The notes under the pieces are model-generated. The model did not search any database. It saw nothing but the letters and a program-made list of their open reading frames with translations, and was not told the DNA's origin. Below are positions 1 through 64,000 of a stretch of DNA of 64,000 bases, piece after piece. Position numbers and translations under genes: made by a program. Origin of the DNA: Polaribacter atrinae (GTDB lineage Bacteria > Bacteroidota > Bacteroidia > Flavobacteriales > Flavobacteriaceae); contig NZ_CP150660.1 in assembly GCF_038023995.1 (NCBI RefSeq), positions 3,160,501-3,224,500 on the forward strand, given 5' to 3'. Each line of letters begins with the position of its first letter. Within the stretch, counting starts at the first letter, position 1.

Positions 1-130
1 TAACTTCAACGCCTGTAGATTGAATAATTCTACGCATTATATTTATAGAAGCATCATGCCCATCAAAAAGTGCAGCAGCTGTAACAATACGTACTTTGTG
101 TTTTGGTTTATAAGGTGTAGTTTGTTTCAT
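1..130 (-). CDS. Methylmalonyl-CoA mutase family protein (IcmF-like), N-terminal part only
   Basis: Only the first 43 codons are in the window; the gene runs off the left edge. The start is the ATG at 128-130 on the minus strand. The N-terminus reads [16 protein letters not shown] and continues with [14 protein letters not shown], the beginning of a cobalamin-binding domain with the DGHD signature. Large mutases with an N-terminal B12 domain fused to a G-protein chaperone and mutase domain (IcmF type) begin like this in Flavobacteriaceae, and they isomerise branched acyl-CoA esters in the cytoplasm. A methylmalonyl-CoA mutase subunit is the alternative, because the rest of the protein is not visible. 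Confidence 0.75.
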
Positions 131-170
131 TCGTAAAATTTATATAAAATTAGTATTGCAATTTAGTGAA

Positions 171-200
171 TTATTAAAAAAATACGTATTTTTTTAATAA
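171..200. repeat. Perfect 30-nt palindrome between two minus-strand genes
   Basis: The sequence is fully self-complementary around a central TACGTA, with A7 and T7 arms and TTATT/AATAA ends. It starts one base past the stop codon of the M15 peptidase gene (202) and lies 40 bp upstream of the mutase start. It could be a terminator without a loop, or a dimer-binding operator for the mutase gene. The sequence alone does not decide. Confidence 0.6.
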
Positions 201-201
201 A

Positions 202-990
202 TTATTGATTTTGTAGGGTTTTAGGGTTAATTCCATTTACATATTCTTCAATAACGTTGAGTTCCTTTGCATAAGAAAAACCTTCAAATCCGTTTATTTT
301 TTCTAAACCAACTGTTGCGTTATAATATTTTAAATAGAGAGATGATAATGGTAAAAAAGTCCAATGCCATTTTTCTTCACTATAACCTGTTTTTCCATTT
401 TTTTTAGAAGTATATGGTTGATAAAAACCAAATGTATGCGCGTTTTTTAACAACCAATTATATTCTTTTAGGCCTTTTCCTTTTTCGAAATAAGAATTCG
501 TAAGACTGTTGATGTCAATATCTGTTCCCCAATGATGACGTGAAGTGGAAGGCATAGAACTAAATTCTAAAATCTTTTTTGCTCTTTCTAGAGGCGGAAA
601 ATTTTTATATTTATCATTCCATTTGTAATTCCAAATACGTTTTTGGTGGTCAAAATTTCTAGTTCCAGATATTACTGTAAATGAAATGCCCTCTTTTAAA
701 GCAGCAGCATTCATTTGTAAAAAGGCCTCTAAAACTTCTTTTCTTAGGTATATTTCTTTTGATGAGTTTTCTTCTGGTACTAATGTAAAATCTGAGTTTT
801 TTGTATAATCAAATTTTCCTAAAACATAATTCGAGTTTAGGTACTTTGGAAATTGAACGATAGAATCTTTTTTCTTAGAAACTTCAACAGTTTGTATGGC
901 TATTTTCTTGGGTTTTGGTTTACAGCCATTAAAACATCCGAAGAAAAAAAGAACAACAGTTAGTTTTATAAGTATTTTATAAATGCCCAA
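202..990 (-). CDS. M15-family D-alanyl-D-alanine carboxypeptidase (VanY/DdcY-like) lipoprotein
   Basis: The 262-residue protein has a signal peptide ending in a cysteine-containing segment (FFFGCFNGC), so it is probably a lipoprotein or anchored in the envelope. The M15 zinc-site motifs are present: SRHHWGTDIDI around residues 150-160 (metal ligands His152 and Asp159) and EKWHW at 206-210 (catalytic Glu206, ligand His209). Family members remove the terminal D-Ala from peptidoglycan stem peptides. The start overlaps the end of the upstream HExxH gene by 25 bases, and no other ATG would keep the signal peptide. The family call is firm; the exact substrate is inferred. Confidence 0.88.
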   Translation of the reverse strand: MGIYKILIKLTVVLFFFGCFNGCKPKPKKIAIQTVEVSKKKDSIVQFPKYLNSNYVLGKFDYTKNSDFTLVPEENSSKEIYLRKEVLEAFLQMNAAALKEGISFTVISGTRNFDHQKRIWNYKWNDKYKNFPPLERAKKILEFSSMPSTSRHHWGTDIDINSLTNSYFEKGKGLKEYNWLLKNAHTFGFYQPYTSKKNGKTGYSEEKWHWTFLPLSSLYLKYYNATVGLEKINGFEGFSYAKELNVIEEYVNGINPKTLQNQ

Positions 991-1289
991 AATTTTCGAT
1001 TTTTTATGTAGTTAAAATTATTTTCATTTTGATATGCTTCACGTTCAAAACTTATATTTTTATAAGCAAGATAACGGTTTTTGTGCCTTAAAAATTTTAA
1101 AATCCATTCCAAAATATAAAAAATGTAAAAGAATATAAGTAATAATTCTGCTTGTTGTTTTATATGTATTTTTTCATGATTGATTAGTGTTTTGTTTTCT
1201 TTTAATTTTTTGTTTTTTAAGAAAATAAAAGGAAATAAGGTGATGCCTACAAAACCATTCGGAACAATATGTTTAGAAATTAAAATCAT
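966..1289 (-). CDS. Small hydrophobic protein with a HEKIH motif (putative zinc-peptidase-like)
   Basis: This 107-residue protein has an N-terminal hydrophobic stretch, a HEKIH motif at residues 38-42, a hydrophobic segment at about 48-65 (LLLIFFYIFYILEW) and a FEREAY motif near 81-86. HExxH followed by a downstream glutamate is the layout of gluzincin membrane peptidases, but at this length it would be minimal. I recall similar small uncharacterised proteins in Flavobacteriaceae. It overlaps the M15 carboxypeptidase by 25 bases in another frame, so the two are probably co-transcribed. Enzymatic activity is inference. Confidence 0.7.
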   Translation of the reverse strand: MILISKHIVPNGFVGITLFPFIFLKNKKLKENKTLINHEKIHIKQQAELLLIFFYIFYILEWILKFLRHKNRYLAYKNISFEREAYQNENNFNYIKNRKFWAFIKYL

Positions 1290-1493
1290 AGATAATAGTA
1301 GGCTAAAAGTTTAGTCTAAAATAAATAGATTTGTTTAGTATCACAAATTTAGTTTTTAAATGGCATAATTATTGCTCTTTGTTTTAAGTGTTAAAACGTT
1401 ATTAATCACTCTTTTTTAGAAAGATAGAATACTGTTTTAGCTTACTTTTTATAGTAGATTTGTTAACTGATTCAATAATTTAAAATAGATATC

Positions 1494-2036
1494 ATGAAAA
1501 AAATATTCCTATTCCTGTTTAGTACTGTGCTATTAACCTCTTGTAATGCTATAAAAGTTACAACAGATTACGATAATAAAGTTGATTTTAATCAATACAA
1601 AACATTTGCTTTTTACAAACCAGGAATTGATAAAGCAGAAATTTCTGATATTGATAAAAAACGAATTTTACGAGCAATAGAGTCAGAACTTATAGCGCAA
1701 GGTTTTTCTAAGTCTGAGAATCCAGATATGTTGGTGAGTATATTTACCAAGTCTAGAGAAAAGGTAGATGTACAGCAAAATAATAATTTTGGATACGGTT
1801 ATGGTTGGGGTTGGAATCCTTGGATGATGGGAGGCATGAATAATAATATTAACGTTTCTCAATACACAGAAGGTACGTTGTTTGTAGACTTTATAGATAA
1901 AAAGAAAAAAGAATTGGTTTGGCAAGGAATTGGAACAGGAGCTTTAAAGCTTCAGAATAGAGAAAAAAAAGAAGCTAGAATTAAAGAGTTTGTAAAAGAA
2001 ATTATTTCTAGATTTCCTCCAGGGAAAGAAAAATAA
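1494..2036 (+). CDS. DUF4136 domain lipoprotein
   Basis: The 180-residue protein starts with a lipoprotein signal peptide with lipobox LLTSC (Cys17). It continues with the DUF4136 pattern: a YDNKVDFNQYKTFAFY segment just after the cleavage site, a central region on multiple-residue variation (LRAIESELIAQGF) and a C-terminal VWQGIGTGAL stretch. A Gly/Trp/Asn-rich loop (about residues 98-117) sits in the middle. DUF4136 proteins are envelope lipoproteins of unknown function, common in Bacteroidota and Proteobacteria. It is monocistronic, closed by a strong hairpin just downstream. Confidence 0.88.
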   Translation: MKKIFLFLFSTVLLTSCNAIKVTTDYDNKVDFNQYKTFAFYKPGIDKAEISDIDKKRILRAIESELIAQGFSKSENPDMLVSIFTKSREKVDVQQNNNFGYGYGWGWNPWMMGGMNNNINVSQYTEGTLFVDFIDKKKKELVWQGIGTGALKLQNREKKEARIKEFVKEIISRFPPGKEK

Positions 2037-2047
2037 AAGTTAAAAAA

Positions 2048-2070
2048 GCGTTCTAAGGAACGCTTTTTTT
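2048..2070 (+). terminator. Rho-independent terminator after the DUF4136 gene
   Basis: A perfect 6-bp GC-containing stem (GCGTTC/GAACGC) with a 4-nt loop is followed by seven T. It lies 11 bases past the stop codon. Confidence 0.88.
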
Positions 2071-2095
2071 ATGGATTAAAAACTATTTTTGCAAG

Positions 2096-2260
2096 GTGTA
2101 TAATAAAAGAGTAGAGTTAGAAGAAGGTGATTTTTATGTAAATGAACAAGGTTATAAGGTCTTTACAGAAAAGTTTCATCTAAAAAGAGGTCATTGTTGT
2201 AAAAGCGGTTGTAAACATTGTCCTTATGGATATGATAAAAAAACAGATTCTTTTAAATAA
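2096..2260 (+). CDS. DUF5522 small cysteine-rich protein
   Basis: A 54-residue frame that reads VELEEGDFYVNEQGYKVF, then TEKFHLKRGHCC and KSGCKHCPYGY, then a short lysine-rich tail. The pattern FHLKRGxCCxxxCxHCPY is typical of DUF5522 proteins of Bacteroidota; the four closely spaced cysteines plus histidine suggest metal binding. No ATG exists in this frame after the terminator, so the GTG at 2096 is the best start. An upstream non-ATG start cannot be excluded. No function is known. Confidence 0.75.
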   Translation: MYNKRVELEEGDFYVNEQGYKVFTEKFHLKRGHCCKSGCKHCPYGYDKKTDSFK

Positions 2261-2315
2261 AAAAGTGACTTTTAAAGGGAAATAGTTTCTAAAAGGTAGA
2301 TAAAATATAATAAAA

Positions 2316-3020
2316 ATGATAAAAAGAATTTTAATTTTAGTGGTTGCACTTCAATTTGTAGGATGTGCAGAATTACAAAAAGTAGCAAACCAAATAACTC
2401 AAACTACTGGTTTAAGTGAAGAGCAAATAGGTAATGGTTTGCGTGAAGCTTTAGATAATGGTATAAAAAACCAGGTTTCTAAACTGACTGCTACAGATGG
2501 GTTTTATAAAAATGATTTGGTTAAAATTATGTTGCCTGCAGAATTACAAGCTGTAGACAATGGTTTACGTAAAATTGGTTTAGGTAACTTAGCCGATGAG
2601 GGAATTAAAGCTTTAAATAGAGCTGCAGAAGATGCGGTAAAAACAGCAACACCAATTTTTGTAGATGCAGTAAAAGAAATGACGTTTGCAGATGCAAAGA
2701 ATATTCTTTTAGGAGATCAAAATGCAGCAACCTCTTACTTACAAGGTAAAACTACAGATAATTTAACAGCAAGTTTTAGCCCAGTAATTGAAAATTCTTT
2801 TTCTAAAGTAGGAGCAGATAAAGTTTGGAGTAACTTAATTAATAAGTATAATTCTATTCCTTTTGTGAATAAAGTAGATCCAGATTTAACTCAATATGTA
2901 ACTAACGAAGCTTTAAAAGGTGTTTTTACAATGATTGAAGTAGAGGAAAAAGGAATTAGAGAAAAAGCAGGTTTAAGAACTTCTGCTTTGTTAAAACAAG
3001 TATTTGCATTGCAAGACTAA
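2316..3020 (+). CDS. DUF4197 domain lipoprotein
   Basis: The 234-residue protein has a signal peptide with lipobox FVGC (Cys17). The mature part is largely helical: LSEEQIGNGLREALDNGI, a long middle section with FVDAVKEMTFADAKNILLG, and the C-terminal VTNEALKGVFTMIEVEEKGIR. This is the arrangement of DUF4197, a periplasmic or outer-membrane lipoprotein family of unknown function. Length and motif order match the family. It is a single-gene unit with its own terminator. Confidence 0.9.
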   Translation: MIKRILILVVALQFVGCAELQKVANQITQTTGLSEEQIGNGLREALDNGIKNQVSKLTATDGFYKNDLVKIMLPAELQAVDNGLRKIGLGNLADEGIKALNRAAEDAVKTATPIFVDAVKEMTFADAKNILLGDQNAATSYLQGKTTDNLTASFSPVIENSFSKVGADKVWSNLINKYNSIPFVNKVDPDLTQYVTNEALKGVFTMIEVEEKGIREKAGLRTSALLKQVFALQD

Positions 3021-3050
3021 GTTTTATTCATTTTAACTTATAAGTTTTAA

Positions 3051-3091
3051 AAGACTCACTATTATATAAATAGTGAGTCTTTTTTTTTGTT
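3051..3091 (+). terminator. Terminator after the DUF4197 gene
   Basis: A 12-bp stem (AAGACTCACTAT with its complement) has a 9-nt AT-rich loop and is followed by a run of nine T. Confidence 0.9.
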
Positions 3092-3681
3092 TTAAAAATT
3101 AATATTTTAAGCTATTTCCTTTTTAAATTTGTTCTTTTTTTTAAGGGTAAAAAAGAATTTTTTCATACGATTTAGTCGATTTCTATCTAATAAATAGTAA
3201 AGATGCTCTATTTGTGAATTTTTGTTAAATTTAATAAAACAACTCTTTTTAACGTGTAATGTGTTGTTTATGAGTTTTTTGTGTGTTTTGTGTGCGTGTT
3301 TTTATTTTTTTATAATATTTAGGTGAAACTCATCGAGTGAAAAAAAAGTATAGTTTTTTAAAAAAAGTTTTATTTAAGAAAAATGAAGATAATTGTGTCA
3401 ATAAAAATAATTGAAAATTCATATATTTATTAAATAATTAACTGTCAATTTGTGTTTTTTACACTTTTTTGCAGAAAATATTGTGATATCTATTAGCTTC
3501 TTGTTAAATAAAGAAGTGTATTTAGTTTTAAGTAATATTCAGTATTTTGTTTAAAACACTGAATATTGTTTAATGAATTTGATTTTTTTTATTCAAAAAA
3601 TAAATAAATGTTAATCTATGTTTTTTATATTAAGAAAATTTTATGATTTTTGGAACATAATTAATTCAAATAGATATTACA
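3092..3681. other. AT-rich intergenic region upstream of the SusC gene
   Basis: About 590 bases with no credible coding frame. It is strongly T-rich on the plus strand, with long T and A tracts and a GTGTGTTTTGTGTGCGTG stretch near 3280-3300. It should contain the SusC/SusD promoter, but I see no clean TTTG-N19-TAnnTTTG match. The only distinct structure is the inverted repeat at 3534-3567. Confidence 0.6.
3534..3567. repeat. 34-nt inverted repeat upstream of the SusC gene
   Basis: The arms AATATTCAGT and ACTGAATATT are perfect complements. After one mismatch, four more pairs (TTTT/AAAA) bring the arms close together. It lies 115 bases upstream of the SusC start. It could be an operator for a dimeric regulator or a transcript hairpin. 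No long T tract follows directly, so a simple terminator is less likely. Confidence 0.5.
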
Positions 3682-6600
3682 ATGAAAAAATTTTTAAAGG
3701 TATCCCTCATACTGTTTTTGGGGTTGATTGTGCAAGTTACTTTTGCTCAAAAGAAAACTATTTCTGGGACGGTCTCAGATGATTCAGGGAGCTTACCTGG
3801 TGTAAGTGTTTTAATTAAAGGTACAAGTACTGGTGTAGAAACCGATTTTGATGGAAAGTATCAAATTACAGCTCAATCAGGTGATGTTTTGGTGTTTAGT
3901 TACTTAGGTTACAAATCTACACAAAAGAAAGTAGGAACTTCTGCTGTTATTAATGTAGTTTTACAAGAAGATAGTAGTGTTTTAGAAGAAGTTATTGTTG
4001 TAGCATATGGTACAACAACTAAAGAAGCTTTTACAGGTTCTGCAAATGTTGTTGGTGCAAAAGATTTAGCACTTAGATCTGTAACGTCTCCAATTGGAGC
4101 TATTGAGGGTAAAGCTACTGGAGTTCAGTTTGTCGCGGCGTCTGGTCAACCTGGGTCTTCTCCTAGTATTGTAATTCGTGGTGTTGGTACTTTAAACGGA
4201 AGTACAACTCCATTATACATTGTAGATGGAATACAATTTGATGGTTCTTTAGGTTCTATAAACCAAGATGATATTGCTTCTATGACAGTTTTAAAAGATG
4301 CAGCTTCAACGTCATTATATGGTTCTAGAGCAGCAAATGGTGTAGTTATTATTACAACCAAAAAAGGAAAAAAGAATAGAATGACTGTAAGTGCATCAAC
4401 TCAATACAGTGTAATTACAAGATCTGTTCCTAATTATGATATGGTAGGAGCTGGTTCTTATTATGAATTAATGTGGGAAGGTTACAAGAATACAATTGGT
4501 GGTGCAAACCCAGAAATTGAAGCTTCTGCAAAAATATTTAATCAATTAGGTTATAATCCATTTAATGTAGCAAATGACCAAATTGTAGGAACAGACGGTA
4601 AATTAAACCCTAATGCAGAACTTAAATATGAGTCTTTAGATTGGTTCGATTTCTTAGAAAGAACAGGTAGTAGAAAAAACCATTCTGTAAGCGTTGCTTC
4701 TGGTGGCGAAAATCATTCTGTCTTTTACTCTGCTTCTTATTTAAAAGAAGAAGGATATGTAATTGAAAGTGATTATGAAAGAGTTACAAATAGATTAAAT
4801 GCAGATTTTTCTCCAACCGATAATATTACTGTTGGAGGTAGTGTTTATATTACATCTACAAATTCTCATGGACCAACTAGTGGAGGAGGGTCTTCTACAG
4901 CAAATCCTTTTAGTTGGGCTAATAGCTTAGGTCCTATTTATCCTGTTTATCAGGTAGATATTGATGGTAAAATTGTTAATGATGCTTCAGGTAATCCTTT
5001 ATACGATTTAGGAGAAGGATACCCAGATAGTAATATTCAAACAAGACCTTACAATCCAGGAAGACATGGTATTGCAGAGTTAATTTTAAATGAAGATGAA
5101 GATAAGTTAAACTTATATGGGTTTAGAAACTATTTAGAAATTAAGCTTGCAGAAGGTTTAAAAGCTAAAGTAACTTATGGTAGAGATATTCAAGACAATA
5201 TTATTAAAGGTTATGAAAATGAAACAGTAGGTGATGGTGCACCAACAGGTAGATATAGTGAAGATCGTTATAGAAGAGTTGTAGAGAACTTTAATCAAGT
5301 TTTAAGTTACAATACTTCTATTAAAGATGTTCATAATATAGATGTTACTTTAGGTCATGAAAGTTTTGATAGAAACTATTCTACATTAGGTGGTATTGCT
5401 AATACTCAAACTGCTACAGGTATTTATGAATTCGACAACTTTGCAGCTGGAGATAATGTAAATGGAAATAGTACAGATCATAGAATAGAAGGTTATTTTG
5501 CTAGATTAAATTATGATTTTGATAGCAAATATTACCTAAGTGCTTCTGTAAGAAGAGATGGTACTTCTAGATTTTCTAAAGATGCACGTTGGGGAACTTT
5601 TTATTCATTAGGTGGTTCTTGGAGAATTGATCAAGAGAAATTTATGGATAATGTTTCTTTTATAGATCAATTAAAATTAAGAGCATCTTACGGTGAAATT
5701 GGTAATGAAAGAGTTGGTTCTTATTACGCTTCTCAAGCATTATATGAAATTATTCCTAACGCAGGTGCACCTGGTATTATTTGGAGTAATACAGGAAATG
5801 TAGAATTAGAGTGGGAAAACCAAGTTAGTTGGGATGTTGCTTTAGAATTTAGTATGTTTAATAATGTGTTAGATGGTTCTGTAGAATTTTACAAAAAATC
5901 TTCTCAAGATTTATTATATGAATTAGGTATTCCTCTTTCAGAAGGATTAGATGTATTCCCTACAAACTTAGGAGATCTTTACAACCAAGGTGTAGAAGTA
6001 AGTTTAACAGGTCACTTATTAAGAACAAAAGATTTTAATTGGGATTTAAGTGTACAAGCTAGTACTTTTAAAAATGAAATTACAAAAATTGATAGTCCTG
6101 CAGACAACGGAACTAAACGTTGGGAAGAAGGAAGATCTATATATGATTACTACATCTACCATTATGCAGGAGTTGATTCAGCAAATGGAGATGCTTTATA
6201 CTACATGTTTGAAGATACAGATGAAGGTGGAAGAACAGCTGTTTTAAATGCAGATGGAACACAGGCAACTACTAACGATTATCAAGAAGCTGGAGAAGCG
6301 TTTACAGATACTAATAGTATTCCAGATTTATTAGGATCTATTTCTAACTCATTTAGATATAAACAATTTACATTAGATTTCTTATTTACTTTTGGTATTG
6401 GAGGAGATATTTTAGATAGTGGATATTCTTCATTAATGCACCCAGGTACTTTTGGTAGAGCTTTACATGTAGATGCAGAAAACGCTTGGAGAGCTCCAGG
6501 AGATATTACAGACGTACCTCGTTTAGAAAACGGAAATCCTAACCAAACAATTGGTAGTTCTACTCGTTTCTTAACGGATGCATCTTATGTTTCTTTAAAA

Positions 6601-6807
6601 AATGTAAACTTAGGATATAGTTTTGATAAGGATGTTGCAGAAAAATTAGGTTTAAGTAATTTACGTATTTCTCTTTCGGGTGAAAATATTTTTATTAGTA
6701 CAGAAAGAACAGGTTTAAACCCTCAATATAGTTTATCTGGTACATCAGGCGGATATGATTATAGTCCTTCTAGAACAGTTACTTTAGGATTAAATTTAGC
6801 TTTCTAG
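3682..6807 (+). CDS. SusC/RagA-family TonB-linked outer membrane protein
   Basis: The 1041-residue protein has a signal peptide (to about residue 22), a carboxypeptidase-like regulatory domain (about 23-105, starting KKTISGTVSDD), a plug domain with the SusC hallmarks PLYIVDGIQFDG and SLYGSRAANGVVIITTKKG (about 165-230), then a long 22-strand-type barrel ending in Phe. SusC proteins form the outer-membrane channel for TonB-driven uptake of oligosaccharides or peptides, capped by a SusD lipoprotein, and the SusD gene follows after 39 bases. No hydrolase gene is beside it, so the substrate cannot be predicted. Confidence 0.96.
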   Translation: MKKFLKVSLILFLGLIVQVTFAQKKTISGTVSDDSGSLPGVSVLIKGTSTGVETDFDGKYQITAQSGDVLVFSYLGYKSTQKKVGTSAVINVVLQEDSSVLEEVIVVAYGTTTKEAFTGSANVVGAKDLALRSVTSPIGAIEGKATGVQFVAASGQPGSSPSIVIRGVGTLNGSTTPLYIVDGIQFDGSLGSINQDDIASMTVLKDAASTSLYGSRAANGVVIITTKKGKKNRMTVSASTQYSVITRSVPNYDMVGAGSYYELMWEGYKNTIGGANPEIEASAKIFNQLGYNPFNVANDQIVGTDGKLNPNAELKYESLDWFDFLERTGSRKNHSVSVASGGENHSVFYSASYLKEEGYVIESDYERVTNRLNADFSPTDNITVGGSVYITSTNSHGPTSGGGSSTANPFSWANSLGPIYPVYQVDIDGKIVNDASGNPLYDLGEGYPDSNIQTRPYNPGRHGIAELILNEDEDKLNLYGFRNYLEIKLAEGLKAKVTYGRDIQDNIIKGYENETVGDGAPTGRYSEDRYRRVVENFNQVLSYNTSIKDVHNIDVTLGHESFDRNYSTLGGIANTQTATGIYEFDNFAAGDNVNGNSTDHRIEGYFARLNYDFDSKYYLSASVRRDGTSRFSKDARWGTFYSLGGSWRIDQEKFMDNVSFIDQLKLRASYGEIGNERVGSYYASQALYEIIPNAGAPGIIWSNTGNVELEWENQVSWDVALEFSMFNNVLDGSVEFYKKSSQDLLYELGIPLSEGLDVFPTNLGDLYNQGVEVSLTGHLLRTKDFNWDLSVQASTFKNEITKIDSPADNGTKRWEEGRSIYDYYIYHYAGVDSANGDALYYMFEDTDEGGRTAVLNADGTQATTNDYQEAGEAFTDTNSIPDLLGSISNSFRYKQFTLDFLFTFGIGGDILDSGYSSLMHPGTFGRALHVDAENAWRAPGDITDVPRLENGNPNQTIGSSTRFLTDASYVSLKNVNLGYSFDKDVAEKLGLSNLRISLSGENIFISTERTGLNPQYSLSGTSGGYDYSPSRTVTLGLNLAF

Positions 6808-6846
6808 AAATTATTAAATTATAAATTATAAATAAAATATTATATT

Positions 6847-8463
6847 ATGTTACGAAAAATTAATCTATTAATTTTAGGATTACTAGTAGTATTTGTTACC
6901 AGTTGTGAAGAAGAATTTCTAGAAACAACACCAACAGATTCTATTGCAGAGGCAGATGCTTTTGCAAGTGTAGACAACATGTTTTTGGTGTTAAATGGAC
7001 TGCATAGAGTAATGTATGCTCAAAACCCAATATCAGGAGGAACTTCAAGTAGAAGTGGACAGAGTTATTATATGCCAGCTTTAGATGCTATGGGTGCTCA
7101 AATGATTCACTCATCACCAGGAAATGGTTGGATGACAAGTGAATTAAGATGGTTAACACATACAAATGCAAATTTTACAACAGTAAGTAATTTTTGGTAC
7201 ATGCGTTACCATATTATAGCATCATCTAACAATTTAATTAATTTAATTGAAGCAAATGGTTTTCCAGAAGCAGATGAAGATGTAAGAAATATTCTTGGTC
7301 AAGCTTATGCCTACAGAGCTTGGGCGTATCATCAGTTAATTTCAACTTTTGCAAAAGGATACTTAATTGGAGACCCTGCTACAGATGCTGGTGTTCCGTT
7401 ATTGTTAATTACAGGTACTCCTTATACAAGTGCTCCTAGATCTACAGTTCAAGTTGTTTACGATCAAATAAATTCAGATATCGCAAATTCTATTAGCTAC
7501 TTTGATGGTGCTTCTAGTCCAGAAAATAAATCTCATTTATCTATAAATGCAGCTCAAGGTTTAAAAGCAAGAATAGATTTAACACAAGGTAAATGGCAAG
7601 ATGCAGCAGATGCAGCAATAGCAGCACGTGAAGGTTTTACTTTGTTAGATGAAGCTACTTGGTTATCTGGTTTTAACACAGTAGAGCTTTCTGAAGTAAT
7701 TTGGGGGGGAACTGTTATTGAGTCAGAAACAAACTTTTTCCAATCTTTCTTTTACTTTATTAGTCCAACTTTTAATGGAAGTCAAAATAGATCAAACCCT
7801 AAGTTAATGAATAAAGAAGTTTATGATGCAATTCCATCTACAGACTTTAGAATTAACATGGCATTACCATGGGCTCCAAATACAAATTCTTCTGCATCTA
7901 ATGGAGAAGGTGGTAGTTTTGAGACTGATCCTAATTATGATACTGAAGAAGAATTTTTTGCAGCAAAAGATTCAGTTATAAATAAATACGGTATGACTTC
8001 TGCGCACAACACACACCCATATATGGCGGTTAAGTTTTTACAGAAAAATCCAGGATCTATTGATCCAGATGATGTTATTTATATGCGTTCATCAGAAATG
8101 TATTTAATAGAAGCAGAAGCTAAAGCAATGTTATCAGATGTTTCTGGTGCTCAAACAGCTCTTCAGGCTTTTGGATCAGCAAGAGATACTGATTATGATT
8201 CTTCTGTATTTACTTCTGTAGATGCTTTAATGGATCACATTAAATGGCAAAGAAGAGTAGAGCTTTATGGAGAAGGATTTAGTTTTCATGATCACATCCG
8301 TTGGGATGAAGGAATTGATTTAACAAATTCTGGTGCTGATGATAACTTATATAGAGATGGTTATATTCAAGAAAAGCCTTCTTTAAATGATGGTTGGATT
8401 TGGAAAATTCCACAAGCAGAAATTGATGCAAATCCAAACTTAACTGAAGCGGATCAAAATTAA
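6847..8463 (+). CDS. RagB/SusD-family nutrient-binding lipoprotein
   Basis: The 538-residue protein has a lipoprotein signal (VTSC, Cys20) and the SusD-like N-terminal EEEFLETTPTDSIAEADAF segment. It has helical TPR-like motifs (LGQAYAYRAWAYHQL near 150) and the C-terminal MRSSEMYLIEAEAKA and WQRRVELYGEGFSFHDHIRW signatures. SusD proteins bind the substrate on the cell surface and hand it to the partner SusC channel. It follows its SusC gene directly and closes the operon before a strong terminator. Family assignment is firm; the ligand is unknown. Confidence 0.95.
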   Translation: MLRKINLLILGLLVVFVTSCEEEFLETTPTDSIAEADAFASVDNMFLVLNGLHRVMYAQNPISGGTSSRSGQSYYMPALDAMGAQMIHSSPGNGWMTSELRWLTHTNANFTTVSNFWYMRYHIIASSNNLINLIEANGFPEADEDVRNILGQAYAYRAWAYHQLISTFAKGYLIGDPATDAGVPLLLITGTPYTSAPRSTVQVVYDQINSDIANSISYFDGASSPENKSHLSINAAQGLKARIDLTQGKWQDAADAAIAAREGFTLLDEATWLSGFNTVELSEVIWGGTVIESETNFFQSFFYFISPTFNGSQNRSNPKLMNKEVYDAIPSTDFRINMALPWAPNTNSSASNGEGGSFETDPNYDTEEEFFAAKDSVINKYGMTSAHNTHPYMAVKFLQKNPGSIDPDDVIYMRSSEMYLIEAEAKAMLSDVSGAQTALQAFGSARDTDYDSSVFTSVDALMDHIKWQRRVELYGEGFSFHDHIRWDEGIDLTNSGADDNLYRDGYIQEKPSLNDGWIWKIPQAEIDANPNLTEADQN

Positions 8464-8491
8464 GAAGTTATTTTAACTTTATTAAATAGTA

Positions 8492-8517
8492 AAACCACCT
8501 TTTTAAGGTGGTTTTTT
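8492..8517 (+). terminator. Terminator of the SusC/SusD operon
   Basis: An 8-bp stem (AAACCACC/GGTGGTTT) with a 7-nt loop, followed by T residues, 29 bases after the SusD stop. Confidence 0.9.
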
Positions 8518-8591
8518 TGTGACTAAAATTTAATAAAAAGGATGCTCTGTTATATCGTACTGATGATAACCCTAAAAATTAATTGTATAAA

Positions 8592-8627
8592 AAATCTCTT
8601 TATTTTAAAACAAAGAGATTTTTTTTA
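8592..8627. terminator. Bidirectional terminator between convergent genes
   Basis: A 10-bp stem (AAATCTCTTT/AAAGAGATTT) has a 10-nt AT loop, with A residues before and T residues after. It lies downstream of the BtuF-like gene on the minus strand and can also act on the plus strand. Confidence 0.8.
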
Positions 8628-8657
8628 TTTAGTAAGGTTTTCTAGATAAGTGTTTTT

Positions 8658-9440
8658 TTAATGCAAGGTTTTAAAGTAATCAAAAGCCTTTATAAGCCTA
8701 CTTCCTGTCCAAGAAAACATTTCTCCATCTACAAGTATCGCTTTTGCTTTAGGTGTAAAGTTTTCTATTTCTAAGATGTGTTCTTCTTTAAAAGGAAATG
8801 GTTCTGAAGACAGTAAGATAAAATCAAGTTGAGTGTTTAATTTCATTTCTTTTAAATCGATTTCAGGGTAGCGTTCTTTATGCTGATAGATATTATCAAA
8901 CTTGTTTAACTCTAATAAATGATTGATAAAAGTTGTATTACCAACAGCCATCCAAGGATCTTTCCAAATAAAATAAACGACCTTTTTAGTTTCTTTATTC
9001 TTGATGAATTGCTTAAAATCTGTCAGTTTAAGACTGATTTCGGCAATCATTTTTAAAGCGTTGCTTTCTATAGAAAATAGTTTTCCGTATTGTTTTATAA
9101 GTGCTAGATTATCATCAATCGTAAAAATATCAGAAACATGAGTAGGTGCAATTTTTTCGCAAGTTTGTACGATTTCTTTAGTATTCTCTTCTTTGTTACA
9201 AAGGATAATATCAGGCTGTAAAGCCTTAATTTTATCAATATGAATACTTTTTGTACCGCCAACAACTGTTTTGGTTTGTCTTATGTAGTTGGGGTGAATG
9301 CAAAATTTTGTAACACCAACAATTGAATCTTCTAAACCTAAATCTACCAATAATTCGGTTAAACTTGGCACAAGACAAACAATCCGTTTTGGTGTTTTTT
9401 CTAACTCCAGCATTCGGCCTATTTGATCTTGAACCTGCAT
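8658..9440 (-). CDS. BtuF/FepB-like helical-backbone metal receptor domain protein
   Basis: The 260-residue protein matches the periplasmic-binding-protein fold of cobalamin and ferric-siderophore receptors (PF01497). It begins PKRIVCLVPSLTELLVDLGL, then has IVGVTKFCIHP, QPDIILCNKEEN and a C-terminal half with WKDPWMAVGNTTFI. It has no signal peptide or lipobox at the N-terminus (MQVQDQIGRMLELEK), which is unusual for an ABC transporter receptor. It may act in the cytoplasm, or the fold may serve another purpose. It lies four bases downstream of pyrF in the same direction. No permease or ATPase gene is nearby. Confidence 0.85.
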   Translation of the reverse strand: MQVQDQIGRMLELEKTPKRIVCLVPSLTELLVDLGLEDSIVGVTKFCIHPNYIRQTKTVVGGTKSIHIDKIKALQPDIILCNKEENTKEIVQTCEKIAPTHVSDIFTIDDNLALIKQYGKLFSIESNALKMIAEISLKLTDFKQFIKNKETKKVVYFIWKDPWMAVGNTTFINHLLELNKFDNIYQHKERYPEIDLKEMKLNTQLDFILLSSEPFPFKEEHILEIENFTPKAKAILVDGEMFSWTGSRLIKAFDYFKTLH

Positions 9441-9444
9441 TTAA

Positions 9445-10260
9445 TTATTGATTTAAAATAGCTGTCATTTCTTGTTGTAACTCTGCTGCTTTTGTAGCTG
9501 CTTTAGATGCAAAATCTTCGTTTTTAGAAGCGTAAATAATTCCTCTAGACGAATTGATTAGTAAACCAATATTTTCTGATAAACCATATTTACAAACATC
9601 TTGTAAATTACCACCTTGTGCACCAACACCCGGAACTAATAAAAAAGAATTCGGAACAATTTTTCTAATTTCTTTAAAGTATTCTGCTTTTGTAGCACCA
9701 ACAACATACATTAAATTCTCTGAGTTTTTCCATCCTTTAGAAGTTTCTAAAACCTCTTTATATAATTCTCTGCCGTTTACTTCTTTTGTTTGAAAATCGA
9801 AAGCACCTTCATTAGAAGTCAACGCCAACATAATAGTATGTTTGTTTTTAAAAGCTAAAAATGGCTCTACAGAATCTTTACCCATATAAGGCGCAACAGT
9901 AACCGAATCGAAGGCTAAATCTTCAAAGAAAGCTTTTGCATACATGGTTGAGGTGTTGCCAATATCGCCACGTTTTGCATCTGCAATGGTGTAAATTTCT
10001 GGGTAATTACTATTTAAATACTGAATGGTTTTTTCTAGAGATTGCCAACCTTTAATACCATATGCTTCGTAAAAAGCCGTATTAGGTTTATAAGCAACAC
10101 ATAAATGATGTGTAGCATCAATAATTGCTTTGTTAAATGCAAAAATAGGATCTTCTTCTTTTAAAAGATGCGATGGAATTTTGTTTAAATCCACATCTAA
10201 TCCGATGCATAAAAATGAATTTTTCTTTTTAATTTGTGCAATAAGTTCTTGTGTTGTCAT
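9445..10260 (-). CDS. pyrF: Orotidine 5'-phosphate decarboxylase (type 2)
   Basis: The 271-residue protein has [14 protein letters not shown] near the N-terminus, the catalytic [11 protein letters not shown] motif at residues 94-104 (Asp and Lys of the decarboxylase site) and [11 protein letters not shown] in the phosphate-binding region. PyrF makes UMP from OMP, the last step of de novo pyrimidine synthesis. Length and motif context fit the longer type 2 enzymes. It is the first gene of a two-gene unit with the BtuF-like gene. A TACTTTTG box 20 bases upstream is a plausible -7 promoter element. Confidence 0.95.
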
Positions 10261-10279
10261 TGGTTTTTTAATAGTTACG

Positions 10280-10287
10280 CAAAAGTA
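10280..10287 (-). promoter_or_regulatory. Candidate -7 promoter element of pyrF
   Basis: On the minus strand this reads TACTTTTG, an exact match to the Bacteroidota TAnnTTTG box, about 20 bases before the pyrF start. A clear TTTG at the expected -33 spacing is missing, so the call is moderate. Confidence 0.4.
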
Positions 10288-10362
10288 GTTATTTTTGTTT
10301 TTAAATAAACGCTTAGTTGTAAGTAATAGATATATTGTAAGACCAAAATTAAAAATAAATTT

Positions 10363-10863
10363 ATGTTTAAAAAAGTATCTATTTTAGTTCTACTAACCAT
10401 TTTTGTAAGTTGTAATTTAGAGAAACCAACTGTTTTTTCTGAAAAAGCTTTAAATGAAAAAGTATATAATTTAAATGATGAAGCATCAACTTTTAAAGAA
10501 ATACTTGAACAACATAAAGGAAAAAAAATACTGATTGATGTTTGGGCTTCTTGGTGTAGAGATTGTATTGTAGGAATGCCTAAAGTAAAGGAATTACAAA
10601 AAGAATTTCCGGATGTGGTTTATCTATTTTTATCTGTTGATGAAAAAAAAGGATCTTGGAAAAGAGGAGTGGAGCGCTACAATGTTGTTGGTGAGCATTA
10701 CAATTTACCAAACGGAATGAAAAAAGGAGATTTGGTCGATTTTTTGAATGTTAGTTGGATTCCGAGATATGTTGTTGTGGATGAAAATGGAGGGATTTCT
10801 TTATTTAATGCCATAGATGCTGCGGATAATGAGGTTATAATTGCATTAAAAAAATCTATATAA
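10363..10863 (+). CDS. TlpA-like thioredoxin-fold lipoprotein
   Basis: The 166-residue protein has a lipoprotein signal (FVSC, Cys17) followed by a thioredoxin domain with the redox motif WASWCRDC at about residues 62-69 and a cis-proline segment [10 protein letters not shown] near 136-145. TlpA/ResA-type proteins reduce or isomerise disulfides in envelope proteins, often for cytochrome c maturation. It is divergent from pyrF and not linked to cytochrome genes here, so the partner is unknown. Confidence 0.9.
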
Positions 10864-10978
10864 AACGTTATAGTAACTATTTACTTTTCTCAGTGATTTT
10901 TGTCTTTCCATTTCTTAAATTTACATCCAAATTAATAAAAACATTAACAAGCGCCTTTTAGGTGATAAAATAATAATT

Positions 10979-11737
10979 ATGAGAACAAAAATAGTAGCAG
11001 GTAACTGGAAAATGAATAATGATAAGAAAGAAAGTAAAAAACTTATCAAAGATTTAAAAAAAGCAATTAAAAAAGAGAAATTAAAAAATACTCGTGTTAT
11101 AGTTGCTCCTACTTTTGTAAACTTATCTGCTTCTTTAAAAGCAGCAAACGATTCTGCTATTGAAGTAGTTGCCCAGAATATGCACCAAGCTAAAAATGGC
11201 GCGTATACAGGAGAGATTTCTGCAGATATGTTAAAAGCAATCGGAATTAAAACGGTTATTTTAGGTCATTCTGAAAGAAGAACTTATTTTAATGAAACGG
11301 ATGAATCTTTAGCAGCAAAAGTAGATGCTATTTTAGAAAATGATTTAGAAACTATTTTTTGTTTTGGAGAATTGTTAGAAGATAGAAAATCTGAAAACCA
11401 TTTTGCAGTAGTAGAAAGCCAAATATCTAACGCATTGTTTCATTTAGAAGCAGGTGCTTGGAAAAGTATTATTTTAGCATACGAACCAGTTTGGGCTATT
11501 GGAACAGGAGAAACTGCAAGTGCAGAACAAGCACAAGAAATGCATGCTTTTATTAGAAGTATTGTAGCAAAAAAATACAATCAAGAAGTTGCTGATGCAG
11601 TATCTATCTTATACGGAGGAAGTGTAAAACCTGCAAATGCAGAAGAAATTTTTTCTAAACCAGATGTAGATGGTGGATTAATTGGTGGAGCTGCTTTAAA
11701 CGTAGATGATTTTACAGGAATTATTAAAGCTATTTAA
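10979..11737 (+). CDS. tpiA: Triose-phosphate isomerase
   Basis: The 252-residue TIM barrel has all active-site elements: NWKMN (Lys11), GHSERR (His97), the catalytic AYEPVWAIGTG loop (Glu169) and the phosphate-binding YGGSV plus GGLIGGAAL near the C-terminus. It interconverts dihydroxyacetone phosphate and glyceraldehyde 3-phosphate in glycolysis and gluconeogenesis. Length is typical. A strong terminator lies between it and prmA. Confidence 0.98.
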   Translation: MRTKIVAGNWKMNNDKKESKKLIKDLKKAIKKEKLKNTRVIVAPTFVNLSASLKAANDSAIEVVAQNMHQAKNGAYTGEISADMLKAIGIKTVILGHSERRTYFNETDESLAAKVDAILENDLETIFCFGELLEDRKSENHFAVVESQISNALFHLEAGAWKSIILAYEPVWAIGTGETASAEQAQEMHAFIRSIVAKKYNQEVADAVSILYGGSVKPANAEEIFSKPDVDGGLIGGAALNVDDFTGIIKAI

Positions 11738-11768
11738 GCATCGTACTTAAAGATATTTACAATAAATT

Positions 11769-11804
11769 TGCATCGAGATTTTAAAATCTCGATGCATTTT
11801 TTTT
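11769..11804 (+). terminator. Terminator after tpiA
   Basis: A 28-nt perfect palindrome (TGCATCGAGATTTT and its complement) is followed by eight T. It ends only 12 bases before the prmA start, so prmA must be read through or transcribed from a promoter inside this segment; a TAAATTTG box overlaps the left arm. Confidence 0.88.
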
Positions 11805-11816
11805 ACAAGAAAGTTT

Positions 11817-12653
11817 ATGGACAATATTTATATAGAATACAATTTTACAGTAACGCCAAAAGAACCTGGAACAGAAATTTTAATTGCAGAATTAGGAGAT
11901 GCTGGTTTTGAGAGTTTTGTTGAAAACGAAAATGGGGTAACAGCATATATTCAGAAAGACGATTGGAATGCCGCTGTTTTAGACGGGCTTTTTGTTTTAA
12001 ATTCTGATGAGTTTTCTATTGAATACAACCAGAGTGAAATAGCACAAACCAATTGGAATGCAGAATGGGAAAAGAATTTTTCTCCTATTCAGGTAGAAGA
12101 TGTGGTGAGTATTCGTGCTCCGTTTCATGAGAATCCTAATTTAAAATATGATATTGTAATTGAGCCAAAAATGAGTTTTGGAACAGGTCATCATGAAACT
12201 ACACACATGATGGTACAGCATTTATTACAATTAGATTTAGAAAATAAAAAGACATTAGATATGGGATGTGGAACCGGAATTTTAGCAATTTTTGCTGAAA
12301 TGAAAGGTGCAAATCCTATTGATGCTATCGATATTGATAATTGGTGTTATGAGAATTCAATCGAAAACGTTGAGCGAAATAATTGTAAAAATATTTCAGT
12401 TTTTGAAGGAGAAGCAGCGCTTTTAAGCAATAAAAAATATGATGTTATTATTGCCAACATCAACAGAAATATTTTATTGATGGATATGCAGGTTTACACC
12501 AACTGTTTAAATGATAATGGAGTACTTTTATTAAGTGGTTTTTATCAAGAAGATATTCCTGTTATTGATGCTGAAGTTTCTAAATATAATTTAAAGTTAG
12601 AAACTGTAATAGAAAGAAATAATTGGGTTGCTTTGAAGTACAATAAATTGTAA
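11817..12653 (+). CDS. prmA: Ribosomal protein L11 methyltransferase
   Basis: The 278-residue protein has an N-terminal substrate-recognition domain and a C-terminal class I SAM-dependent methyltransferase domain. Visible motifs are FGTGHHETTHMM before the SAM site, LDMGCGTGILAIFAEMKGA (glycine-rich SAM loop, about residues 143-161) and VIIANINRNILL (catalytic-loop region). PrmA methylates ribosomal protein L11 in the cytoplasm. The clpS gene follows after 10 bases, a common neighbour in Bacteroidota. Confidence 0.95.
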   Translation: MDNIYIEYNFTVTPKEPGTEILIAELGDAGFESFVENENGVTAYIQKDDWNAAVLDGLFVLNSDEFSIEYNQSEIAQTNWNAEWEKNFSPIQVEDVVSIRAPFHENPNLKYDIVIEPKMSFGTGHHETTHMMVQHLLQLDLENKKTLDMGCGTGILAIFAEMKGANPIDAIDIDNWCYENSIENVERNNCKNISVFEGEAALLSNKKYDVIIANINRNILLMDMQVYTNCLNDNGVLLLSGFYQEDIPVIDAEVSKYNLKLETVIERNNWVALKYNKL

Positions 12654-12663
12654 TTTTGTAAAT

Positions 12664-12939
12664 ATGAGTACAAAAGAAAAAATACAAGAAGAAGTTGATG
12701 TCTTAGAGAAAGAAGTTTTTCAGCATGAAATCGTATTACATAATGATGATGTAAACACTTTTGATCATGTAATTGATTCTTTAGTTAATGTTTGCGACCA
12801 TTCTTTTGAACAAGCAGAGCAGTGTGCAACTTTAGTTCATTATAAAGGGAAATGTACCGTTAAATCTGGAGAACTTAAAGATTTAGAACCAAGATGCTCT
12901 AAATTATTACAATTAGGTTTATCAGCAGAATTAGTTTAA
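12664..12939 (+). CDS. clpS: ATP-dependent Clp protease adaptor ClpS
   Basis: The 91-residue protein has the ClpS signature HNDDVNTFDHVIDSL (about residues 26-40) and the QAEQCATLVHYKGKCTVKSG segment. ClpS docks on the ClpA/ClpC N-domain and delivers N-end-rule substrates; the NDD segment binds the substrate. Length is usual for the family. It directly follows prmA. Confidence 0.95.
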   Translation: MSTKEKIQEEVDVLEKEVFQHEIVLHNDDVNTFDHVIDSLVNVCDHSFEQAEQCATLVHYKGKCTVKSGELKDLEPRCSKLLQLGLSAELV

Positions 12940-12956
12940 TTGAAAATAAGTAGTTT

Positions 12957-13229
12957 ATGGAAAATGTTTTTAAGTACTATGAGTTTTCAGCTTTTTTTTT
13001 AGATACATCAGATAGCTTTTCTGGAAATGAGATTTGTTTTACAGAATTAAATGAAACTCATTTTTTAATTTTTGAAAAGAATAAGGATTCATATAATTTA
13101 TATGTATCAAGATACCAGCATAAAAATGATATTGGTGTAAATGCACCAGAAATATTAGAATTATTAGTAGAAAACTACGATAAGAGTATTCCTGCTCACC
13201 GAATAATGATTAAGCAATATCTTCACTAA
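12957..13229 (+). CDS. Hypothetical protein
   Basis: A 90-residue protein with no signal peptide, membrane segment or motif I recognise. It is acidic and aromatic-rich (MENVFKYYEFSAFF at the start, ISRYQ-like segments later). It follows clpS by 17 bases in the same direction and may share its transcript. The codon pattern and clean start support a real gene, but the function is unknown. Confidence 0.6.
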   Translation: MENVFKYYEFSAFFLDTSDSFSGNEICFTELNETHFLIFEKNKDSYNLYVSRYQHKNDIGVNAPEILELLVENYDKSIPAHRIMIKQYLH

Positions 13230-13330
13230 ACTACCTTTCATCGAATATTTTTTTAGAAACCCCTATTTTATTTTTTATTTGTAGTGACTTTTATAGATAA
13301 TATGAGTCTTATAGATAAGAAACAATATAT

Positions 13331-13528
13331 ATGGTTAAAAAAATTACTTTTTTACTAGTGATAATTTTTACGGTTCCGGCATTAGGATTTAGTCAAGCTA
13401 TTCCTACTCCTGCAGGACCGCCACCTCCACCCGGGTTGCCTATAGATAATTTATTAGGTATTTTGTTTTTAATAAGTTTAGGAATAATATACGGATCTAA
13501 AAAGATTCTTAAAGATAGTAGTAGTTAG
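13331..13528 (+). CDS. Small PID-CTERM-like secreted protein
   Basis: A 65-residue protein with a cleavable signal peptide (about 1-22, ending GFSQA), a short proline/glycine-rich stretch (residues 24-37, including five prolines in a row) and then GLPIDN, a hydrophobic helix (about 40-55) and a lysine-containing tail (GSKKILK). The Pro-rich linker, PID, hydrophobic helix and basic tail match my recollection of the PID-CTERM sorting-signal family of Flavobacteriia, which resembles exosortase-type C-terminal signals. The mature part is only about 15 residues long. No sortase gene is in the window. Confidence 0.6.
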   Translation: MVKKITFLLVIIFTVPALGFSQAIPTPAGPPPPPGLPIDNLLGILFLISLGIIYGSKKILKDSSS

Positions 13529-13554
13529 TTTTTATACTAAGTTTGGTTAGACGA

Positions 13555-13587
13555 AAAGGCCTTGAATTTTATTCAAGGTCTTTTCTA
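13555..13587 (+). terminator. Terminator after the PID-CTERM-like gene
   Basis: A stem of CCTTGAAT/ATTCAAGG, extended by flanking A/T pairs, with a 3-nt loop and T residues after it. Confidence 0.8.
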
Positions 13588-13783
13588 TTTATAAAATCTT
13601 TAAATTATTATTTAAATTAAGTCTAAATAAAAATAATAAATTATATTTGCACGAAATATTACGAATATGGGGTGATGTAAAGATTTATTTAGATTAAAAA
13701 AAGACAAATTAAAATAGAAAAGTTTAATAAGAAGTAAGTACTATATAGGTTGATAAAAAAAGCGATTTCATTGAGATTAATAA

Positions 13784-14362
13784 TTAGCGCATAAATTTAT
13801 AGAGAAGAAATAAAAAGAAATCGTCACCTTTAAAAGCTTTTCGTATTTTTTTAAACGCAGTATTCATATGAGACTCTACTGTTTTTACGGATATGTCTAA
13901 TTGGTCTGCTATTTCTTTGTATTTGAGTCCTTGAAACTTATCCATTTGTAAAATCTCTTTACACTTATCTGGCAAAGCATCAACTACAACCTTTAATTAT
14001 AAAATACGCAGTTCTATTATTTCGTCATCATCATTAATTCGATCTCTTAAAGCACGTTCTTTAATTTCATCAAAAAAACTTTCTTTATGCTTTTGTTTTC
14101 TATAGGTATCTATATAGCTATTGTGGGTAATTCGGTATAGATAACTTTTAATCGATTTTTTAGAATCTATTTTTTTTCTAGTAGTCCATAATGTTATAAA
14201 GGTTTGTTGTACGATGTCTTCTGCCTCTTGTAGATTACCTGTAAAAGTGAAAGCATAGTCTACAAGTTTTTTATAATAGCGGTCAAATAGTATATGAAAT
14301 GCTTTTTCATCATTTTTTTTAATATTATCAGCTAGCAATGAGTCGTCTAGAGAATTTTTCAA
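13784..14362 (-). pseudogene. ECF-type sigma-70 factor interrupted by an in-frame TAA
   Basis: One frame runs from the ATG at 14362 to 13784 and would give 192 residues, the usual length of a Bacteroidota ECF sigma factor, but a TAA stop lies at 13997-13999. Before it are region 2 features (FDRYYKKLVDYAFTF, AEDIVQQTFITLW and YLYRITHNSYIDTYR). After it, in the same frame, come ALPDKCKEI and the region 4 helix-turn-helix GLKYKEIADQLDISVKTVESH. A single base change from GAA, CAA or AAA would explain the stop. Such factors activate the neighbouring TonB receptor operon when released by FecR. A sequencing error or readthrough remains possible. Confidence 0.85.
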
Positions 14363-14483
14363 ATTAATTGGAGGGGTTTTTTGAAAGAAAAAACAAATAT
14401 CATAAAAATAATTAGATTTTGACTAAGGATTTAAAGGAAAGTGAACGTAATGTTAGTGTAAATTTAATAAAAGAGGCAATCTG

Positions 14484-15644
14484 TTGAAGAAAATAATTAT
14501 AAAATATATAGCCAATACAATTACCAACTTAGAATTAGAAGAGCTGAAGTTGTGGTTAAAAGAAGAAAAAAATCAAAAGACTTTTGAACAATATATAAAA
14601 GCTTCTTATGATATTGATACAATAATGAATAAACCAGATCTAGATGCAGCTTATAAAAAATTAAGGCAAACTTTAGATGCGAAACAGAAATCAAAAGTAA
14701 GAATTCTACCTATTTGGTCTAAATATGCTGCTGCTGCAGTAGTTGTTTTTATGTTTTCTTATCTGTATACGTTTTACAATCAAGAACAACAGACAGAAGA
14801 GGTTTTAAACACTTTTGTAACCACGGTAACTTCTGGTGTAGATAAAGCAACTCTAACGTTAGATGATGGTTCTGATATCATTTTAGAAGAAGGTAAAACA
14901 TATACCAACAATTCTGTAGCAAGTAATGGAGAAGAGATTGTGTATAAGGTTGAAGAAGAAATTACACCTAATAAAACAGGAGCTAAAACAATTGCATATA
15001 ATTATTTAACGACACCAAGAGGAGGCGAGTTTCATGTAGTTTTAGCAGATGGTACAGAAGTTTGGTTAAATTCTGAAACTAAATTAAAATATCCTACTTT
15101 TTTTAAAGAAGGAGAATCTCGTAAGGTAGAACTTGTTTATGGGGAAGCTTATTTTGATGTGTCGTCTAGTAAAAATCATCATGGAGCAACTTTTAAAGTG
15201 CTGTCTAATTTACAAGAAGTAGAAGTACTGGGAACCGAATTTAATATAAAATCCTATAAAGACGAAACTAGCATTTATACAACGTTGGCAGAAGGTAAAG
15301 TAGCTGTAAGCAATAATAGTTTTAAAGAGAACTTAGTAGTTGGTGAGCAATCTGTTTTAAACAAAACAACTGGTGATATAGCTGTTAAAACAGTAAATAT
15401 TTATAATGAAACAGCTTGGAAATCGGGTGTTTTTTCTTTTAAGAATAAGTCTTTAAAAGAAATTATGAAGGTTTTATCTAGATGGTATGATGTTGATATT
15501 GTTTTTGAAAACAAAAAACTTGAAACAATTAAGTTCAATGGTATTTTAAGTAGAAAAATGACACTCGAAGAAATTTTAATACCTATTAAAAGAAATGTCA
15601 ATTTAAATTACAAAGTAGATAATTATAAAATAATTATAAAATAA
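14484..15644 (+). CDS. FecR-family anti-sigma factor
   Basis: The 386-residue protein has a cytoplasmic N-terminal part (about 1-79) for sigma binding, one membrane helix at about 80-98 (KYAAAAVVVFMFSYLY), a periplasmic FecR domain (TTPRGGEFHVVLADGTEVWLN near 177-197, then GEAYFDVSS) and a C-terminal DUF4974 domain (about 315-386) that contacts the receptor signalling domain. The start is a TTG at 14484 with AAGAGG upstream. It is divergent from the interrupted sigma gene and directly upstream of an STN-containing receptor, the classical FecI/FecR/FecA-like layout. Confidence 0.93.
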   Translation: MKKIIIKYIANTITNLELEELKLWLKEEKNQKTFEQYIKASYDIDTIMNKPDLDAAYKKLRQTLDAKQKSKVRILPIWSKYAAAAVVVFMFSYLYTFYNQEQQTEEVLNTFVTTVTSGVDKATLTLDDGSDIILEEGKTYTNNSVASNGEEIVYKVEEEITPNKTGAKTIAYNYLTTPRGGEFHVVLADGTEVWLNSETKLKYPTFFKEGESRKVELVYGEAYFDVSSSKNHHGATFKVLSNLQEVEVLGTEFNIKSYKDETSIYTTLAEGKVAVSNNSFKENLVVGEQSVLNKTTGDIAVKTVNIYNETAWKSGVFSFKNKSLKEIMKVLSRWYDVDIVFENKKLETIKFNGILSRKMTLEEILIPIKRNVNLNYKVDNYKIIIK

Positions 15645-15648
15645 AAAA

Positions 15649-15690
15649 GGGACGAAGTAAATACCGCTCAAAGTACTCTAGCTTCATCCC
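15649..15690 (+). promoter_or_regulatory. Hairpin between the fecR-like gene and the receptor gene
   Basis: GGGACGAAG and CTTCATCCC pair with one mismatch around a 24-nt loop. No T tract follows, so it may stabilise or separate the downstream transcript rather than terminate. Confidence 0.35.
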
Positions 15691-15735
15691 CCATTAAATA
15701 TTAATTAAAAAGTTTAACTAATAGTTTACAAATTT

Positions 15736-18678
15736 ATGAAAATTAATTTTACTCAAGAGTGGCTCAAAAAGCAAACTCAAACTTTAATTATGAGGACAGT
15801 ATTTTTATTATTTTGTTCTACAGTATTTAGTTTTACTTCTATAGACGTAATCTCTCAGAATGCGGAAATTAAAATAAAGAAGGAAATAACCGTAACTGTC
15901 GATCAAATCTTTGACATTATTCAAGCGCAAACAGATTATACTTTTATTTATCGTTCAGATATGTTTAGAGGATTGCCTCCAGTACACTTAAATGAAGGTG
16001 TTATAAAGGCAAATAGGTTGTTATTATATGCAATACCTAAAAGGTATTATAGTTTCGAATTGTTTAAAGACAATACGATTGTAATAGAAAAAAGACCAAC
16101 TTCTCGAAAAGTAGAAATAAGAGGTCAAATTGTTGATGTAAATAACGAGCCATTGGCAGATGTTAATGTAATCGTAGCAGATTTAAACTTAGGAACTTTT
16201 ACAAATAATAAAGGGGAGTTCTCTATGGAATTACCTCATAAAAATTTTAAGATAACGATAAGTCTTTTAGGATTTAAAACTGTAGAGTTCGATTTAAGAA
16301 CTCAACAAGATTTATCAAATATCAACATAACTTTAAAGGAAGATTTATTAGGGTTAGATGAGGTTGTGGTTGTTGCAAAAAAAACGATAAGTAGAGAAGG
16401 AAGTTCTACTTATAAAATAGGAAGTCAGGCAATAAAACAGGTTCAGGCAATGAATTTATCTGATGTGTTAAGTTTGCTTCCTGGTAATAAAATAGAGCAG
16501 TCTAATTTAACAACAAAAAAGCAAGCCAATATACGAAGTGCTGTCACTTCAAATTCTAATTCTTTTGGTACGGCAGTTATTTTAGATGGAGCTGCAATTA
16601 GTACAGATGCTAATATGCAAGCAAGAAATTCATCAACTTTAGATGGAGGTAAATCTGTTGTTGGTGGTGGTGTAGATTTAAGAAGTATCACCTTAGCAAA
16701 TGTAGAATCTGTAGAAGTTATTGCAGGTGTAGCTTCTCCTAAATATGGTAATTTATCTTCCGGAGGAATTTTAGTAAAAAGTAAAGTTGGTAAATCACCT
16801 TATATCGTATCTACAAATGTAACGTCTACCAATTATCAAGCATCGGTAGCAAAAGGGTATGAGTTAAACGATTTTGGAGTTTTAAATACAGATTTATCGT
16901 ATGCTTATTCTTCGGGTTCACCAACAGAACGTAAATTATTTTACCAAAGTTTTAACTTAGGATTGCGTTGGAAATTACCAGTTTTTAAAGGTTTAAAATG
17001 GAATCATTTTACATCATTTAGAGTTGGGCATTCAGATGATGGAAATCGTCATGAACCAGAAGAAGTTTTTAAAAACGATGCAGATGTTAAAAGTACTTCT
17101 TATCAATTAACGTTATCTGGAGATTTTTCTTCATCCGTTTTAGGGAAAATAAATTATAATTTTAGTGGAAATGTTGTAAACCAACACTCTTTTTATGATA
17201 CTTATATTATTAATGGTCCTTTTCCTATAATAGAATCATTAGACAGTGGTACTTATAATACTACTTATTCTCCTAGTGCCTTTAATCAAATAAGAGATAT
17301 AGAGGGAAAACCAATAAATATCAATGGAAGAATTGATGCTTCTCAAAATGCTAGTTTTAGAAATTTAGACTTCAATTTTGAAACAGGTTTACAGTATTCT
17401 TTTGATGATAATACGGGTAATGGTAGAGTTGCAACAGGAAATATTGTACATACCCAAGATGTTGCAGGAAGTAGATCTGCAACTTTTGAGAAAATTCCGG
17501 CTTCTAAAACATTTTCTGCTTATCATCAAACAATTATAAAACGTACGGGAGAAGCCTCTAAACAACAATTAAATTTAGGGCTCAGGTATGATTATATGTT
17601 GGAGCGTTATAATTTAGTATCTCCAAGAATGTCGTTTTCATCAAAACATAATGATTTTACAGCAAAAGTTGCTTGGGGAGTTTCTTATAAAGCGCCAGCA
17701 ATGATTCAGTTATATCCTGGTAAATCATATATAGATTATATTAATTTTCAATACTATGCAGAAAATCCTGATGAACGTTTAGCGGTAGTAACTACGTATG
17801 TGTATCAACCTACTAATGAACATTTAAATCCAAATTATTCTGATTTAAAAGAAGTTGGGTTCGATTGGGCTCCTTCTTTTATGAATTTCAATTTTACGTA
17901 TTTTAAAAAAGAAATGCGTAGAGGAATAAACACGACAGATGAGTTGTTATTGTTGCCTAAAGCTGTTTACGAAGTAGTTAGTGCGCCTACAGGAGAGCAA
18001 CCAACTGTAGCGCCTACAGGAGAAGTAAACAACATTCCTAGAACGGTAAAAGTGATGAATAATAATTATTACGAATCTACAGATGGTCTAGAGGTTACTT
18101 TGAGTCCGCAGAAAATAAAAGCAACAAACACTCAATTTAATTTTAGATACAGTTATTTAGAAAGTGTAGTAACAGACAAAGGTTTTGATATTAATAAGTC
18201 TAATTATGTTGTAGGTGATAATTCTGTAAGATATGGTGTCTATGAAAACTCTTTAATAAAGGCAGTTAGAAGTTTCGGTACCTTAACACTAATACAACAT
18301 ATACCTGCTTTACGATTTGTTTTAACCCTTTCTGCAGAACTAAACTTTAAAGAAAGTAGCAAATATATAGGAGCAAGTTTATATCCATTTGCATATTATG
18401 ATGTTAGCGGAAACTATATTGATATTCCTTTAGAAGACAGAGCTAATGCAGAATTTAGTGACTTAAAAAAAGACGAAAACTCTTTTACAACAACAGCAAC
18501 TCCATTTTATAGCAATTTTAATTTACAGATACGTAAAGAATCTAAGCAAGGTCATTCGTTTAGTTTTTATGCAAATAATGCTCCTTGGAACAACCCAACT
18601 TATGAGTTTTTAGGAAGTAGAAGAAAATTGAATAATAAAATATCTGTAGGCTTTAATGTAACCTTATTAATTAAATAG
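15736..18678 (+). CDS. TonB-dependent receptor with STN signalling domain
   Basis: The 980-residue protein has an extended N-terminus and signal region (1-41), an STN (secretin/TonB N-terminal) domain at about 48-118 (TVTVDQIFDIIQAQTDYTFIY), a carboxypeptidase-like regulatory domain at about 128-210 (VEIRGQIVDVNNEPLADVNV), then plug (EVVVVAKK, LSDVLSLLPGNKI) and barrel. STN domains interact with FecR across the periplasm, so this receptor is the likely sensor of the locus. It is not of the SusC subtype. The following genes encode two surface-type proteins and two peptidases, suggesting a protein, peptide or metal-complex substrate, but nothing in the sequence names it. Confidence 0.94.
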   Translation: MKINFTQEWLKKQTQTLIMRTVFLLFCSTVFSFTSIDVISQNAEIKIKKEITVTVDQIFDIIQAQTDYTFIYRSDMFRGLPPVHLNEGVIKANRLLLYAIPKRYYSFELFKDNTIVIEKRPTSRKVEIRGQIVDVNNEPLADVNVIVADLNLGTFTNNKGEFSMELPHKNFKITISLLGFKTVEFDLRTQQDLSNINITLKEDLLGLDEVVVVAKKTISREGSSTYKIGSQAIKQVQAMNLSDVLSLLPGNKIEQSNLTTKKQANIRSAVTSNSNSFGTAVILDGAAISTDANMQARNSSTLDGGKSVVGGGVDLRSITLANVESVEVIAGVASPKYGNLSSGGILVKSKVGKSPYIVSTNVTSTNYQASVAKGYELNDFGVLNTDLSYAYSSGSPTERKLFYQSFNLGLRWKLPVFKGLKWNHFTSFRVGHSDDGNRHEPEEVFKNDADVKSTSYQLTLSGDFSSSVLGKINYNFSGNVVNQHSFYDTYIINGPFPIIESLDSGTYNTTYSPSAFNQIRDIEGKPININGRIDASQNASFRNLDFNFETGLQYSFDDNTGNGRVATGNIVHTQDVAGSRSATFEKIPASKTFSAYHQTIIKRTGEASKQQLNLGLRYDYMLERYNLVSPRMSFSSKHNDFTAKVAWGVSYKAPAMIQLYPGKSYIDYINFQYYAENPDERLAVVTTYVYQPTNEHLNPNYSDLKEVGFDWAPSFMNFNFTYFKKEMRRGINTTDELLLLPKAVYEVVSAPTGEQPTVAPTGEVNNIPRTVKVMNNNYYESTDGLEVTLSPQKIKATNTQFNFRYSYLESVVTDKGFDINKSNYVVGDNSVRYGVYENSLIKAVRSFGTLTLIQHIPALRFVLTLSAELNFKESSKYIGASLYPFAYYDVSGNYIDIPLEDRANAEFSDLKKDENSFTTTATPFYSNFNLQIRKESKQGHSFSFYANNAPWNNPTYEFLGSRRKLNNKISVGFNVTLLIK

Positions 18679-18718
18679 TAACCAAATAAAAATAAATCAA
18701 TAACCGTAAAACAAAAAC

Positions 18719-19960
18719 ATGAAACAAACAATTTTAAAACGAGTAGGATTAACAAAATTAATCGCATTATTTCTGTTAATATCAGTAGCAATTAGTTGTG
18801 ATAGTGAAGATGATATTCCTAATTTAGGAAATTTAGAAGTTCAAGTTACATTGGCAAGTGGTCTTAATGATATTTCTTTAGCAGATATAGATGTAACTAT
18901 TACGCAGACTGTAGATAACTCTACTTTAATTATGAATACAGATGCTAATGGTTTAGCTACTTTTTCTGATATTTCAATTGGAACTTACACTGTAGTTGTA
19001 GCACATGCAACAGAAGATTATACGTTAAGTGGTACTGCAAATAATGTTACAGTTACAAGACAAGAAACTGTTGCAACATCTGTAGAAGTAAATGCAGTTA
19101 ATCAAGACGGAGGATTGGTAATTAAAGAAGTTTATACAGCTGGGTCTGGTTACATTACTTTATTTAAAGATTCGTTTGTAGAGATTTTCAATAATTCATC
19201 AGAGACTTTATATGCAGATGGTATGTATATCGCTAATTTATTTGGTGGTTCAGGAGCTACAGGAGACACATCAGTGTATACTGTATTAACAGATACAGAT
19301 TATGTATACACAGATGTAATGAGTCAAATACCAGGTTCAGGTACAGATTACCCTGTAGAAGCAGGTAAAAGTATTGTAATTGCTTTAAACGCTATCAATT
19401 TTAAAGAAGGAAGTATAGCGCCAGATGCACAATTAGATAATACAGATGCTACCTTAGAGCATTATTCTGTAGATTGGTTAGAAGCACAAGGACGTGCAGG
19501 TAATGCTTTCTTTGAGCTTGACAATCCAGCGGTACCAAACATGACGAATATTTATATGTTTGAAGGAACTAATTTCTTTAGATTATCAACACCAGCAAGT
19601 ATTGTTTTAGTTAGTGCTGATGTTACTTTTGATACTTCAGGCGTTGTAGATTATACAGCACCAGGATCTACAAGTACTTCTAAATTAATGAAAATTTCTA
19701 TTGAAAATGTAGTTGATGGTGTAGATATTTTAGATAATTCTGGAGCTGCAGATTTTAAACGTATGCCTTCTTCTTTAGATGCAGGATATAGTTATTTAAC
19801 TGCTGATGGAGCAATTTCTTATACAGGATTAAGTTCTAGAAGAAAAGTTGATGAAGTAGCAACTGCTCGTTTTGGTAGAACTATTTTATTAGACACAAAT
19901 AATTCAACAGTAGATTTTGAAGCAATTGCTTTCCCAGATAAATATGGTTACAATAATTAA
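18719..19960 (+). CDS. DUF4876 domain lipoprotein
   Basis: The 413-residue protein has a signal peptide with cysteine at the cleavage site (AISC, about residue 27), so it is probably a surface lipoprotein. It starts with a beta-rich repeat-like domain (NLEVQVTLASGLNDISLADI, then NGLATFSDISIGTY), then a lamin-tail-like segment (EVYTAGSGY and FVEIFNNSSETLYADGMYI). This matches DUF4876, found next to TonB receptors in Bacteroidota. A role in capturing the substrate for the receptor is likely but inferred. The next gene starts before this one ends (17-base overlap with the assigned start). Confidence 0.85.
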   Translation: MKQTILKRVGLTKLIALFLLISVAISCDSEDDIPNLGNLEVQVTLASGLNDISLADIDVTITQTVDNSTLIMNTDANGLATFSDISIGTYTVVVAHATEDYTLSGTANNVTVTRQETVATSVEVNAVNQDGGLVIKEVYTAGSGYITLFKDSFVEIFNNSSETLYADGMYIANLFGGSGATGDTSVYTVLTDTDYVYTDVMSQIPGSGTDYPVEAGKSIVIALNAINFKEGSIAPDAQLDNTDATLEHYSVDWLEAQGRAGNAFFELDNPAVPNMTNIYMFEGTNFFRLSTPASIVLVSADVTFDTSGVVDYTAPGSTSTSKLMKISIENVVDGVDILDNSGAADFKRMPSSLDAGYSYLTADGAISYTGLSSRRKVDEVATARFGRTILLDTNNSTVDFEAIAFPDKYGYNN

Positions 19961-21527
19961 TAAATTAAACCATGTAATAATAAAGAGAATGTTTTTAGCA
20001 TTCTCTTTATTGTTTTGTGTGTTCGGAACTTTTTCTCAAAAAGCAGCAACTATAGATAGTTTGTCTGTTATTGAGCGAGACTTTCAATTCGAGTTATTTA
20101 AAAACAGGTATTTTCAAATTCCGTCGTTAATCAATCAAGCGAATCTTGGTAAATTTTCTTACGGAGAAGCGAGGTATTTATATGGAGAAGGAAAATTAAG
20201 ACATCCGCAAGAATATAAAAAGCAAAACGGATTGTTTGCAAAGACCGCTTCTTTAGCAAATTTAGAAAATACAGATTGGACTTTTTATGGTAGTTTAGAA
20301 TATTTAAATACTAGAATTGAAGATGTAGAAAACAATTTAACTTATTGTATTACAGAGTATAACTCTCCTTATTACTTTTTTCAGAAAACAACAGGTTTGT
20401 GGAATCATCAGAATTATAATTTTGAAGTAAGTGCGGCTCATAAAGTAAATTCTAAACTTAGTTTAGGAGGATATTTAAATTATGATACCAATTTTTACTT
20501 TAGAAAAACTGATACTAGAAATGAGTTAACAGCTTTAAAGATTAATGGAAAATTATCTGCGAGTTATCAGTTTAACGAAAAACATTTACTTAGTGTTGCT
20601 TTAGGTACAGCGTTTTTTAAAACAGATTCAGAACTAGGAAACAAGTTTCCGGAAAACAATACAGAGCTTACTGCAAATTATTACTTAAACACAGGTTTAG
20701 GTTCTTATATAAAAAACATCGATAATGGTTTTGAAACCAAAAGAGTCATTCCTCAATTGCAATTACACTGGCTTTTTAAACAAAATAATTGGGATGTATC
20801 TGTAGAAAGTACTACCAAATATGGTGTTGAGCGATGGATTGATAAAAACATTGTAAGAGTAGAAGAGAATGATGAGTTAACCAAGTATAGTTTTTTAAAT
20901 CAAGAATTTAATGTTGTTTTTAATCAGTATCGTAAAAATAGCTTATTGTCAATAAATTTGAATGCGGAATATTTAAAAGGGAAAGGTAAAGTTTGGCAAG
21001 AAACAGGTGCGTATTATGCTAAAAACTTTAATGCTACAAACTATAATTTTAAAACTGAAGCAAACATTCTATTTTATAAACAATTATTAAATAAAGTAAG
21101 CTTGGGTATAAAATATGCTAATGTAGAGCAGTTAGATTTAAACTATGCCTATCAATTCGATTATCAATTTTTAGAGCCTACAGTAGCGCTAGGTTTGCAT
21201 AAAGATATTTTTACCAAAGTGGCATTTTTTACCAACCTTTCAGGGTTATATCATCATGTTATAGATATGCAACACGATCCTTTTGCGGCTAATAATATTT
21301 ACGTAGAATGGATTGGTAATAGCGTTGCAGATTATACGGGTACAAGTTCTTTTAATTTTAAGACCAAATTAGGTTTTGATGTAAAACTTAAAAATGAAAA
21401 TAAATTAGAATGTTCTATCACGGGAGATTATTGGAAAGCGACAACATTATCTAATGAAACAGTGAATTATGTGTCTAAAAACGATGATTACCTAAGCTTA
21501 GTTTTAGGGCTTAAATTGTACTTTTAA
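19944..21527 (+). CDS. DUF6850-like outer membrane beta-barrel protein
   Basis: A protein of about 527 residues with a signal peptide ending FGTFSQ and a body of alternating amphipathic strands (for example SVALGTAFFKTDSE and KLGFDVKLKNENKLECSITGDY) ending in Tyr-Phe, typical of an outer-membrane barrel. In Bacteroidota a DUF6850 barrel often follows a DUF4876 gene, and I assign this one by that pattern and its context. The start at 19944 gives a basic n-region (NKL, IIKR); 19917 and 19989 are alternatives. It may form a second pore or a receptor accessory. Confidence 0.8.
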   Translation: MVTIINKLNHVIIKRMFLAFSLLFCVFGTFSQKAATIDSLSVIERDFQFELFKNRYFQIPSLINQANLGKFSYGEARYLYGEGKLRHPQEYKKQNGLFAKTASLANLENTDWTFYGSLEYLNTRIEDVENNLTYCITEYNSPYYFFQKTTGLWNHQNYNFEVSAAHKVNSKLSLGGYLNYDTNFYFRKTDTRNELTALKINGKLSASYQFNEKHLLSVALGTAFFKTDSELGNKFPENNTELTANYYLNTGLGSYIKNIDNGFETKRVIPQLQLHWLFKQNNWDVSVESTTKYGVERWIDKNIVRVEENDELTKYSFLNQEFNVVFNQYRKNSLLSINLNAEYLKGKGKVWQETGAYYAKNFNATNYNFKTEANILFYKQLLNKVSLGIKYANVEQLDLNYAYQFDYQFLEPTVALGLHKDIFTKVAFFTNLSGLYHHVIDMQHDPFAANNIYVEWIGNSVADYTGTSSFNFKTKLGFDVKLKNENKLECSITGDYWKATTLSNETVNYVSKNDDYLSLVLGLKLYF

Positions 21528-21568
21528 TATGTTTTCTGTCCTAAAGAATTAATAACTTAAATATAAAA

Positions 21569-22885
21569 ATGAAACAGTTACTTAATCTAATGATCTTTTG
21601 TATTCCTCTTTTTATTTGGAGTCAAAAGATGGATAATGTTCATTTTGAAGAATATGATTTGGCAAACGGATTGCATGTTATTCTTCATAAAGATATAAAC
21701 GAACCTAATGTAATTGTTGGTACAAAATACCATGTAGGTTCTAAAAATGAAGAAATTGGCAAAACCGGGTACGCTCATTTTTACGAGCACCTTTTATTCC
21801 ATGGAACAAAAAATATCCCTCAAGGAGAATTAGAAAATATTATTTTAAATGCTGGTGGATATTGCAATGCGTACACCAATTACGATGTTACGTACTATTA
21901 TCAATTACTACCTGCTCACGAGTATAAATTAGGACTTTGGGTAGAGTCGGAAAGAATGTTACATCCCGTTATAACGCAAGAAGGAATTAATCGTGAACGA
22001 GAAATTGTGAAGGAAGAAAAACGAATGCGTTATGACAATAAACCATTAGGTAATTCTTATTTTGAAATGATGTCTAAAATGTTTTCTGATGAAACTTACG
22101 GGCACAATATGATTGGTTCTATGAACGATCTTAATGTGGCTTCTAAAGAAGATTTTGAGGCATTTTTTAAAACCTATTACATTCCTAATAATGCCTGTTT
22201 AGTAGTTTCTGGAAATATTAATATTAAAGAAACTAAAAAATGGATCAAACTTTATTTTAAAGACATTTCGAAAGGGAAAAAAATAAAAAGACCTAAGAAT
22301 TTTAATAGACTCTCAGGGCTCGAAAAACATACAGAAAGAACTGTAAAAGGTTTAAAAGAAGAATCTATAGTAATCGGGTATCCGTTAATGGCACAAAGTG
22401 ATGCAGATGCTCCAGCAATGCAGATAATAACGGCTATTTTATCTGGAGATAGCGATTATTCTTATTTTGAGAATCATCTAAATTTAAAACAAGACACCAT
22501 TATTAAGCGTATAAAAGCTTCTTCTGATTTTTGGGAAAAAGAAAGTACGTTACGGATAACTGCTACTGTTAAAAATAAAAATAGCGAGCCATATTTACTT
22601 CAAAAAATAGAGCAACAAATAGCGCTTTTAAAAAATACTCCTGTAGATACTACTTTATTACAAAAGGTTAAAAAGAAATTTGAATCTGCTTATGTAGACT
22701 ACTTTTATCATGCAGAAACATTTGCAGATAAAGTGAGTAATTATTACCATTTGTATCCTAAAACAACTGATATTAAAAGCCTGATAGAAAATTTTAATAA
22801 AGTTACAACTGATGATATTCAGCGTGTTGCTAAAAAATATTTAGATAAAAATAATAGCGTCGTAATTGTGTATCATCCAGAATAA
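21569..22885 (+). CDS. M16 family zinc peptidase (catalytic subunit)
   Basis: The 438-residue protein has a signal peptide (1-18, ending FIWSQ) and the inverted zinc motif HFYEH at residues 70-74 (ligands His70 and His74, catalytic Glu73). A further glutamate lies in REREIVKEEKRM, and NGYxxAYT-like NAGGYCNAYTNYDVTYY follows the motif. This is one M16 half-unit. Active M16 enzymes close around small unfolded proteins or peptides. It probably acts in the periplasm. The next gene codes for a partner lacking the zinc motif, so the two may form a heterodimer. Confidence 0.93.
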   Translation: MKQLLNLMIFCIPLFIWSQKMDNVHFEEYDLANGLHVILHKDINEPNVIVGTKYHVGSKNEEIGKTGYAHFYEHLLFHGTKNIPQGELENIILNAGGYCNAYTNYDVTYYYQLLPAHEYKLGLWVESERMLHPVITQEGINREREIVKEEKRMRYDNKPLGNSYFEMMSKMFSDETYGHNMIGSMNDLNVASKEDFEAFFKTYYIPNNACLVVSGNINIKETKKWIKLYFKDISKGKKIKRPKNFNRLSGLEKHTERTVKGLKEESIVIGYPLMAQSDADAPAMQIITAILSGDSDYSYFENHLNLKQDTIIKRIKASSDFWEKESTLRITATVKNKNSEPYLLQKIEQQIALLKNTPVDTTLLQKVKKKFESAYVDYFYHAETFADKVSNYYHLYPKTTDIKSLIENFNKVTTDDIQRVAKKYLDKNNSVVIVYHPE

Positions 22886-22895
22886 TTGATTAAAA

Positions 22896-24341
22896 ATGAA
22901 AAACATTTATATAGTACTTTTCGCTCTTTATTGCAGTTTTTCGTCTCTTGCACAAGTAGATCGTTCTATGCCGCCGGAAGCAGATGAACCTGTGAAATTA
23001 AATGTAGGTAAATTAATTCCTATAGAGTTAGAAAACGGACTTCGGGTTTATTTGGCTCCCGTAAAAGAGTACCCAAAATTCACCATTTCAGTAAATATTG
23101 AACTACCCGGTTATGATAAAGAATCAAGGTTAGCAGAAAAGAAAATTTTAAACAAAGCGTATTCAAGTAGGTTGTCAGAAAAATACCCTAATGGAGAAAT
23201 AGATTCCATTACTAGTTATTATGGTGCTATGTCTAATGCAAATATGTTTGGAGGTACTATAAAAGGGATGAAAGAAGATATAGATCCTTTATTAGAGGTA
23301 TATGTAGATGCTTTATTTCATCCAATTATTTCGGATGCCTATATAATCGAGAAGCAAAAAGATCAAGTAGAAAAAGAAGGTAAGGAAACAATAAAATTAC
23401 CTTTACGTAAAAAAGAGTTTTCAGTAGGAAAAGTTATCGACTCTTTACTATTTGGCAGTGAAGAGAAGGTTGTTGAAATTAAAAACAAGGCAATTGCAAA
23501 CTTTAAAGGTTTAACAATTAATGATGTTGAAAATTTTAAAAATGATAGAATTTTAGCCTATAATTCATTAATTGTAGTAGTTGGAGATTTTACAGAAAAA
23601 GAGTGTAAAGAATTAATGATGCGTTATTTTGGGAATTGGAAATCTGGAAAACCGTATGTTAAAGACAGTCCTTTAAATAAAAAAACTTCAATTATTAAAA
23701 GAAGGAAAATTGTAGTTGTAAATGCGCCAAATGCAGTTCAGTCAGATATTTCTTTTAGATGGCATTTAGGTGATGCACATACTTATTTTAAAGATGATAT
23801 TAAACTTGAGGTATTGAATGAAATTTTTGGTGCAAGTCAATTATCATATTTATATAAAAACTTACGAGAAGATAAAGGACTTTGTTATTTTATACGATCT
23901 TCTGTAGGCACATCCGCAGTAGGTGGTAGGGGATCTGTTTTTACAACGGTACGAAACGATCAAACAGCTTATGCGGTAGAGAATATTATTTTAGAAATGT
24001 TGCGATTAAGAAATGGAAAAGTAAGTACTTCTGATTTAAAAATAGCGAAAAATAGCTTAATAGGTAGTTACACACGGTCTTTAAATGCAATATCACCAAT
24101 TCCTTATATTACGTTTGCAATGCAAAAAGATGTATATCATCTTCCTGATGATTATTTACAAAGTAAGGTTGATAAATATTATGAGGTAAGTGTGGATGAT
24201 ATGATGGAGATGTCTCAAAAATATATAGATCCGTTTAAATCTGTGATATATATTAAAGGTAAAGTTTCTGAGTTAAAAGGTACTCTTGAGAAGTTTGGAG
24301 ATGTTTTGTACTTTGAAGAGAATGGGACTAGAATAGACTAA
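22896..24341 (+). CDS. M16 family peptidase-like protein lacking the zinc motif
   Basis: The 481-residue protein has a signal peptide (1-19, ending SLAQ) and the M16 fold, with the C-terminal half most recognisable (NEIFGASQLSYLYKNLREDKG, then CYFIRSSVG). Where the catalytic subunit has HFYEH, this one has a SRLAEKKILNKAY stretch with no HxxEH, so it is probably catalytically inactive. Paired active and inactive M16 chains form heterodimers, as in mitochondrial processing peptidase. It lies 10 bases after the active gene, so co-translation is likely. It ends the operon before a terminator. Confidence 0.9.
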   Translation: MKNIYIVLFALYCSFSSLAQVDRSMPPEADEPVKLNVGKLIPIELENGLRVYLAPVKEYPKFTISVNIELPGYDKESRLAEKKILNKAYSSRLSEKYPNGEIDSITSYYGAMSNANMFGGTIKGMKEDIDPLLEVYVDALFHPIISDAYIIEKQKDQVEKEGKETIKLPLRKKEFSVGKVIDSLLFGSEEKVVEIKNKAIANFKGLTINDVENFKNDRILAYNSLIVVVGDFTEKECKELMMRYFGNWKSGKPYVKDSPLNKKTSIIKRRKIVVVNAPNAVQSDISFRWHLGDAHTYFKDDIKLEVLNEIFGASQLSYLYKNLREDKGLCYFIRSSVGTSAVGGRGSVFTTVRNDQTAYAVENIILEMLRLRNGKVSTSDLKIAKNSLIGSYTRSLNAISPIPYITFAMQKDVYHLPDDYLQSKVDKYYEVSVDDMMEMSQKYIDPFKSVIYIKGKVSELKGTLEKFGDVLYFEENGTRID

Positions 24342-24375
24342 AATTATCGCCCCTTTTTTAATTATTGATTATTAA

Positions 24376-24407
24376 AAATCCCAGAATTTATTCTGGGATT
24401 TTTTTAT
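24376..24407. terminator. Terminator of the TonB/M16 operon, usable on both strands
   Basis: An 11-bp stem (AAATCCCAGAA/TTCTGGGATTT) has a 4-nt loop, T residues on the plus side and A residues before it. It lies between convergent genes. Confidence 0.9.
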
Positions 24408-24433
24408 TGAATAGAAAAACTAATTTTTAAAAA

Positions 24434-25317
24434 TTAGTTTTCTGTTTGTGTCATATTATCTGCAACTACAATTATATAATTAGCAATACTTGCTTTTTCT
24501 TCGGGTGTTAATTTACTCCATTCAGATACTGTTACCGTTGTAATTGATTTTAAGGTTAAACCTGGCTGAATTTTATGAACCCACCAAATAATTCCTTGTT
24601 GGTAGTTAGAGTGGTAAGAGCCTTCTATGTGAAGTAGTAAATCTCCTTTTTTAAAGTTTTTAAGAGAAAAATGCGCCATTGTAGCATCTTTTGCTGCTTG
24701 GGCAGTTTGTATATTTAACATATTTGGTGGTACATGACCACCCATATTATCGGCCATTTCTGCATACGCTTTTACGGTAGGGTCAAAATAGGTTTCTAAA
24801 TCAGGACCAATTAAAGCTAATGCTTCTGGGCTTAATTCTTTTAAAGCATTTATTCCTTTTTTACTAATTAAAGAAGCATATCTTCTAGGAATATTGGTTG
24901 CAATAAAACGAAGTTTGTTTTCTTTTGCAAATTCAACTAAAGGTCTATAATCTGTGTCATAGTTGTTCCACATTTGTGTCATTTCAGGAAGCATTTTACT
25001 TTCTGGATACAATCCTGATAAATATTCATTTAAAACAAATTGATTTCCGCTTTCTAACATTTCTGCTCCAAAAAATAAAGAATCTCCTTAATATCAAACA
25101 AATTTTTACTTACTTCTAGTTGCAACCAATGTGCAATAGGATTGTAATGGTATTCGCCAAAAAATACCATATCGCTATCTGCAAGATCTTTAATCATTTT
25201 ATCATAATTAGCAACTTTTCCATCGCTTTTAAATAATTGATATGCAGGCTTATTTTGAGCTTTCGTGGTATTGATAAAAGAGGTTAATAAGAAACTAATA
25301 AGTAGTAAGTATTTCAT
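24434..25317 (-). pseudogene. ChaN-like haem-binding protein gene with a single-base frameshift
   Basis: The N-terminal part (from the ATG at 25317) has a signal peptide and the GEYHYNPIAHWLQLEV motif of the ChaN/Tiki superfamily. The C-terminal part (24434-25060) continues in another frame with AEMLESGNQFVLNEYLSG and later HIEGSYHSNYQQGI. The frame is lost near 25088. Restoring one A in the AA of ATTAAGGAG (plus-strand CCTTAAT) would read FDIKGDSLFFGAEMLES, the expected family sequence. ChaN proteins bind haem and are iron-regulated lipoproteins. A sequencing error in a short A run is as likely as a real loss. Confidence 0.8.
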
Positions 25318-25518
25318 GTTTTGCTGTTGTTGTTTATTGCAAAATTAGCGGATGATTTAAGAGTGTTCAGTTAAAGGTTTGTTAAATATAAAGGCTTTAA
25401 TACTAATTTTATCAAACTATTTTACAGTGTTTTTTTTGCTATTAGTTGAGAGAAGTAAAGTGTTTATACCACAAAAAAAAATAAGTTTTTGAGTGTGAAT
25501 ACCTTTAATTTTAGAAAA

Positions 25519-25539
25519 GTGGGCAAATTGTGGGCAAAT
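25519..25539. repeat. Direct repeat GTGGGCAAAT next to the tRNA-Arg 3' side
   Basis: Two identical 10-base copies separated by one T (25519-25528 and 25530-25539). They lie just past the terminator of the tRNA on its 3' side, the side where integrating elements attach. No integrase is nearby, so this is only suggestive of an old attachment site. Confidence 0.4.
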
Positions 25540-25544
25540 AAAAA

Positions 25545-25583
25545 AAACCAGTAATTTCCAAATCGTTGGAAAGTACTGGTTTT
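25545..25583 (-). terminator. Terminator of the tRNA-Arg gene
   Basis: A long stem (AAACCAGTA/TACTGGTTT then TTTCCAA/TTGGAAA with one mismatch and a 4-nt loop) is followed, on the minus strand, by T residues. It starts 3 bases after the CCA end. Confidence 0.9.
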
Positions 25584-25585
25584 AG

Positions 25586-25662
25586 TGGTGACCATGCTAG
25601 GATTCAAACCTAGAACCTCTTGAGCCGTAATCAAGTGCGCTATTCAGTTGCGCCACATGGCC
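25586..25662 (-). tRNA. tRNA-Arg (anticodon ACG)
   Basis: On the minus strand the acceptor stem is GGCCATG/CATGGTC (with one G-T pair), followed by a D-arm and the anticodon arm CTTGA-TTACGGC-TCAAG, whose loop carries ACG. The T-arm has GGTTTGAATCC, and discriminator A is followed by an encoded CCA. The total is 77 bases with CCA. It reads CGU codons (with inosine, also CGC and CGA). A terminator follows at once. Confidence 0.93.
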
Positions 25663-25721
25663 GTTAAGCGGGTGCGAATATAATATCATTTTTTGATAAC
25701 GGAAAGGAAATTATCATTTTT

Positions 25722-25952
25722 TTATGAATTTATTTTAATTTTAAAAGAATCAATGATTGGTTCTGCTTCTTTTAGGTCAGTTTTTAAAATAAATAGTTCT
25801 ACAGAGTTAGATGGAACACCAAAACCAGCTAATCTGCCAGATTCTACTCCGTCTGATACTACAGAGTCAATACCTGCTTCTTTTAATAAGGATTGTAGTC
25901 CATTTACTAATATAGAGTTATCAGTAAACACTTTTGTATAATCTTCTGACAT
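25722..25952 (-). CDS. DUF2007 domain protein
   Basis: The 76-residue protein reads YTKVFTDNSILVNGLQSLL, EAGIDSVVSDGVESG and SVELFILKTDLKEAEPII, the compact alpha/beta pattern of DUF2007 (putative signal-transducing protein, PF09413). There is no signal peptide or membrane segment, so it is cytoplasmic. Function is unknown. A small conserved gene lies just upstream on the same strand and may share the transcript. Confidence 0.8.
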   Translation of the reverse strand: MSEDYTKVFTDNSILVNGLQSLLKEAGIDSVVSDGVESGRLAGFGVPSNSVELFILKTDLKEAEPIIDSFKIKINS

Positions 25953-25965
25953 AATATTGTTTTTT

Positions 25966-26118
25966 TTAGGTTAATGAATTTTTAGTTATAAAAGCTCTCC
26001 ATCCAATAATAGCTAGTTGAATTTTAGACGCTTTAGAAATATCCAGTCCTTTTTTTGTAAAGGAAGGTAAAATCAATTTGTTAATCTTTGCAAGTGTTTT
26101 AAAAACTTGTTTTTTCAT
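25966..26118 (-). CDS. Small conserved hypothetical protein
   Basis: A 50-residue basic protein starting MKKQVFKTLAKINKLILP and ending IIGWRAFITKNSLT. Short proteins with this LAKINK...LPS...KKGLDISKASK...QLAIIGWR pattern occur in Flavobacteriaceae, to my recollection. An in-frame ATG at 26157 would add 13 residues, but the conserved part begins at 26118. It lies 13 bases upstream of the DUF2007 gene. No function can be assigned. Confidence 0.6.
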   Translation of the reverse strand: MKKQVFKTLAKINKLILPSFTKKGLDISKASKIQLAIIGWRAFITKNSLT

Positions 26119-26622
26119 TGGTCGTAAATTAGCTTTCAAATTTACTAAAATAAACAACTCAGCGTTTAAAGATTGAGTTGTTTAAAGATAAGCTACTTTT
26201 TTCTCTCTTCATATATAGTTCTGTTATTTTTTTGTTATAATAAAATTAGAAATATAATATCAGACAGGTCTTTGATGAATTTAGTTATAATAAGAATCAT
26301 AATAGTTTGGGTTTTAAGGTTAGTAATTTAGGTCAATTTCGAAATTGTTTTATCAATATATAACCACTCTATGCTTGTTTCCAAGAGAACTATTAATTAT
26401 TAATCAAATTGATTTTCTATTTATAACTTAAAAAGTTTATTTTGTTTTAATATGTAAGTTTATTTACTTGTTTTATGTTATTTATTGTAATGTTTATGTT
26501 TATTTATTGTCTTTATGTGTAAGTGTTTAATGGGGTATCTAGTTTCGTTTTTTTAAAACAAAGGGAAATCTGTTTTGTAAATTATAAAATTTTGGCTTTT
26601 CATTTTTTATTTATTTCTTAAA
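26119..26622. other. Intergenic region upstream of the Ca/Na antiporter gene
   Basis: About 500 bases, T-rich on the plus strand, with no coding frame that looks real and no repeat or RNA-like fold that I can see. It must hold promoters for the antiporter gene (plus) and for the small minus-strand genes, but no clear boxes stand out. Confidence 0.5.
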
Positions 26623-26658
26623 GTGATAAAAATGTATCTTCGTCAAAAATTAAAATTG

Positions 26659-27597
26659 ATGAGTGTTTTTTATGTTATTATTGGATTAATCTTATTAGTT
26701 GTTGGCGGTGAGTTTTTGGTGAGATCGTCTATTGGTTTATCTTTTAAGTTAAGTATATCTAAAATGGTAATTGGTATGACTGTGGTTTCTTTTGCTACAT
26801 CTGCCCCAGAATTATTGGTAAGTTTACAAGCTGCTTTAGATGGTTCTCCTGCCATAGCGTTAAATAATGTTATTGGTTCTAATATTGCTAATATTGGCTT
26901 GGTTTTAGGAATTACAGCTATAATTGGACCTATTGCGGTTAGTAAAGATTTTTATAAGTTGAATTGGCCTGTAATGATGTTATTTTCTTTGGTTTTATAT
27001 TATTTTTTATGGAACGATAATGTTTTAACACAAATAGAGGGAATTATTCTTTTAGTTGGTTTAGCTGTTTTCTTATTTGTGTTGATAAGAAGTGCAAGAA
27101 AAGAAGATATTTCTATTGAAGAGGTTGATGATTCCCTTGCGGAAATTGGTTATGGGAAGATCTTTATTTGGTTATTAATAGGTGGTGTTGCACTTTATTT
27201 TGGATCGGAACTTTTAGTTAATGGGGCAAAAGATATTGCACAGAATATGGGAATTAGTGAAGGTGTTATTTCTATTACAATGATTGCTATTGGAACAAGT
27301 GTGCCTGAGTTAGCTGCTTCTGTTATTGCTGCTATAAAGGGGGAGAAAGCAATCTCTTTAGGTAACTTAATTGGTTCTAATATTTTTAATATAGCCTCTG
27401 TATTAGGTTTAACAGCTATTATTAAAGAAATACCTGTTACAGAAGCACAAATTTTATCTAGAGATATCTTTTGGATGTTAGGCTTTGCAGCTGTTTTATT
27501 GTTGCTAGTATTTTTACCTAAGAAGTTCGTTTTAAATAGATTTAAAGGAGTCTTTTTATTTTTAGGATATATCTTGTTTATTTATTTGGTTCTTTAA
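26659..27597 (+). CDS. Calcium/sodium antiporter (CaCA family, YrbG-like)
   Basis: The protein (312 residues from this start) has about ten membrane helices and the two inverted alpha-repeats of the Ca2+/cation antiporter family. The first is SFATSAPELLVSLQAAL with NNVIGSNIANIGLVLG, the second AIGTSVPELAASVIAAI with GNLIGSNIFNIASVLG; the acidic residues in the repeats bind cation. It exports Ca2+ in exchange for Na+ at the inner membrane. In-frame starts at 26623 (GTG) and 26632 exist, but family members normally begin at the MSVFYVIIGL position used here. It is monocistronic with a terminator. Confidence 0.92.
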   Translation: MSVFYVIIGLILLVVGGEFLVRSSIGLSFKLSISKMVIGMTVVSFATSAPELLVSLQAALDGSPAIALNNVIGSNIANIGLVLGITAIIGPIAVSKDFYKLNWPVMMLFSLVLYYFLWNDNVLTQIEGIILLVGLAVFLFVLIRSARKEDISIEEVDDSLAEIGYGKIFIWLLIGGVALYFGSELLVNGAKDIAQNMGISEGVISITMIAIGTSVPELAASVIAAIKGEKAISLGNLIGSNIFNIASVLGLTAIIKEIPVTEAQILSRDIFWMLGFAAVLLLLVFLPKKFVLNRFKGVFLFLGYILFIYLVL

Positions 27598-27626
27598 GTA
27601 GCGGTCAAGTAATGCTTTTATATAAG

Positions 27627-27660
27627 AAAAACGCTATCATTAATTTGTTAGCGTTTTTTC
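27627..27660 (+). terminator. Terminator after the antiporter gene
   Basis: A 9-bp stem (AAAACGCTA/TAGCGTTTT) with a loop of about 15 bases and T residues, 29 bases after the stop codon. Confidence 0.82.
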
Positions 27661-27988
27661 TGCCAATATGACTTAAGTTTTCTTTTTGGAGTAATAACGA
27701 TTTTAATACGTCTTTTTTAATGCTGTTATTTTTGGGAAGTCATGTGATGAAATCAATTGGTTGTTTGTTGTAATATTAAAAAGACCTGCAGTAACTGGTT
27801 TTTAAGATGGTTTTGTTATTTCTTAAGTAAAAGGGTTTACAGTTATTGATTCATTCAAGCTATACGTAACAATCAACCACATTGTGTATCGTATTCTATT
27901 TTAATATTGTTTCTCATTTCTTAGAAGTAATTGTTTTGGGTATTTAAAAATACTGAACTCTTTGTTTTTTAAGGGGGCTGTTTTTTTT

Positions 27989-28080
27989 GCGTTAGGGATA
28001 GAGGTGGTATCCTTTTTTAATTTTAGCGATAGCAAAAATTTAAAAAGATATAACGGATAGCCCGACCTTTGGTAACGCCC
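27989..28080 (+). ncRNA. Candidate structured RNA, possibly Flavo-1-like
   Basis: The block starts GCGTTAGGGATAGAGG and ends TAACGCCC. The ends GCGTTA and TAACGC pair, and inside is a long hairpin (TATCCTTTTT... and ...AAAAAGATATA, with ATTTT/AAAAT near a GCGATAGC loop), then ACGGATAGCCCGACC. I recall this layout (GCGTTAGGGAT..., hairpin, GGATAGCCCG...ACGCCC) as a recurring intergenic element of Flavobacteria, and it may be the published Flavo-1 motif. The fold is directly visible; the identity and strand are inference. Confidence 0.5.
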
Positions 28081-28096
28081 AAAATAATTATATAAA

Positions 28097-28130
28097 AAAA
28101 AGCACCCACATTGCTGTAAGTGCTTTTTAA
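28097..28130 (-). terminator. Terminator after the GSII glutamine synthetase gene
   Basis: AAAAGCAC/GTGCTTTT form the stem with an inner ACA/TGT pairing. On the minus strand it is followed by T residues and lies 20 bases past the stop codon. Confidence 0.8.
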
Positions 28131-28149
28131 GATTTTATACTGTTAGTAA

Positions 28150-29166
28150 TTATTTTATTGGTTTAACAGTTTTAATAATTCTAGCAGCTACTTTATATGG
28201 ATCTGCGTTTGAAGATGGACGACGGTCTTCTAACCATCCTTTATATCCTTTTTCTACAACGATAATTGGAATACGAATTGATGCACCTCTATCAGAAATT
28301 CCCCAAGAGAAATCTGTAATTGCAGCAGTTTCATGCTTACCAGTTAAACGTTGGTCGTTAAACTCACCATAAATTTCAATATGTTCTTTTACTACTGGGC
28401 GGAAAGCTTCACAAATTTCAATATATTTATCTTTAGAACCACATTCTCTTAAAATAGAGTTAGAGAAGTTTGCGTGCATTCCAGAACCATTCCAATCAGT
28501 ATCTCCTAATGGTTTTGGGTGGTACTCAATGTACATTCCTTTACCTTCGGTTAAACGGTCTAATAAATATCTAGATACCCAAATTTCATCTCCTGCTTTC
28601 TTTGCTCCTTTTGCAAACAATTGGTATTCCCACTGTCCAGAAGCAACCTCTTGGTTAATTCCTTCAAAGTTTAAGCCTGCATCAATACATAAATCTGCAT
28701 GCTCTTCAACTAAATCACGACCATGAGTATATAAACCTCCTACGGAACAGTAATACTGCCCTTGTGGAGCAGGGTAACCACCTCTTGGAAATCCTAAAGG
28801 TAACCCTGTACTTGTATTCATTATAAAGTATTCTTGTTCAAACCCAAACCAGAAATCGTTATCATCATCTTCTATGGTTGCACGTGCATTAGACTCATGA
28901 GGAGTTCCATCTGCGTTCATTACTTCATTCATTACTAACCATCCATTGATACGTGTTGGATCTGGATAAATAGCTACTGGTTTTAAAATACAATCAGATG
29001 CTCCTCCAGAAGCTTGTTTTGTAGAAGAACCGTCAAAAGACCAAAGTCCTAACTCTTCAACTGTGCCTTTAAAGTCATCATGCTCTTCAACTTTGGTTTT
29101 GCTTCTCATATTCTGAGTTGGAAAATAACCATCTAACCAAATGTATTCTAATTTAATTTTTGCCAT
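28150..29166 (-). CDS. Glutamine synthetase, type II (GSII)
   Basis: The 338-residue protein has the beta-grasp N-terminal part (LEYIWLDGYFPTQNMRSKTKV, then ELGLWSFDGSSTKQA) and the catalytic domain with FGFEQEYFI, GLYTHGRDLVEEH, GINQEVASGQWEYQ and GKHETAA (metal- and glutamate-binding residues). Its length is that of the short eukaryotic-type GSII, not GSI (about 470) or GSIII. It condenses glutamate and ammonia to glutamine. It is divergent from GSIII. Many Bacteroidota carry both types. Confidence 0.94.
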   Translation of the reverse strand: MAKIKLEYIWLDGYFPTQNMRSKTKVEEHDDFKGTVEELGLWSFDGSSTKQASGGASDCILKPVAIYPDPTRINGWLVMNEVMNADGTPHESNARATIEDDDNDFWFGFEQEYFIMNTSTGLPLGFPRGGYPAPQGQYYCSVGGLYTHGRDLVEEHADLCIDAGLNFEGINQEVASGQWEYQLFAKGAKKAGDEIWVSRYLLDRLTEGKGMYIEYHPKPLGDTDWNGSGMHANFSNSILRECGSKDKYIEICEAFRPVVKEHIEIYGEFNDQRLTGKHETAAITDFSWGISDRGASIRIPIIVVEKGYKGWLEDRRPSSNADPYKVAARIIKTVKPIK

Positions 29167-29333
29167 AATATATAATGTTTATGTAATGTTCGTCCTACAA
29201 AAGTCAAATATTTTCATTAGATATCAAAAAAAATAGGGGTAAAATATTTAAAATAGCTAAAAAATAATTTTATCCCTAAATTTGAAAGGGTATATTTGTA
29301 TAAAGTTAAAAATAAGTAGAAAATATTACTAAT

Positions 29334-31517
29334 ATGTCAAGGATTAGATTTAACGCATTGCAAGAAACACTACGTAGAAAACCTATAAAAGTGATTCAAA
29401 ATGAAAAAAGATCAACACTTTTTGGTCAGAATGTATTTAATAAATATGCTATGCAACAGTATCTTACACGTGCAGCGTACGAAAGTGTAATGAATGCAAT
29501 TGATCATGGTACTAAAATAGATAGAAAAATTGCAGACCAAGTTGCGGTAAGTATGAAAGATTGGGCAATGTCTAAAGGTGCTACGCATTATACACATTGG
29601 TTTCAGCCGCTTACAGGAGCTACAGCAGAAAAACATGATGCTTTTTTTGAGTCTATAAATGGAAGTTTGGCTATGGAGAAATTTGATGGAGAACAATTGG
29701 TTCAGCAAGAGCCAGATGCCTCAAGTTTTCCGAATGGAGGGATTAGAAATATGTTTGAAGCTCGTGGGTACACAGCTTGGGACCCAACTTCTCCTGCTTT
29801 TATTTATGAAACAACATTATGTATTCCAACAATTTTTGTTGCTTATACAGGAGAGGCTTTAGATAATAAGACTCCTTTATTAAGGGCGTTACAAGCTATA
29901 GATACACATGCTACTGCTGTTTGTAAATATTTTGATAAAAATGCAAATAAAGTAAGTGCTACCCTTGGTTGGGAACAGGAGTTCTTTTTAATTGATGAAG
30001 CTTTGGTGCTTGCTAGACAAGATATACAGTTTACAGGAAGAACATTATTAGGCCATTCGCCTGCTAAAGGTCAGCAACTTGATGATCATTATTTTGGAAC
30101 TATTCCTGCAAGGGCTATGAGTTTTATGCAAGATTTAGAGCAAGAATGTATGTTGTTAGGTATTCCTGTTAAGACAAGACATAATGAAGTTGCTCCAAAT
30201 CAGTTTGAGGTAGCACCAATTTTTGAGGAAGCTAACTTAGCAGTTGATCATAATTCATTACTAATGGATGTGATGCAAAAAATATCTAGAAGGCATAAAT
30301 TTAAGGTGTTGTTTCATGAAAAACCATTTGCAGGTATTAATGGGTCTGGAAAGCACAATAACTGGTCTTTGTCTACAGGTAACGGAACTAATTTGTTAAG
30401 TCCGGGTAAAACACCAATGAAGAACTTGCAGTTTCTTACCTTTTTTATCAATACAATTAAAGCAGTGTATCATTATGAAGAATTGCTAAGAGCTTCAATA
30501 GCGTCTGCAAGTAATGAATATAGATTAGGAGCCAATGAAGCCCCACCAGCAATTATATCGGTATTTATTGGTAGGCAATTATCTGCAGTTTTAGATGAAT
30601 TAGAAAATGTAACTAAAGGAAAGCTTTCACCGCAAGAAAAAACAGATTTAAAGCTGAATATTATCGGTAAAATTCCTGAGATATTATTAGATAATACAGA
30701 TAGAAATAGAACTTCTCCTTTTGCTTTTACAGGAAATAAATTTGAATTTAGAGCTGTTGGTTCTTTAGCAAATTGTGCGATACCTATGACAGTTTTAAAT
30801 ACTATTGTTGCCAAACAATTAAAAGAATTTAAGATTGAGGTGGATGCTTTAATAGAAGAAAAGGATCTTAAAAAGGATGAAGCTGTTTTTAATATTTTAA
30901 GAGAGTATATAAAAGATTCTAAAGCAATACGTTTTGATGGTGATAGTTATGGAGAAGCCTGGGAAAAAGAAGCTAAAAAAAGAGGTTTAACAAATTATAA
31001 AACTACTCCGGAAGCCTTAAAAGCAAAAGTTTCTGAGAAAACCATCTCTTTATTTGAAGAAATGGAGGTAATGAGCAAAGTAGAATTAGAAGCTCGTTAT
31101 GAAATTGATTTAGAATCGTACGCTAAAAAGGTACAAATAGAGGGACGTGTTTTGGCTGATATTGCAAGAAATCAAGTAGTGCCTACAGCTATAATTTATC
31201 AGAATACTTTATTAGAAAACACCAAGAACTTGAAAGAGATTTTTGGAGATGAATATAAAATTATAGCCAAAGAACAATTAGAATTAATTATGTTAATTTC
31301 TAACCATATTACTAAAATTAATGCTTTGGTAATAAAAATGGAAGCTGAAAAAGTGAAAGTAAATAAGTATTCTGGATTTAAATTAGCAGCGCATTATAGT
31401 AATAAAATAAAACCTTTTTTTACAGATATAAGGTATCATTGTGACCAATTAGAAACTTTGGTTGATGATAATTTATGGCCACTTACTAAATATAGAGAGT
31501 TGTTATTTACTAAATAA
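29334..31517 (+). CDS. glnN: Glutamine synthetase, type III
   Basis: The 727-residue protein has the GSIII-specific N-terminus (RFNALQETLRRKPIKV, then FGQNVFNKYAMQQYL) and the catalytic core with HYTHWFQPLTG, TLGWEQEFFLID, RHNEVAPNQFEVAPIFEEAN, HEKPFAGINGSGKHNNWSL and NRTSPFAFTGNKFEFRA. It is almost exactly the usual family length. GSIII is the main ammonia-assimilating glutamine synthetase in many Bacteroidota and forms dodecamers. A TATATTTG box at 29291 lies about 36 bases before the start and is a likely promoter element, though no TTTG lies at the expected distance. Confidence 0.97.
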   Translation: MSRIRFNALQETLRRKPIKVIQNEKRSTLFGQNVFNKYAMQQYLTRAAYESVMNAIDHGTKIDRKIADQVAVSMKDWAMSKGATHYTHWFQPLTGATAEKHDAFFESINGSLAMEKFDGEQLVQQEPDASSFPNGGIRNMFEARGYTAWDPTSPAFIYETTLCIPTIFVAYTGEALDNKTPLLRALQAIDTHATAVCKYFDKNANKVSATLGWEQEFFLIDEALVLARQDIQFTGRTLLGHSPAKGQQLDDHYFGTIPARAMSFMQDLEQECMLLGIPVKTRHNEVAPNQFEVAPIFEEANLAVDHNSLLMDVMQKISRRHKFKVLFHEKPFAGINGSGKHNNWSLSTGNGTNLLSPGKTPMKNLQFLTFFINTIKAVYHYEELLRASIASASNEYRLGANEAPPAIISVFIGRQLSAVLDELENVTKGKLSPQEKTDLKLNIIGKIPEILLDNTDRNRTSPFAFTGNKFEFRAVGSLANCAIPMTVLNTIVAKQLKEFKIEVDALIEEKDLKKDEAVFNILREYIKDSKAIRFDGDSYGEAWEKEAKKRGLTNYKTTPEALKAKVSEKTISLFEEMEVMSKVELEARYEIDLESYAKKVQIEGRVLADIARNQVVPTAIIYQNTLLENTKNLKEIFGDEYKIIAKEQLELIMLISNHITKINALVIKMEAEKVKVNKYSGFKLAAHYSNKIKPFFTDIRYHCDQLETLVDDNLWPLTKYRELLFTK

Positions 31518-31544
31518 ACAGGTGTTAAATTGTTTATCTGTTAA

Positions 31545-31593
31545 AAAGTAAGGGTTAAAGATGATAATTATTCATTTTTAACCCTTACTTTTA
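31545..31593 (+). terminator. Terminator after glnN
   Basis: A 15-bp perfect stem (AAAGTAAGGGTTAAA and its complement) with a 17-nt loop and T residues following. Confidence 0.9.
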
Positions 31594-31700
31594 TAGGTGT
31601 TTTCCCTTGTTTTTGTTTCGTGTTTCTTGTTTTTTTAGATTTTATGGTGCTGATTGTTAGTTGTTTGTGTTTTTATTTTGTTTAGGGTTTTTATTTTATT

Positions 31701-31731
31701 TTTGGAATTAGATAAATAATTCTTATATTTG
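31701..31731 (+). promoter_or_regulatory. Promoter of the curli operon (Bacteroidota consensus)
   Basis: TTTG at 31701-31704, exactly 19 bases, then TATATTTG at 31724-31731, an exact match to the TTTG-N19-TAnnTTTG consensus of Bacteroidota. Transcription should begin near 31738, leaving a leader of about 210 bases before the first curlin gene. Confidence 0.8.
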
Positions 31732-31737
31732 ACTTGT

Positions 31738-31948
31738 TTAAACAAAGAATCGATCAAACTATATAGTTTACAACAACTCTTAATTTATGGAGTTGACTGA
31801 AAATGAAAAGTTATACTTAATAACTTAACATTTTATCCCTAATAATTTTAATTACCCCTAAAAATTTATTGTAGTATATCATATTCAATTTATCTCGAAT
31901 AGATTTTGATATGCTTAATTTTTAACTAACGTATTTAAATTATTTATC
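31738..31948 (+). promoter_or_regulatory. Long 5' leader of the curli operon
   Basis: About 210 bases lie between the predicted start of transcription and the curlin gene. It contains a 13-codon reading frame at 31787-31828 (starts ATGGAG, ends with TAA) that could be a leader peptide, though chance is likely in such AT-rich sequence. No strong hairpin is evident. The length suggests post-transcriptional control. Confidence 0.45.
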
Positions 31949-32905
31949 ATGAAAAAATTAGTAATTATGGCTATGTGTTTAGCTACAGGAGCGCTTTTCG
32001 CGCAAACTCCACAAGCAAATTGTGACGATTGTTCTTTTTCTCAAATCAATTCTGGACCACGAGGAGCAGTGGATAATACGAGTGATATCACTCAGAAAGG
32101 TATTCTAAATACCGCGAATGCCTATCAAATAGGAAATGGAAATTACTCTATAATAGATCAGGATGGTAAGAATATGGGTGTTGGTAATGGAGGAGATAGT
32201 AATAATTCTAGAGTCTATCAAGAAGGTGTTAGAAACCATTCAGATGTTAAGCAAGATGGAGACCGTAATATAGGTGTGGTTGAGCAAAGAGGATATGAAA
32301 ACTTTGCTAAACAAGACGTAGGTGTTGGGTACTCGGAAGATAATGTTACAAGTGCTTTTCAAACAGGGACTTTAAACACTTCGTTTCAAAAACAACGTTA
32401 TGACAATAACACAGCAACTGTAACGCAGGTAGGTACTGGTTTACTTGGTTTAGGTGCAAATTATGCAGAACAAGACCAAAGCAGTATGGCTAACGGTGTA
32501 GCTGGAAGTGTTGCAGAAATAGACCAAACAGGTACATTTAACGAAGCAAAACAAGTGCAAAGGGGAAGTAATAATGACGCGTATTCTCTTCAAAATGGTA
32601 TAGGTAATACTTCTGCTGAAGACCAAACATCTGTTGCAGGAAGTACTTATTCTAATACTTCTACAGTTGATCAAACTTTTGTTGGAACTCCATGGTTAGG
32701 TAGTAACTTAGCTTGTGTTACACAAGCATCTGTTGCGGGAAGTAATACAAGTGCAATTACACAGACTAATGTTGCAGGTATAAATGCTTGGACTCCTGGA
32801 AACTCAGCAATTGTTAATCAAACAGCTAACTTATCTAGCAATATGAGTACAATTATGCAAAGTGGAGGTGCTAATCAAGCTTGTGTTGAGCAAATTGGTA
32901 ACTAA
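31949..32905 (+). CDS. csgA: Curlin-repeat protein, probable major curli subunit (CsgA-like)
   Basis: The 318-residue protein has a signal peptide ending FAQ and then many imperfect repeats built on N...QxG...N, such as AYQIGNGN, VYQEGVRN, VKQDGDRN, VEQRGYEN and QTGTLN. This is the Gln/Gly/Asn spacing of curlin repeats that stack into beta-helical amyloid. It is about twice the length of E. coli CsgA. As first and longest subunit of the operon it is the likely major fibre subunit. A strong hairpin separates it from the next gene. Confidence 0.88.
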   Translation: MKKLVIMAMCLATGALFAQTPQANCDDCSFSQINSGPRGAVDNTSDITQKGILNTANAYQIGNGNYSIIDQDGKNMGVGNGGDSNNSRVYQEGVRNHSDVKQDGDRNIGVVEQRGYENFAKQDVGVGYSEDNVTSAFQTGTLNTSFQKQRYDNNTATVTQVGTGLLGLGANYAEQDQSSMANGVAGSVAEIDQTGTFNEAKQVQRGSNNDAYSLQNGIGNTSAEDQTSVAGSTYSNTSTVDQTFVGTPWLGSNLACVTQASVAGSNTSAITQTNVAGINAWTPGNSAIVNQTANLSSNMSTIMQSGGANQACVEQIGN

Positions 32906-32930
32906 AAACATTAAAATATTAACTTAATTT

Positions 32931-32962
32931 ATAAGTAAGGAGGGGGTTTCCTCCTTACTTAT
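32931..32962 (+). terminator. Strong intercistronic hairpin between the two curlin genes
   Basis: A perfect 13-bp stem (ATAAGTAAGGAGG/CCTCCTTACTTAT) with a 6-nt loop, 25 bases past the first curlin stop. It is followed by TATTCTTC, not a clean T run, so it probably acts as a partial terminator or mRNA stabiliser that raises the first subunit above the rest. Confidence 0.6.
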
Positions 32963-32981
32963 TCTTCTAACACCTTCTATC

Positions 32982-33464
32982 ATGAAAAAAAATAAAAACA
33001 TATGGTGTTTTCTTCTATTTTTATTGTGTAGTTTATATATTACTGAGGTTTCTGCACAACAAGAAAAGTTGCCTACGTATTTTTCTAATAATTTCTCTCA
33101 GTTAAGTCCATTTAATGCTTCTTTTCTTATGGGTAATGATAATTTGTTGATAAATGGAAATAATCAAAATACCTTATTTCAACAACAATCCAGGAACATA
33201 AATAGTGTGGTGCTTAATCAGGTTGGATTTGATAATACTGCAGATATAAAGAGTTCAAATCAAACATCTCAGAATGTAAATCAAATAGGAAATGAGAATT
33301 ATTATAGTTTTATTAATTACTATAATAGTAGTCCTATTAACTTTGGTGTTCATCAACAAGGAAACTCTAATTCGTTACAGATTTACGGTACAAATTCAAT
33401 GATAAACGGAGCTGCTATAATTCAAAACAGCAATAATCAGGCACTTATTATTAAAAATTACTAA
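32982..33464 (+). CDS. csgB: Curlin-repeat protein, probable minor subunit/nucleator (CsgB-like)
   Basis: The 160-residue protein has a signal peptide ending EVSAQQ and fewer, weaker curlin repeats (LNQVGFDN, VNQIGNEN, VHQQGNSN). Short curlin proteins beside the main one usually anchor or nucleate fibres. It sits between the main subunit and the chaperone genes, and its stop codon abuts the next start. CsgB versus a second CsgA cannot be settled from sequence, so the symbol is tentative. Confidence 0.78.
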   Translation: MKKNKNIWCFLLFLLCSLYITEVSAQQEKLPTYFSNNFSQLSPFNASFLMGNDNLLINGNNQNTLFQQQSRNINSVVLNQVGFDNTADIKSSNQTSQNVNQIGNENYYSFINYYNSSPINFGVHQQGNSNSLQIYGTNSMINGAAIIQNSNNQALIIKNY

Positions 33465-34187
33465 ATGCATTTTTCTAAAATTGTTTTTTTTATTATATGT
33501 TTAAAAAGTAGCGTTGGTTTTAGTCAATCTGAAAATGATGTTTACGGAAAAATTAATGCTGATAAAAAAGATAATTTTATTACTCTAAAAGCAGAAGTAA
33601 ATAATGATGGTTTGTTGCACATAGATAAGTTGTTTTATAACTTAATAGCACTAAAAAAAGGAAAGGGAGGGAATTACTCTAATAATAGACAGTCTGGAGA
33701 ATTTTCTATTAAGCCCAATGAAAATATGGAAGTTTCCACTATAAGGGTTAACTTAAATGGAGGCGAAGAATTAAAAGTTTATTTATTTATTAAATATAAC
33801 GAAAAATTAATATCTAAAGATTCACTTTGGATAATGCCTAAAAATAAACAGCAAAAAGTTGCTAATCAAACAACTGAAAAAGATTTTTTTCTTAAAGGGA
33901 TAGTGGTAGATGAAGCGATCACTAAAATAGGTAAAGATTATCATGATCTTTTTTATCAATCTTATTTGTTATCTGGTATAAAATATCCTTTTGTTATAAA
34001 AATAAAAGAAAAACCAGGTATGGGAAGAACGAGTATTATTCTCGTTGAGGTAGAGGAAGTTAAAATACATGAGTTTTTTTCTAGACCAGATGAAGAATTT
34101 CTAAAATCGAATGTAGGAGTGGCGTTAGAACGACTGTATTTTTATGCTAAACAAAGAGGAGAGTTAAGAAATAAAAGTAAAATGTAA
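33465..34187 (+). CDS. csgE: CsgH-like and CsgE-like fused curli assembly protein
   Basis: The 240-residue protein has a signal peptide (1-20), then a region (about 35-125) that looks like CsgH: ITLKAEVNNDG, then KGKGGNYSNNRQSGEFSI, close to the CsgH SG-rich segment, and a beta-rich tail. Residues 140-232 match CsgE: GIVVDEAITKIGKDYHDLF, then PFVIKIKEKPGMGRTSIILV and VALERLYFYAKQ. In Enterobacteria CsgE caps the CsgG pore and is about 130 residues. Here both activities appear in one chain. The CsgE half is strong; the CsgH half is a similarity seen by eye. Confidence 0.82.
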   Translation: MHFSKIVFFIICLKSSVGFSQSENDVYGKINADKKDNFITLKAEVNNDGLLHIDKLFYNLIALKKGKGGNYSNNRQSGEFSIKPNENMEVSTIRVNLNGGEELKVYLFIKYNEKLISKDSLWIMPKNKQQKVANQTTEKDFFLKGIVVDEAITKIGKDYHDLFYQSYLLSGIKYPFVIKIKEKPGMGRTSIILVEVEEVKIHEFFSRPDEEFLKSNVGVALERLYFYAKQRGELRNKSKM

Positions 34188-34198
34188 ATAAAATTGTT

Positions 34199-34612
34199 AT
34201 GAGAAAAAAGATATTATTTATTGTGTTGTTTGTTTGTGCTACTAGTTTTTCATTTTCACAACAATTGGTTTATAAATCGATAAACCCGTTTTTTGGAGGT
34301 GGTGATTCTTTTGCGTATCAACAGTTGTTAGCTTCTGCTAATGCTCAGAATGATTTTGTAGAGGAGAACTCAAGTCTATTTAGTCAATCTTCAGAAATAG
34401 AGAATTTTACAGATAATTTAAATAGACAATTATTAAACTCACTCTCTCAAGGATTGTTTCAAGAACAATTTGGTAGTCAAGGCTTGTCAGAAGGAACCTA
34501 TGTTTACGGTTCTTTAGTTGTAGAGGTTAATCCTGGTGTTGGTGGTTTAAGTGTAAGTATCTTAAATACGTCTACGGGAGAACAAACTCAAATTACTATT
34601 CCAAACAATTAA
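34199..34612 (+). CDS. csgF: Curli assembly protein CsgF
   Basis: The 137-residue protein has a signal peptide ending FSFSQQ and the CsgF hallmark YKSINPFFGGGDSFAYQQLLASANAQN just after it. A helical Q/N-rich middle part and a beta-hairpin C-terminus (VYGSLVVEVNPGVGG) follow. CsgF sits at the outer mouth of the CsgG pore and helps anchor the nucleator. Length is typical. It lies 11 bases after csgE and 10 before csgG. Confidence 0.92.
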   Translation: MRKKILFIVLFVCATSFSFSQQLVYKSINPFFGGGDSFAYQQLLASANAQNDFVEENSSLFSQSSEIENFTDNLNRQLLNSLSQGLFQEQFGSQGLSEGTYVYGSLVVEVNPGVGGLSVSILNTSTGEQTQITIPNN

Positions 34613-34621
34613 ACAAAATCT

Positions 34622-35968
34622 ATGAAAAGGAAGTACTTTATTTTATGCTATTTCCTAATAGCAATCTTTTTTTCGAGTTGTGGAACTTATTTTAATCAAC
34701 CTTTAGACCAGTCTAGAGCTAGAATCGGAGAAAATTCATCACCGGAAATGTCTATAAAAGGTTTTTTACCAAAAAATAAAACTGTAGTTGGAGTGTATAA
34801 ATTTAGAGATCAAACTGGTCAATATAAGCCAGTAGAAAATGGTTCTACTTTTAGTACAGCTGTTACGCAGGGAGGTACTTCTATGTTGTTAAAGTCGTTA
34901 GAGGAATCTAATTGGTTTAAACCAATTGAAAGAGAGAATATTGGTAATTTATTAAATGAAAGGCAAATAATTAGAAATACTCGTCAAGAATATGCGGGAG
35001 ATAATAAGCCTATAAAAATGCCGCCATTATTATTTGCAAATTATATTGTAGAAGGTGGTGTGGTGTCTTACGATTCTAATATTATTACAGGTGGTTCTGG
35101 TTTGCGTTACTTTGGAGTTGGTGCTTCAGGTGAATATCGTCAAGATAGAATTACGGTATATTTAAGAGTTGTTTCTACATCCACAGGCCAGATTCTTAAA
35201 AATGTTTATGTCTCTAAAACGATTTTATCACAAGGTCTTTCTGCAAATCTATTTAAATACGTGTCTTTAAGAAGGTTATTAGAAGCAGAAACAGGGATTA
35301 CAAAAAATGAGCCAGCTCAATTAGCCGTAAAAGAAGCTATTGATAAGGCAGTAGAATTGTTAATTACAGAAGGTATTATAGATGGCATATGGGAGCCTGC
35401 TGGTGGAGAAGAAGTTGTAGATTTTGTAAAAAAGAATTATAAGGAAGAGCAAGAAGAGGCAGAGTTAACAGAATTATATAATAGAAAAGAAGAGTCTAGA
35501 AGAGGGAAGGTAGGCGTTGGTGTTGTTAGTGGGGTTTCTAAAATTGTTGGTGATTATTCTGATGCAGAATTCGGTTTAGGAACAGATTTACTGCTTAAAT
35601 TCATGTTAAACAAATCTAGATTTGCATTTTCTTTAGGGCTTGGTTCTACTACGCTTTCTAATAAAAATATATTTGAAAAAACAGTTTATGATTCTAGTGT
35701 CAATTTTGAATACTATCTACTCCCTAATGATAAGATAACTCCTTATGCTTATCTTGGTGTGGGGTCTATTTCTAGTAAGGATTTAAGTGATAATTACTTT
35801 AAATATCAATACGGTATTGGTTTAGAATATCTTATTACTAATAAATTGGGAATAATATTAAGAGGGGAGCAAAATATTCTATCAACAGACAATTTAGAAG
35901 GTTTGGTTAGAGGAGAGAAAAATGATAAAATTTGGCATGTTAGAGCAGGAATTAATTTCTATTTTTAA
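34622..35968 (+). CDS. csgG: CsgG curli secretion pore with C-terminal beta-barrel extension
   Basis: The 448-residue protein has a lipoprotein signal (FSSC, Cys20) and a CsgG domain (about 50-265): GVYKFRDQTGQYKP, TSMLLKSLEESNWFKPIEREN, LFANYIVEGGVVSYDSN and RYFGVGASGEYRQDRITVYLR. CsgG is a nonameric outer-membrane pore that exports curlin. E. coli CsgG ends at about 277 residues, while this protein continues through a charged linker (EEQEEAELTELYNRK) into about 150 residues of amphipathic strands ending NFYF, an outer-membrane barrel. The extension may be a Bacteroidota feature. Confidence 0.93.
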   Translation: MKRKYFILCYFLIAIFFSSCGTYFNQPLDQSRARIGENSSPEMSIKGFLPKNKTVVGVYKFRDQTGQYKPVENGSTFSTAVTQGGTSMLLKSLEESNWFKPIERENIGNLLNERQIIRNTRQEYAGDNKPIKMPPLLFANYIVEGGVVSYDSNIITGGSGLRYFGVGASGEYRQDRITVYLRVVSTSTGQILKNVYVSKTILSQGLSANLFKYVSLRRLLEAETGITKNEPAQLAVKEAIDKAVELLITEGIIDGIWEPAGGEEVVDFVKKNYKEEQEEAELTELYNRKEESRRGKVGVGVVSGVSKIVGDYSDAEFGLGTDLLLKFMLNKSRFAFSLGLGSTTLSNKNIFEKTVYDSSVNFEYYLLPNDKITPYAYLGVGSISSKDLSDNYFKYQYGIGLEYLITNKLGIILRGEQNILSTDNLEGLVRGEKNDKIWHVRAGINFYF

Positions 35969-35981
35969 AAAATAAATTAGT

Positions 35982-37484
35982 ATGAAAACCTTACAAAAAT
36001 TATTAACTCTTGTAATTATTAGCCTATTGTTTAGTTGTGGTGAGGAGACTACAATTGGTGCTGTAGAGTTTGGGAAAGTTACAGGAAAGGTTGTGAAATC
36101 AAGCAATTTTGAGCCTGTTGAGAATGCAAAAGTAACTTTGTCACCCACAAATAATACTACATTTACAGATGTTAACGGAGAATTTTTTTATGATGAAGTT
36201 CCTGTAAATGAATATTCTGTAGAAGCTTCAAAAGAGGGGTTTCTAAATAGTTTTGAGCCAGTTTCTTTAGAAGCGGGAACAACCGTTAATGTTATTTTTG
36301 AAATGCAGGTAGAAACTGCATTTAATATTCCACCAACAAGTCCAGTTTTATTAATGCCTATTGATGGTGTTGTTGATGTTGAAAATTCAGTTGAATTGGT
36401 TTGGTCTTCTGCTAGTGTAGATGATGATGATTTAACATATAGATTAGAGATTAAAAATGATTTTAATAATGATGTCATTAAAGTTCAAAATCTTTCTGAT
36501 ACCACTTACGTGGTTTCTAATTTAAAATTTGGAAAAAAATACTTTTGGCAAGTTGCGGTAACGGATAATATAAATTCTGAAGTTCTAAGCAGTTCAAATT
36601 CATTTACTATAAAAGGGAATCCAGATAACAGGTATACTTATGTAAGAGTTGAAGGGGGGAATAATGTAATTTATTCATCGAGTTTAGATGAAGATTTTGA
36701 TGAAATAAATACCGTTAAATTAACAGAATCGAATACAAATTCTTGGAGGCCTAGAAAAAATAATACTGTAAACTTAATTGCATTTTTAAGACTATTTAAT
36801 AACGAGGCTCATATTTTTACCATGAAACCAGATGGTTCCGATGTAAAAAGAGTAACTTCAGATATACCTATTAATACTTTTGATTTAAACGAAGTAGATT
36901 TTTCTTGGTCTTCAACTGGAGATAAACTTATTTATCCAAGTTTTGATAAATTGTATATGATTAATAAAGACGGTAGTGGTCTTCAAATGTTGTATAAAAC
37001 TACAAATGGACATTTAATAACCGAGTGTGATTGGAGTGATGATGGAACAAAAATAGCGCTAAGAACAAATAATTCTGAGGGTTACGATGGGGCTATTTAT
37101 ACCATTGATATGAGCGGAAATGTATTAACTACGGTGGTGTCCGGAAGTGCTGGAGCTTTGGGAGGTTTAAACTTGTCTATAGATGGTAATTTATTAATTT
37201 ACACTAAAGATGTAAGTGGTTTTCAGTCATTAAGTTATAGAAGACTGAGTAATAAAGTTTTTAAGTATAATTTTTTAACAATGACGGAAACAGAAATATT
37301 TACATCAAGACCAATAGGTACTAACGATTTAGATCCTCGATTTTCTCCAAATGAGGCAGAAATAATTTATGTAAATACTTCTAATGATGGTGTTTCTGAA
37401 AATAAAATATTTACCTCGCCAATTGATGGGAATAATAATAGAGAAGAAGTGTTTCTAGATGCAATTATGGCAGATTGGGAATAA
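35982..37484 (+). CDS. Lipoprotein with FN3-like and beta-propeller parts, last gene of the curli operon
   Basis: The 500-residue protein has a lipoprotein signal (LFSC, Cys19), a carboxypeptidase-like regulatory domain (about 32-105: GKVTGKVVKSSNFEPVENAK), an FN3-like domain (about 115-210: PPTSPVLLMPIDGVVDVENS, then FGKKYFWQVAVTDN) and a propeller made of TolB/WD-like blades (HIFTMKPDGSDVKRVTSD, then KLYMINKDGSGLQMLYK). It follows csgG by 13 bases and is followed by a terminator, so it belongs to the curli transcript. Its role (fibre anchoring or surface scaffold) is inference. Confidence 0.85.
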   Translation: MKTLQKLLTLVIISLLFSCGEETTIGAVEFGKVTGKVVKSSNFEPVENAKVTLSPTNNTTFTDVNGEFFYDEVPVNEYSVEASKEGFLNSFEPVSLEAGTTVNVIFEMQVETAFNIPPTSPVLLMPIDGVVDVENSVELVWSSASVDDDDLTYRLEIKNDFNNDVIKVQNLSDTTYVVSNLKFGKKYFWQVAVTDNINSEVLSSSNSFTIKGNPDNRYTYVRVEGGNNVIYSSSLDEDFDEINTVKLTESNTNSWRPRKNNTVNLIAFLRLFNNEAHIFTMKPDGSDVKRVTSDIPINTFDLNEVDFSWSSTGDKLIYPSFDKLYMINKDGSGLQMLYKTTNGHLITECDWSDDGTKIALRTNNSEGYDGAIYTIDMSGNVLTTVVSGSAGALGGLNLSIDGNLLIYTKDVSGFQSLSYRRLSNKVFKYNFLTMTETEIFTSRPIGTNDLDPRFSPNEAEIIYVNTSNDGVSENKIFTSPIDGNNNREEVFLDAIMADWE

Positions 37485-37507
37485 TTAAAATAAAAAATAT
37501 TCAACTA

Positions 37508-37543
37508 AAAAAACCAAATGATAAAAATCATTTGGTTTTTTTA
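37508..37543 (+). terminator. Terminator of the curli operon
   Basis: A 13-bp stem (AAAACCAAATGAT/ATCATTTGGTTTT) with a short A loop and seven T. Confidence 0.92.
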
Positions 37544-37593
37544 TGATGCCACATAAAAGAAAGTTAAATTTGCAGCAACAACAACACAACAAC

Positions 37594-38772
37594 ATGAGTC
37601 AAGAAGTTTCTAAAAGATACGCACAAAGAGGTGTTTCGGCATCAAAAGAAGATGTACACAATGCAATTAAGAATATAGACAAGGGCTTGTTTCCTAAAGC
37701 ATTTTGTAAAATTGTTCCAGATTATTTAACAAACGATGATGATTATTGTCTAATAATGCATGCAGATGGAGCGGGTACAAAATCTTCTTTAGCCTATATG
37801 TATTGGAAAGAAACTGGTGACATTTCTGTTTGGAAAGGCATTGCTCAAGATGCTTTAATCATGAATATTGATGATCTGTTATGTGTTGGTGCAACAGATA
37901 ATATTATGTTATCTTCTACTATTGGTAGAAATAAAAGCAAAATTCCTGGAGAAGTTTTATCAGCAATTATAAACGGAACAGAAGAATTAATCGAAGATTT
38001 AAAAGGTTTTGGAGTAACGATTCATTCAACCGGAGGAGAAACTGCAGATGTCGGCGATTTAGTACGAACTATTATTGTAGATTCTACAGTAACTGCAAGA
38101 ATGAAACGTACAGATGTTGTAGATAATGCAAACATAAAAGCAGGTGATGTAATTGTTGGTTTAGAATCTTTTGGACAAGCAAGTTACGAAACTGAATACA
38201 ATGGAGGTATGGGGTCTAACGGATTAACTTCTGCAAGACACGATGTTTTTCATAAATATTTAGCAGAAAAATACCCAGAAAGTTTTGATGCTGCTGTACC
38301 TGAAGATTTAGTGTACTCTGGTAATACAAAATTAACAGACAAGGTAGAAAACTCTCCTATTGATGCAGGTAAATTGGTATTGTCTCCAACAAGAACGTAC
38401 GCGCCAATAATTAAGAAAATCTTATCAGAATTTAATTCGGATACTGTACACGGAATGATTCATTGTTCTGGTGGTGCACAAACAAAAATATTACACTTTG
38501 TAGATGAGTTGCATATTGTAAAAGACAATATGTTTCCGATTCCGCCTTTATTTAAGTTGATACAAGAACAATCTAAAACAGATTGGAAAGAAATGTATCA
38601 AGTATTTAACTGTGGTCATAGAATGGAGATTTATGTTTCTCCAGAAATAGCAGAAGATATTATTGCTATTTCAAAATCGTTTAATGTAGATGCAAAAATT
38701 GTGGGTAGAGTAGAAGCTTCAGCAACTAAAAAACTGACCATTACAAGTGAGTTTGGTGTCTTTGAATATTAA
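37594..38772 (+). CDS. purM: Phosphoribosylformylglycinamidine cyclo-ligase (AIR synthase)
   Basis: The protein (392 residues from this start) has MSQEVSKRYAQRGVSASKEDV, then HADGAGTKSSLAYMYWKE, AQDALIMNIDDLLCVGA and HSTGGETADVGDLVRT, the ATP- and metal-binding motifs of PurM/PurL-type enzymes, and the C-terminal GHRMEIYVSPE. PurM converts FGAM to AIR in purine synthesis. Bacteroidota PurM is longer than the usual 345 residues, as here. An ATG 51 bases upstream is in frame but overlaps the curli terminator, so 37594 is preferred. Confidence 0.93.
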   Translation: MSQEVSKRYAQRGVSASKEDVHNAIKNIDKGLFPKAFCKIVPDYLTNDDDYCLIMHADGAGTKSSLAYMYWKETGDISVWKGIAQDALIMNIDDLLCVGATDNIMLSSTIGRNKSKIPGEVLSAIINGTEELIEDLKGFGVTIHSTGGETADVGDLVRTIIVDSTVTARMKRTDVVDNANIKAGDVIVGLESFGQASYETEYNGGMGSNGLTSARHDVFHKYLAEKYPESFDAAVPEDLVYSGNTKLTDKVENSPIDAGKLVLSPTRTYAPIIKKILSEFNSDTVHGMIHCSGGAQTKILHFVDELHIVKDNMFPIPPLFKLIQEQSKTDWKEMYQVFNCGHRMEIYVSPEIAEDIIAISKSFNVDAKIVGRVEASATKKLTITSEFGVFEY

Positions 38773-38796
38773 AAGAAATCAAAAAATAAGGATATA

Positions 38797-38838
38797 AAAA
38801 ACTCCAAATACTTTTAAAAGTATTTGGAGTTTTTTTTG
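38797..38838. terminator. Terminator after purM
   Basis: AAAACTCCAAATACTTTT and its perfect complement form an 18-bp stem with almost no loop, then T residues. It may also terminate minus-strand transcription of the TPR gene downstream. Confidence 0.9.
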
Positions 38839-38913
38839 TTTTGAACTAAGAATTTCTATAGAATTTTATAAGTTGTTAAAAGAGTGACTAATTTTTGAGT
38901 TTTAGTAAACTGA

Positions 38914-39525
38914 TTAATATTCATATTCTAGACGTTCTCTTAATTCTAGTAGTTCAGTTTTTTGAGGAAATTGTTTTATCAACCTATCAACTAATTTTTT
39001 TCCTTTCAGACAATCTTTAAATTCATTTTCACATCTTAGACTATATGCGTTGGCTAATCGGTGGTTTATTACATAATCGTTTGGTAAAATTTTATTCGCT
39101 ATTTCATATTCGAAAATGGCATTGTGCCAACTTCTTTCTTTTAGCCAATTATCGCCTTTCAAAATATATACAAGGCTTCTTTCAGCTTTATCTTTTAATT
39201 GAATTTTTTCAACATCTGCTTTAGTAACATTGTTATTCTGACTAACATTGTAAGTTACTAAACCTATTATAGAAAGCAGAACAAGAAGCGTGATACATAT
39301 AGTATAAAATTTTCTCTCCCTTTCTTTTATAATCTTTAATCGAATAGTTCTTAATTGTGCTTTAGTGGCTTTTTTTAATACAATTTCACCTCCTGCAGAT
39401 TTAATATATTCACTTTTAAGACTAAGAAAAGTCCTTTCAGGTCTGAACAGGCTTTTTTTTCTGAGTAATCTTTTATTGTTACTCAAACTAGTTCTCATTC
39501 CTTGAATACTTCCTCCTCCTGCCAT
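38914..39525 (-). CDS. Membrane protein with TPR-like C-terminus
   Basis: The 203-residue protein starts MAGGGSIQGMRTSLSNNKRLL and has a basic region, a single membrane helix at about 73-92 (FYTICITLLVLLSIIGLV) and a C-terminal part with two helix pairs resembling TPRs (SWHNAIFEYEIANKILPND, then HRLANAYSLRC). I recall the N-terminal pattern in many Flavobacteriaceae as an uncharacterised inner-membrane protein, so this gene is probably resident and not part of the adjacent defence island. Function is unknown. Confidence 0.75.
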   Translation of the reverse strand: MAGGGSIQGMRTSLSNNKRLLRKKSLFRPERTFLSLKSEYIKSAGGEIVLKKATKAQLRTIRLKIIKERERKFYTICITLLVLLSIIGLVTYNVSQNNNVTKADVEKIQLKDKAERSLVYILKGDNWLKERSWHNAIFEYEIANKILPNDYVINHRLANAYSLRCENEFKDCLKGKKLVDRLIKQFPQKTELLELRERLEYEY

Positions 39526-39977
39526 TTTTTTTAGTTTTTAATGTTTTCGAATGGTTTAGTCTATGAGAATTTCTGGGGTTTAAACCGCAGTTTTCTGATG
39601 TTTAAATTTAGTGTTTTTAATATTTTGGAGACATGTTGTTTTATTGAATTTATCAATTTTTTAGCCCCATTTTTGTAAACCACAGTTATTTTTCAAATCA
39701 GAAAATATTTTTAAAACCTTCTTTGGCTGAATTGCTAAATATTAAATTAACTACTTAGATTCCCCTTTACGATTATATGTGTAGATTATTCCAACGATAA
39801 GAGCAAGAAACTAACTTTAATAGCAGTTTTAGATAAATTGATGAAACTAACGTTTCAGTTTTATTAAAATAAATAGTAATTACATAAAAAATAAAAGCTC
39901 AAAATAGGAATTGATAGAATTATGAGCCTAGAATAATAGTGTCTAAATTTATTGAAGAAAAGAGTTGTTTTTTTAGG
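39526..39977. other. Non-coding border of the accessory segment
   Basis: About 450 bases with no credible gene. A GGTTTAAACCGCAGTTTT stretch at 39575-39595 resembles GTAGTTTAAATTGCGGTTTT near 43176-43195 on the other side of the island, which might mark the borders. The rest is AT-rich with no clear promoter or fold. Confidence 0.4.
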
Positions 39978-40898
39978 TCAGTTGTTTGTTTTAAGCAGTA
40001 TTTCTAGTTTTTTTTCCACCGAATAATTCATTTCGTCCTCAAGTTTAGTTCGGACAAAATAATATATAAAATCAGGGATTAATGGGCTTAAAACTCTGTT
40101 GTGATAAATTCTATCTTGGATTTTTCTCAATAATTCTTGGTCAATTTCCGAATTGATATTTACATCATTTAATTTTGATTCTATTAAGTTTCTCAAATGA
40201 TTGAGATTGTCAATTGATTCCGTGTTAGAATTGATTTCTTTATATGCAAACATAAACACAGGTATTGAAGGTAAAATAACTTCAATTAGAAATGTTTGTA
40301 AACTCAAATCATTAAATAACGATAATAAAAAAAGTGTAACTACGGTAAGAATTGACAAAACTAGAACAGTACTTTTATATCGTTTTCTAACGGAGTAATC
40401 GTAAGTTATATTTGTCCTTTGACAAAGTAAACTTGCAATGTTTGTTTTTACATCTTTAAGATTTAAAGAATACCAACTAGTTACTTTTTGAACAAGAGAT
40501 TTATTTTTTCTTGCTTTTTTTGAATTTCTTCTTATGGTTTCCTTGTCTATAAAAAGTGAATTTAATGTTTCATTTGTTGGAATATCGAGAACTTCACAAT
40601 CAAATTGTTCTTGAATTGATGCTGCTATGTTTTTTAATCTTTCTACAATTTTTTCTACAATTTTTTCGCCAATAGCAGCAAAGACAAGATATAAAGCAAA
40701 TATATAGCTTGATTGGTCTATTAGTTTTGGGTCTAATTTTACTATAATAGAAATGATTATTGGAAGCGGTACAGTTATAAATATCAATAAACCTTGATAA
40801 TTTTTCGCATTAGAATAAACAGTTTTTTGGGCAAGTAAATCATCAATTTGATTATCTTGGTTTTGTAGGTTTAATATTTTTTTTCCTTTATTAGCCAT
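39978..40898 (-). CDS. S-4TM family putative pore-forming effector (CBASS)
   Basis: The 306-residue protein has four membrane helices in two pairs: about 36-55 (LLIFITVPLPIIISII), 62-80 (SYIFALYLVFAAIGEK), 178-197 (TVLVLSILTVVTLFLLSLF) and 203-222 (FLIEVILPSIPVFMFAY), with soluble parts between and a helical C-terminus. This layout fits the S-4TM effectors found beside CD-NTases. In known CBASS systems such proteins disrupt the inner membrane when the cyclic nucleotide is made. The start overlaps the CD-NTase end by 8 bases. No effector ligand-binding domain is recognisable by eye. Confidence 0.86.
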   Translation of the reverse strand: MANKGKKILNLQNQDNQIDDLLAQKTVYSNAKNYQGLLIFITVPLPIIISIIVKLDPKLIDQSSYIFALYLVFAAIGEKIVEKIVERLKNIAASIQEQFDCEVLDIPTNETLNSLFIDKETIRRNSKKARKNKSLVQKVTSWYSLNLKDVKTNIASLLCQRTNITYDYSVRKRYKSTVLVLSILTVVTLFLLSLFNDLSLQTFLIEVILPSIPVFMFAYKEINSNTESIDNLNHLRNLIESKLNDVNINSEIDQELLRKIQDRIYHNRVLSPLIPDFIYYFVRTKLEDEMNYSVEKKLEILLKTNN

Positions 40899-41877
40899 AA
40901 GTTGGGAAATCTGGTCCGAAAATTTCTCGCCATTTATTTATTGCTTTTTGTTGGTCTTTTTCGTTTGTTTCTGCATATACTGCTTCTTTAGCTTTTTCGT
41001 AAGCCCAATCAGCTTTTTTAGATATTGCTATTTTTTCTGAAAATGTAAATGTATTTAGGTCTCCTTGATAGCCCTTAGGGTCATATACTGAATTTAATAT
41101 AGCAGAAGATAGGTAATAGAAAAAATCTCTAATATCAAAATCTATCCATTGGCTCAATTCCGTTTTAGAATTAGCAAAATTTAGAACTATATTCTCGAAT
41201 AAGTACGAGCCGGTTGTATAAGTAGAATTTCTTCTATTCCAATATTTTAATATTCTTATTAATTGTAATGTTCTCCCATCTTTGGCTTGATTTGCATCAG
41301 TAACTCTTTTTTGGTCGATTCTTGGGTCAGTTGGTTTCCAATCTCCGTTTCCATCAGGAATTAAATATAAATCTATATCTGTGAAAAAACAAGGAACAAT
41401 ATCAAATACCCATTCATAAGAATTAAGACTCAATGTAGCAGCTTCACCGCGACTATGCAGTTCAGCCGATTTGTATTGACCAATTTGTGATAAAGAGTTT
41501 TTTACTTTATTAACTACTCTTCTCGAATTTAAAATATCCGAGTCAGATAAATTCTTCAATCTTTGCCCAGTGTTAGGTGTGTTTATTTTATAGTGGTTGG
41601 TATTGTATTTTGTATAAGTCGCACCATTTCCATTAAAGCAAAACATTAAATCGACATCATCTAATTCTCTAATTTTTGTTTTTCTTTGAAAAGAACCAAA
41701 ATTGACGTGTTTGGATTCGTTTTTTAAGGGAAAATTTAAATCTTCTTTTGAATCTAATCCATTTAATTGTGTGAACAACCAGTCTCGGCTTGTGCGAGCT
41801 TTGTCAGTTCTATCTTTCAAAAGATTTACTATGTCGTTATTAAATTCGTTAAAAGCTGAATTTACTGATGTTGCCAT
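40891..41877 (-). CDS. CD-NTase (cGAS/DncV-like cyclic oligonucleotide synthase), CBASS
   Basis: The 328-residue protein has the nucleotidyltransferase active site: NFGSFQRKT (Gly61-Ser62 helix start), ELDDVDLMFCF with metal ligands Asp74 and Asp76, and VFDIVPCF with the third Asp at about 159. The rest fits an OAS/cGAS-like fold (LIRILKYWNRR, then YLFENIVLNFA). CD-NTases make cyclic di- or trinucleotides on phage infection. It overlaps the S-4TM effector gene by 8 bases. There is no Cap2/Cap3 or HORMA gene, so this is a minimal type I CBASS. The product nucleotide cannot be told from sequence. Confidence 0.9.
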   Translation of the reverse strand: MATSVNSAFNEFNNDIVNLLKDRTDKARTSRDWLFTQLNGLDSKEDLNFPLKNESKHVNFGSFQRKTKIRELDDVDLMFCFNGNGATYTKYNTNHYKINTPNTGQRLKNLSDSDILNSRRVVNKVKNSLSQIGQYKSAELHSRGEAATLSLNSYEWVFDIVPCFFTDIDLYLIPDGNGDWKPTDPRIDQKRVTDANQAKDGRTLQLIRILKYWNRRNSTYTTGSYLFENIVLNFANSKTELSQWIDFDIRDFFYYLSSAILNSVYDPKGYQGDLNTFTFSEKIAISKKADWAYEKAKEAVYAETNEKDQQKAINKWREIFGPDFPTYG

Positions 41878-41942
41878 TTGGTTTGTTTATATTTCGTACA
41901 AAGTTGATGTGTTATGGAAAGTGGCGTTTAAAGTGAACGGCT

Positions 41943-42030
41943 ATTTTCCGAAGGAAAATGGGAGTTTACAAAAATGCAACTAACTTTGATTAAGCTAAAA
42001 GTAGCAATTTTTTATACACGATGTTACCTG
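41943..42030. repeat. Hairpin pair upstream of the CBASS operon
   Basis: ATTTTCC-GAA-GGAAAAT forms a 7-bp hairpin at 41943-41959. A second imperfect hairpin (TGCAACT... and ...AGTAGCA) spans 41975-42006, followed by TTTATACACGATGTTACCTG. I recall similar short folds ending in a TATACnnnnTGTTA motif near many accessory genes in Bacteroidota. It could be a promoter region, a transcript fold or a recombination remnant. Confidence 0.4.
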
Positions 42031-42061
42031 TAGTTTTATTTATTTGTCATAATTAATTCGA

Positions 42062-43054
42062 CTAATTTTTTGAATGTACTTCTAACCAATTTATTGCTTT
42101 TTCGTTTTTTAATTGAGCAGCCCTTTTTATATTCTCAAATGCCAGTTCACTTTCATTATTCTTATAATGTTGTTCACCTTTTTGTAGATATGTCAAAGAA
42201 AGAACTGATTTTAGATCCTTGCTGTCAGGGTTGATTTTTTTTACTTGTTCATAACAGGCAAGAGCAGAATCATACTGTTCTTTGTCAGCATAGTTAATTC
42301 CAAGAACTATCCAATCTTTTTCTGTTCGCCAATCAATAAGATTAAAGTCTTCCAAATCATTATGCGTTGGTAGTTTTTTCTTAATTGCATTGCCCACTTT
42401 GTAATTTTCATGTCCTGACTGAGGTAAGTCGTCATTGTCTGTATCAATGAAAGACATGTCAAGATAAATGTTAATACTGCTCAAATTTTCAATTCGTTTT
42501 TCTTTGTCTGGAACTTCATAAATTGATTCCTTCAAATTGAAATAATCGAAGTTGAACAATATTGCCTTTCTTATGTAATTTTTTGAAACAGGAAGAATAC
42601 TATCTGGCTTGAACATCCCTTTATAATTATTCTCCGCTAAAACTTTTCCGTAAGCAGAAATTATTTCTTGAGAAAAGGGAAAACAATATAAGTCATCCAA
42701 TTTCCATTTTAAAGGGAATTTAATATCATCGAAAGTTAACTTGGCAAGTAAAGTTGCTTTATTTTCATTCTTTTGCCTACCAAACAACATATCTCTACTT
42801 TCGACTTCATCTAATGTTTTTAGCCAAAGTAAATGAAGATTTATTTCTTGTTTTCTTTTCCAATCTCCCGAAAAGTTAGCTTGTAATAAGTCTTCATCAA
42901 GTTTTTTCTTGATTTTTAAGTATGGGGTATTGCTTTCCTTTTTCCTCTTTATAGAATTGAATAAAAGTCTAGCGACTATTAAACCTCCAATGATGTAAAG
43001 TATTGTCATTAATTCTGTTGTTTTATGTTGTTCTTTTAAAGCACTAATGTTCAT
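42062..43054 (-). CDS. TPR-containing membrane protein of unknown function
   Basis: The 330-residue protein has an N-terminal membrane helix (about 15-33: LMTILYIIGGLIVARLLF), a long middle part without recognised motifs (for example FKPDSILPVSKNYIRK and INIYLDMSFIDTDND) and two or three TPR-like repeats at the C-terminus (IVLGINYADKEQYDSALACYEQVKKIN, written here in part, then SLTYLQKGEQHY). It is upstream of the CBASS pair in the same direction, separated by 184 bases with hairpins. It may be accessory cargo, but no link to defence can be shown. Confidence 0.7.
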   Translation of the reverse strand: MNISALKEQHKTTELMTILYIIGGLIVARLLFNSIKRKKESNTPYLKIKKKLDEDLLQANFSGDWKRKQEINLHLLWLKTLDEVESRDMLFGRQKNENKATLLAKLTFDDIKFPLKWKLDDLYCFPFSQEIISAYGKVLAENNYKGMFKPDSILPVSKNYIRKAILFNFDYFNLKESIYEVPDKEKRIENLSSINIYLDMSFIDTDNDDLPQSGHENYKVGNAIKKKLPTHNDLEDFNLIDWRTEKDWIVLGINYADKEQYDSALACYEQVKKINPDSKDLKSVLSLTYLQKGEQHYKNNESELAFENIKRAAQLKNEKAINWLEVHSKN

Positions 43055-43488
43055 TTAAGTTCTGTCAATCCGAAATTACAGCCAACTCTTTACATCAGAA
43101 TAAAAACTTTTCCTACCCCAATCCATAGCTCCTATAAAAGTAAGACAAAACAAAAGATTATGTTTACGGGTTTCCGTAGTTTAAATTGCGGTTTTGCGTA
43201 ATCTTGTAAAAGAGGTGTGATTTAGAGGTTTTTTTTAGTGTTAAAAACGCTAAATTTCTAGATAAATAATCTAAAATCAACTTTAAAATGCTGATATTTA
43301 GAAGCTTTATTTTACGCACTGATAATTCAATAAAAATAAAATTATTTGTTAACTTTTGAGTGTTCATAAGTTTTTAATCCACTATATATCAGTTATTTAG
43401 TTGTTTTTTCTTGAAACTTTATGATTTTTATCATCTTTTAGGTTGTATATTTGCGGGATATTTATTCCTCAAAAACTTCTTAATTACT
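43055..43488. other. Intergenic region between the accessory segment and nrdJ
   Basis: About 430 bases with no reliable gene (one 67-codon frame on the minus strand is AT-driven). It holds a TTTAGTGTTaaaaACGCTAAA hairpin (about 43236-43256) and a TATATTTG box at 43446-43453, 36 bases before the nrdJ start, the likely -7 element. No cobalamin riboswitch fold is evident. Confidence 0.45.
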
Positions 43489-46038
43489 ATGAAATCAGAT
43501 ACTGTAATGACACCTCGAAAAACTTATTCTAGAGACGAAGCTTTAAAAGCTGCACTTAACTATTTTAAGGGAGATGAATTAGCTGCAAGTGTGTGGCTAA
43601 ATAAATATGCTTTGAAAGATTCTGCTGATACTATTTATGAAAGCACTCCTGATGAAATGCATCAAAGAATTGCTTCAGAAATAGCAAGAGTAGAACAAAA
43701 ATATACAAACCCTTTAACGGAATCAGAAATTTTTGAGGCTATAAAAAACTTTAAATATATTGTACCTCAAGGAAGTCCGATGGCAGGAATTGGGAATCCT
43801 TTTCAAATAGCTTCTTTGTCTAATTGTTTTGTAATTGGTAATAATGGTGAGTCTGATTCTTATGGAGGAATTATGAAAATAGACCAAGAGCAAGTACAAT
43901 TAATGAAACGAAGAGGTGGTGTTGGGCACGATTTATCTCACATTCGCCCTAAAGGGTCTCCTGTAAAAAATTCTGCATTAACATCCACAGGAATTGTTCC
44001 TTTTATGGAGCGTTATTCTAACTCAACAAGAGAAGTTGCACAAGATGGTAGAAGAGGTGCATTGATGTTGTCGGTTTCTATCAATCACCCAGATGCAGAA
44101 GATTTTATAGATGCAAAATTAGAGCAAGGTAAAGTTACCGGAGCCAATGTTTCTGTAAGAATTGATGATGCGTTTATGAACGCTGTAAAAGGAGACGGAA
44201 CGTATTTGCAAAAATATCCCACGTTTAGTGAAAACCCTTTGTATACCAAAGAAATTGAAGCAACTAAAATTTGGAAGAAAATTGTACACAATGCATGGAA
44301 ATCTGCAGAACCAGGAATTTTATTTTGGGATACCATTATCAATGAATCGGTACCCGATTGTTATGCAGATTTAGGGTATAAAACCGTTTCTACAAATCCT
44401 TGTGGTGAGATTCCTTTATGTCCGTATGATTCTTGTCGTTTATTAGCCATGAACTTGTTTTCTTATGTAGAAAACCCGTTTACAAAAAAGGCGGAATTCA
44501 ACTTTGAATTGTTCAAAAAGCATATTGTGATTGCGCAAAGAATGATGGATGATATTATTGATTTAGAGCTAGAAAAAATAGATGGAATTTTAGCAAAGAT
44601 TGAAGAGGATCCAGAAGAGGAAACAGTAAAAGCTACCGAAAGAAATTTATGGTTAAACATTAAACAAAAAGCTTTTGAAGGTAGAAGAACCGGTATTGGT
44701 ATTACTGCAGAAGGAGATATGTTAGCGGCTTTGGGTATTCGTTACGGAAGTAAAGAAGGGAATACTTTTTCTACCGAGGTACATAAAGTATTAGGTGTTG
44801 AAACGTATAGAGCTTCTGTAAATTTAGCAAAAGAAAGAGGTGCGTTTTCTATTTTTGATGCCGATAGAGAAAAAGAAAATCCATTTATTTTAAGAATAAA
44901 AGAAGCAGATAGTAAACTGTATTATGAAATGTTAGAGCATGGGCGTAGAAACATCGCCTTGTTAACCATTGCACCAACAGGTACTACAAGTTTAATGACG
45001 CAAACATCATCTGGAATAGAACCTGTTTTTATGCCTGTGTATAAGCGTAGAAAAAAAGTGAATCCGAATGATAAGGATGCACGTATCGATTTTGTAGATG
45101 AGGTTGGTGATTCTTGGGAGGAGTATGTAGTTTTTCATCACCGTTTTAAACAATGGATGGAAGTGAATAACATAGATTCTTCAAAGAATTTTACGCAAGA
45201 AGAAATAGATGAGTTGGTTAAAAAATCTCCATATTACAAAGCGACTTCTAATGATATTGATTGGAATAGCAAGGTAGAAATGCAGGGAGCTATCCAAAAA
45301 TGGGTAGATCATTCTATTAGTGTTACCGTTAATTTACCAAATGATGCAACAGAAGAATTAGTTGGCGAATTGTATTTAAAAGCCTGGGAAGTTGGTTGTA
45401 AAGGTGTAACGGTGTATAGAGATGGATCTCGTTCTGGTGTTCTAATTGCTGCAGACGATAAGAAAGAAACTAAAATAACATCGTCTACTTTCTCTAAGAA
45501 ACGTCCTCAAATTTTAGAAGCAGATGTGGTTCGTTTTCAAAATCAAAAAGAAAAATGGATTGCTTTTGTTGGTTTGGTTGATAACAGACCTTATGAAATT
45601 TTTACAGGATTAACAGACGATGAAGACGGAATTTTAATTCCGCGTTGGGTAGACAAAGGATTGATTATTAAAAATAAAAACGAAGAAGGACTTACTAGAT
45701 ACGATTTTCAATATCAAAATAAAAGAGGATACAAAACAACGATAGAAGGATTGTCTCATAAGTTTAATCCAGAATTTTGGAACTATGCAAAATTAATTTC
45801 TGGTACCATTCGTCATGGAATGCCAATTGATAAAATTGTAGAATTGATACAAAGTTTACAGTTTGATTCCGAATCTATAAGTACTTGGAAAAACGGAGTG
45901 CAGCGCGCTTTAAAGCGTTATGTAGAAGATGGTACGGAAGTGAAAGGGCATACGTGTGATAATTGTGATTCAACCAATTTAATTTATCAAGAAGGTTGTT
46001 TAACTTGTAAAGATTGTGGTTCTTCTAAATGTGGATAG
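43489..46038 (+). CDS. nrdJ: Adenosylcobalamin-dependent ribonucleoside-diphosphate reductase (class II)
   Basis: The protein (849 residues from this start) has SLSNCFVIGNNGE, the class II N-terminal region, the GGVGHDLSHIRPKGS substrate segment and STNPCGEIPLCPYDSC with the catalytic NPCGE motif. A GITAEGDMLAALG stretch and APTGTTSLMTQTSSGIEP follow. The C-terminus carries CDNCDSTN and CLTCKDCGSSKCG, cysteine pairs for redox or zinc. It reduces ribonucleotides using B12. A frame upstream would add 26 residues, but MKSDTVMTPRKTY is the natural start. Confidence 0.95.
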   Translation: MKSDTVMTPRKTYSRDEALKAALNYFKGDELAASVWLNKYALKDSADTIYESTPDEMHQRIASEIARVEQKYTNPLTESEIFEAIKNFKYIVPQGSPMAGIGNPFQIASLSNCFVIGNNGESDSYGGIMKIDQEQVQLMKRRGGVGHDLSHIRPKGSPVKNSALTSTGIVPFMERYSNSTREVAQDGRRGALMLSVSINHPDAEDFIDAKLEQGKVTGANVSVRIDDAFMNAVKGDGTYLQKYPTFSENPLYTKEIEATKIWKKIVHNAWKSAEPGILFWDTIINESVPDCYADLGYKTVSTNPCGEIPLCPYDSCRLLAMNLFSYVENPFTKKAEFNFELFKKHIVIAQRMMDDIIDLELEKIDGILAKIEEDPEEETVKATERNLWLNIKQKAFEGRRTGIGITAEGDMLAALGIRYGSKEGNTFSTEVHKVLGVETYRASVNLAKERGAFSIFDADREKENPFILRIKEADSKLYYEMLEHGRRNIALLTIAPTGTTSLMTQTSSGIEPVFMPVYKRRKKVNPNDKDARIDFVDEVGDSWEEYVVFHHRFKQWMEVNNIDSSKNFTQEEIDELVKKSPYYKATSNDIDWNSKVEMQGAIQKWVDHSISVTVNLPNDATEELVGELYLKAWEVGCKGVTVYRDGSRSGVLIAADDKKETKITSSTFSKKRPQILEADVVRFQNQKEKWIAFVGLVDNRPYEIFTGLTDDEDGILIPRWVDKGLIIKNKNEEGLTRYDFQYQNKRGYKTTIEGLSHKFNPEFWNYAKLISGTIRHGMPIDKIVELIQSLQFDSESISTWKNGVQRALKRYVEDGTEVKGHTCDNCDSTNLIYQEGCLTCKDCGSSKCG

Positions 46039-46056
46039 AATTTTATACATGAAATA

Positions 46057-46095
46057 AAAACGCCAAATGCTTTTTAAGTATTTGGCGTTTTTTTT
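46057..46095. terminator. Terminator after nrdJ
   Basis: AAAACGCCAAAT and ATTTGGCGTTTT form the stem, with one internal mismatch and a short loop, then eight T. Confidence 0.9.
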
Positions 46096-46140
46096 GTTTG
46101 AATTTTTTAATTCTTTTTAATTCTTTCTGATTATGAAGCT

Positions 46141-46815
46141 TTATAAAGAAGCAATCGCTTTTTGTAAATCTTCTTTTAACTGAGAATTCATGATGTTCTT
46201 TTTCGAGTATTTCTGATTTATTTCAATCTCAATTCCGATGTAATTTTCTTTAAAACGCTTTCTTAAATACGTTGTAAATCCGTCTGCTTTTCCGAGATAG
46301 GGATAATTAAAACGCACATGCCATTTCGAATTTATCCTATGCAAAGCCTCTTTAAGTTGTAACGCTATCTTTTTTTCTTGTTGATTTGAGGAGTCGTATA
46401 AAAGGCCAATATCACAATTTCGAAGACTATCATTTAAAATAGGTGTAAACGAATGTATAGAAAGGTGTACAACAGTATTCTGGTTGGTAATAAGTGTTTC
46501 AATCTCATTTTTTACGGACTTTCTATAGATGTTGTAGTAAGTTTTAATAATGTCTTTTTTCTCTAAATCGGATAGTTTTTTTGTAAAATCAGAAAATAAA
46601 TTTTTATGCCAAAGAGATCTATTTAGCTCTATGAACAATCTACTTGTTGTGCTGTAATTTGTGTAAATTGCTAAGTGCTTTAGCGTATTAAAAACATCTA
46701 AAGCACCTAAATCATAACCTCTATGGGTATTTAGAATTTCTTTATCACTAAAAAGAGTATGGAACTTTTCTGGAATTTCATTTCCTCCATGTTCACAGGT
46801 TATTACCAATTTCAT
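46141..46815 (-). CDS. N-formylglutamate amidohydrolase family protein
   Basis: The 224-residue protein has VITCEHGGNEIPEKF at the start, THRGYDLGALDVFN, then TTSRLFIELNRS, VVHLSIHSFTPILND (catalytic/zinc region) and YIGIEIEINQKY, the motif order of the FGase family. Classical members hydrolyse N-formylglutamate in histidine breakdown, but no histidine genes are here. It lies 2 bases downstream of the GCS2 ligase gene. In such operons it may trim or hydrolyse a peptide or acyl-amino acid made by the two ligases. Confidence 0.87.
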   Translation of the reverse strand: MKLVITCEHGGNEIPEKFHTLFSDKEILNTHRGYDLGALDVFNTLKHLAIYTNYSTTSRLFIELNRSLWHKNLFSDFTKKLSDLEKKDIIKTYYNIYRKSVKNEIETLITNQNTVVHLSIHSFTPILNDSLRNCDIGLLYDSSNQQEKKIALQLKEALHRINSKWHVRFNYPYLGKADGFTTYLRKRFKENYIGIEIEINQKYSKKNIMNSQLKEDLQKAIASL

Positions 46816-46817
46816 TT

Positions 46818-48050
46818 CTATTTACTTGAGATAAATAGCGTGTTGGTTTCTAAGCAATTTGCTAATTGTGTATAAACGTTTATAATATTTTTATCCGAAG
46901 TATCAGCAGCAAGTGCATTTTCAATTCTTGTTGCGAGTGTTCCGTGTGCAAAAATAATCGTTAAAGCTTCTTGGTAGTTCTCAGAAATATTTTCTTTGAC
47001 CAATTCAAAAAGATGTTTCCATACTTCTTTTACAGTGGAATCATCAGAAAGATTAAAAAGAGTTAAGTATTCTTTATTGCTGATTTTATAGTTTTCACCT
47101 TCATTAATAATTGGGTTTAAAATATTGAACAAATCTTGCTCGTTCCAGCTTTTTTGAATTTCTAAACTCGCTAATTTTCCATTTACCAATTGTTTTAGAA
47201 CTTCAATAATCAACACACAAATAGCAATATCTGCTTTTGGACATTCTTGTATGTCTACTAATCTGATTTCTATGGCATTTCTATCAAAACGCGCAATGGC
47301 ACCTCTAGAATTTAGAAAATGATGGTCTAAAATGTTATTGGTATCGTGTTGTTTAATTTGCTTTTTAATAGGATCAAAGATCGTTTTATGATAAGCTGAT
47401 TTAGAAAACACTTGTTCAGGAATCACCATTCCTGTCATTTCCGGAATCTCTTTTTGATTGGTTTTATAATACTCTAATCGGGTGTCTTTAAAACCCGTAA
47501 AATTACCTTCTAAAATAGGTGAACTTGCGCTTAAACCCGGAATTAACGGTAAAATAACACGAATGGCAGCATGTAGTTTTTCGAATTCAACATCATCATA
47601 AAAAGGTAAGTTAATATGTGTGCTTTGTACATTAGACCAGCCGTGACCTTTGCAATTAAAAATTCGGTTATATAACTCATAAACCTCGCTATAACTGTGT
47701 TTCCATAGTTGTGTGTCTTGCAAAGGATTCATTAAAGGATGGCAAGCTGTTGGTAATAATTTGGTGTCTAACGGTTTTAAAATAGCATTAATTTCTAGAA
47801 TATTTTTATGAAATTCTTCCGATAAGTTGGTAAGGTCTGCGGTAGGTCCGTTTGTTTTTATTTCCACAACATGTGCAACCAATTCGTTGCTCCAGGCAAT
47901 AGCTCCATTATCAATATCAGAAGTAAGTTCTCCATTTTTTTTTGTCAATAAAATATCTACAATTGGTGCAACTTTAAAAGTGGTGTCATTAATTAACATG
48001 TATTCTAACTCAATACCAAAAACCTCAAACAATTTATATTTTGTTCCCAT
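46818..48050 (-). CDS. GCS2-family carboxylate-amine ligase (glutamate-cysteine ligase-like)
   Basis: The 410-residue protein starts FEVFGIELEYMLIND (acidic metal-binding strand of the GCS2 fold) and has HVVEIKTNGPTADL, ACHPLMNPLQDTQLW, NVQSTHINLPF and RFDRNAIEIRLVDIQECPK. GCS2 enzymes join a glutamate gamma-carboxyl to an amine using ATP; glutathione synthesis needs GshA plus GshB. Here the partner is not GshB but a RimK-like ATP-grasp protein, so the product is more likely a specialised peptide or amide. It is one base from the ATP-grasp gene. Confidence 0.87.
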   Translation of the reverse strand: MGTKYKLFEVFGIELEYMLINDTTFKVAPIVDILLTKKNGELTSDIDNGAIAWSNELVAHVVEIKTNGPTADLTNLSEEFHKNILEINAILKPLDTKLLPTACHPLMNPLQDTQLWKHSYSEVYELYNRIFNCKGHGWSNVQSTHINLPFYDDVEFEKLHAAIRVILPLIPGLSASSPILEGNFTGFKDTRLEYYKTNQKEIPEMTGMVIPEQVFSKSAYHKTIFDPIKKQIKQHDTNNILDHHFLNSRGAIARFDRNAIEIRLVDIQECPKADIAICVLIIEVLKQLVNGKLASLEIQKSWNEQDLFNILNPIINEGENYKISNKEYLTLFNLSDDSTVKEVWKHLFELVKENISENYQEALTIIFAHGTLATRIENALAADTSDKNIINVYTQLANCLETNTLFISSK

Positions 48051-48051
48051 T

Positions 48052-49497
48052 TTATTCTAATCGTTTTTTTAATGCTGATAAAATTTCTGTATACACTACA
48101 TCGCCATAAAAGGCATCTTCTACACCAAAATCTACATTTGGATTGTCGTTAATTTCAATAACCATCGGTTTGTTGTTTACAACTTTAATGTCTATTCCGT
48201 ACAAACCTTTTCCCATAATTCTTGCCGATTTTAAAGCCATGTCTAAAACTTTTTTAGGCACTTTTTCTATCGGTAAACAATCAGCATCACCATCTTGTTC
48301 TTTTTTCTTTTTAGCATTCCAGTTATATATTTGCCAATGCCCTTTTGCCATGTAATATTTACAAGCAAAAAACGGTTTATCATCAATAATACCAATTCTC
48401 CAATCGTAATCAGAAGGGCAAAACTCCTGTGCTATGATAAGGTCAGATTCTTTAAGCATTTCATTGACTAAATCAGTATACTCACTTTCTGTTTTTGCTT
48501 TTTTTACACCAAAAGAAAAAGTAGAATCAGGTGCTTTTAATACACAAGGCAAACCAACTTTGTTAAGCACATCACCTATATTATCTCTATGCACAATAAT
48601 TGTTTTTGGCGTTGCTATATTGGCATTGTTTAAAGCTTCTGCCATAAAAACCTTGTTGCAGCATTTTAAAATAGCATCAGGATAATCAATAATAGCAATT
48701 CCTTCTTGCTGCGCTTTGCGTGCAAAGGCATATGCTTCGTTATTTACCTCTGTACTTTGACGAATAAATAAAGCATCAAAAGAAGACAATCTGCTGAGGT
48801 CTTTTGGTTCAATAATTTCTGCATAGATGTTCATCTTTTCAGCAATATCAATAAACTTTTTTAGGGCTTTGGCATTACTTGGTGGCGCAGGGTCATTTGG
48901 GTCTACCAAAATGGCCAAATCAAAATCAGATTTTGCTAACTTAGGCGTGTCATATCGTTTTTTAGAAAAATACTGGTTGGCAAATTCATAGACACTTTCT
49001 AGGTGTTCATTTGGTATTTCAGATTCAGAAATAGCTTTGATACCTTGTATGTTCCACTTATTGTTGAAATTAAAATTTACACGTAAAAAAGGTACTTGAA
49101 AATGTTTGTAAAACAAGCTGCTTAATCCTTTGTATTTTTGAGCAACATTTTGACCAAAATAAATACTTAAAGTAAAGGACCTTGATTTGATGTTTTTTAA
49201 ACTTTGTTGAATCTCATCATCAAATTCTTCTGAAACTATCTTTACAAGTTTCAGTGTTTTTAAATCTACAATGTTTTTTACAGTAGGGACGGCTAAATGA
49301 CCTCTCGCTTCTGCTAATAGAGAAACATAGTATCCTTTAGATTGGTAACTGTAGTTTTTACAAAGGTTAAATATTCTAGCTTTTTTTATAGTAGAATATT
49401 TTGGATTGGTAAGATATTCTTGTGAGGAAATTACGGTAATATTATCAATCGAAAAAAGCCATTTTTCAGGTTGATTGGCAACAATGTATTTGTTCAT
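48052..49497 (-). CDS. RimK-like ATP-grasp ligase with N-terminal RLAN domain
   Basis: The 481-residue protein has an N-terminal RLAN-type domain (about 1-170: ENITVISSQEYLT-like segment, then RGHLAVPTVKNI and YFGQNVAQKYKGLSSL) and a RimK-like ATP-grasp domain (about 260-480: FIRQSTEVNNEAYAFARKAQ, LPCVLKAPDSTFSFGVKK, EFCPSDYDWRIGI and VIEINDNPNVDFGVED, the metal and nucleotide sites). Such ligases add amino acids, often Glu, to an acceptor. It is the first gene of a three-gene operon. Acceptor and product are unknown. Confidence 0.87.
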   Translation of the reverse strand: MNKYIVANQPEKWLFSIDNITVISSQEYLTNPKYSTIKKARIFNLCKNYSYQSKGYYVSLLAEARGHLAVPTVKNIVDLKTLKLVKIVSEEFDDEIQQSLKNIKSRSFTLSIYFGQNVAQKYKGLSSLFYKHFQVPFLRVNFNFNNKWNIQGIKAISESEIPNEHLESVYEFANQYFSKKRYDTPKLAKSDFDLAILVDPNDPAPPSNAKALKKFIDIAEKMNIYAEIIEPKDLSRLSSFDALFIRQSTEVNNEAYAFARKAQQEGIAIIDYPDAILKCCNKVFMAEALNNANIATPKTIIVHRDNIGDVLNKVGLPCVLKAPDSTFSFGVKKAKTESEYTDLVNEMLKESDLIIAQEFCPSDYDWRIGIIDDKPFFACKYYMAKGHWQIYNWNAKKKKEQDGDADCLPIEKVPKKVLDMALKSARIMGKGLYGIDIKVVNNKPMVIEINDNPNVDFGVEDAFYGDVVYTEILSALKKRLE

Positions 49498-50122
49498 TTA
49501 AGAAGCATAATCGCGATATATATTTTAAGTAAAATTATACTTTTTTTTGATTACAATTACAAAAGTTGAAAAAAAAATGTAATTATTTTTTTGTTGTTAA
49601 CTTTCATGATAACAGAAGATAAGGGTGTTGTTTTTAATAACGTTTTGCGTTTTAAGGTGCTGTTTTTTTTGTTGTTTCAAGTTTTATTATCGCTGAAAAT
49701 GAATCAGATGTTTAGTTTACGATTGTAGATTGTGACAAATCTTTATTTAAAAGAATTATTTCTCTTTCTTCTGTTGGTTTTAAATGTATACGTTCTTCTT
49801 TATTTTTATAGTAAAAACAGTTATTTCATCTCTTTTTGTTTTATTTAGATTAGGCGTTTCTTTATAATTCCATCATGAATTAATTGCTTATTTCTGTCTT
49901 TAGAACCTGTTTTTAAAAATCTAAATTGAATAGTTTCTATCTTTTATTACTATTCGGAGGCTTTTTTAGAGTACGTTTTTTAGGTAAGCATTTAATTTAA
50001 AGGCATTTTGACTCTCTTTTTTCTAAGAATATAAGTTATGTTATAGTTTTTGCTTTAAAAAGTCAAGATTATGTAGCTATCAAGATAATATCTGTTATTT
50101 TTGCCGTAACAAATTCTTAACC
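49498..50122. other. Long intergenic region with no recognised gene
   Basis: About 625 bases, very T-rich on the plus strand. No reading frame has a convincing product. A TATTTTTG box at 50096-50103, about 20 bases before the next gene, matches the -7 promoter element; no TTTG lies at the right distance. On the minus strand a TTTTG-N20-TATAATTT arrangement near 49530-49560 may start the ligase operon. Otherwise I see nothing in it. Confidence 0.4.
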
Positions 50123-51082
50123 TTGAGTAATACAAACAATACTTTTTTCGAGAGTGATTTTATCGCTAAAAACCAACAAGTTTTTCTTCCTATTTTAGAA
50201 GAAAAAAATATAGAACTTTTTATAAAAAGAGAAGATTTAATCCATCCTTTTGTTTCAGGTAATAAATTTAGAAAGTTAAAATACAATCTAGAAGAAGCTA
50301 AAAAGCTTAAAAAGAAGGCGGTACTTACTTTTGGAGGTGCTTATTCTAATCATATTGTAGCGACTGCGGTTGCTGGTAAAATGGAAGGTTTAAAAACTTT
50401 TGGTATTATTAGGGGAGAAGAATTGGGTAAAAATCTAGAACAAACTTTAGAAGAAAACCCAACGTTAAAGGTTGCTCATGAACACGGAATGAAATTCCAT
50501 TTTGTTTCTAGAGAACTGTACAGACAAAAAACGTCGTTTGGTTTTATTGAAAAAATGAAAAATAAATGGGGTGATTTTTATTTAATTCCAGAAGGAGGAA
50601 CAAATTTTTTAGCAGTGAATGGCTGTGAAGAGATTTTAACAAAAGAAGATGCTCAGTTTAATTACTTATGTGCTGCAGTTGGTACTGGAGGTACGTTAGC
50701 TGGTTTGATAAAAACGTTAAAAAGAAAACAAAAGGTATTAGGTTTCCCTGCGTTGAAAGGAAACTTTTTATCCGAAGAAATAAAAAAATATACCATTAAG
50801 AATGATAATTGGAAATTACAAAAAGGATATCATTTTGGAGGTTATGCCAAGCATAGTGAAGAATTAATTACGTTTATTAATGATTTTACAGATAAAACAG
50901 GCATTCTATTAGACCCTATTTATACGGGTAAAATGGTGTTTGGTATTGTAGATTTAATTAAAAAAGATTTTTTTGCTGAAGGAACTAAGATTTTAGCAAT
51001 TCATACAGGAGGAATTCAGGGAATTGCTGGATTTAACCAGATGTTAGAAAAGAAAAATGAGCCAATAATTAAAAGTATATGA
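50123..51082 (+). CDS. PLP-dependent ACC deaminase/D-cysteine desulfhydrase family protein
   Basis: The 319-residue protein has [20 protein letters not shown] (PLP lysine region), [15 protein letters not shown] (cofactor and substrate site), YLIPEGGTN and [13 protein letters not shown] (phosphate-binding loop), as in the tryptophan-synthase-beta fold. D-cysteine desulfhydrase and 1-aminocyclopropane-1-carboxylate deaminase are the known activities; sequence alone does not separate them. The start codon is TTG (50123). The next gene overlaps by 4 bases, so the two are co-translated. Confidence 0.9.
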
Positions 51083-51921
51083 AGTTAAGAGTTGTATTAT
51101 TTTGTGTTAGTTTATTAATTTTATCAAGTTGTGGGTCTAGCAAAAAAGCTAGTAGAACTAAAAAGGATGCTGGTGTTGTTTTAAATGAACCGAAGCCTGT
51201 AAAAATACCTACATCAAGTGAAGTAGAACGAACTAAGGATTTAATAACTAAAAACTCAAATTTAAATAAACAAACTTTAGATTATATTAGAAAATATGCA
51301 GCAGTTTCTGTTAAAGAAATGCATTTGCATAGAATTCCTGCTAGTATTACGTTAGCCCAAGGTATTTTAGAATCGGGTAGAGGAAGGAGTGAATTGGCTT
51401 TAAAATCGAACAATCACTTTGGTGTAAAATGTCATAGTGAATGGCAAGGACAACGCGTTTATCATGACGATGATCATAAAGGAGAATGCTTTAGAAAATA
51501 CCAATATGTAGAATCTTCTTATGGTGATCATTCTGCATTTTTAACACAAAGAAGAAGGTATGCTTTTTTGTTTAATTATCGCAGTGATGATTATAAAGGT
51601 TGGGCTAGAGGGTTAAGAAAAGCAGGATACGCTACAGATAAAAAATACCCAAATAAACTTATCAAAATTATTGAAGACTACAGGTTGCATGAATTTGATA
51701 AAATTAAAAGCAATGGCTTTAATGTTGATCATAAAAATACAAAAGTTGTGATAGAGGATAAAGGTCTCCAAAAAACTATTAGTAAATACTATGAAGTTAA
51801 AAAAGGAGATACGCTGTATTCTATTTCTAGAAAATTTAATACAAGTGTTGAGGTTCTTAAAGAAATTAACGGCTTAACAGATAATACAATTTCTATTGGG
51901 CAACACTTGCTTACTAGATAA
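51079..51921 (+). CDS. Glucosaminidase-LysM lipoprotein (peptidoglycan hydrolase)
   Basis: The 280-residue protein has a lipoprotein signal (LSSC, Cys18), a glucosaminidase (GH73) domain at about 65-220 ([20 protein letters not shown] with the catalytic glutamate in ILESG, then NNHFGVKCH and [16 protein letters not shown]) and a C-terminal LysM domain ([17 protein letters not shown]). It should cut the glycan strand of peptidoglycan, held at the cell wall by LysM. Its ATGA overlap with the PLP enzyme suggests an operon, though the functional link is unclear. Confidence 0.93.
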
Positions 51922-51931
51922 AGTAAGCTTG

Positions 51932-52744
51932 TTATTTAGATTTGCTTGCTATCAATTTTGTTAATACTTTTTCTACGCCATAATTATCGTTACTTTCGGT
52001 AGTGTAATTGGCAATTTTTGTGATGTCTTTGTGAGCGTTTTTCATAGAAAAACTAAAATCTGCCTCTCCTAACATTTCGATATCATTATGGTAATCACCA
52101 AAAACCATCGTTTCTTCTTTAGTGATATTCAAAATCTGTTGCACCTTTCTTAAAGCGTTTCCTTTATTTGCTTTTTTATCAGAAATATCTAACCAATTTT
52201 TTCCGGAGATTTTAATGAGTAATTCATCATCTAAATCCTTTATAATTGGGTACACATATTCTTCTGAAGATGTAAAATGATAAATGGCTACTTTTAAGAA
52301 ATCTTCCTTATCTACAATGCTGTTTAAGTCTTCTACAATTTTGTACTTGGTATAATATTCTTGAAACAAATCAATAAATTCTTCATTTTTAGAATCGATA
52401 AATGCCCCATCTTTTCCACATAAAACTACCTGAGAATTTTTGATAGTTTTTAAAACGGGAAGAATCTTTTTAATTTTATCTGCAGAAAGTAAATTTAAAA
52501 CAAGTAGTTCTTCTTTTTTTTTCGCTATTCCACCATTTTCTGCAATTACATAAATATCATCTTTAATGGCTGCTAATTTAGAGACGATACTATTGTATTG
52601 CCTTCCGCTTGCAGCACAAAAAATAATATTATTTTCTTTTAGTTGTTCAAATAGTTCGAAGAATAAGGTGCTTACTTCCCCTTTAGAGTTTAGTAGTGTT
52701 CCATCCATATCAGAAACTACTAATTTTACTTTAGATAAATTCAT
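51932..52744 (-). CDS. Cof-type HAD-IIB family phosphatase
   Basis: The 270-residue protein has SDMDGTLLNSKGE (HAD motif I nucleophile Asp), FCAASGRQYNSI (motif II), a cap with VIAENGGIA, KANKGNALRKV (motif III Lys) and VFGDYHNDIEMLGEADFSF (motif IV). It is a cytoplasmic sugar-phosphate or cofactor phosphatase; the substrate is unknown. It converges with the glucosaminidase gene with only 10 bases between them and no clear terminator. Confidence 0.93.
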   Translation of the reverse strand: MNLSKVKLVVSDMDGTLLNSKGEVSTLFFELFEQLKENNIIFCAASGRQYNSIVSKLAAIKDDIYVIAENGGIAKKKEELLVLNLLSADKIKKILPVLKTIKNSQVVLCGKDGAFIDSKNEEFIDLFQEYYTKYKIVEDLNSIVDKEDFLKVAIYHFTSSEEYVYPIIKDLDDELLIKISGKNWLDISDKKANKGNALRKVQQILNITKEETMVFGDYHNDIEMLGEADFSFSMKNAHKDITKIANYTTESNDNYGVEKVLTKLIASKSK

Positions 52745-52768
52745 TGTATGTACGCTAAAGATGTGTGT

Positions 52769-53797
52769 TTATAATATATTTTTAGTAGAATTTCTTTCAA
52801 CTAAATCTGTCTTAACAATAACAGTTTCATGCTTTTTCTTCACCTTAGACTTGTCTTCTAATCGGTTGATAAGCATTTCTGCAGCTGTAGCTCCCATAAT
52901 TTCTCCGTGTTGGCTAACTGTTGTCATTCTTGGGCTAGAGTGCCTTGCTAGAATTCCGTTAGAAAATGAAATCACAGAAAAGTTTTCTGGAATTTTGTGT
53001 CCTTGTTTTATGGCTACTTTCATAGCTGCAATAGCAGAAGATTCATCTGTAGCAATAACGCTGTCTATGGTGTTATTTTTAAAAATAGGAGTTAAAATAT
53101 TCTCGTAGTTTTTATAGTTGTCATCTATATTTATAATAAGGTTTTTTTCGGCTTTAATATTGTAATCTTCTAAACCTTTTAAATATCCTAATTGTCTTCT
53201 TCTTCCAATATCTAAATTATTCATTGTAGAAATAAAGGCAATATTTTTATGACCAGATTTTACTAAATAGGAAACAGTGCTTCTAGCGCTGTCAAAATTA
53301 TCTGTAACTACTTTGTCGCATTTTAATTTATCTGCAACTCTATCAAACATAACGATTGGAGTATCATTGTCTAAAACTTCTTGAAAGTGTTTATAATCTC
53401 CTTTAGAAACTGTTTCTTCTGCAAGAGATAATATAAAACCATCTATACTTCCGTTAGAAAGCATTTCAATTGTTTCTACTTCTTTCTTAAAAGACTCGTT
53501 AGAAATACATGAAATTATTTTATAACCTCTGTCGTTAGCAACTTTTTCGATACCGTTAAATACCTGTGCAAAGAAATAATTTAACATATTCGGAATTATA
53601 ATTCCGATTGTTTTGGTTTGCCTATTCTTTAAACTTAATGCATTAAAGTTCGGTTTGTAATTTTTTTCTTTAGCGTATTTTTGAATTTTATCTTTTGTAC
53701 TTACGCTTATTTCATAACTGTCGTTAAGTGCTTTAGAAACAGTAGAAATAGAAACATTAAATTCTTTAGCAATGTCTTTGATGGTAAGTCTTTTCAT
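52769..53797 (-). CDS. LacI-family transcriptional regulator
   Basis: The 342-residue protein has an N-terminal helix-turn-helix (TIKDIAKEFNVSISTVSKAL, about 4-23) with hinge, then a periplasmic-binding-like ligand domain (TIGIIIPNMLNYFFAQVFNGI, PIVMFDRVADKL, NIAFISTMNN, VIATDESSAIAAM). It regulates by binding sugar or a sugar phosphate and releasing DNA. It is 24 bases upstream of the HAD phosphatase gene in the same direction, so the two are probably an operon; target genes are unknown. Confidence 0.95.
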   Translation of the reverse strand: MKRLTIKDIAKEFNVSISTVSKALNDSYEISVSTKDKIQKYAKEKNYKPNFNALSLKNRQTKTIGIIIPNMLNYFFAQVFNGIEKVANDRGYKIISCISNESFKKEVETIEMLSNGSIDGFILSLAEETVSKGDYKHFQEVLDNDTPIVMFDRVADKLKCDKVVTDNFDSARSTVSYLVKSGHKNIAFISTMNNLDIGRRRQLGYLKGLEDYNIKAEKNLIINIDDNYKNYENILTPIFKNNTIDSVIATDESSAIAAMKVAIKQGHKIPENFSVISFSNGILARHSSPRMTTVSQHGEIMGATAAEMLINRLEDKSKVKKKHETVIVKTDLVERNSTKNIL

Positions 53798-53859
53798 ATT
53801 TGATTCAAAAATTAAAGACTAAAATACAAAATTCCCATCATAGTTGAGTTATAAAATAA

Positions 53860-55278
53860 TTATTTTACAATTTTATAATATTGTCGGTTCTTTAGAAGTT
53901 CAAAAATTAGGAAACCGTAAAGGATAACGTATTCTATACCAACAAACCAGAGGTTTTCTTTCCAAGGAGTGTTTGCGTAGGCTTGATAGCTAAAAATAAT
54001 TACGATTGTCCAAATTACAGGGAAACGATATTTGGTAAAAACAGATAAAACTAAAGGTGTTGCTAGATACCAAGGATGTACTGTTGTTGCGGTAAAATAA
54101 TAAAAACACAATCCGAATAACAATGCTGTGATTAATTGAATCATCGATTTATTTTGCCTAAAAAATGTGATGATTATAAGAAATAAGATGGTTAAAATAG
54201 GGGTGATTTTTCCAATAATTGCAATCTCATTATAGCCTCTAAACTGGTATCCAATTTCTCTAAAAATATAATAAAAACTGGCATTAAATTCAAAGTTTCT
54301 AAACCATAAACCAACAGAATTAGCATAATTATTAATGAATTCGGATGAATAAAAAGGAAGAAATAGAATGATGATTGTTGTTAATGTTATTGCATAAAAC
54401 CCTATAAGTTTTTTTATTCCTGAAAAGCTAGGAATCCATTTTAAACCAAAACTATTACGAGTAGTGTTCGAAGAAGTAACTTCTTTTTTATTAGAAGATT
54501 TTTGAACAAACCATTGAAAAAACAAGGGTAAAAACAATAGCGGAATTAACTTTACGGAAACAGAACAAGCTAAAAGTACTGCGGCCCATATCCATTTTTG
54601 CTGATGTAATTTGTATAAACTCCAAATTAAGAAAAATAACATAACCGGCTCAAAATGCAAGTTCCCCGTCATTTCTATAATTATAAATGGATTTAATGCA
54701 TACAAAAAAATGTTTTTTACAGGCAAGTTTAATCTTTCTAGTAGTTTCTTTCCGAAATACAGAATTCCAATGTCTGCAAGAATAATAATCAGCCTTAAAA
54801 CTACAATAGAACCAAAAATACTTTTACTAGCAAATAAAGCAGCAATTATAAAACAAAGTTGGTTAATAGGTGGGTAGTTGGTATAATGACTTCCATTCAT
54901 CTCCCCCATACCTGCGTATAAATTAGATGTTTCAGGAATAGGATGAATGCCTTGCTTTATATACGTTTCTGGTAATGATAAATACGGATTTAATCCTTCA
55001 AGAATCATACGTCCATCCCAAATAAATCTGTAGAAATCTTGAGATAAATTTGGGATAGCGAAGAGGAAAATCAACCTAAAAAGAATAACTAATCCAATTA
55101 AAGTTGATGTGTTTATAGATTTGCTTTTGATCAAAAAAAAGAAACAAGTAAAAAGTGAAAACCATAAAAATAAAAGTTTATAGAATTCTGTTCTTTCTAA
55201 GTAATAAGCAAAAGTTACATATAAAAGTGTGCTAATTAAAATTAGGAATACGTCTTTGTATTTGGTAAAAGACGACAT
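53860..55278 (-). CDS. Polytopic membrane glycosyltransferase (GT-C type, GT87-like)
   Basis: The 472-residue protein is strongly hydrophobic with about 11 membrane helices. It has the GT-C-type motif RFIWDGRMILEGLNPYLS (acidic residue in the first luminal loop), then GSHYTNYPPINQLCF and GNLHFEPVMLFFLIW. Such enzymes transfer a sugar, often mannose, from a polyprenyl-phosphate donor outside the inner membrane. Last in a three-gene operon whose genes overlap by one base each. The donor could be made by the DPM1-like protein encoded first. Confidence 0.82.
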   Translation of the reverse strand: MSSFTKYKDVFLILISTLLYVTFAYYLERTEFYKLLFLWFSLFTCFFFLIKSKSINTSTLIGLVILFRLIFLFAIPNLSQDFYRFIWDGRMILEGLNPYLSLPETYIKQGIHPIPETSNLYAGMGEMNGSHYTNYPPINQLCFIIAALFASKSIFGSIVVLRLIIILADIGILYFGKKLLERLNLPVKNIFLYALNPFIIIEMTGNLHFEPVMLFFLIWSLYKLHQQKWIWAAVLLACSVSVKLIPLLFLPLFFQWFVQKSSNKKEVTSSNTTRNSFGLKWIPSFSGIKKLIGFYAITLTTIIILFLPFYSSEFINNYANSVGLWFRNFEFNASFYYIFREIGYQFRGYNEIAIIGKITPILTILFLIIITFFRQNKSMIQLITALLFGLCFYYFTATTVHPWYLATPLVLSVFTKYRFPVIWTIVIIFSYQAYANTPWKENLWFVGIEYVILYGFLIFELLKNRQYYKIVK

Positions 55279-56768
55279 TAAGCTTTAGAGAATATTGATT
55301 TGACGAATACATAACTATACCCAATAAAAAGCATTAAGTGAAAAGGAAATAACCCAAAATCTCCACCTTGGTCTCCCACGATAAATGCACTATACATTCC
55401 AAAAACAAAGTAAATAGCCAATATACCTTCTAAAATTACATGAAAAGATGGCTTTTTCTTAATGTACTTATTGCTTTTCCATTCTCCTTTTAATCCATTA
55501 ATATTGAATTTTGGAGTTCTAATAAATTCACTTTTTTTACCTAAATGACCTTCTAAAACAGCAATTGTGTTGTGTAAAGAAAAGCCCATTGCTATTGAGA
55601 AAAAGGTAAAAAATGATCCAATATATTTTATAAACTTTATAAATCCGCCACCATATATTGCTTTAAACATAAACCAATAACAAACAAAAAAGATGAGTGA
55701 GCTTATTACAAAAAAGCTCATTACATAAAAGTAAACCTTTAAATGCTCGTATTCGTTTTTTATGTACAACATTGGTACACTTAAAACTGCTACCAAGAAA
55801 ATACACGTAAACATAGAACTGTTTAATAAGTGTAATAAACTATGAATTTTAGTTTTAAACGGAACGTTTTTACTTTTAATAACACGTTTCATCATTTTCT
55901 GAAAATTCTCTGCACCACCTTTATTCCATCTAAATTGTTGAGATCTAGCAGCACTAATAACGACCGGTAATTCAGCGGGAGTTATTACTTCTTCTAAGTA
56001 TTTAAATTTCCAGTTTTTTAATTGTGCTCTATAACTTAAATCTAAATCTTCTGTAAGGGTATCACCTTCCCAGTTACCAGCATCATAGATACATTCTTTT
56101 CTCCAAACACCAGCAGTACCGTTAAAGTTGATAAAATGTCCTTGGCTATTTCTACCCACTTGTTCTAATGTAAAGTGTGCATCTAAAGCAAAAGCTTGAA
56201 TTTTTGTAAGCGTAGAATAATCTCTGTTAATATGCCCCCAACGAGTTTGAACAACACCAATTTGTGAGTCTTTAAAATATGGTACTGTTTTGTATAACCA
56301 ATCTGGTTCTGGTAAGAAATCTGCATCAAAAATAGCAATGAATTCTCCTTTAGCTGTTTTTAAACCTTCTTTTAATGCCCCTGCTTTAAAGCCTTGTCTA
56401 TTGCTTCTTCTAGTGTGTTGAATGTCTATTCCTAACGATTGAATTTCTTTGATAAGTTTAGCTGTAATCTCTACAGATTCATCGGTAGAATCATCTAAAA
56501 CTTGAATTTCTAACTTTTCTCTTGGATATTCTAACTTAGCAATGTTTTTTAACAAACGTTCCATCACATACAATTCGTTGTAAATGGGGAGTTGTATTGT
56601 AATAAACGGAATCTCGTTAGTATTAGAAAAATCAAATTTTTCTGAGTTGTCTACTTTTTTTCTCGACTTTAAATAGTTTAAAAGTAAGTTTAATTGCGCT
56701 AATGCATACATAAAAATGAGCAATAACGATAACGAGTAAATAAATATAATAATGTATTCTATAACCAC
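55278..56768 (-). CDS. Family 2 glycosyltransferase, cellulose-synthase-like
   Basis: The 496-residue protein has an N-terminal membrane helix, a GT2 domain with PIYNELYVMERLL, QVLDDSTDESVEI, AIFDADFLPEPDW and TEDLDLSYRAQL, the QQFRWNKG motif (Q/RxxRW), then four to five C-terminal helices. Processive members make cellulose or other beta-glycans, while related bacterial enzymes make glycolipids. Lacking BcsB-like partners here, a glycolipid or polyprenyl role is more likely. It overlaps its neighbours by one base on both sides. Confidence 0.9.
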   Translation of the reverse strand: MVIEYIIIFIYSLSLLLIFMYALAQLNLLLNYLKSRKKVDNSEKFDFSNTNEIPFITIQLPIYNELYVMERLLKNIAKLEYPREKLEIQVLDDSTDESVEITAKLIKEIQSLGIDIQHTRRSNRQGFKAGALKEGLKTAKGEFIAIFDADFLPEPDWLYKTVPYFKDSQIGVVQTRWGHINRDYSTLTKIQAFALDAHFTLEQVGRNSQGHFINFNGTAGVWRKECIYDAGNWEGDTLTEDLDLSYRAQLKNWKFKYLEEVITPAELPVVISAARSQQFRWNKGGAENFQKMMKRVIKSKNVPFKTKIHSLLHLLNSSMFTCIFLVAVLSVPMLYIKNEYEHLKVYFYVMSFFVISSLIFFVCYWFMFKAIYGGGFIKFIKYIGSFFTFFSIAMGFSLHNTIAVLEGHLGKKSEFIRTPKFNINGLKGEWKSNKYIKKKPSFHVILEGILAIYFVFGMYSAFIVGDQGGDFGLFPFHLMLFIGYSYVFVKSIFSKA

Positions 56769-57463
56769 TATTTGAAACTGTATTTAAAAATCCAACCTAA
56801 TATTTTTATTCCTGCAAAGATACTTCCTTTTACAGTACCAGATACTTTAGAAACGCCTATTCTATTTCTATATTTTACAGGGATTTCTACGTAACTTAAT
56901 TTTTGTTTTAATGCCTTTAATTGCATTTCTACGGTCCAACCATAGGTTTTATCTTGCATGTTTAGCGCTAATAATTTATCATATTTAATAGCTCTAAAAG
57001 GACCTAAATCTGTAAATTTTGCTCCGAAAAATAATTTCATTAAAAAAGTTGCAAGCCAATTACCAAAGACTTGTTGAGGGGTCATAGAACCACTTTCTCT
57101 TAATTCTTTAACGCGAGAACCAATAACAAAATCTTTATGATCGTGTAAGATAGGATGAATGATTTCTGTTAATTGTTCTGGATAATCAGAGTAATCACCA
57201 TCTAAAAATACAATAATTTCTGGCTTTGTTTTTTGCTCAGAAATATAATCCATACCTTTTAAACACGCATAACCATACCCTTTTCTTGTTTCTGATAAAA
57301 CAGTAGCTCCTGCATTTTTAGCATTTATCTCTGTATTATCAGTTGATTTGTTGCTTATTACAATAATCTCATCAACAATTTTAGGAATATCGTTTATAAC
57401 ATTTGTTATGGAGTCTTGCTCATTATAAGCGGGAATAATAACTTTTATTATGGGTTCTATCAT
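56768..57463 (-). CDS. Family 2 glycosyltransferase, polyprenyl-phosphate sugar transferase-like
   Basis: The 231-residue protein has IKVIIPAYNEQDSITNVI, NKSTDNTEINAKNAGATVL, VFLDGDYSDYPEQL (DxD metal site), FVIGSRVKELRESGSM and GWTVEMQLKAL, the layout of DPM1-type transferases that load a sugar on polyprenyl phosphate. It has no added membrane domain. As first gene of the operon it may supply the lipid-linked donor to the GT-C enzyme encoded last. Promoter not identified. Confidence 0.9.
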   Translation of the reverse strand: MIEPIIKVIIPAYNEQDSITNVINDIPKIVDEIIVISNKSTDNTEINAKNAGATVLSETRKGYGYACLKGMDYISEQKTKPEIIVFLDGDYSDYPEQLTEIIHPILHDHKDFVIGSRVKELRESGSMTPQQVFGNWLATFLMKLFFGAKFTDLGPFRAIKYDKLLALNMQDKTYGWTVEMQLKALKQKLSYVEIPVKYRNRIGVSKVSGTVKGSIFAGIKILGWIFKYSFK

Positions 57464-57543
57464 TTTAAATCATTTAGACTGTTTTCCTTTCTAAAGGATG
57501 AAAAGTCTGTCCACTCTTGTATTTTTTTATCATTTTTATATTT

Positions 57544-57936
57544 CTATGCTTTTACCAACTTTCGTTTTTTGTAAATTAAACAATAACCGTTTTTTTGATT
57601 ATTTTTCAATTGGCACTTGTGGGAAATATCACCATTACTATCATAAAATAACCACCAATTTGTTTTTATGCCCTTAATAAAATGACCCTCTTTTTCTTTA
57701 GTTGCAAATTTGCTGTAAAAATACCAATAATTGGTTTCTAAATTATCAGTAAAACGACCTTCTTTTTTAATATTTCCATTTTTATAATAATATTTCCAAA
57801 AAGCTGTTTTTTTATCACCGTTTTGACAACCTTCTTCTTTTATTTGTCCGTTTTTGTAGAAAACTTTATGATATTGTTTCTGACTGAAAAACATCAACGA
57901 GAAAAAGAGAAAATAGATGAGGGGAATTTTTTTCAT
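57544..57936 (-). CDS. Secreted MORN-variant repeat protein
   Basis: The 130-residue protein has a signal peptide (about 1-19, ending MFFSQ) and four to five MORN-like repeats of the type YKNGQIKEEG, YKNGNIKKEGRF and YDSNGDISHK with WKYYY, WYFYS and WWLFYD between them. Such repeats occur in surface and toxin-immunity proteins of Bacteroidota, often of unknown role. It lies 80 bases upstream of the glycosyltransferase operon in the same direction; a link is not shown. Confidence 0.85.
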   Translation of the reverse strand: MKKIPLIYFLFFSLMFFSQKQYHKVFYKNGQIKEEGCQNGDKKTAFWKYYYKNGNIKKEGRFTDNLETNYWYFYSKFATKEKEGHFIKGIKTNWWLFYDSNGDISHKCQLKNNQKNGYCLIYKKRKLVKA

Positions 57937-58001
57937 GATTAATTTTAGTGCACTAAGTTTTGTAGGGTTTTGTTTTAGAATTTAGTGATTTTATTAATAA
58001 A

Positions 58002-58054
58002 AAAGCATTTAGATAACCATAACAAGTACCAAAACTATGGCTGTTATCTAAATG
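58002..58054 (-). terminator. Terminator downstream of the polyferredoxin gene
   Basis: AGCATTTAGATAA/TTATCTAAATGCT form a 13-bp stem, extended by CCAT/ATGG across a small bulge. On the minus strand it is followed by six T. It starts 17 bases past the stop. Confidence 0.88.
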
Positions 58055-58070
58055 CTAACTTTACTGTTAA

Positions 58071-59693
58071 TTATTTTTTATTCATTAAATCCATTAAGTC
58101 AACATCGTTTCCTAATAAGATTTCTGTAGGATTAATTCTACCTTCTTCTGGTCCGTTTTCTAATTTTAAAACTCCTCTAGGGCAAACTGCAGAACAGATA
58201 CCACAACCAACACAACTAGAACGTACAATGTTTTCTCCTTTTTGCGCGTAAGCTCTTACGTCAATTCCTTGCTCACAATAGGTAGAACAGTTTCCACAAG
58301 AAATACATTGTCCGCCATTAGTAGTAATTCTAAATCTTGATTTAAAACGTTGCACAAAACCTAAATATGCAGCCAACGGACAACCAAAACGACACCAAAC
58401 TCTATTACCAAAAATTGGGTAGAAACCGGTACCAATTACACCAGCAAAAATAGCACCTATTAAAAAGCCATAAATATCTTGAATGGTTTGTGTTTTAATA
58501 CCTAAAACTTGACTTTCTTGAGTAAAGAAAGTGTACAAAGCAAAACCGGTCATTACTAAAACAAAAACTAATACAGAGTGAATTACAATACGTTCTACTC
58601 TCCAAGAAAGTAAGGTTTTACTAGAGTTTTGTCTGTATGGATCTCCTAGTGTTTCTGCCAAACCACCACAACCACAAACCCAAGAACAATACCATCTTTT
58701 TCCGAAGAAATATACCATAACTGGTACTACAACAATTGTTAAAACAACTCCCCAAACTAAAATGAACAATCCAAAAGCACCACTTGCAAGCAGTTCTTCT
58801 AAATTCCATCTAAAGAAAAAGTCGTAATCTAAAGGGAAGGCATTTTTAAAATCATACCAAGGCATTTGAAAACGAACTAAAATTTCTGGAATTAAAAAAG
58901 CAAATACAATTTGAAAGAATAAAACAGAGGTAGTTCTTAAGATTTGATATTTATTATGACGGTATTTTATATACATTCTCACCGCCATAACAGTCATTAC
59001 TGTACAGTATAAAAAACCATATAAAAACCATTGACCTGAAGGGTTTCCGCTAAGGGATTTACTAATTGGATCTACTAAATACACCCAGTTTACAATAAAA
59101 TCTGGATAAAAATAAAGTAGTATATAAAAAGTAACTAAAAAGATAAAAGTAAACCAACCAATCCAACCACGGTTGGTAACTGCGCTTAAGAAAATTCCAT
59201 CATTTTTAATTCCTGGTTTGCCAAGTAAAATTATATCTGGTACAATAAACATTAATGCACCAATTATACCTAAACCAAAGGTTAAAAACCAAGCCCAACC
59301 TGTGTTGTCTGCAGCAAAACCTTTACCAGATTTTTTTGCCAGTTCAAAACTGATACTATGTGGTTTTCCTGAGATTTTATATTGAAATTGTTTTCCTTTA
59401 GCATCCCAATTTTTCTCTGAATCATATTTAGCAATTAAGGCATCATAATGATTATTAGAGGTTTCGTAAGCATTAATTACACGGCTAGAAAATTGAAAAA
59501 TATTTAAAGCTTCATCAGTAACGATTGCTTTAGAAAGTTCGTCTTTTATAATTTCGCTTTTATATCCTTTTTCTTTAATAAAAGTGTCTAATTCAGGTTG
59601 TGTTAAATTAAATGAACCTGTAAAGATGGTTCCTATAAAGAAGGTTAATCCTAATAGAAAGGTAATTAATCCTGTTTGTTTTATGAGTTTCAA
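58071..59693 (-). CDS. NapH/CcoG-like polyferredoxin membrane protein
   Basis: The 540-residue protein has about six membrane helices. The first is at 10-28 and is followed by a 100-residue extracytoplasmic domain, and others fall in the middle. Cysteine motifs are RWYCSWVCGCGG, VWCRFGCPLA (membrane-edge CxxxCP sites), CISCGNCSTYCEQG and CVGCGICSAVCPRG near the C-terminus (two 4Fe-4S clusters). Such proteins move electrons across or along the inner membrane, as in NapH, NosR and CcoG. No terminal reductase is beside it; the FAD oxidoreductase encoded upstream may be its electron source. Confidence 0.9.
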   Translation of the reverse strand: MKLIKQTGLITFLLGLTFFIGTIFTGSFNLTQPELDTFIKEKGYKSEIIKDELSKAIVTDEALNIFQFSSRVINAYETSNNHYDALIAKYDSEKNWDAKGKQFQYKISGKPHSISFELAKKSGKGFAADNTGWAWFLTFGLGIIGALMFIVPDIILLGKPGIKNDGIFLSAVTNRGWIGWFTFIFLVTFYILLYFYPDFIVNWVYLVDPISKSLSGNPSGQWFLYGFLYCTVMTVMAVRMYIKYRHNKYQILRTTSVLFFQIVFAFLIPEILVRFQMPWYDFKNAFPLDYDFFFRWNLEELLASGAFGLFILVWGVVLTIVVVPVMVYFFGKRWYCSWVCGCGGLAETLGDPYRQNSSKTLLSWRVERIVIHSVLVFVLVMTGFALYTFFTQESQVLGIKTQTIQDIYGFLIGAIFAGVIGTGFYPIFGNRVWCRFGCPLAAYLGFVQRFKSRFRITTNGGQCISCGNCSTYCEQGIDVRAYAQKGENIVRSSCVGCGICSAVCPRGVLKLENGPEEGRINPTEILLGNDVDLMDLMNKK

Positions 59694-59754
59694 AATAATT
59701 ATGGGGTATTATATGTTTTTAATGAAAGTTTTTTTTTGAGATGCTTAATATCAA

Positions 59755-61101
59755 TTAGATACTAAAAATTCTTTTCCAACTTTTCTTTTTTAATTGGATA
59801 TTTGTATTGTTTTCTTGATTGAATTTTGCTACAATTTCTGCTTCATGTAATTTGAAAAATTCTGGATCAAAATTAGCATCAGCCAAGAACTCTAACACAT
59901 ATTCAACAGATTTATTTTCTGTTAACCATTTGTCAAAAACTTCATGACGCATTCTAATTCCGAAGGTATTTATCCCTAAGAATTTTTTGGTGTTTTTATC
60001 AAAAGAAATAGTAATACATTTATTATCCGTTGGATGCTGCCATTGAAAGTAAGCTTCATTTTCCTGTTTCCCTCTTTCGCTAAAAACCCAACCATAGGTT
60101 TGATATTCTATGTCTAAAAATTTAGCTGAATTAAACCAATGTCCTGGCTTGTAAGCTGTTTTATTGCCACAAATGGTTTGTGCTAACGTTTCTCCCATCA
60201 TTCTACCAGTATACCAAACAGCTTCTATATTTCTACGCTGCCCAATAGCTTCGTGTTGTTCTGCACAATCTCCAATGGCATATATATTAGGAATGTTGGT
60301 TTCTAAAAAACGATTTACTTTTACACCACGACCTAATTTTATACCAGATTCTTTTAAGAAATCGATATTAGGAGTTACACCAGCTGTTAACCCAACAACG
60401 TTACACGGAATTTCTTCGCCCGTTTCTTCTATAATTATAGATTTTACGCGTCCGTTTTCATCAGACTTAATTTCTTTTAAATTGGTGCTTAATCGTAAAT
60501 CTATGTGATGTTCTTTAATATGTTCATTAATCATTGCAGATTCTTGCGCAGGTAAAACACCGTTCCAAAAACTATCTTCACGTACTAAAAAAGTAACAGG
60601 TATTTTTCTGCTTCTTAACATTTCTGCCAATTCTATACCAATTAATCCACCACCAACAATTACAGCTCTATTACAAGTTTTATTATCTGGAGCATATTTT
60701 TCTAGCTTCTCTAAATCTTGTTTATGATACATACCTAAAGTACCTTCTAGGTCTTGCCCTGGCCAACCAAATTTATTCGATTTAGAGCCTGTTGCAATAA
60801 TTAAACGATCAAAAGAAAGTGTTTCTCCGTTTGTAAAATCTAATTGCTTTTTATCGGTATTTACTTTTGCTACGAATCCTTCTTTTAAAGAAATTCTATT
60901 TTTCTCCCAAAACCAATTCTCATAAGGTTGTGTGTGTTCAAACTTCATGTGCCCCATATATACATACATAAGTGCGGTCCTAGAAAAGAAGTATTTTGTT
61001 TCTGCAGAGACAATGGTTATTTTATGATCAGAATTTTTTCTGATATGTCTTGCAGCTGTAACGCCAGAAATTCCGTTACCGATAATTACAATATGTTCCA
61101 T
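59755..61101 (-). CDS. FAD-dependent NAD(P) oxidoreductase (NirB/rubredoxin reductase-like)
   Basis: The 448-residue protein has an N-terminal FAD motif HIVIIGNGISGVTAARHI, a NAD(P) motif RAVIVGGGLIGIELAEML (about 148-165), LIIATGSKSNKFGWPG and IYAIGDCAEQHEAIG, as in pyridine-nucleotide disulfide oxidoreductases without redox cysteines. The last ~120 residues are an extension with many aromatic residues. It probably takes electrons from NAD(P)H and may pass them to the polyferredoxin encoded 61 bases downstream. Physiological partner is inferred. Confidence 0.9.
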   Translation of the reverse strand: MEHIVIIGNGISGVTAARHIRKNSDHKITIVSAETKYFFSRTALMYVYMGHMKFEHTQPYENWFWEKNRISLKEGFVAKVNTDKKQLDFTNGETLSFDRLIIATGSKSNKFGWPGQDLEGTLGMYHKQDLEKLEKYAPDNKTCNRAVIVGGGLIGIELAEMLRSRKIPVTFLVREDSFWNGVLPAQESAMINEHIKEHHIDLRLSTNLKEIKSDENGRVKSIIIEETGEEIPCNVVGLTAGVTPNIDFLKESGIKLGRGVKVNRFLETNIPNIYAIGDCAEQHEAIGQRRNIEAVWYTGRMMGETLAQTICGNKTAYKPGHWFNSAKFLDIEYQTYGWVFSERGKQENEAYFQWQHPTDNKCITISFDKNTKKFLGINTFGIRMRHEVFDKWLTENKSVEYVLEFLADANFDPEFFKLHEAEIVAKFNQENNTNIQLKKKSWKRIFSI

Positions 61102-61132
61102 AGTTGATAGATTGTTGGGGTTATGTCGAAGC

Positions 61133-61163
61133 TAAAGTTAAGAACTTAATTATTATTCTTCAA
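61133..61163 (-). promoter_or_regulatory. Possible promoter of the FAD oxidoreductase gene
   Basis: On the minus strand TTG is followed by 20 bases and TAACTTTA, near the TTTG-N19-TAnnTTTG consensus but missing the final G. It lies 32 bases upstream of the start codon. Confidence 0.35.
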
Positions 61164-61268
61164 TTTAATTGAATTTAGAATAATTATAAATAAAAAATAT
61201 TAGTAAGTATCTTTCAATTGATTAGACTTATCTGAAATATTTTATAATTAAATACAATCAACCAAAAA

Positions 61269-62138
61269 ATGAAAAATTATATCTCAAAAAATATTTTAGT
61301 AGTAGTTTTAGTCTTAAACTTAAATGCTTTTGCTCAAGAAGGTAACGTCTCTAAAAGTAACGTTCAAACTTATACCCCTTCTAAGTTATTAAATAAAGGG
61401 CAATGGGATATTAAGTTTTTTAATGGTTTATATACAGAAACAAAAGGAACATCAAAAGGAGTAAAGGCAGATAAATTAAGAGAAAACTATTTTACAAGCA
61501 CTTTAGATATTTTTACAGGAGTATCAGACAATAACCGTTTAAATGTTGGTTTATTATTAGAATATAGATCTAATACCATAAACGGTAAAAGTGCAACGTC
61601 TGTTTTTAGTTTAGGGAACGATGTTAACTCTAGAAAAGGGTTATCTTCTTTTGCTCCTGCAATAAAATGGCAGCCAATTGAAAGTGTTGGTAATTTCTCT
61701 ATACAAAGTGCATTTCATATTCCTATTAATAACGAAGAATCTGATGGGAACGGTGTTTATTTAGATCAAACGGCGTATATGTTTCAAAATAGATTTTTTT
61801 ATGATTATACATTACCAAGCGGAAAATGGCAATTGTTTACAGAATTAGCAACAGAGTATAATTTTGGTTCTGAAGAAAGTTTTGCTAATGATACGTTTGT
61901 ATTGGCACCAGGTGTTTTTATGAGTTATTTTCCAACAGATAAATCTACCGTTTTAGGCTTTGTACAACACTCTCAACGTTTTGGAGATTTTACACAAGAT
62001 TATACTGCTTTGGGTTTTGGAGGGAAATATCAATTAAACAGCACCTTAAATATAGAAGCTTTGTACAGTAAATTTGTTCGAGGAAGTGATACCGGATTAG
62101 GACAAAGTTTTAACATTGGTTTAAGAGCTTTATTTTAA
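61269..62138 (+). CDS. Outer membrane beta-barrel protein of unknown function
   Basis: The 289-residue protein has a signal peptide (about 1-22, ending AFAQ) and alternating amphipathic strands (QWDIKFFNGLYTET, NRLNVGLLLEYRSN, FSIQSAFHIPINN and KYQLNSTLNIEALYSKFVRG), ending RALF with a terminal Phe, as expected for an outer-membrane barrel. A transporter or pore is plausible but not demonstrated. It lies 24 bases upstream of the GH113-like lipoprotein gene, probably in one transcript. Confidence 0.8.
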   Translation: MKNYISKNILVVVLVLNLNAFAQEGNVSKSNVQTYTPSKLLNKGQWDIKFFNGLYTETKGTSKGVKADKLRENYFTSTLDIFTGVSDNNRLNVGLLLEYRSNTINGKSATSVFSLGNDVNSRKGLSSFAPAIKWQPIESVGNFSIQSAFHIPINNEESDGNGVYLDQTAYMFQNRFFYDYTLPSGKWQLFTELATEYNFGSEESFANDTFVLAPGVFMSYFPTDKSTVLGFVQHSQRFGDFTQDYTALGFGGKYQLNSTLNIEALYSKFVRGSDTGLGQSFNIGLRALF

Positions 62139-62161
62139 TTAAAAGCTATTTTTATGGCTTT

Positions 62162-63166
62162 ATGAAAACATATAAACTCCTTTTTTTATTGCTGATATTC
62201 ATTCAGTTATCTTGCAATAGCCAACAGAAAAAAATAAATGGACTTAGTTTTGTCGCGTCAAGAGATAAAATTGATACAACACATACAAATTCAGTCTTAA
62301 GGGCACAAAGCAATTATGTTGCATTGATGCCCTTTGGTTTTATTAGAGATTTGTCATCACCAGAAGTACAGCACAATACAAGCAGGCAATGGTTTGGTGA
62401 AACCAGAAGTGGCTTATTGCAATATGCAAACGAATTTCAGAAAAATGATGTAAAAATCATGGTTAAGCCTCAAATTTGGATTGGTCATGGTCAGTTTACC
62501 GGACGCATAGAGATGGATTCTGAAGAAAAATGGGCGGTTTTAGAAAAATCATATTCAGACTTTATATTAGGATATGCAAAATCGGCACAAGAAATCAATG
62601 CAAGCCTCCTTTGTATTGGTACAGAATTAGAAAGTTTTGTAATGAACAGGCCAGAATATTGGAGTCATCTAATTAAAGAAATAAAAAAAGTATACAAAGG
62701 TAAATTAACCTATGCTGCAAATTGGGATGAATATAAACGTGTGCCTTTTTGGGATGAAATGGATTTTATTGGTGTTGATGCCTATTTTCCGTTAAGTGAT
62801 AAAAAATCACCAACAGTAGAAGAGTTAGAAGTAGGTTGGAAACTTCATAAAGAGGAAATTAAAAGTGTGCAGAAAAAATATAATAAACCTGTTCTGTTTA
62901 CAGAATTTGGGTATAGAAGTGTAGATTATACAGGAAAAGAACCTTGGGATGCAAATAGAGTAGAGGGCAATGTAAATTTACAAGCACAAGTAAATGGCCT
63001 ACAAGCAATACACAATCAATTTTGGAAAGAAGATTGGTTTGCAGGTGGCTTTGTTTGGAAATGGTTTCATAGACATGATAAAGTTGGTGGAGTAAATGAT
63101 AATAGATTTACCCCTCAAAATAAACCAGCAGAATTAGTTCTTAGAAAACTATACCAGCAAAAATAG
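62162..63166 (+). CDS. Glycoside hydrolase (GH113-like TIM-barrel) lipoprotein
   Basis: The 334-residue protein has a lipoprotein signal (LSC, Cys18) and a TIM-barrel glycosidase. Visible are NYVALMPFGFIRDLSSPEV, MVKPQIWIGHG, LLCIGTELESF (acid/base Glu in GTELE), GVDAYFPLSD, and PVLFTEFGYRSVDY with the probable nucleophile in TEFGY. GH113 enzymes are beta-mannanases, but related family members are uncharacterised. It may act on the cell surface on mannan-like or peptidoglycan-related glycans; substrate unknown. Confidence 0.82.
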   Translation: MKTYKLLFLLLIFIQLSCNSQQKKINGLSFVASRDKIDTTHTNSVLRAQSNYVALMPFGFIRDLSSPEVQHNTSRQWFGETRSGLLQYANEFQKNDVKIMVKPQIWIGHGQFTGRIEMDSEEKWAVLEKSYSDFILGYAKSAQEINASLLCIGTELESFVMNRPEYWSHLIKEIKKVYKGKLTYAANWDEYKRVPFWDEMDFIGVDAYFPLSDKKSPTVEELEVGWKLHKEEIKSVQKKYNKPVLFTEFGYRSVDYTGKEPWDANRVEGNVNLQAQVNGLQAIHNQFWKEDWFAGGFVWKWFHRHDKVGGVNDNRFTPQNKPAELVLRKLYQQK

Positions 63167-63244
63167 ATATATAAAACATGACGAATGTCCTATATATTTC
63201 TGTACTTAACATTTAAATTTGTGTAATAACCATAAACCACTATT

Positions 63245-64000
63245 ATGAAAAAAATAATTGTACCTATAGATTTTTCTAAACACTCAGAGTTTGCATTAAA
63301 AACGGCAGCACTTTTAGCAAAGAAGTATAATGCAACTGTTTATGCTTTGCATATGTTAGATTTACAAGAGATTTCTTTAACGGAAAGTGAAGATAATCAA
63401 CAAGAAAAAGCATTCTTTTTCTTGAAATTAGCAGAAAAAAAGTTCAAAGATTTTTTAATTAAAGATTATTTAAAAGGCATAAAGATTGTTCCTGTCATAA
63501 AACAGTTTAAAGTTTTTAGTGAGATAAATGATATTTGTAAAGAAGTAAATGCAGATTTAATTATTATGGGATCTGAAGGTGTAAGTGGGCTAAAAGAATT
63601 TTTTGTAGGCTCTAATACAGAAAAAGTAGTAAGATTTGCAAATTTACCCGTTTTAGTGATAAAAAATGAAATGGAAAATGCAGATTTTTCAGATATTGTA
63701 ATTGCTACAGATTTTTCTGAAGAAAGTATTCCTGGTTTTCAAAGAATGTTAGAAACATTAGATTTTTTAAATGCTAAAAAGCATATTTTATATGTGAACT
63801 TGCCTAATGAAGAGTTTAAAACAACTTCTGAGATGGAAAAAATGGCAAATAACTTTTTAATGAAAGCAGAAGGAGATGTTCATAGAATGATTAATGTAAA
63901 CTATGTTTGCGATAGAACTATAGAAAAAGGGATTCTTAATTTTTCGAATGCAGTAGGAGCAGATTTAATTTCTGTAATTACGCATGGTAGAATAGGATTA
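63245..64000 (+). CDS. Universal stress protein family protein, tandem domains, cut by the window edge
   Basis: The visible 252 codons start KKIIVPIDFSKHSEFALKTAALL, then VNADLIIMGSEGVSGLKEFFVGSNTEKVVRF (ATP-binding GxxG-type glycine motif), and a second domain with IVIATDFSEESIPGF and DLISVITHGRIGL. Two USP domains in tandem in one chain are common in Bacteroidota. Such proteins bind ATP and respond to stress and growth arrest in the cytoplasm. The second domain runs off the right edge. Confidence 0.92.
   Translation, partial: MKKIIVPIDFSKHSEFALKTAALLAKKYNATVYALHMLDLQEISLTESEDNQQEKAFFFLKLAEKKFKDFLIKDYLKGIKIVPVIKQFKVFSEINDICKEVNADLIIMGSEGVSGLKEFFVGSNTEKVVRFANLPVLVIKNEMENADFSDIVIATDFSEESIPGFQRMLETLDFLNAKKHILYVNLPNEEFKTTSEMEKMANNFLMKAEGDVHRMINVNYVCDRTIEKGILNFSNAVGADLISVITHGRIGL

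Follow-up and report, generated by a model that had tools for sequence, protein, structure and literature searches.

Import of a whole protein through the outer membrane as an iron source has been described for the Fus systems, which were surveyed in Proteobacteria (PMC6793856). In that survey, Fus systems (FusA-FusC, YddB-PqqL) combined a TonB receptor with an HxxEH-bearing M16 peptidase and were scattered in distribution, and multiple proteobacterial clusters in which the M16 gene was absent carried a cytochrome c peroxidase (PMC6793856). Among Bacteroidales, PMC10434189 listed a DUF4876 lipoprotein with a TonB receptor in the iron-starvation loci PG1019-22, BT3625-33 and BT1933-39; at low iron, P. 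gingivalis PG1019-22 rose 20.8-214.5-fold and B. thetaiotaomicron BT3625-33 rose 38.1-128.1-fold. A DUF4876 gene of P. gingivalis was also listed among genes strongly changed with hemin level (PMC10470040). Campylobacter ChaN belongs to a group of genes under Fur repression and has been regarded as a potential participant in iron acquisition (PMC2772861), and the gene number of Cj0177 adjoins that of Cj0178, an outer-membrane siderophore receptor gene (PMC6338021).

Here, a 64,000-nucleotide stretch of Polaribacter atrinae DNA (the window) was analyzed. Its operon was interpreted, with moderate confidence, as a TonB-dependent, ligand-sensing import-and-process system whose most likely cargo is iron that a polypeptide contains or binds. 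The best reading of the sequences is a system that would be Fus-like in importing and processing its ligand and would not be a member of the Fus family. As in the Bacteroidales loci, a DUF4876 lipoprotein accompanies the TonB receptor; the two B. thetaiotaomicron loci are listed with PepSY/ABC or HEAT-repeat partners (PMC10434189), whereas the present clade is distinguished by its split M16 pair together with ChaN.

Gene layout and signaling genes

Ten window ORFs were scanned with Pfam. Every gene named in the earlier note was recovered in place (Table 1), and the system was larger than first reported; judged by conservation, the flanking ChaN gene is also part of it, and a divergent ECF sigma gene adjoins it.

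Table 1. Features of the candidate operon and its flanking genes in the window.
Feature	Position	Strand	Basis and remarks
ECF sigma-70 factor gene	13787..14362	-	Sigma70_r2 E 3e-18; tblastn of relatives' copies; in-frame stop
FecR anti-sigma factor	14484..15644	+	Pfam FecR, FecR_C; TTG start as listed, start uncertain
TonB-dependent outer-membrane receptor	15736..18678	+	CarbopepD_reg_2 + Plug (Pfam); N-terminal STN-like extension
DUF4876 lipoprotein (predicted)	18719..19960	+	PF16215, E 4e-26
RNA hairpin, 18 pairs	19976..20014	+	16 nt past DUF4876 stop, covers first DUF6850 codons
DUF6850 outer-membrane beta-barrel (predicted)	19917..21527	+	PF21012, E 3e-60; start uncertain
M16A, probable M16 peptidase catalytic chain	21569..22885	+	Peptidase_M16 + M16_C; HFYEH at residue 70
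M16B, probable M16 partner chain	22896..24341	+	M16_C only; R....GL.Y; start possibly 22866
ChaN-like (PF04187) gene, broken in frame	24437..25317	-	Pfam matches on both pieces; convergent with M16B

The genes from FecR to M16B lie on the same strand with successive spacings of 91 nt, 40 nt, an overlap, 41 nt and 10 nt, which argues for their co-transcription. FecR was 76-78% identical to FecR of three related loci (L105-L107). Next to it, upstream and divergent, the ECF sigma gene (Pfam) is interrupted; its lower boundary is approximate, and its open stretch (13997-14362) contains region 2. Intact sigma copies of 191-192 aa from L105-L107 aligned across the window's stop at 77-82% identity (tblastn). 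The sigma gene was divergent in Polaribacter and co-directional in Formosa, Maribacter and Pseudozobellia, and in 6 Bacteroidales-type loci sigma and two other small genes stood in place of FecR.

The earlier note had called the receptor an STN-TonB receptor. The TonB receptor assignment held by Pfam; Pfam gave no STN match at E<=1, and the STN part was recovered as profile-profile likeness only. The N-terminal extension (about residues 45-121) of the window's receptor and four kin was aligned with STN-bearing extensions of FecR-linked receptors by hhalign (83%, E 9e-6). An ECF sigma factor, FecR and a receptor with a signaling-like N-terminal extension are features held in common with FecIRA-type signaling; the present system differs in its divergent sigma gene (Polaribacter), in the stop within the window's copy, and in the replacement of FecR in the 6 Bacteroidales-type loci. 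The window's ChaN pieces lie in frames -1 and -2, as against intact copies in L105 and L107. Since the sigma and ChaN genes are both broken as read in this strain, ligand sensing and the final, ChaN-dependent step of the mechanism proposed below could be compromised.

The receptor core and its candidate processing enzymes

The TonB receptor, DUF4876 and DUF6850 genes are consecutive in the window, with both DUF matches above the Pfam cut-off, and constitute a widespread core. The survey of this core covered 121 loci, which are not a random sample; among the 81 loci examined first, 78 contained the receptor and likewise 78 contained DUF6850, and both were found in the 40 further loci as listed. 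Relatives of the core were also found in Gemmatimonadota, Ignavibacteriota and Balneolota records, and DUF6850 lay near DUF4876-TonB in nine Bacteroidales BNR/HEAT-type samples. M16 adjoined the core in 27 of 121 loci; 44 had a di-haem CCP/MauG peroxidase beside it, and no locus had both. This split largely tracked the tree of the DUF4876 lipoprotein. Rows bearing M16 or ChaN numbered 28 in this tree, and 24 of them formed one exclusive clade (SH-aLRT 99). M16 rows L136, L138, L141 and L143 fell outside it, the M16 piece of L138 being on the opposite strand. The core does not need M16, as 94 of the 121 loci had none nearby.

Receptor, DUF4876, DUF6850 and the split M16 pair co-occurred in 20 loci (Polaribacter, Formosa, Maribacter, Pseudozobellia, Rikenellaceae, Marinilabiliaceae and others); the earlier note had named a lack of co-occurrence in other genomes as refuting its reading. 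Complete operons include those of Formosa algae (L024) and Maribacter thermophilus (L022). The recurrence of this arrangement in other genera and orders indicates more than chance.

The DUF4876 protein is predicted to be a surface-type lipoprotein; Cys27 was invariant (25/25 aligned sequences), and the acidic stretch after it resembles the Bacteroidota surface-export signal. PDB 4q1z is BT_1938, a DUF4876 relative. DUF6850, which had no mention in the literature searched, was examined in an AlphaFold model of the L107 copy (88% identical to the window's; pLDDT 88.5). Eighteen long strands were counted from the DSSP line and no TonB plug match was found in DUF6850; the model suggests an outer-membrane beta-barrel.

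A profile of 31 receptors was searched against the PDB. The best matches were FepA/PfeA (E about 1e-23), with Cir, SusC and BtuB also matched and the haem receptors ShuA and PhuR matched more weakly. This closeness to siderophore receptors counts against the polypeptide-iron reading. It favors uptake of a small peptide-type metallophore (modified or non-ribosomal, binding iron or copper), for which the same machinery would carry a few-residue peptide, not a folded protein, and the M16 pair would open that peptide and free the metal. FecR/sigma signaling is usual for siderophore receptors, and a di-haem peroxidase as neighbor is reminiscent of methanobactin loci; both count toward a metallophore, as does the two-chain form of the M16 pair, with 3amj among its best PDB kin. 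The iron and hemin responses of relatives would be compatible with it too. Nothing pointed positively to such a ligand, however, and metallophore uptake is considered possible but doubtful.

Membership of the Fus family was not supported: at the sequence level the receptor is not FusA-like, its profile found FepA/PfeA, and no ferredoxin receptor by name was present among the 27 PDB chains listed for it. The likeness in logic to FusA/FusC proposed in the earlier note is partly supported: an M16 gene lies beside a TonB receptor, and the choice of M16 or peroxidase matches that of Fus clusters. Fus has a single FusC/PqqL-type M16 chain as against two here (about 440 and 480 aa), and a surface lipoprotein, a second barrel, ChaN and FecR/sigma are added relative to Fus. 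For FusB- and FusD-type genes, no TonB-protein or ABC match was found among the 10 ORFs scanned (Pfam).

The M16 pair and ChaN

In the split-pair loci, HxxEH was present in 20/20 M16A chains and 0/20 M16B chains, and the R....GL.Y (R/Y) motif, which serves in the partner subunits of two-chain M16 peptidases, was found in 18/20 M16B chains. The window's chains follow this pattern, which fits M16A as the catalytic chain and M16B as a partner without the zinc motif, much as the earlier note had supposed in proposing an active/inactive pair. Signal peptides were judged by eye on both. The search of the PDB gave 4nnz, 5euf and 3amj as kin, with PqqL (E 4e-16, 1e-15) ranked below 4nnz and 3amj. In two-chain M16 peptidases such as 3amj ('zinc peptidase active subunit', which has an inactive partner chain), the genes are likewise adjacent and the zinc motif is on one chain only; the window's pair differs in sitting inside a receptor operon, apart from its own genome's other pair.

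M16 genes are common, with 6 M16_C matches across 5 genes in the window's own genome, and most core loci lack M16. These observations favor a role for the M16 pair and ChaN as general periplasmic clean-up enzymes, encoded in a nutrient-uptake operon by happenstance and with no part in processing the ligand. Against such a role, the two chains of the split pair, M16A and M16B, each fell into a single clade of 20, separate from the same genome's other M16 pair, in a quick tree with long branches flagged. Different M16 types also adjoin the one core: full-length M16s of other lineages do so in further loci, and a single-chain M16 is directly upstream of the receptor in L026 and L037. A clean-up role is judged improbable.

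ChaN was present in 19/20 split-pair loci, so that the ChaN-like neighbor mentioned in the earlier note belongs to the module by conservation, the window's copy being convergent and broken. L025 had ChaN without M16 in the gene run, and L106 the M16 pair without ChaN. The C-terminal stretch of the window's ChaN was 84% identical to ChaN after M16B in an uncultured Formosa operon. ChaN matches the PF04187 profile and conserved core, and its profile matched PDB 2g5g (E 6e-11), presumably Campylobacter ChaN. That protein (Cj0177) is of the same family; its lipoprotein signal contrasts with the cleavable, non-lipoprotein signal of most operon copies (by eye).

Uptake of haem (or of the haem of haemoproteins), in which receptor and lipoprotein would strip the haem, ChaN would be its periplasmic carrier and the M16 pair would clear haemoprotein fragments or leader peptides, draws on this linkage and on the 2g5g match, together with the weaker receptor matches to ShuA and PhuR and the hemin-level response in P. 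gingivalis (PMC10470040). It is weakened by the wide occurrence of ChaN genes without such an operon and by the Pfam scan, in which none of the 10 window ORFs gave a HmuY-type match, and is considered unlikely. ChaN matches were found in 102/247 genomes of the class. At 20 further ChaN loci of the class, the retrieved stretch contained a core gene in 0/20 and an M16 piece in 1/20; the ChaN-M16 linkage is therefore no general ChaN habit. One of these 20 ChaN copies (L165) clustered with flavobacterial operon copies. ChaN being common and core-free in these loci, and L165 grouping as it does, its role is not necessarily bound to import.

Proposed mechanism and junction hairpin

From the observed gene content, motifs, conservation and hairpin, we infer a series of transport, sensing, cleavage, cofactor and dosage steps for polypeptide-bound iron. 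The ligand, which would be a polypeptide, would be bound outside the cell by the DUF4876 surface lipoprotein and the receptor, and moved into the periplasm by the receptor with TonB energy. The STN-like extension would signal its presence to FecR and the ECF sigma factor. The M16 pair would cut the polypeptide, M16A by zinc catalysis and M16B by binding substrate, and ChaN would take or process the released haem or iron. DUF6850 would be a second outer-membrane barrel, its dosage set apart from that of the receptor through the RNA hairpin at its start. Conservation of the core and its partners in 121 loci, the 24-row DUF4876 clade, the motifs, the separate M16A and M16B clades, the varied M16 types beside one core, the ChaN-M16 linkage and the M16-or-peroxidase choice count for this mechanism, as do the iron regulation of relatives and of Campylobacter ChaN. 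The receptor's closeness to siderophore receptors, the core loci with no M16 nearby, the four M16 rows outside the clade, L025 and L106, and the frequency of ChaN away from core genes count against it. By analogy, the core may be relevant to iron; the expression data behind this come from B. thetaiotaomicron and P. gingivalis, and the DUF4876 tree was built from proteins other than theirs.

More tentatively, and with less confidence than the operon-level reading, a modular import system is proposed across Bacteroidota. Receptor, lipoprotein and second barrel would be combined with exchangeable processing enzymes (M16 pair with ChaN, single-chain M16, or di-haem peroxidase) to import whole small iron proteins and strip their cofactor, with the same enzyme choices as Fus reached by convergence. 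If true, this Bacteroidota parallel built from other parts would suggest that the import strategy arose more than once, and the way in which the cargo is opened should be predictable from the enzyme adjoining the core. It would give meaning to DUF4876 and DUF6850, both families of unknown function, and would be relevant to the strongly iron-induced genes seen in Bacteroidales of the gut and mouth.

The hairpin at the DUF4876/DUF6850 junction is a new observation. The window's hairpin had a z of -6.4, and its pairing was kept across 10 loci (97.2% of 180 cells paired). A hairpin was found at this junction in 45/117 loci, compared with 3/116 and 1/117 at the neighboring junctions.

Gene layout and sampling of the core

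The six operon genes named in the earlier note (FecR, TonB receptor, DUF4876 lipoprotein, DUF6850 barrel, M16A and M16B) were recovered where it had placed them, on a single strand and tightly spaced, in the 64-kb window, part of a 4.01-Mb genome assembled as one contig; they most likely form one functional unit. The DUF4876 protein was 89% identical to a Polaribacter staleyi copy. At the operon edges, the ECF sigma gene carried an in-frame stop, and the ChaN-like gene (PF04187), convergent and 3' of M16B, was split across two frames. Among the close relatives compared (loci L105–L107), sigma and ChaN genes were both unbroken and arranged as in the window in L105 and L107; in L106 sigma was unbroken and ChaN absent behind M16B. 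Either break may be a sequencing error.

Coordinates of features in the window and in compared loci (L handles)
Feature	Position	Remark
Small ORF, ~65 aa	window 13331-13528 (+)	signal-like start, proline-rich stretch and hydrophobic segment, by eye
ECF sigma gene	window 13787-14362	divergent, before FecR; intact copies in close relatives
18-pair RNA hairpin	window 19976-20014	DUF4876/DUF6850 junction; z -6.4
ChaN gene	window 24437-25317	intact copies in close relatives
Flavo-1 RNA (RF01705)	window 27984-28071 (+)	55.4 bits
LP280 member scanned	L038:12737-13582	
LP280 member scanned	L054:12786-13751	
LP280 member scanned	L045:12422-13612	
Second ChaN gene	L028:16969-17832	behind M16B

The Flavo-1 RNA was flanked by a cation-exchanger-like gene and an opposite-strand gene resembling glutamine synthetase (by eye).

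DUF4876 was matched in 6/116 genomes sampled from the genus, 10/149 from the family and 29/296 from the phylum (own genome included each time). The 121 loci compared were the window, 80 named loci (the best 80 of 225 relatives, biased toward near kin) and 40 loci from the genome samples: 5 from the genus (the 5 other genomes with a match), 5 from the family (covering 4 of the 9 other genomes with a match) and 30 from the phylum (27 of the 28 other genomes with a match, G409 being left out). For several sampled genomes with two or more places, one place each was included; L037 and L114 are one locus, and flanks of some loci were limited by contig ends. Of the first 81 loci, 78 had a receptor and 78 had DUF6850; in the other 40 both lay beside DUF4876, with three intervening ORFs in L141.

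Partner genes and lipoprotein lineages

Partners were counted from five genes upstream to six downstream of DUF4876 in the 121 loci. A CCP/MauG di-haem peroxidase was found in 44 (one with HEAT too), LP280 (a ~280-aa family with no Pfam match in the three members scanned) in 27, Gemmatimonadota among them, and M16 with ChaN in 19. M16 stood alone in 4 loci and with BNR or HEAT in 4; BNR occurred in 5, HEAT plus BNR in 2, HEAT in 1 and ChaN alone in 1, while 14 had no listed partner. M16 and CCP shared none of the 121 loci within this range; in the genus sample, four genomes were of the M16 type and two of the CCP type (L108, L109). The M16 piece of L138 was on the opposite strand.

The split M16 pair was present in 20 loci, of which L106 was the sole one lacking ChaN and the window's ChaN was broken. 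Gene order was M16A-M16B-ChaN in Flavobacteriaceae and ChaN-M16A-M16B in Bacteroidales-type loci; in L026 and L037/L114 a full-length M16 (929–938 aa) lay immediately upstream of the receptor.

In the DUF4876 tree, built from 121 rows by a quick method that warned of long branches, one clade consisted solely of 24 of the 28 M16-or-ChaN rows (SH-aLRT 99), and the four remaining M16 rows sat in a nine-row Bacteroidales clade. A 44-row clade (100) held 40 of the 44 CCP rows and 4 partnerless rows, the other 4 CCP rows lying elsewhere, and a 36-row clade (96) held all 27 LP280 rows and 9 of other kinds. In the M16 tree (also a quick method with long branches flagged), split-pair M16A formed one clade of 20, as did M16B; both were separate from the other M16 pair in the window's genome, and the halves of full-length M16 were placed outside them. 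By these groupings the core-adjacent gene largely tracks lipoprotein lineage, and from the placements distinct M16 types seem to have joined the core on separate occasions.

In the Bacteroidales loci L136–L144, BNR-repeat and HEAT-repeat proteins lay near DUF6850, with full-length M16 in some; both scanned BNR-repeat proteins carried Por_Secre_tail. In six Bacteroidales-type M16 loci (L027, L029–L031, L033, L035), FecR was replaced by two small genes after sigma (about 103 and 168 aa), those of L027 without Pfam match.

Protein features and comparison with Fus systems

HxxEH was present in 20/20 M16A chains versus 0/20 M16B chains, and the strict pattern R....GL.Y in 18/20 M16B chains (missing in L024 and L028). 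PDB kin of M16A were 4nnz, 5euf and the active subunit 3amj_C, followed by mitochondrial processing peptidases, PqqL and others. Many invariant residues were kept across 20 ChaN copies, and the profile matched PDB 2g5g. ChaN was matched in 102/247 class-sample genomes and is thus common outside the operon. Of the 101 other genomes, 20 were inspected (mostly strongest matches): no ChaN stretch had a core gene nearby (0/20) and one had an M16 piece; the ChaN of one of the 20, L165, clustered with flavobacterial operon copies in the ChaN tree. The second ChaN of L028 was distant from the first in that tree.

A relative of DUF4876, BT_1938, has a solved structure (4q1z). Bacteroidota surface-export signals have a polar or positive residue followed by acidic ones (PMC5080379, in part), and the acidic stretch after the window protein's lipid cysteine (CDSEDD) is in line with this pattern. 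The DUF6850 model is a predicted barrel of 18 long strands (author's count) with unspecific fold matches. Receptor profiles matched FepA/PfeA-type, Cir, SusC and BtuB chains. Receptors measured 980–1042 aa in 15/16 cases with FecR nearby, and 4/97 without FecR reached 980 aa or longer, a difference that fits a signalling extension.

Under iron limitation, one DUF4876-receptor locus rose 20.8–214.5-fold in P. gingivalis and, in B. thetaiotaomicron, expression rose 38.1–128.1-fold at one locus and 3.5–7.4-fold at another (excerpts of PMC10434189). A P. gingivalis DUF4876 gene also shifts with hemin level (PMC10470040, excerpt), and the DUF4876-receptor pair of that species appears in an oxidative-stress study table (PMC10101095, excerpt). 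In Proteobacteria, FusC accompanies FusA-type receptors in 12/24 sequence clusters, and clusters without FusC have cytochrome c peroxidase in multiple cases (PMC6793856, excerpts). The same two alternatives, M16 and cytochrome c peroxidase, recur beside the unlike receptor of the DUF4876 core, and this recurrence is the best clue that the partner enzymes process receptor-imported cargo. The operon is real and conserved, and its logic resembles that of Fus systems, with different parts. Protein import by the operon is a plausible proposal, and for the flavobacterial clade one might speculate that the ligand is an iron protein from marine algae. Among the literature matches listed, none dealt with an operon of this kind.

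RNA hairpin at the DUF4876/DUF6850 junction

The hairpin was retained in the 10 flavobacterial split-pair loci, with 97.2% of cells paired and 3 pairs changed on both sides. Paired cells, both-side-changed cells and covariation score exceeded 500/500 shuffles, but the number of doubly changed pairs was reached by 166/500 shuffles and the number of pair types by 137/500, the rows being related and partly coding. A strong junction hairpin was not found in L027, L034, L037 or L137. In a survey with 40 shuffles each, the 100-nt stretch from the DUF4876 end folded at z < -3 in 45/117 loci, against 3/116 after the receptor and 1/117 after DUF6850. Junction hairpins recurred across subfamilies, differing in sequence between lineages among those seen, and would probably tune how much receptor and lipoprotein is made relative to barrel and enzymes.
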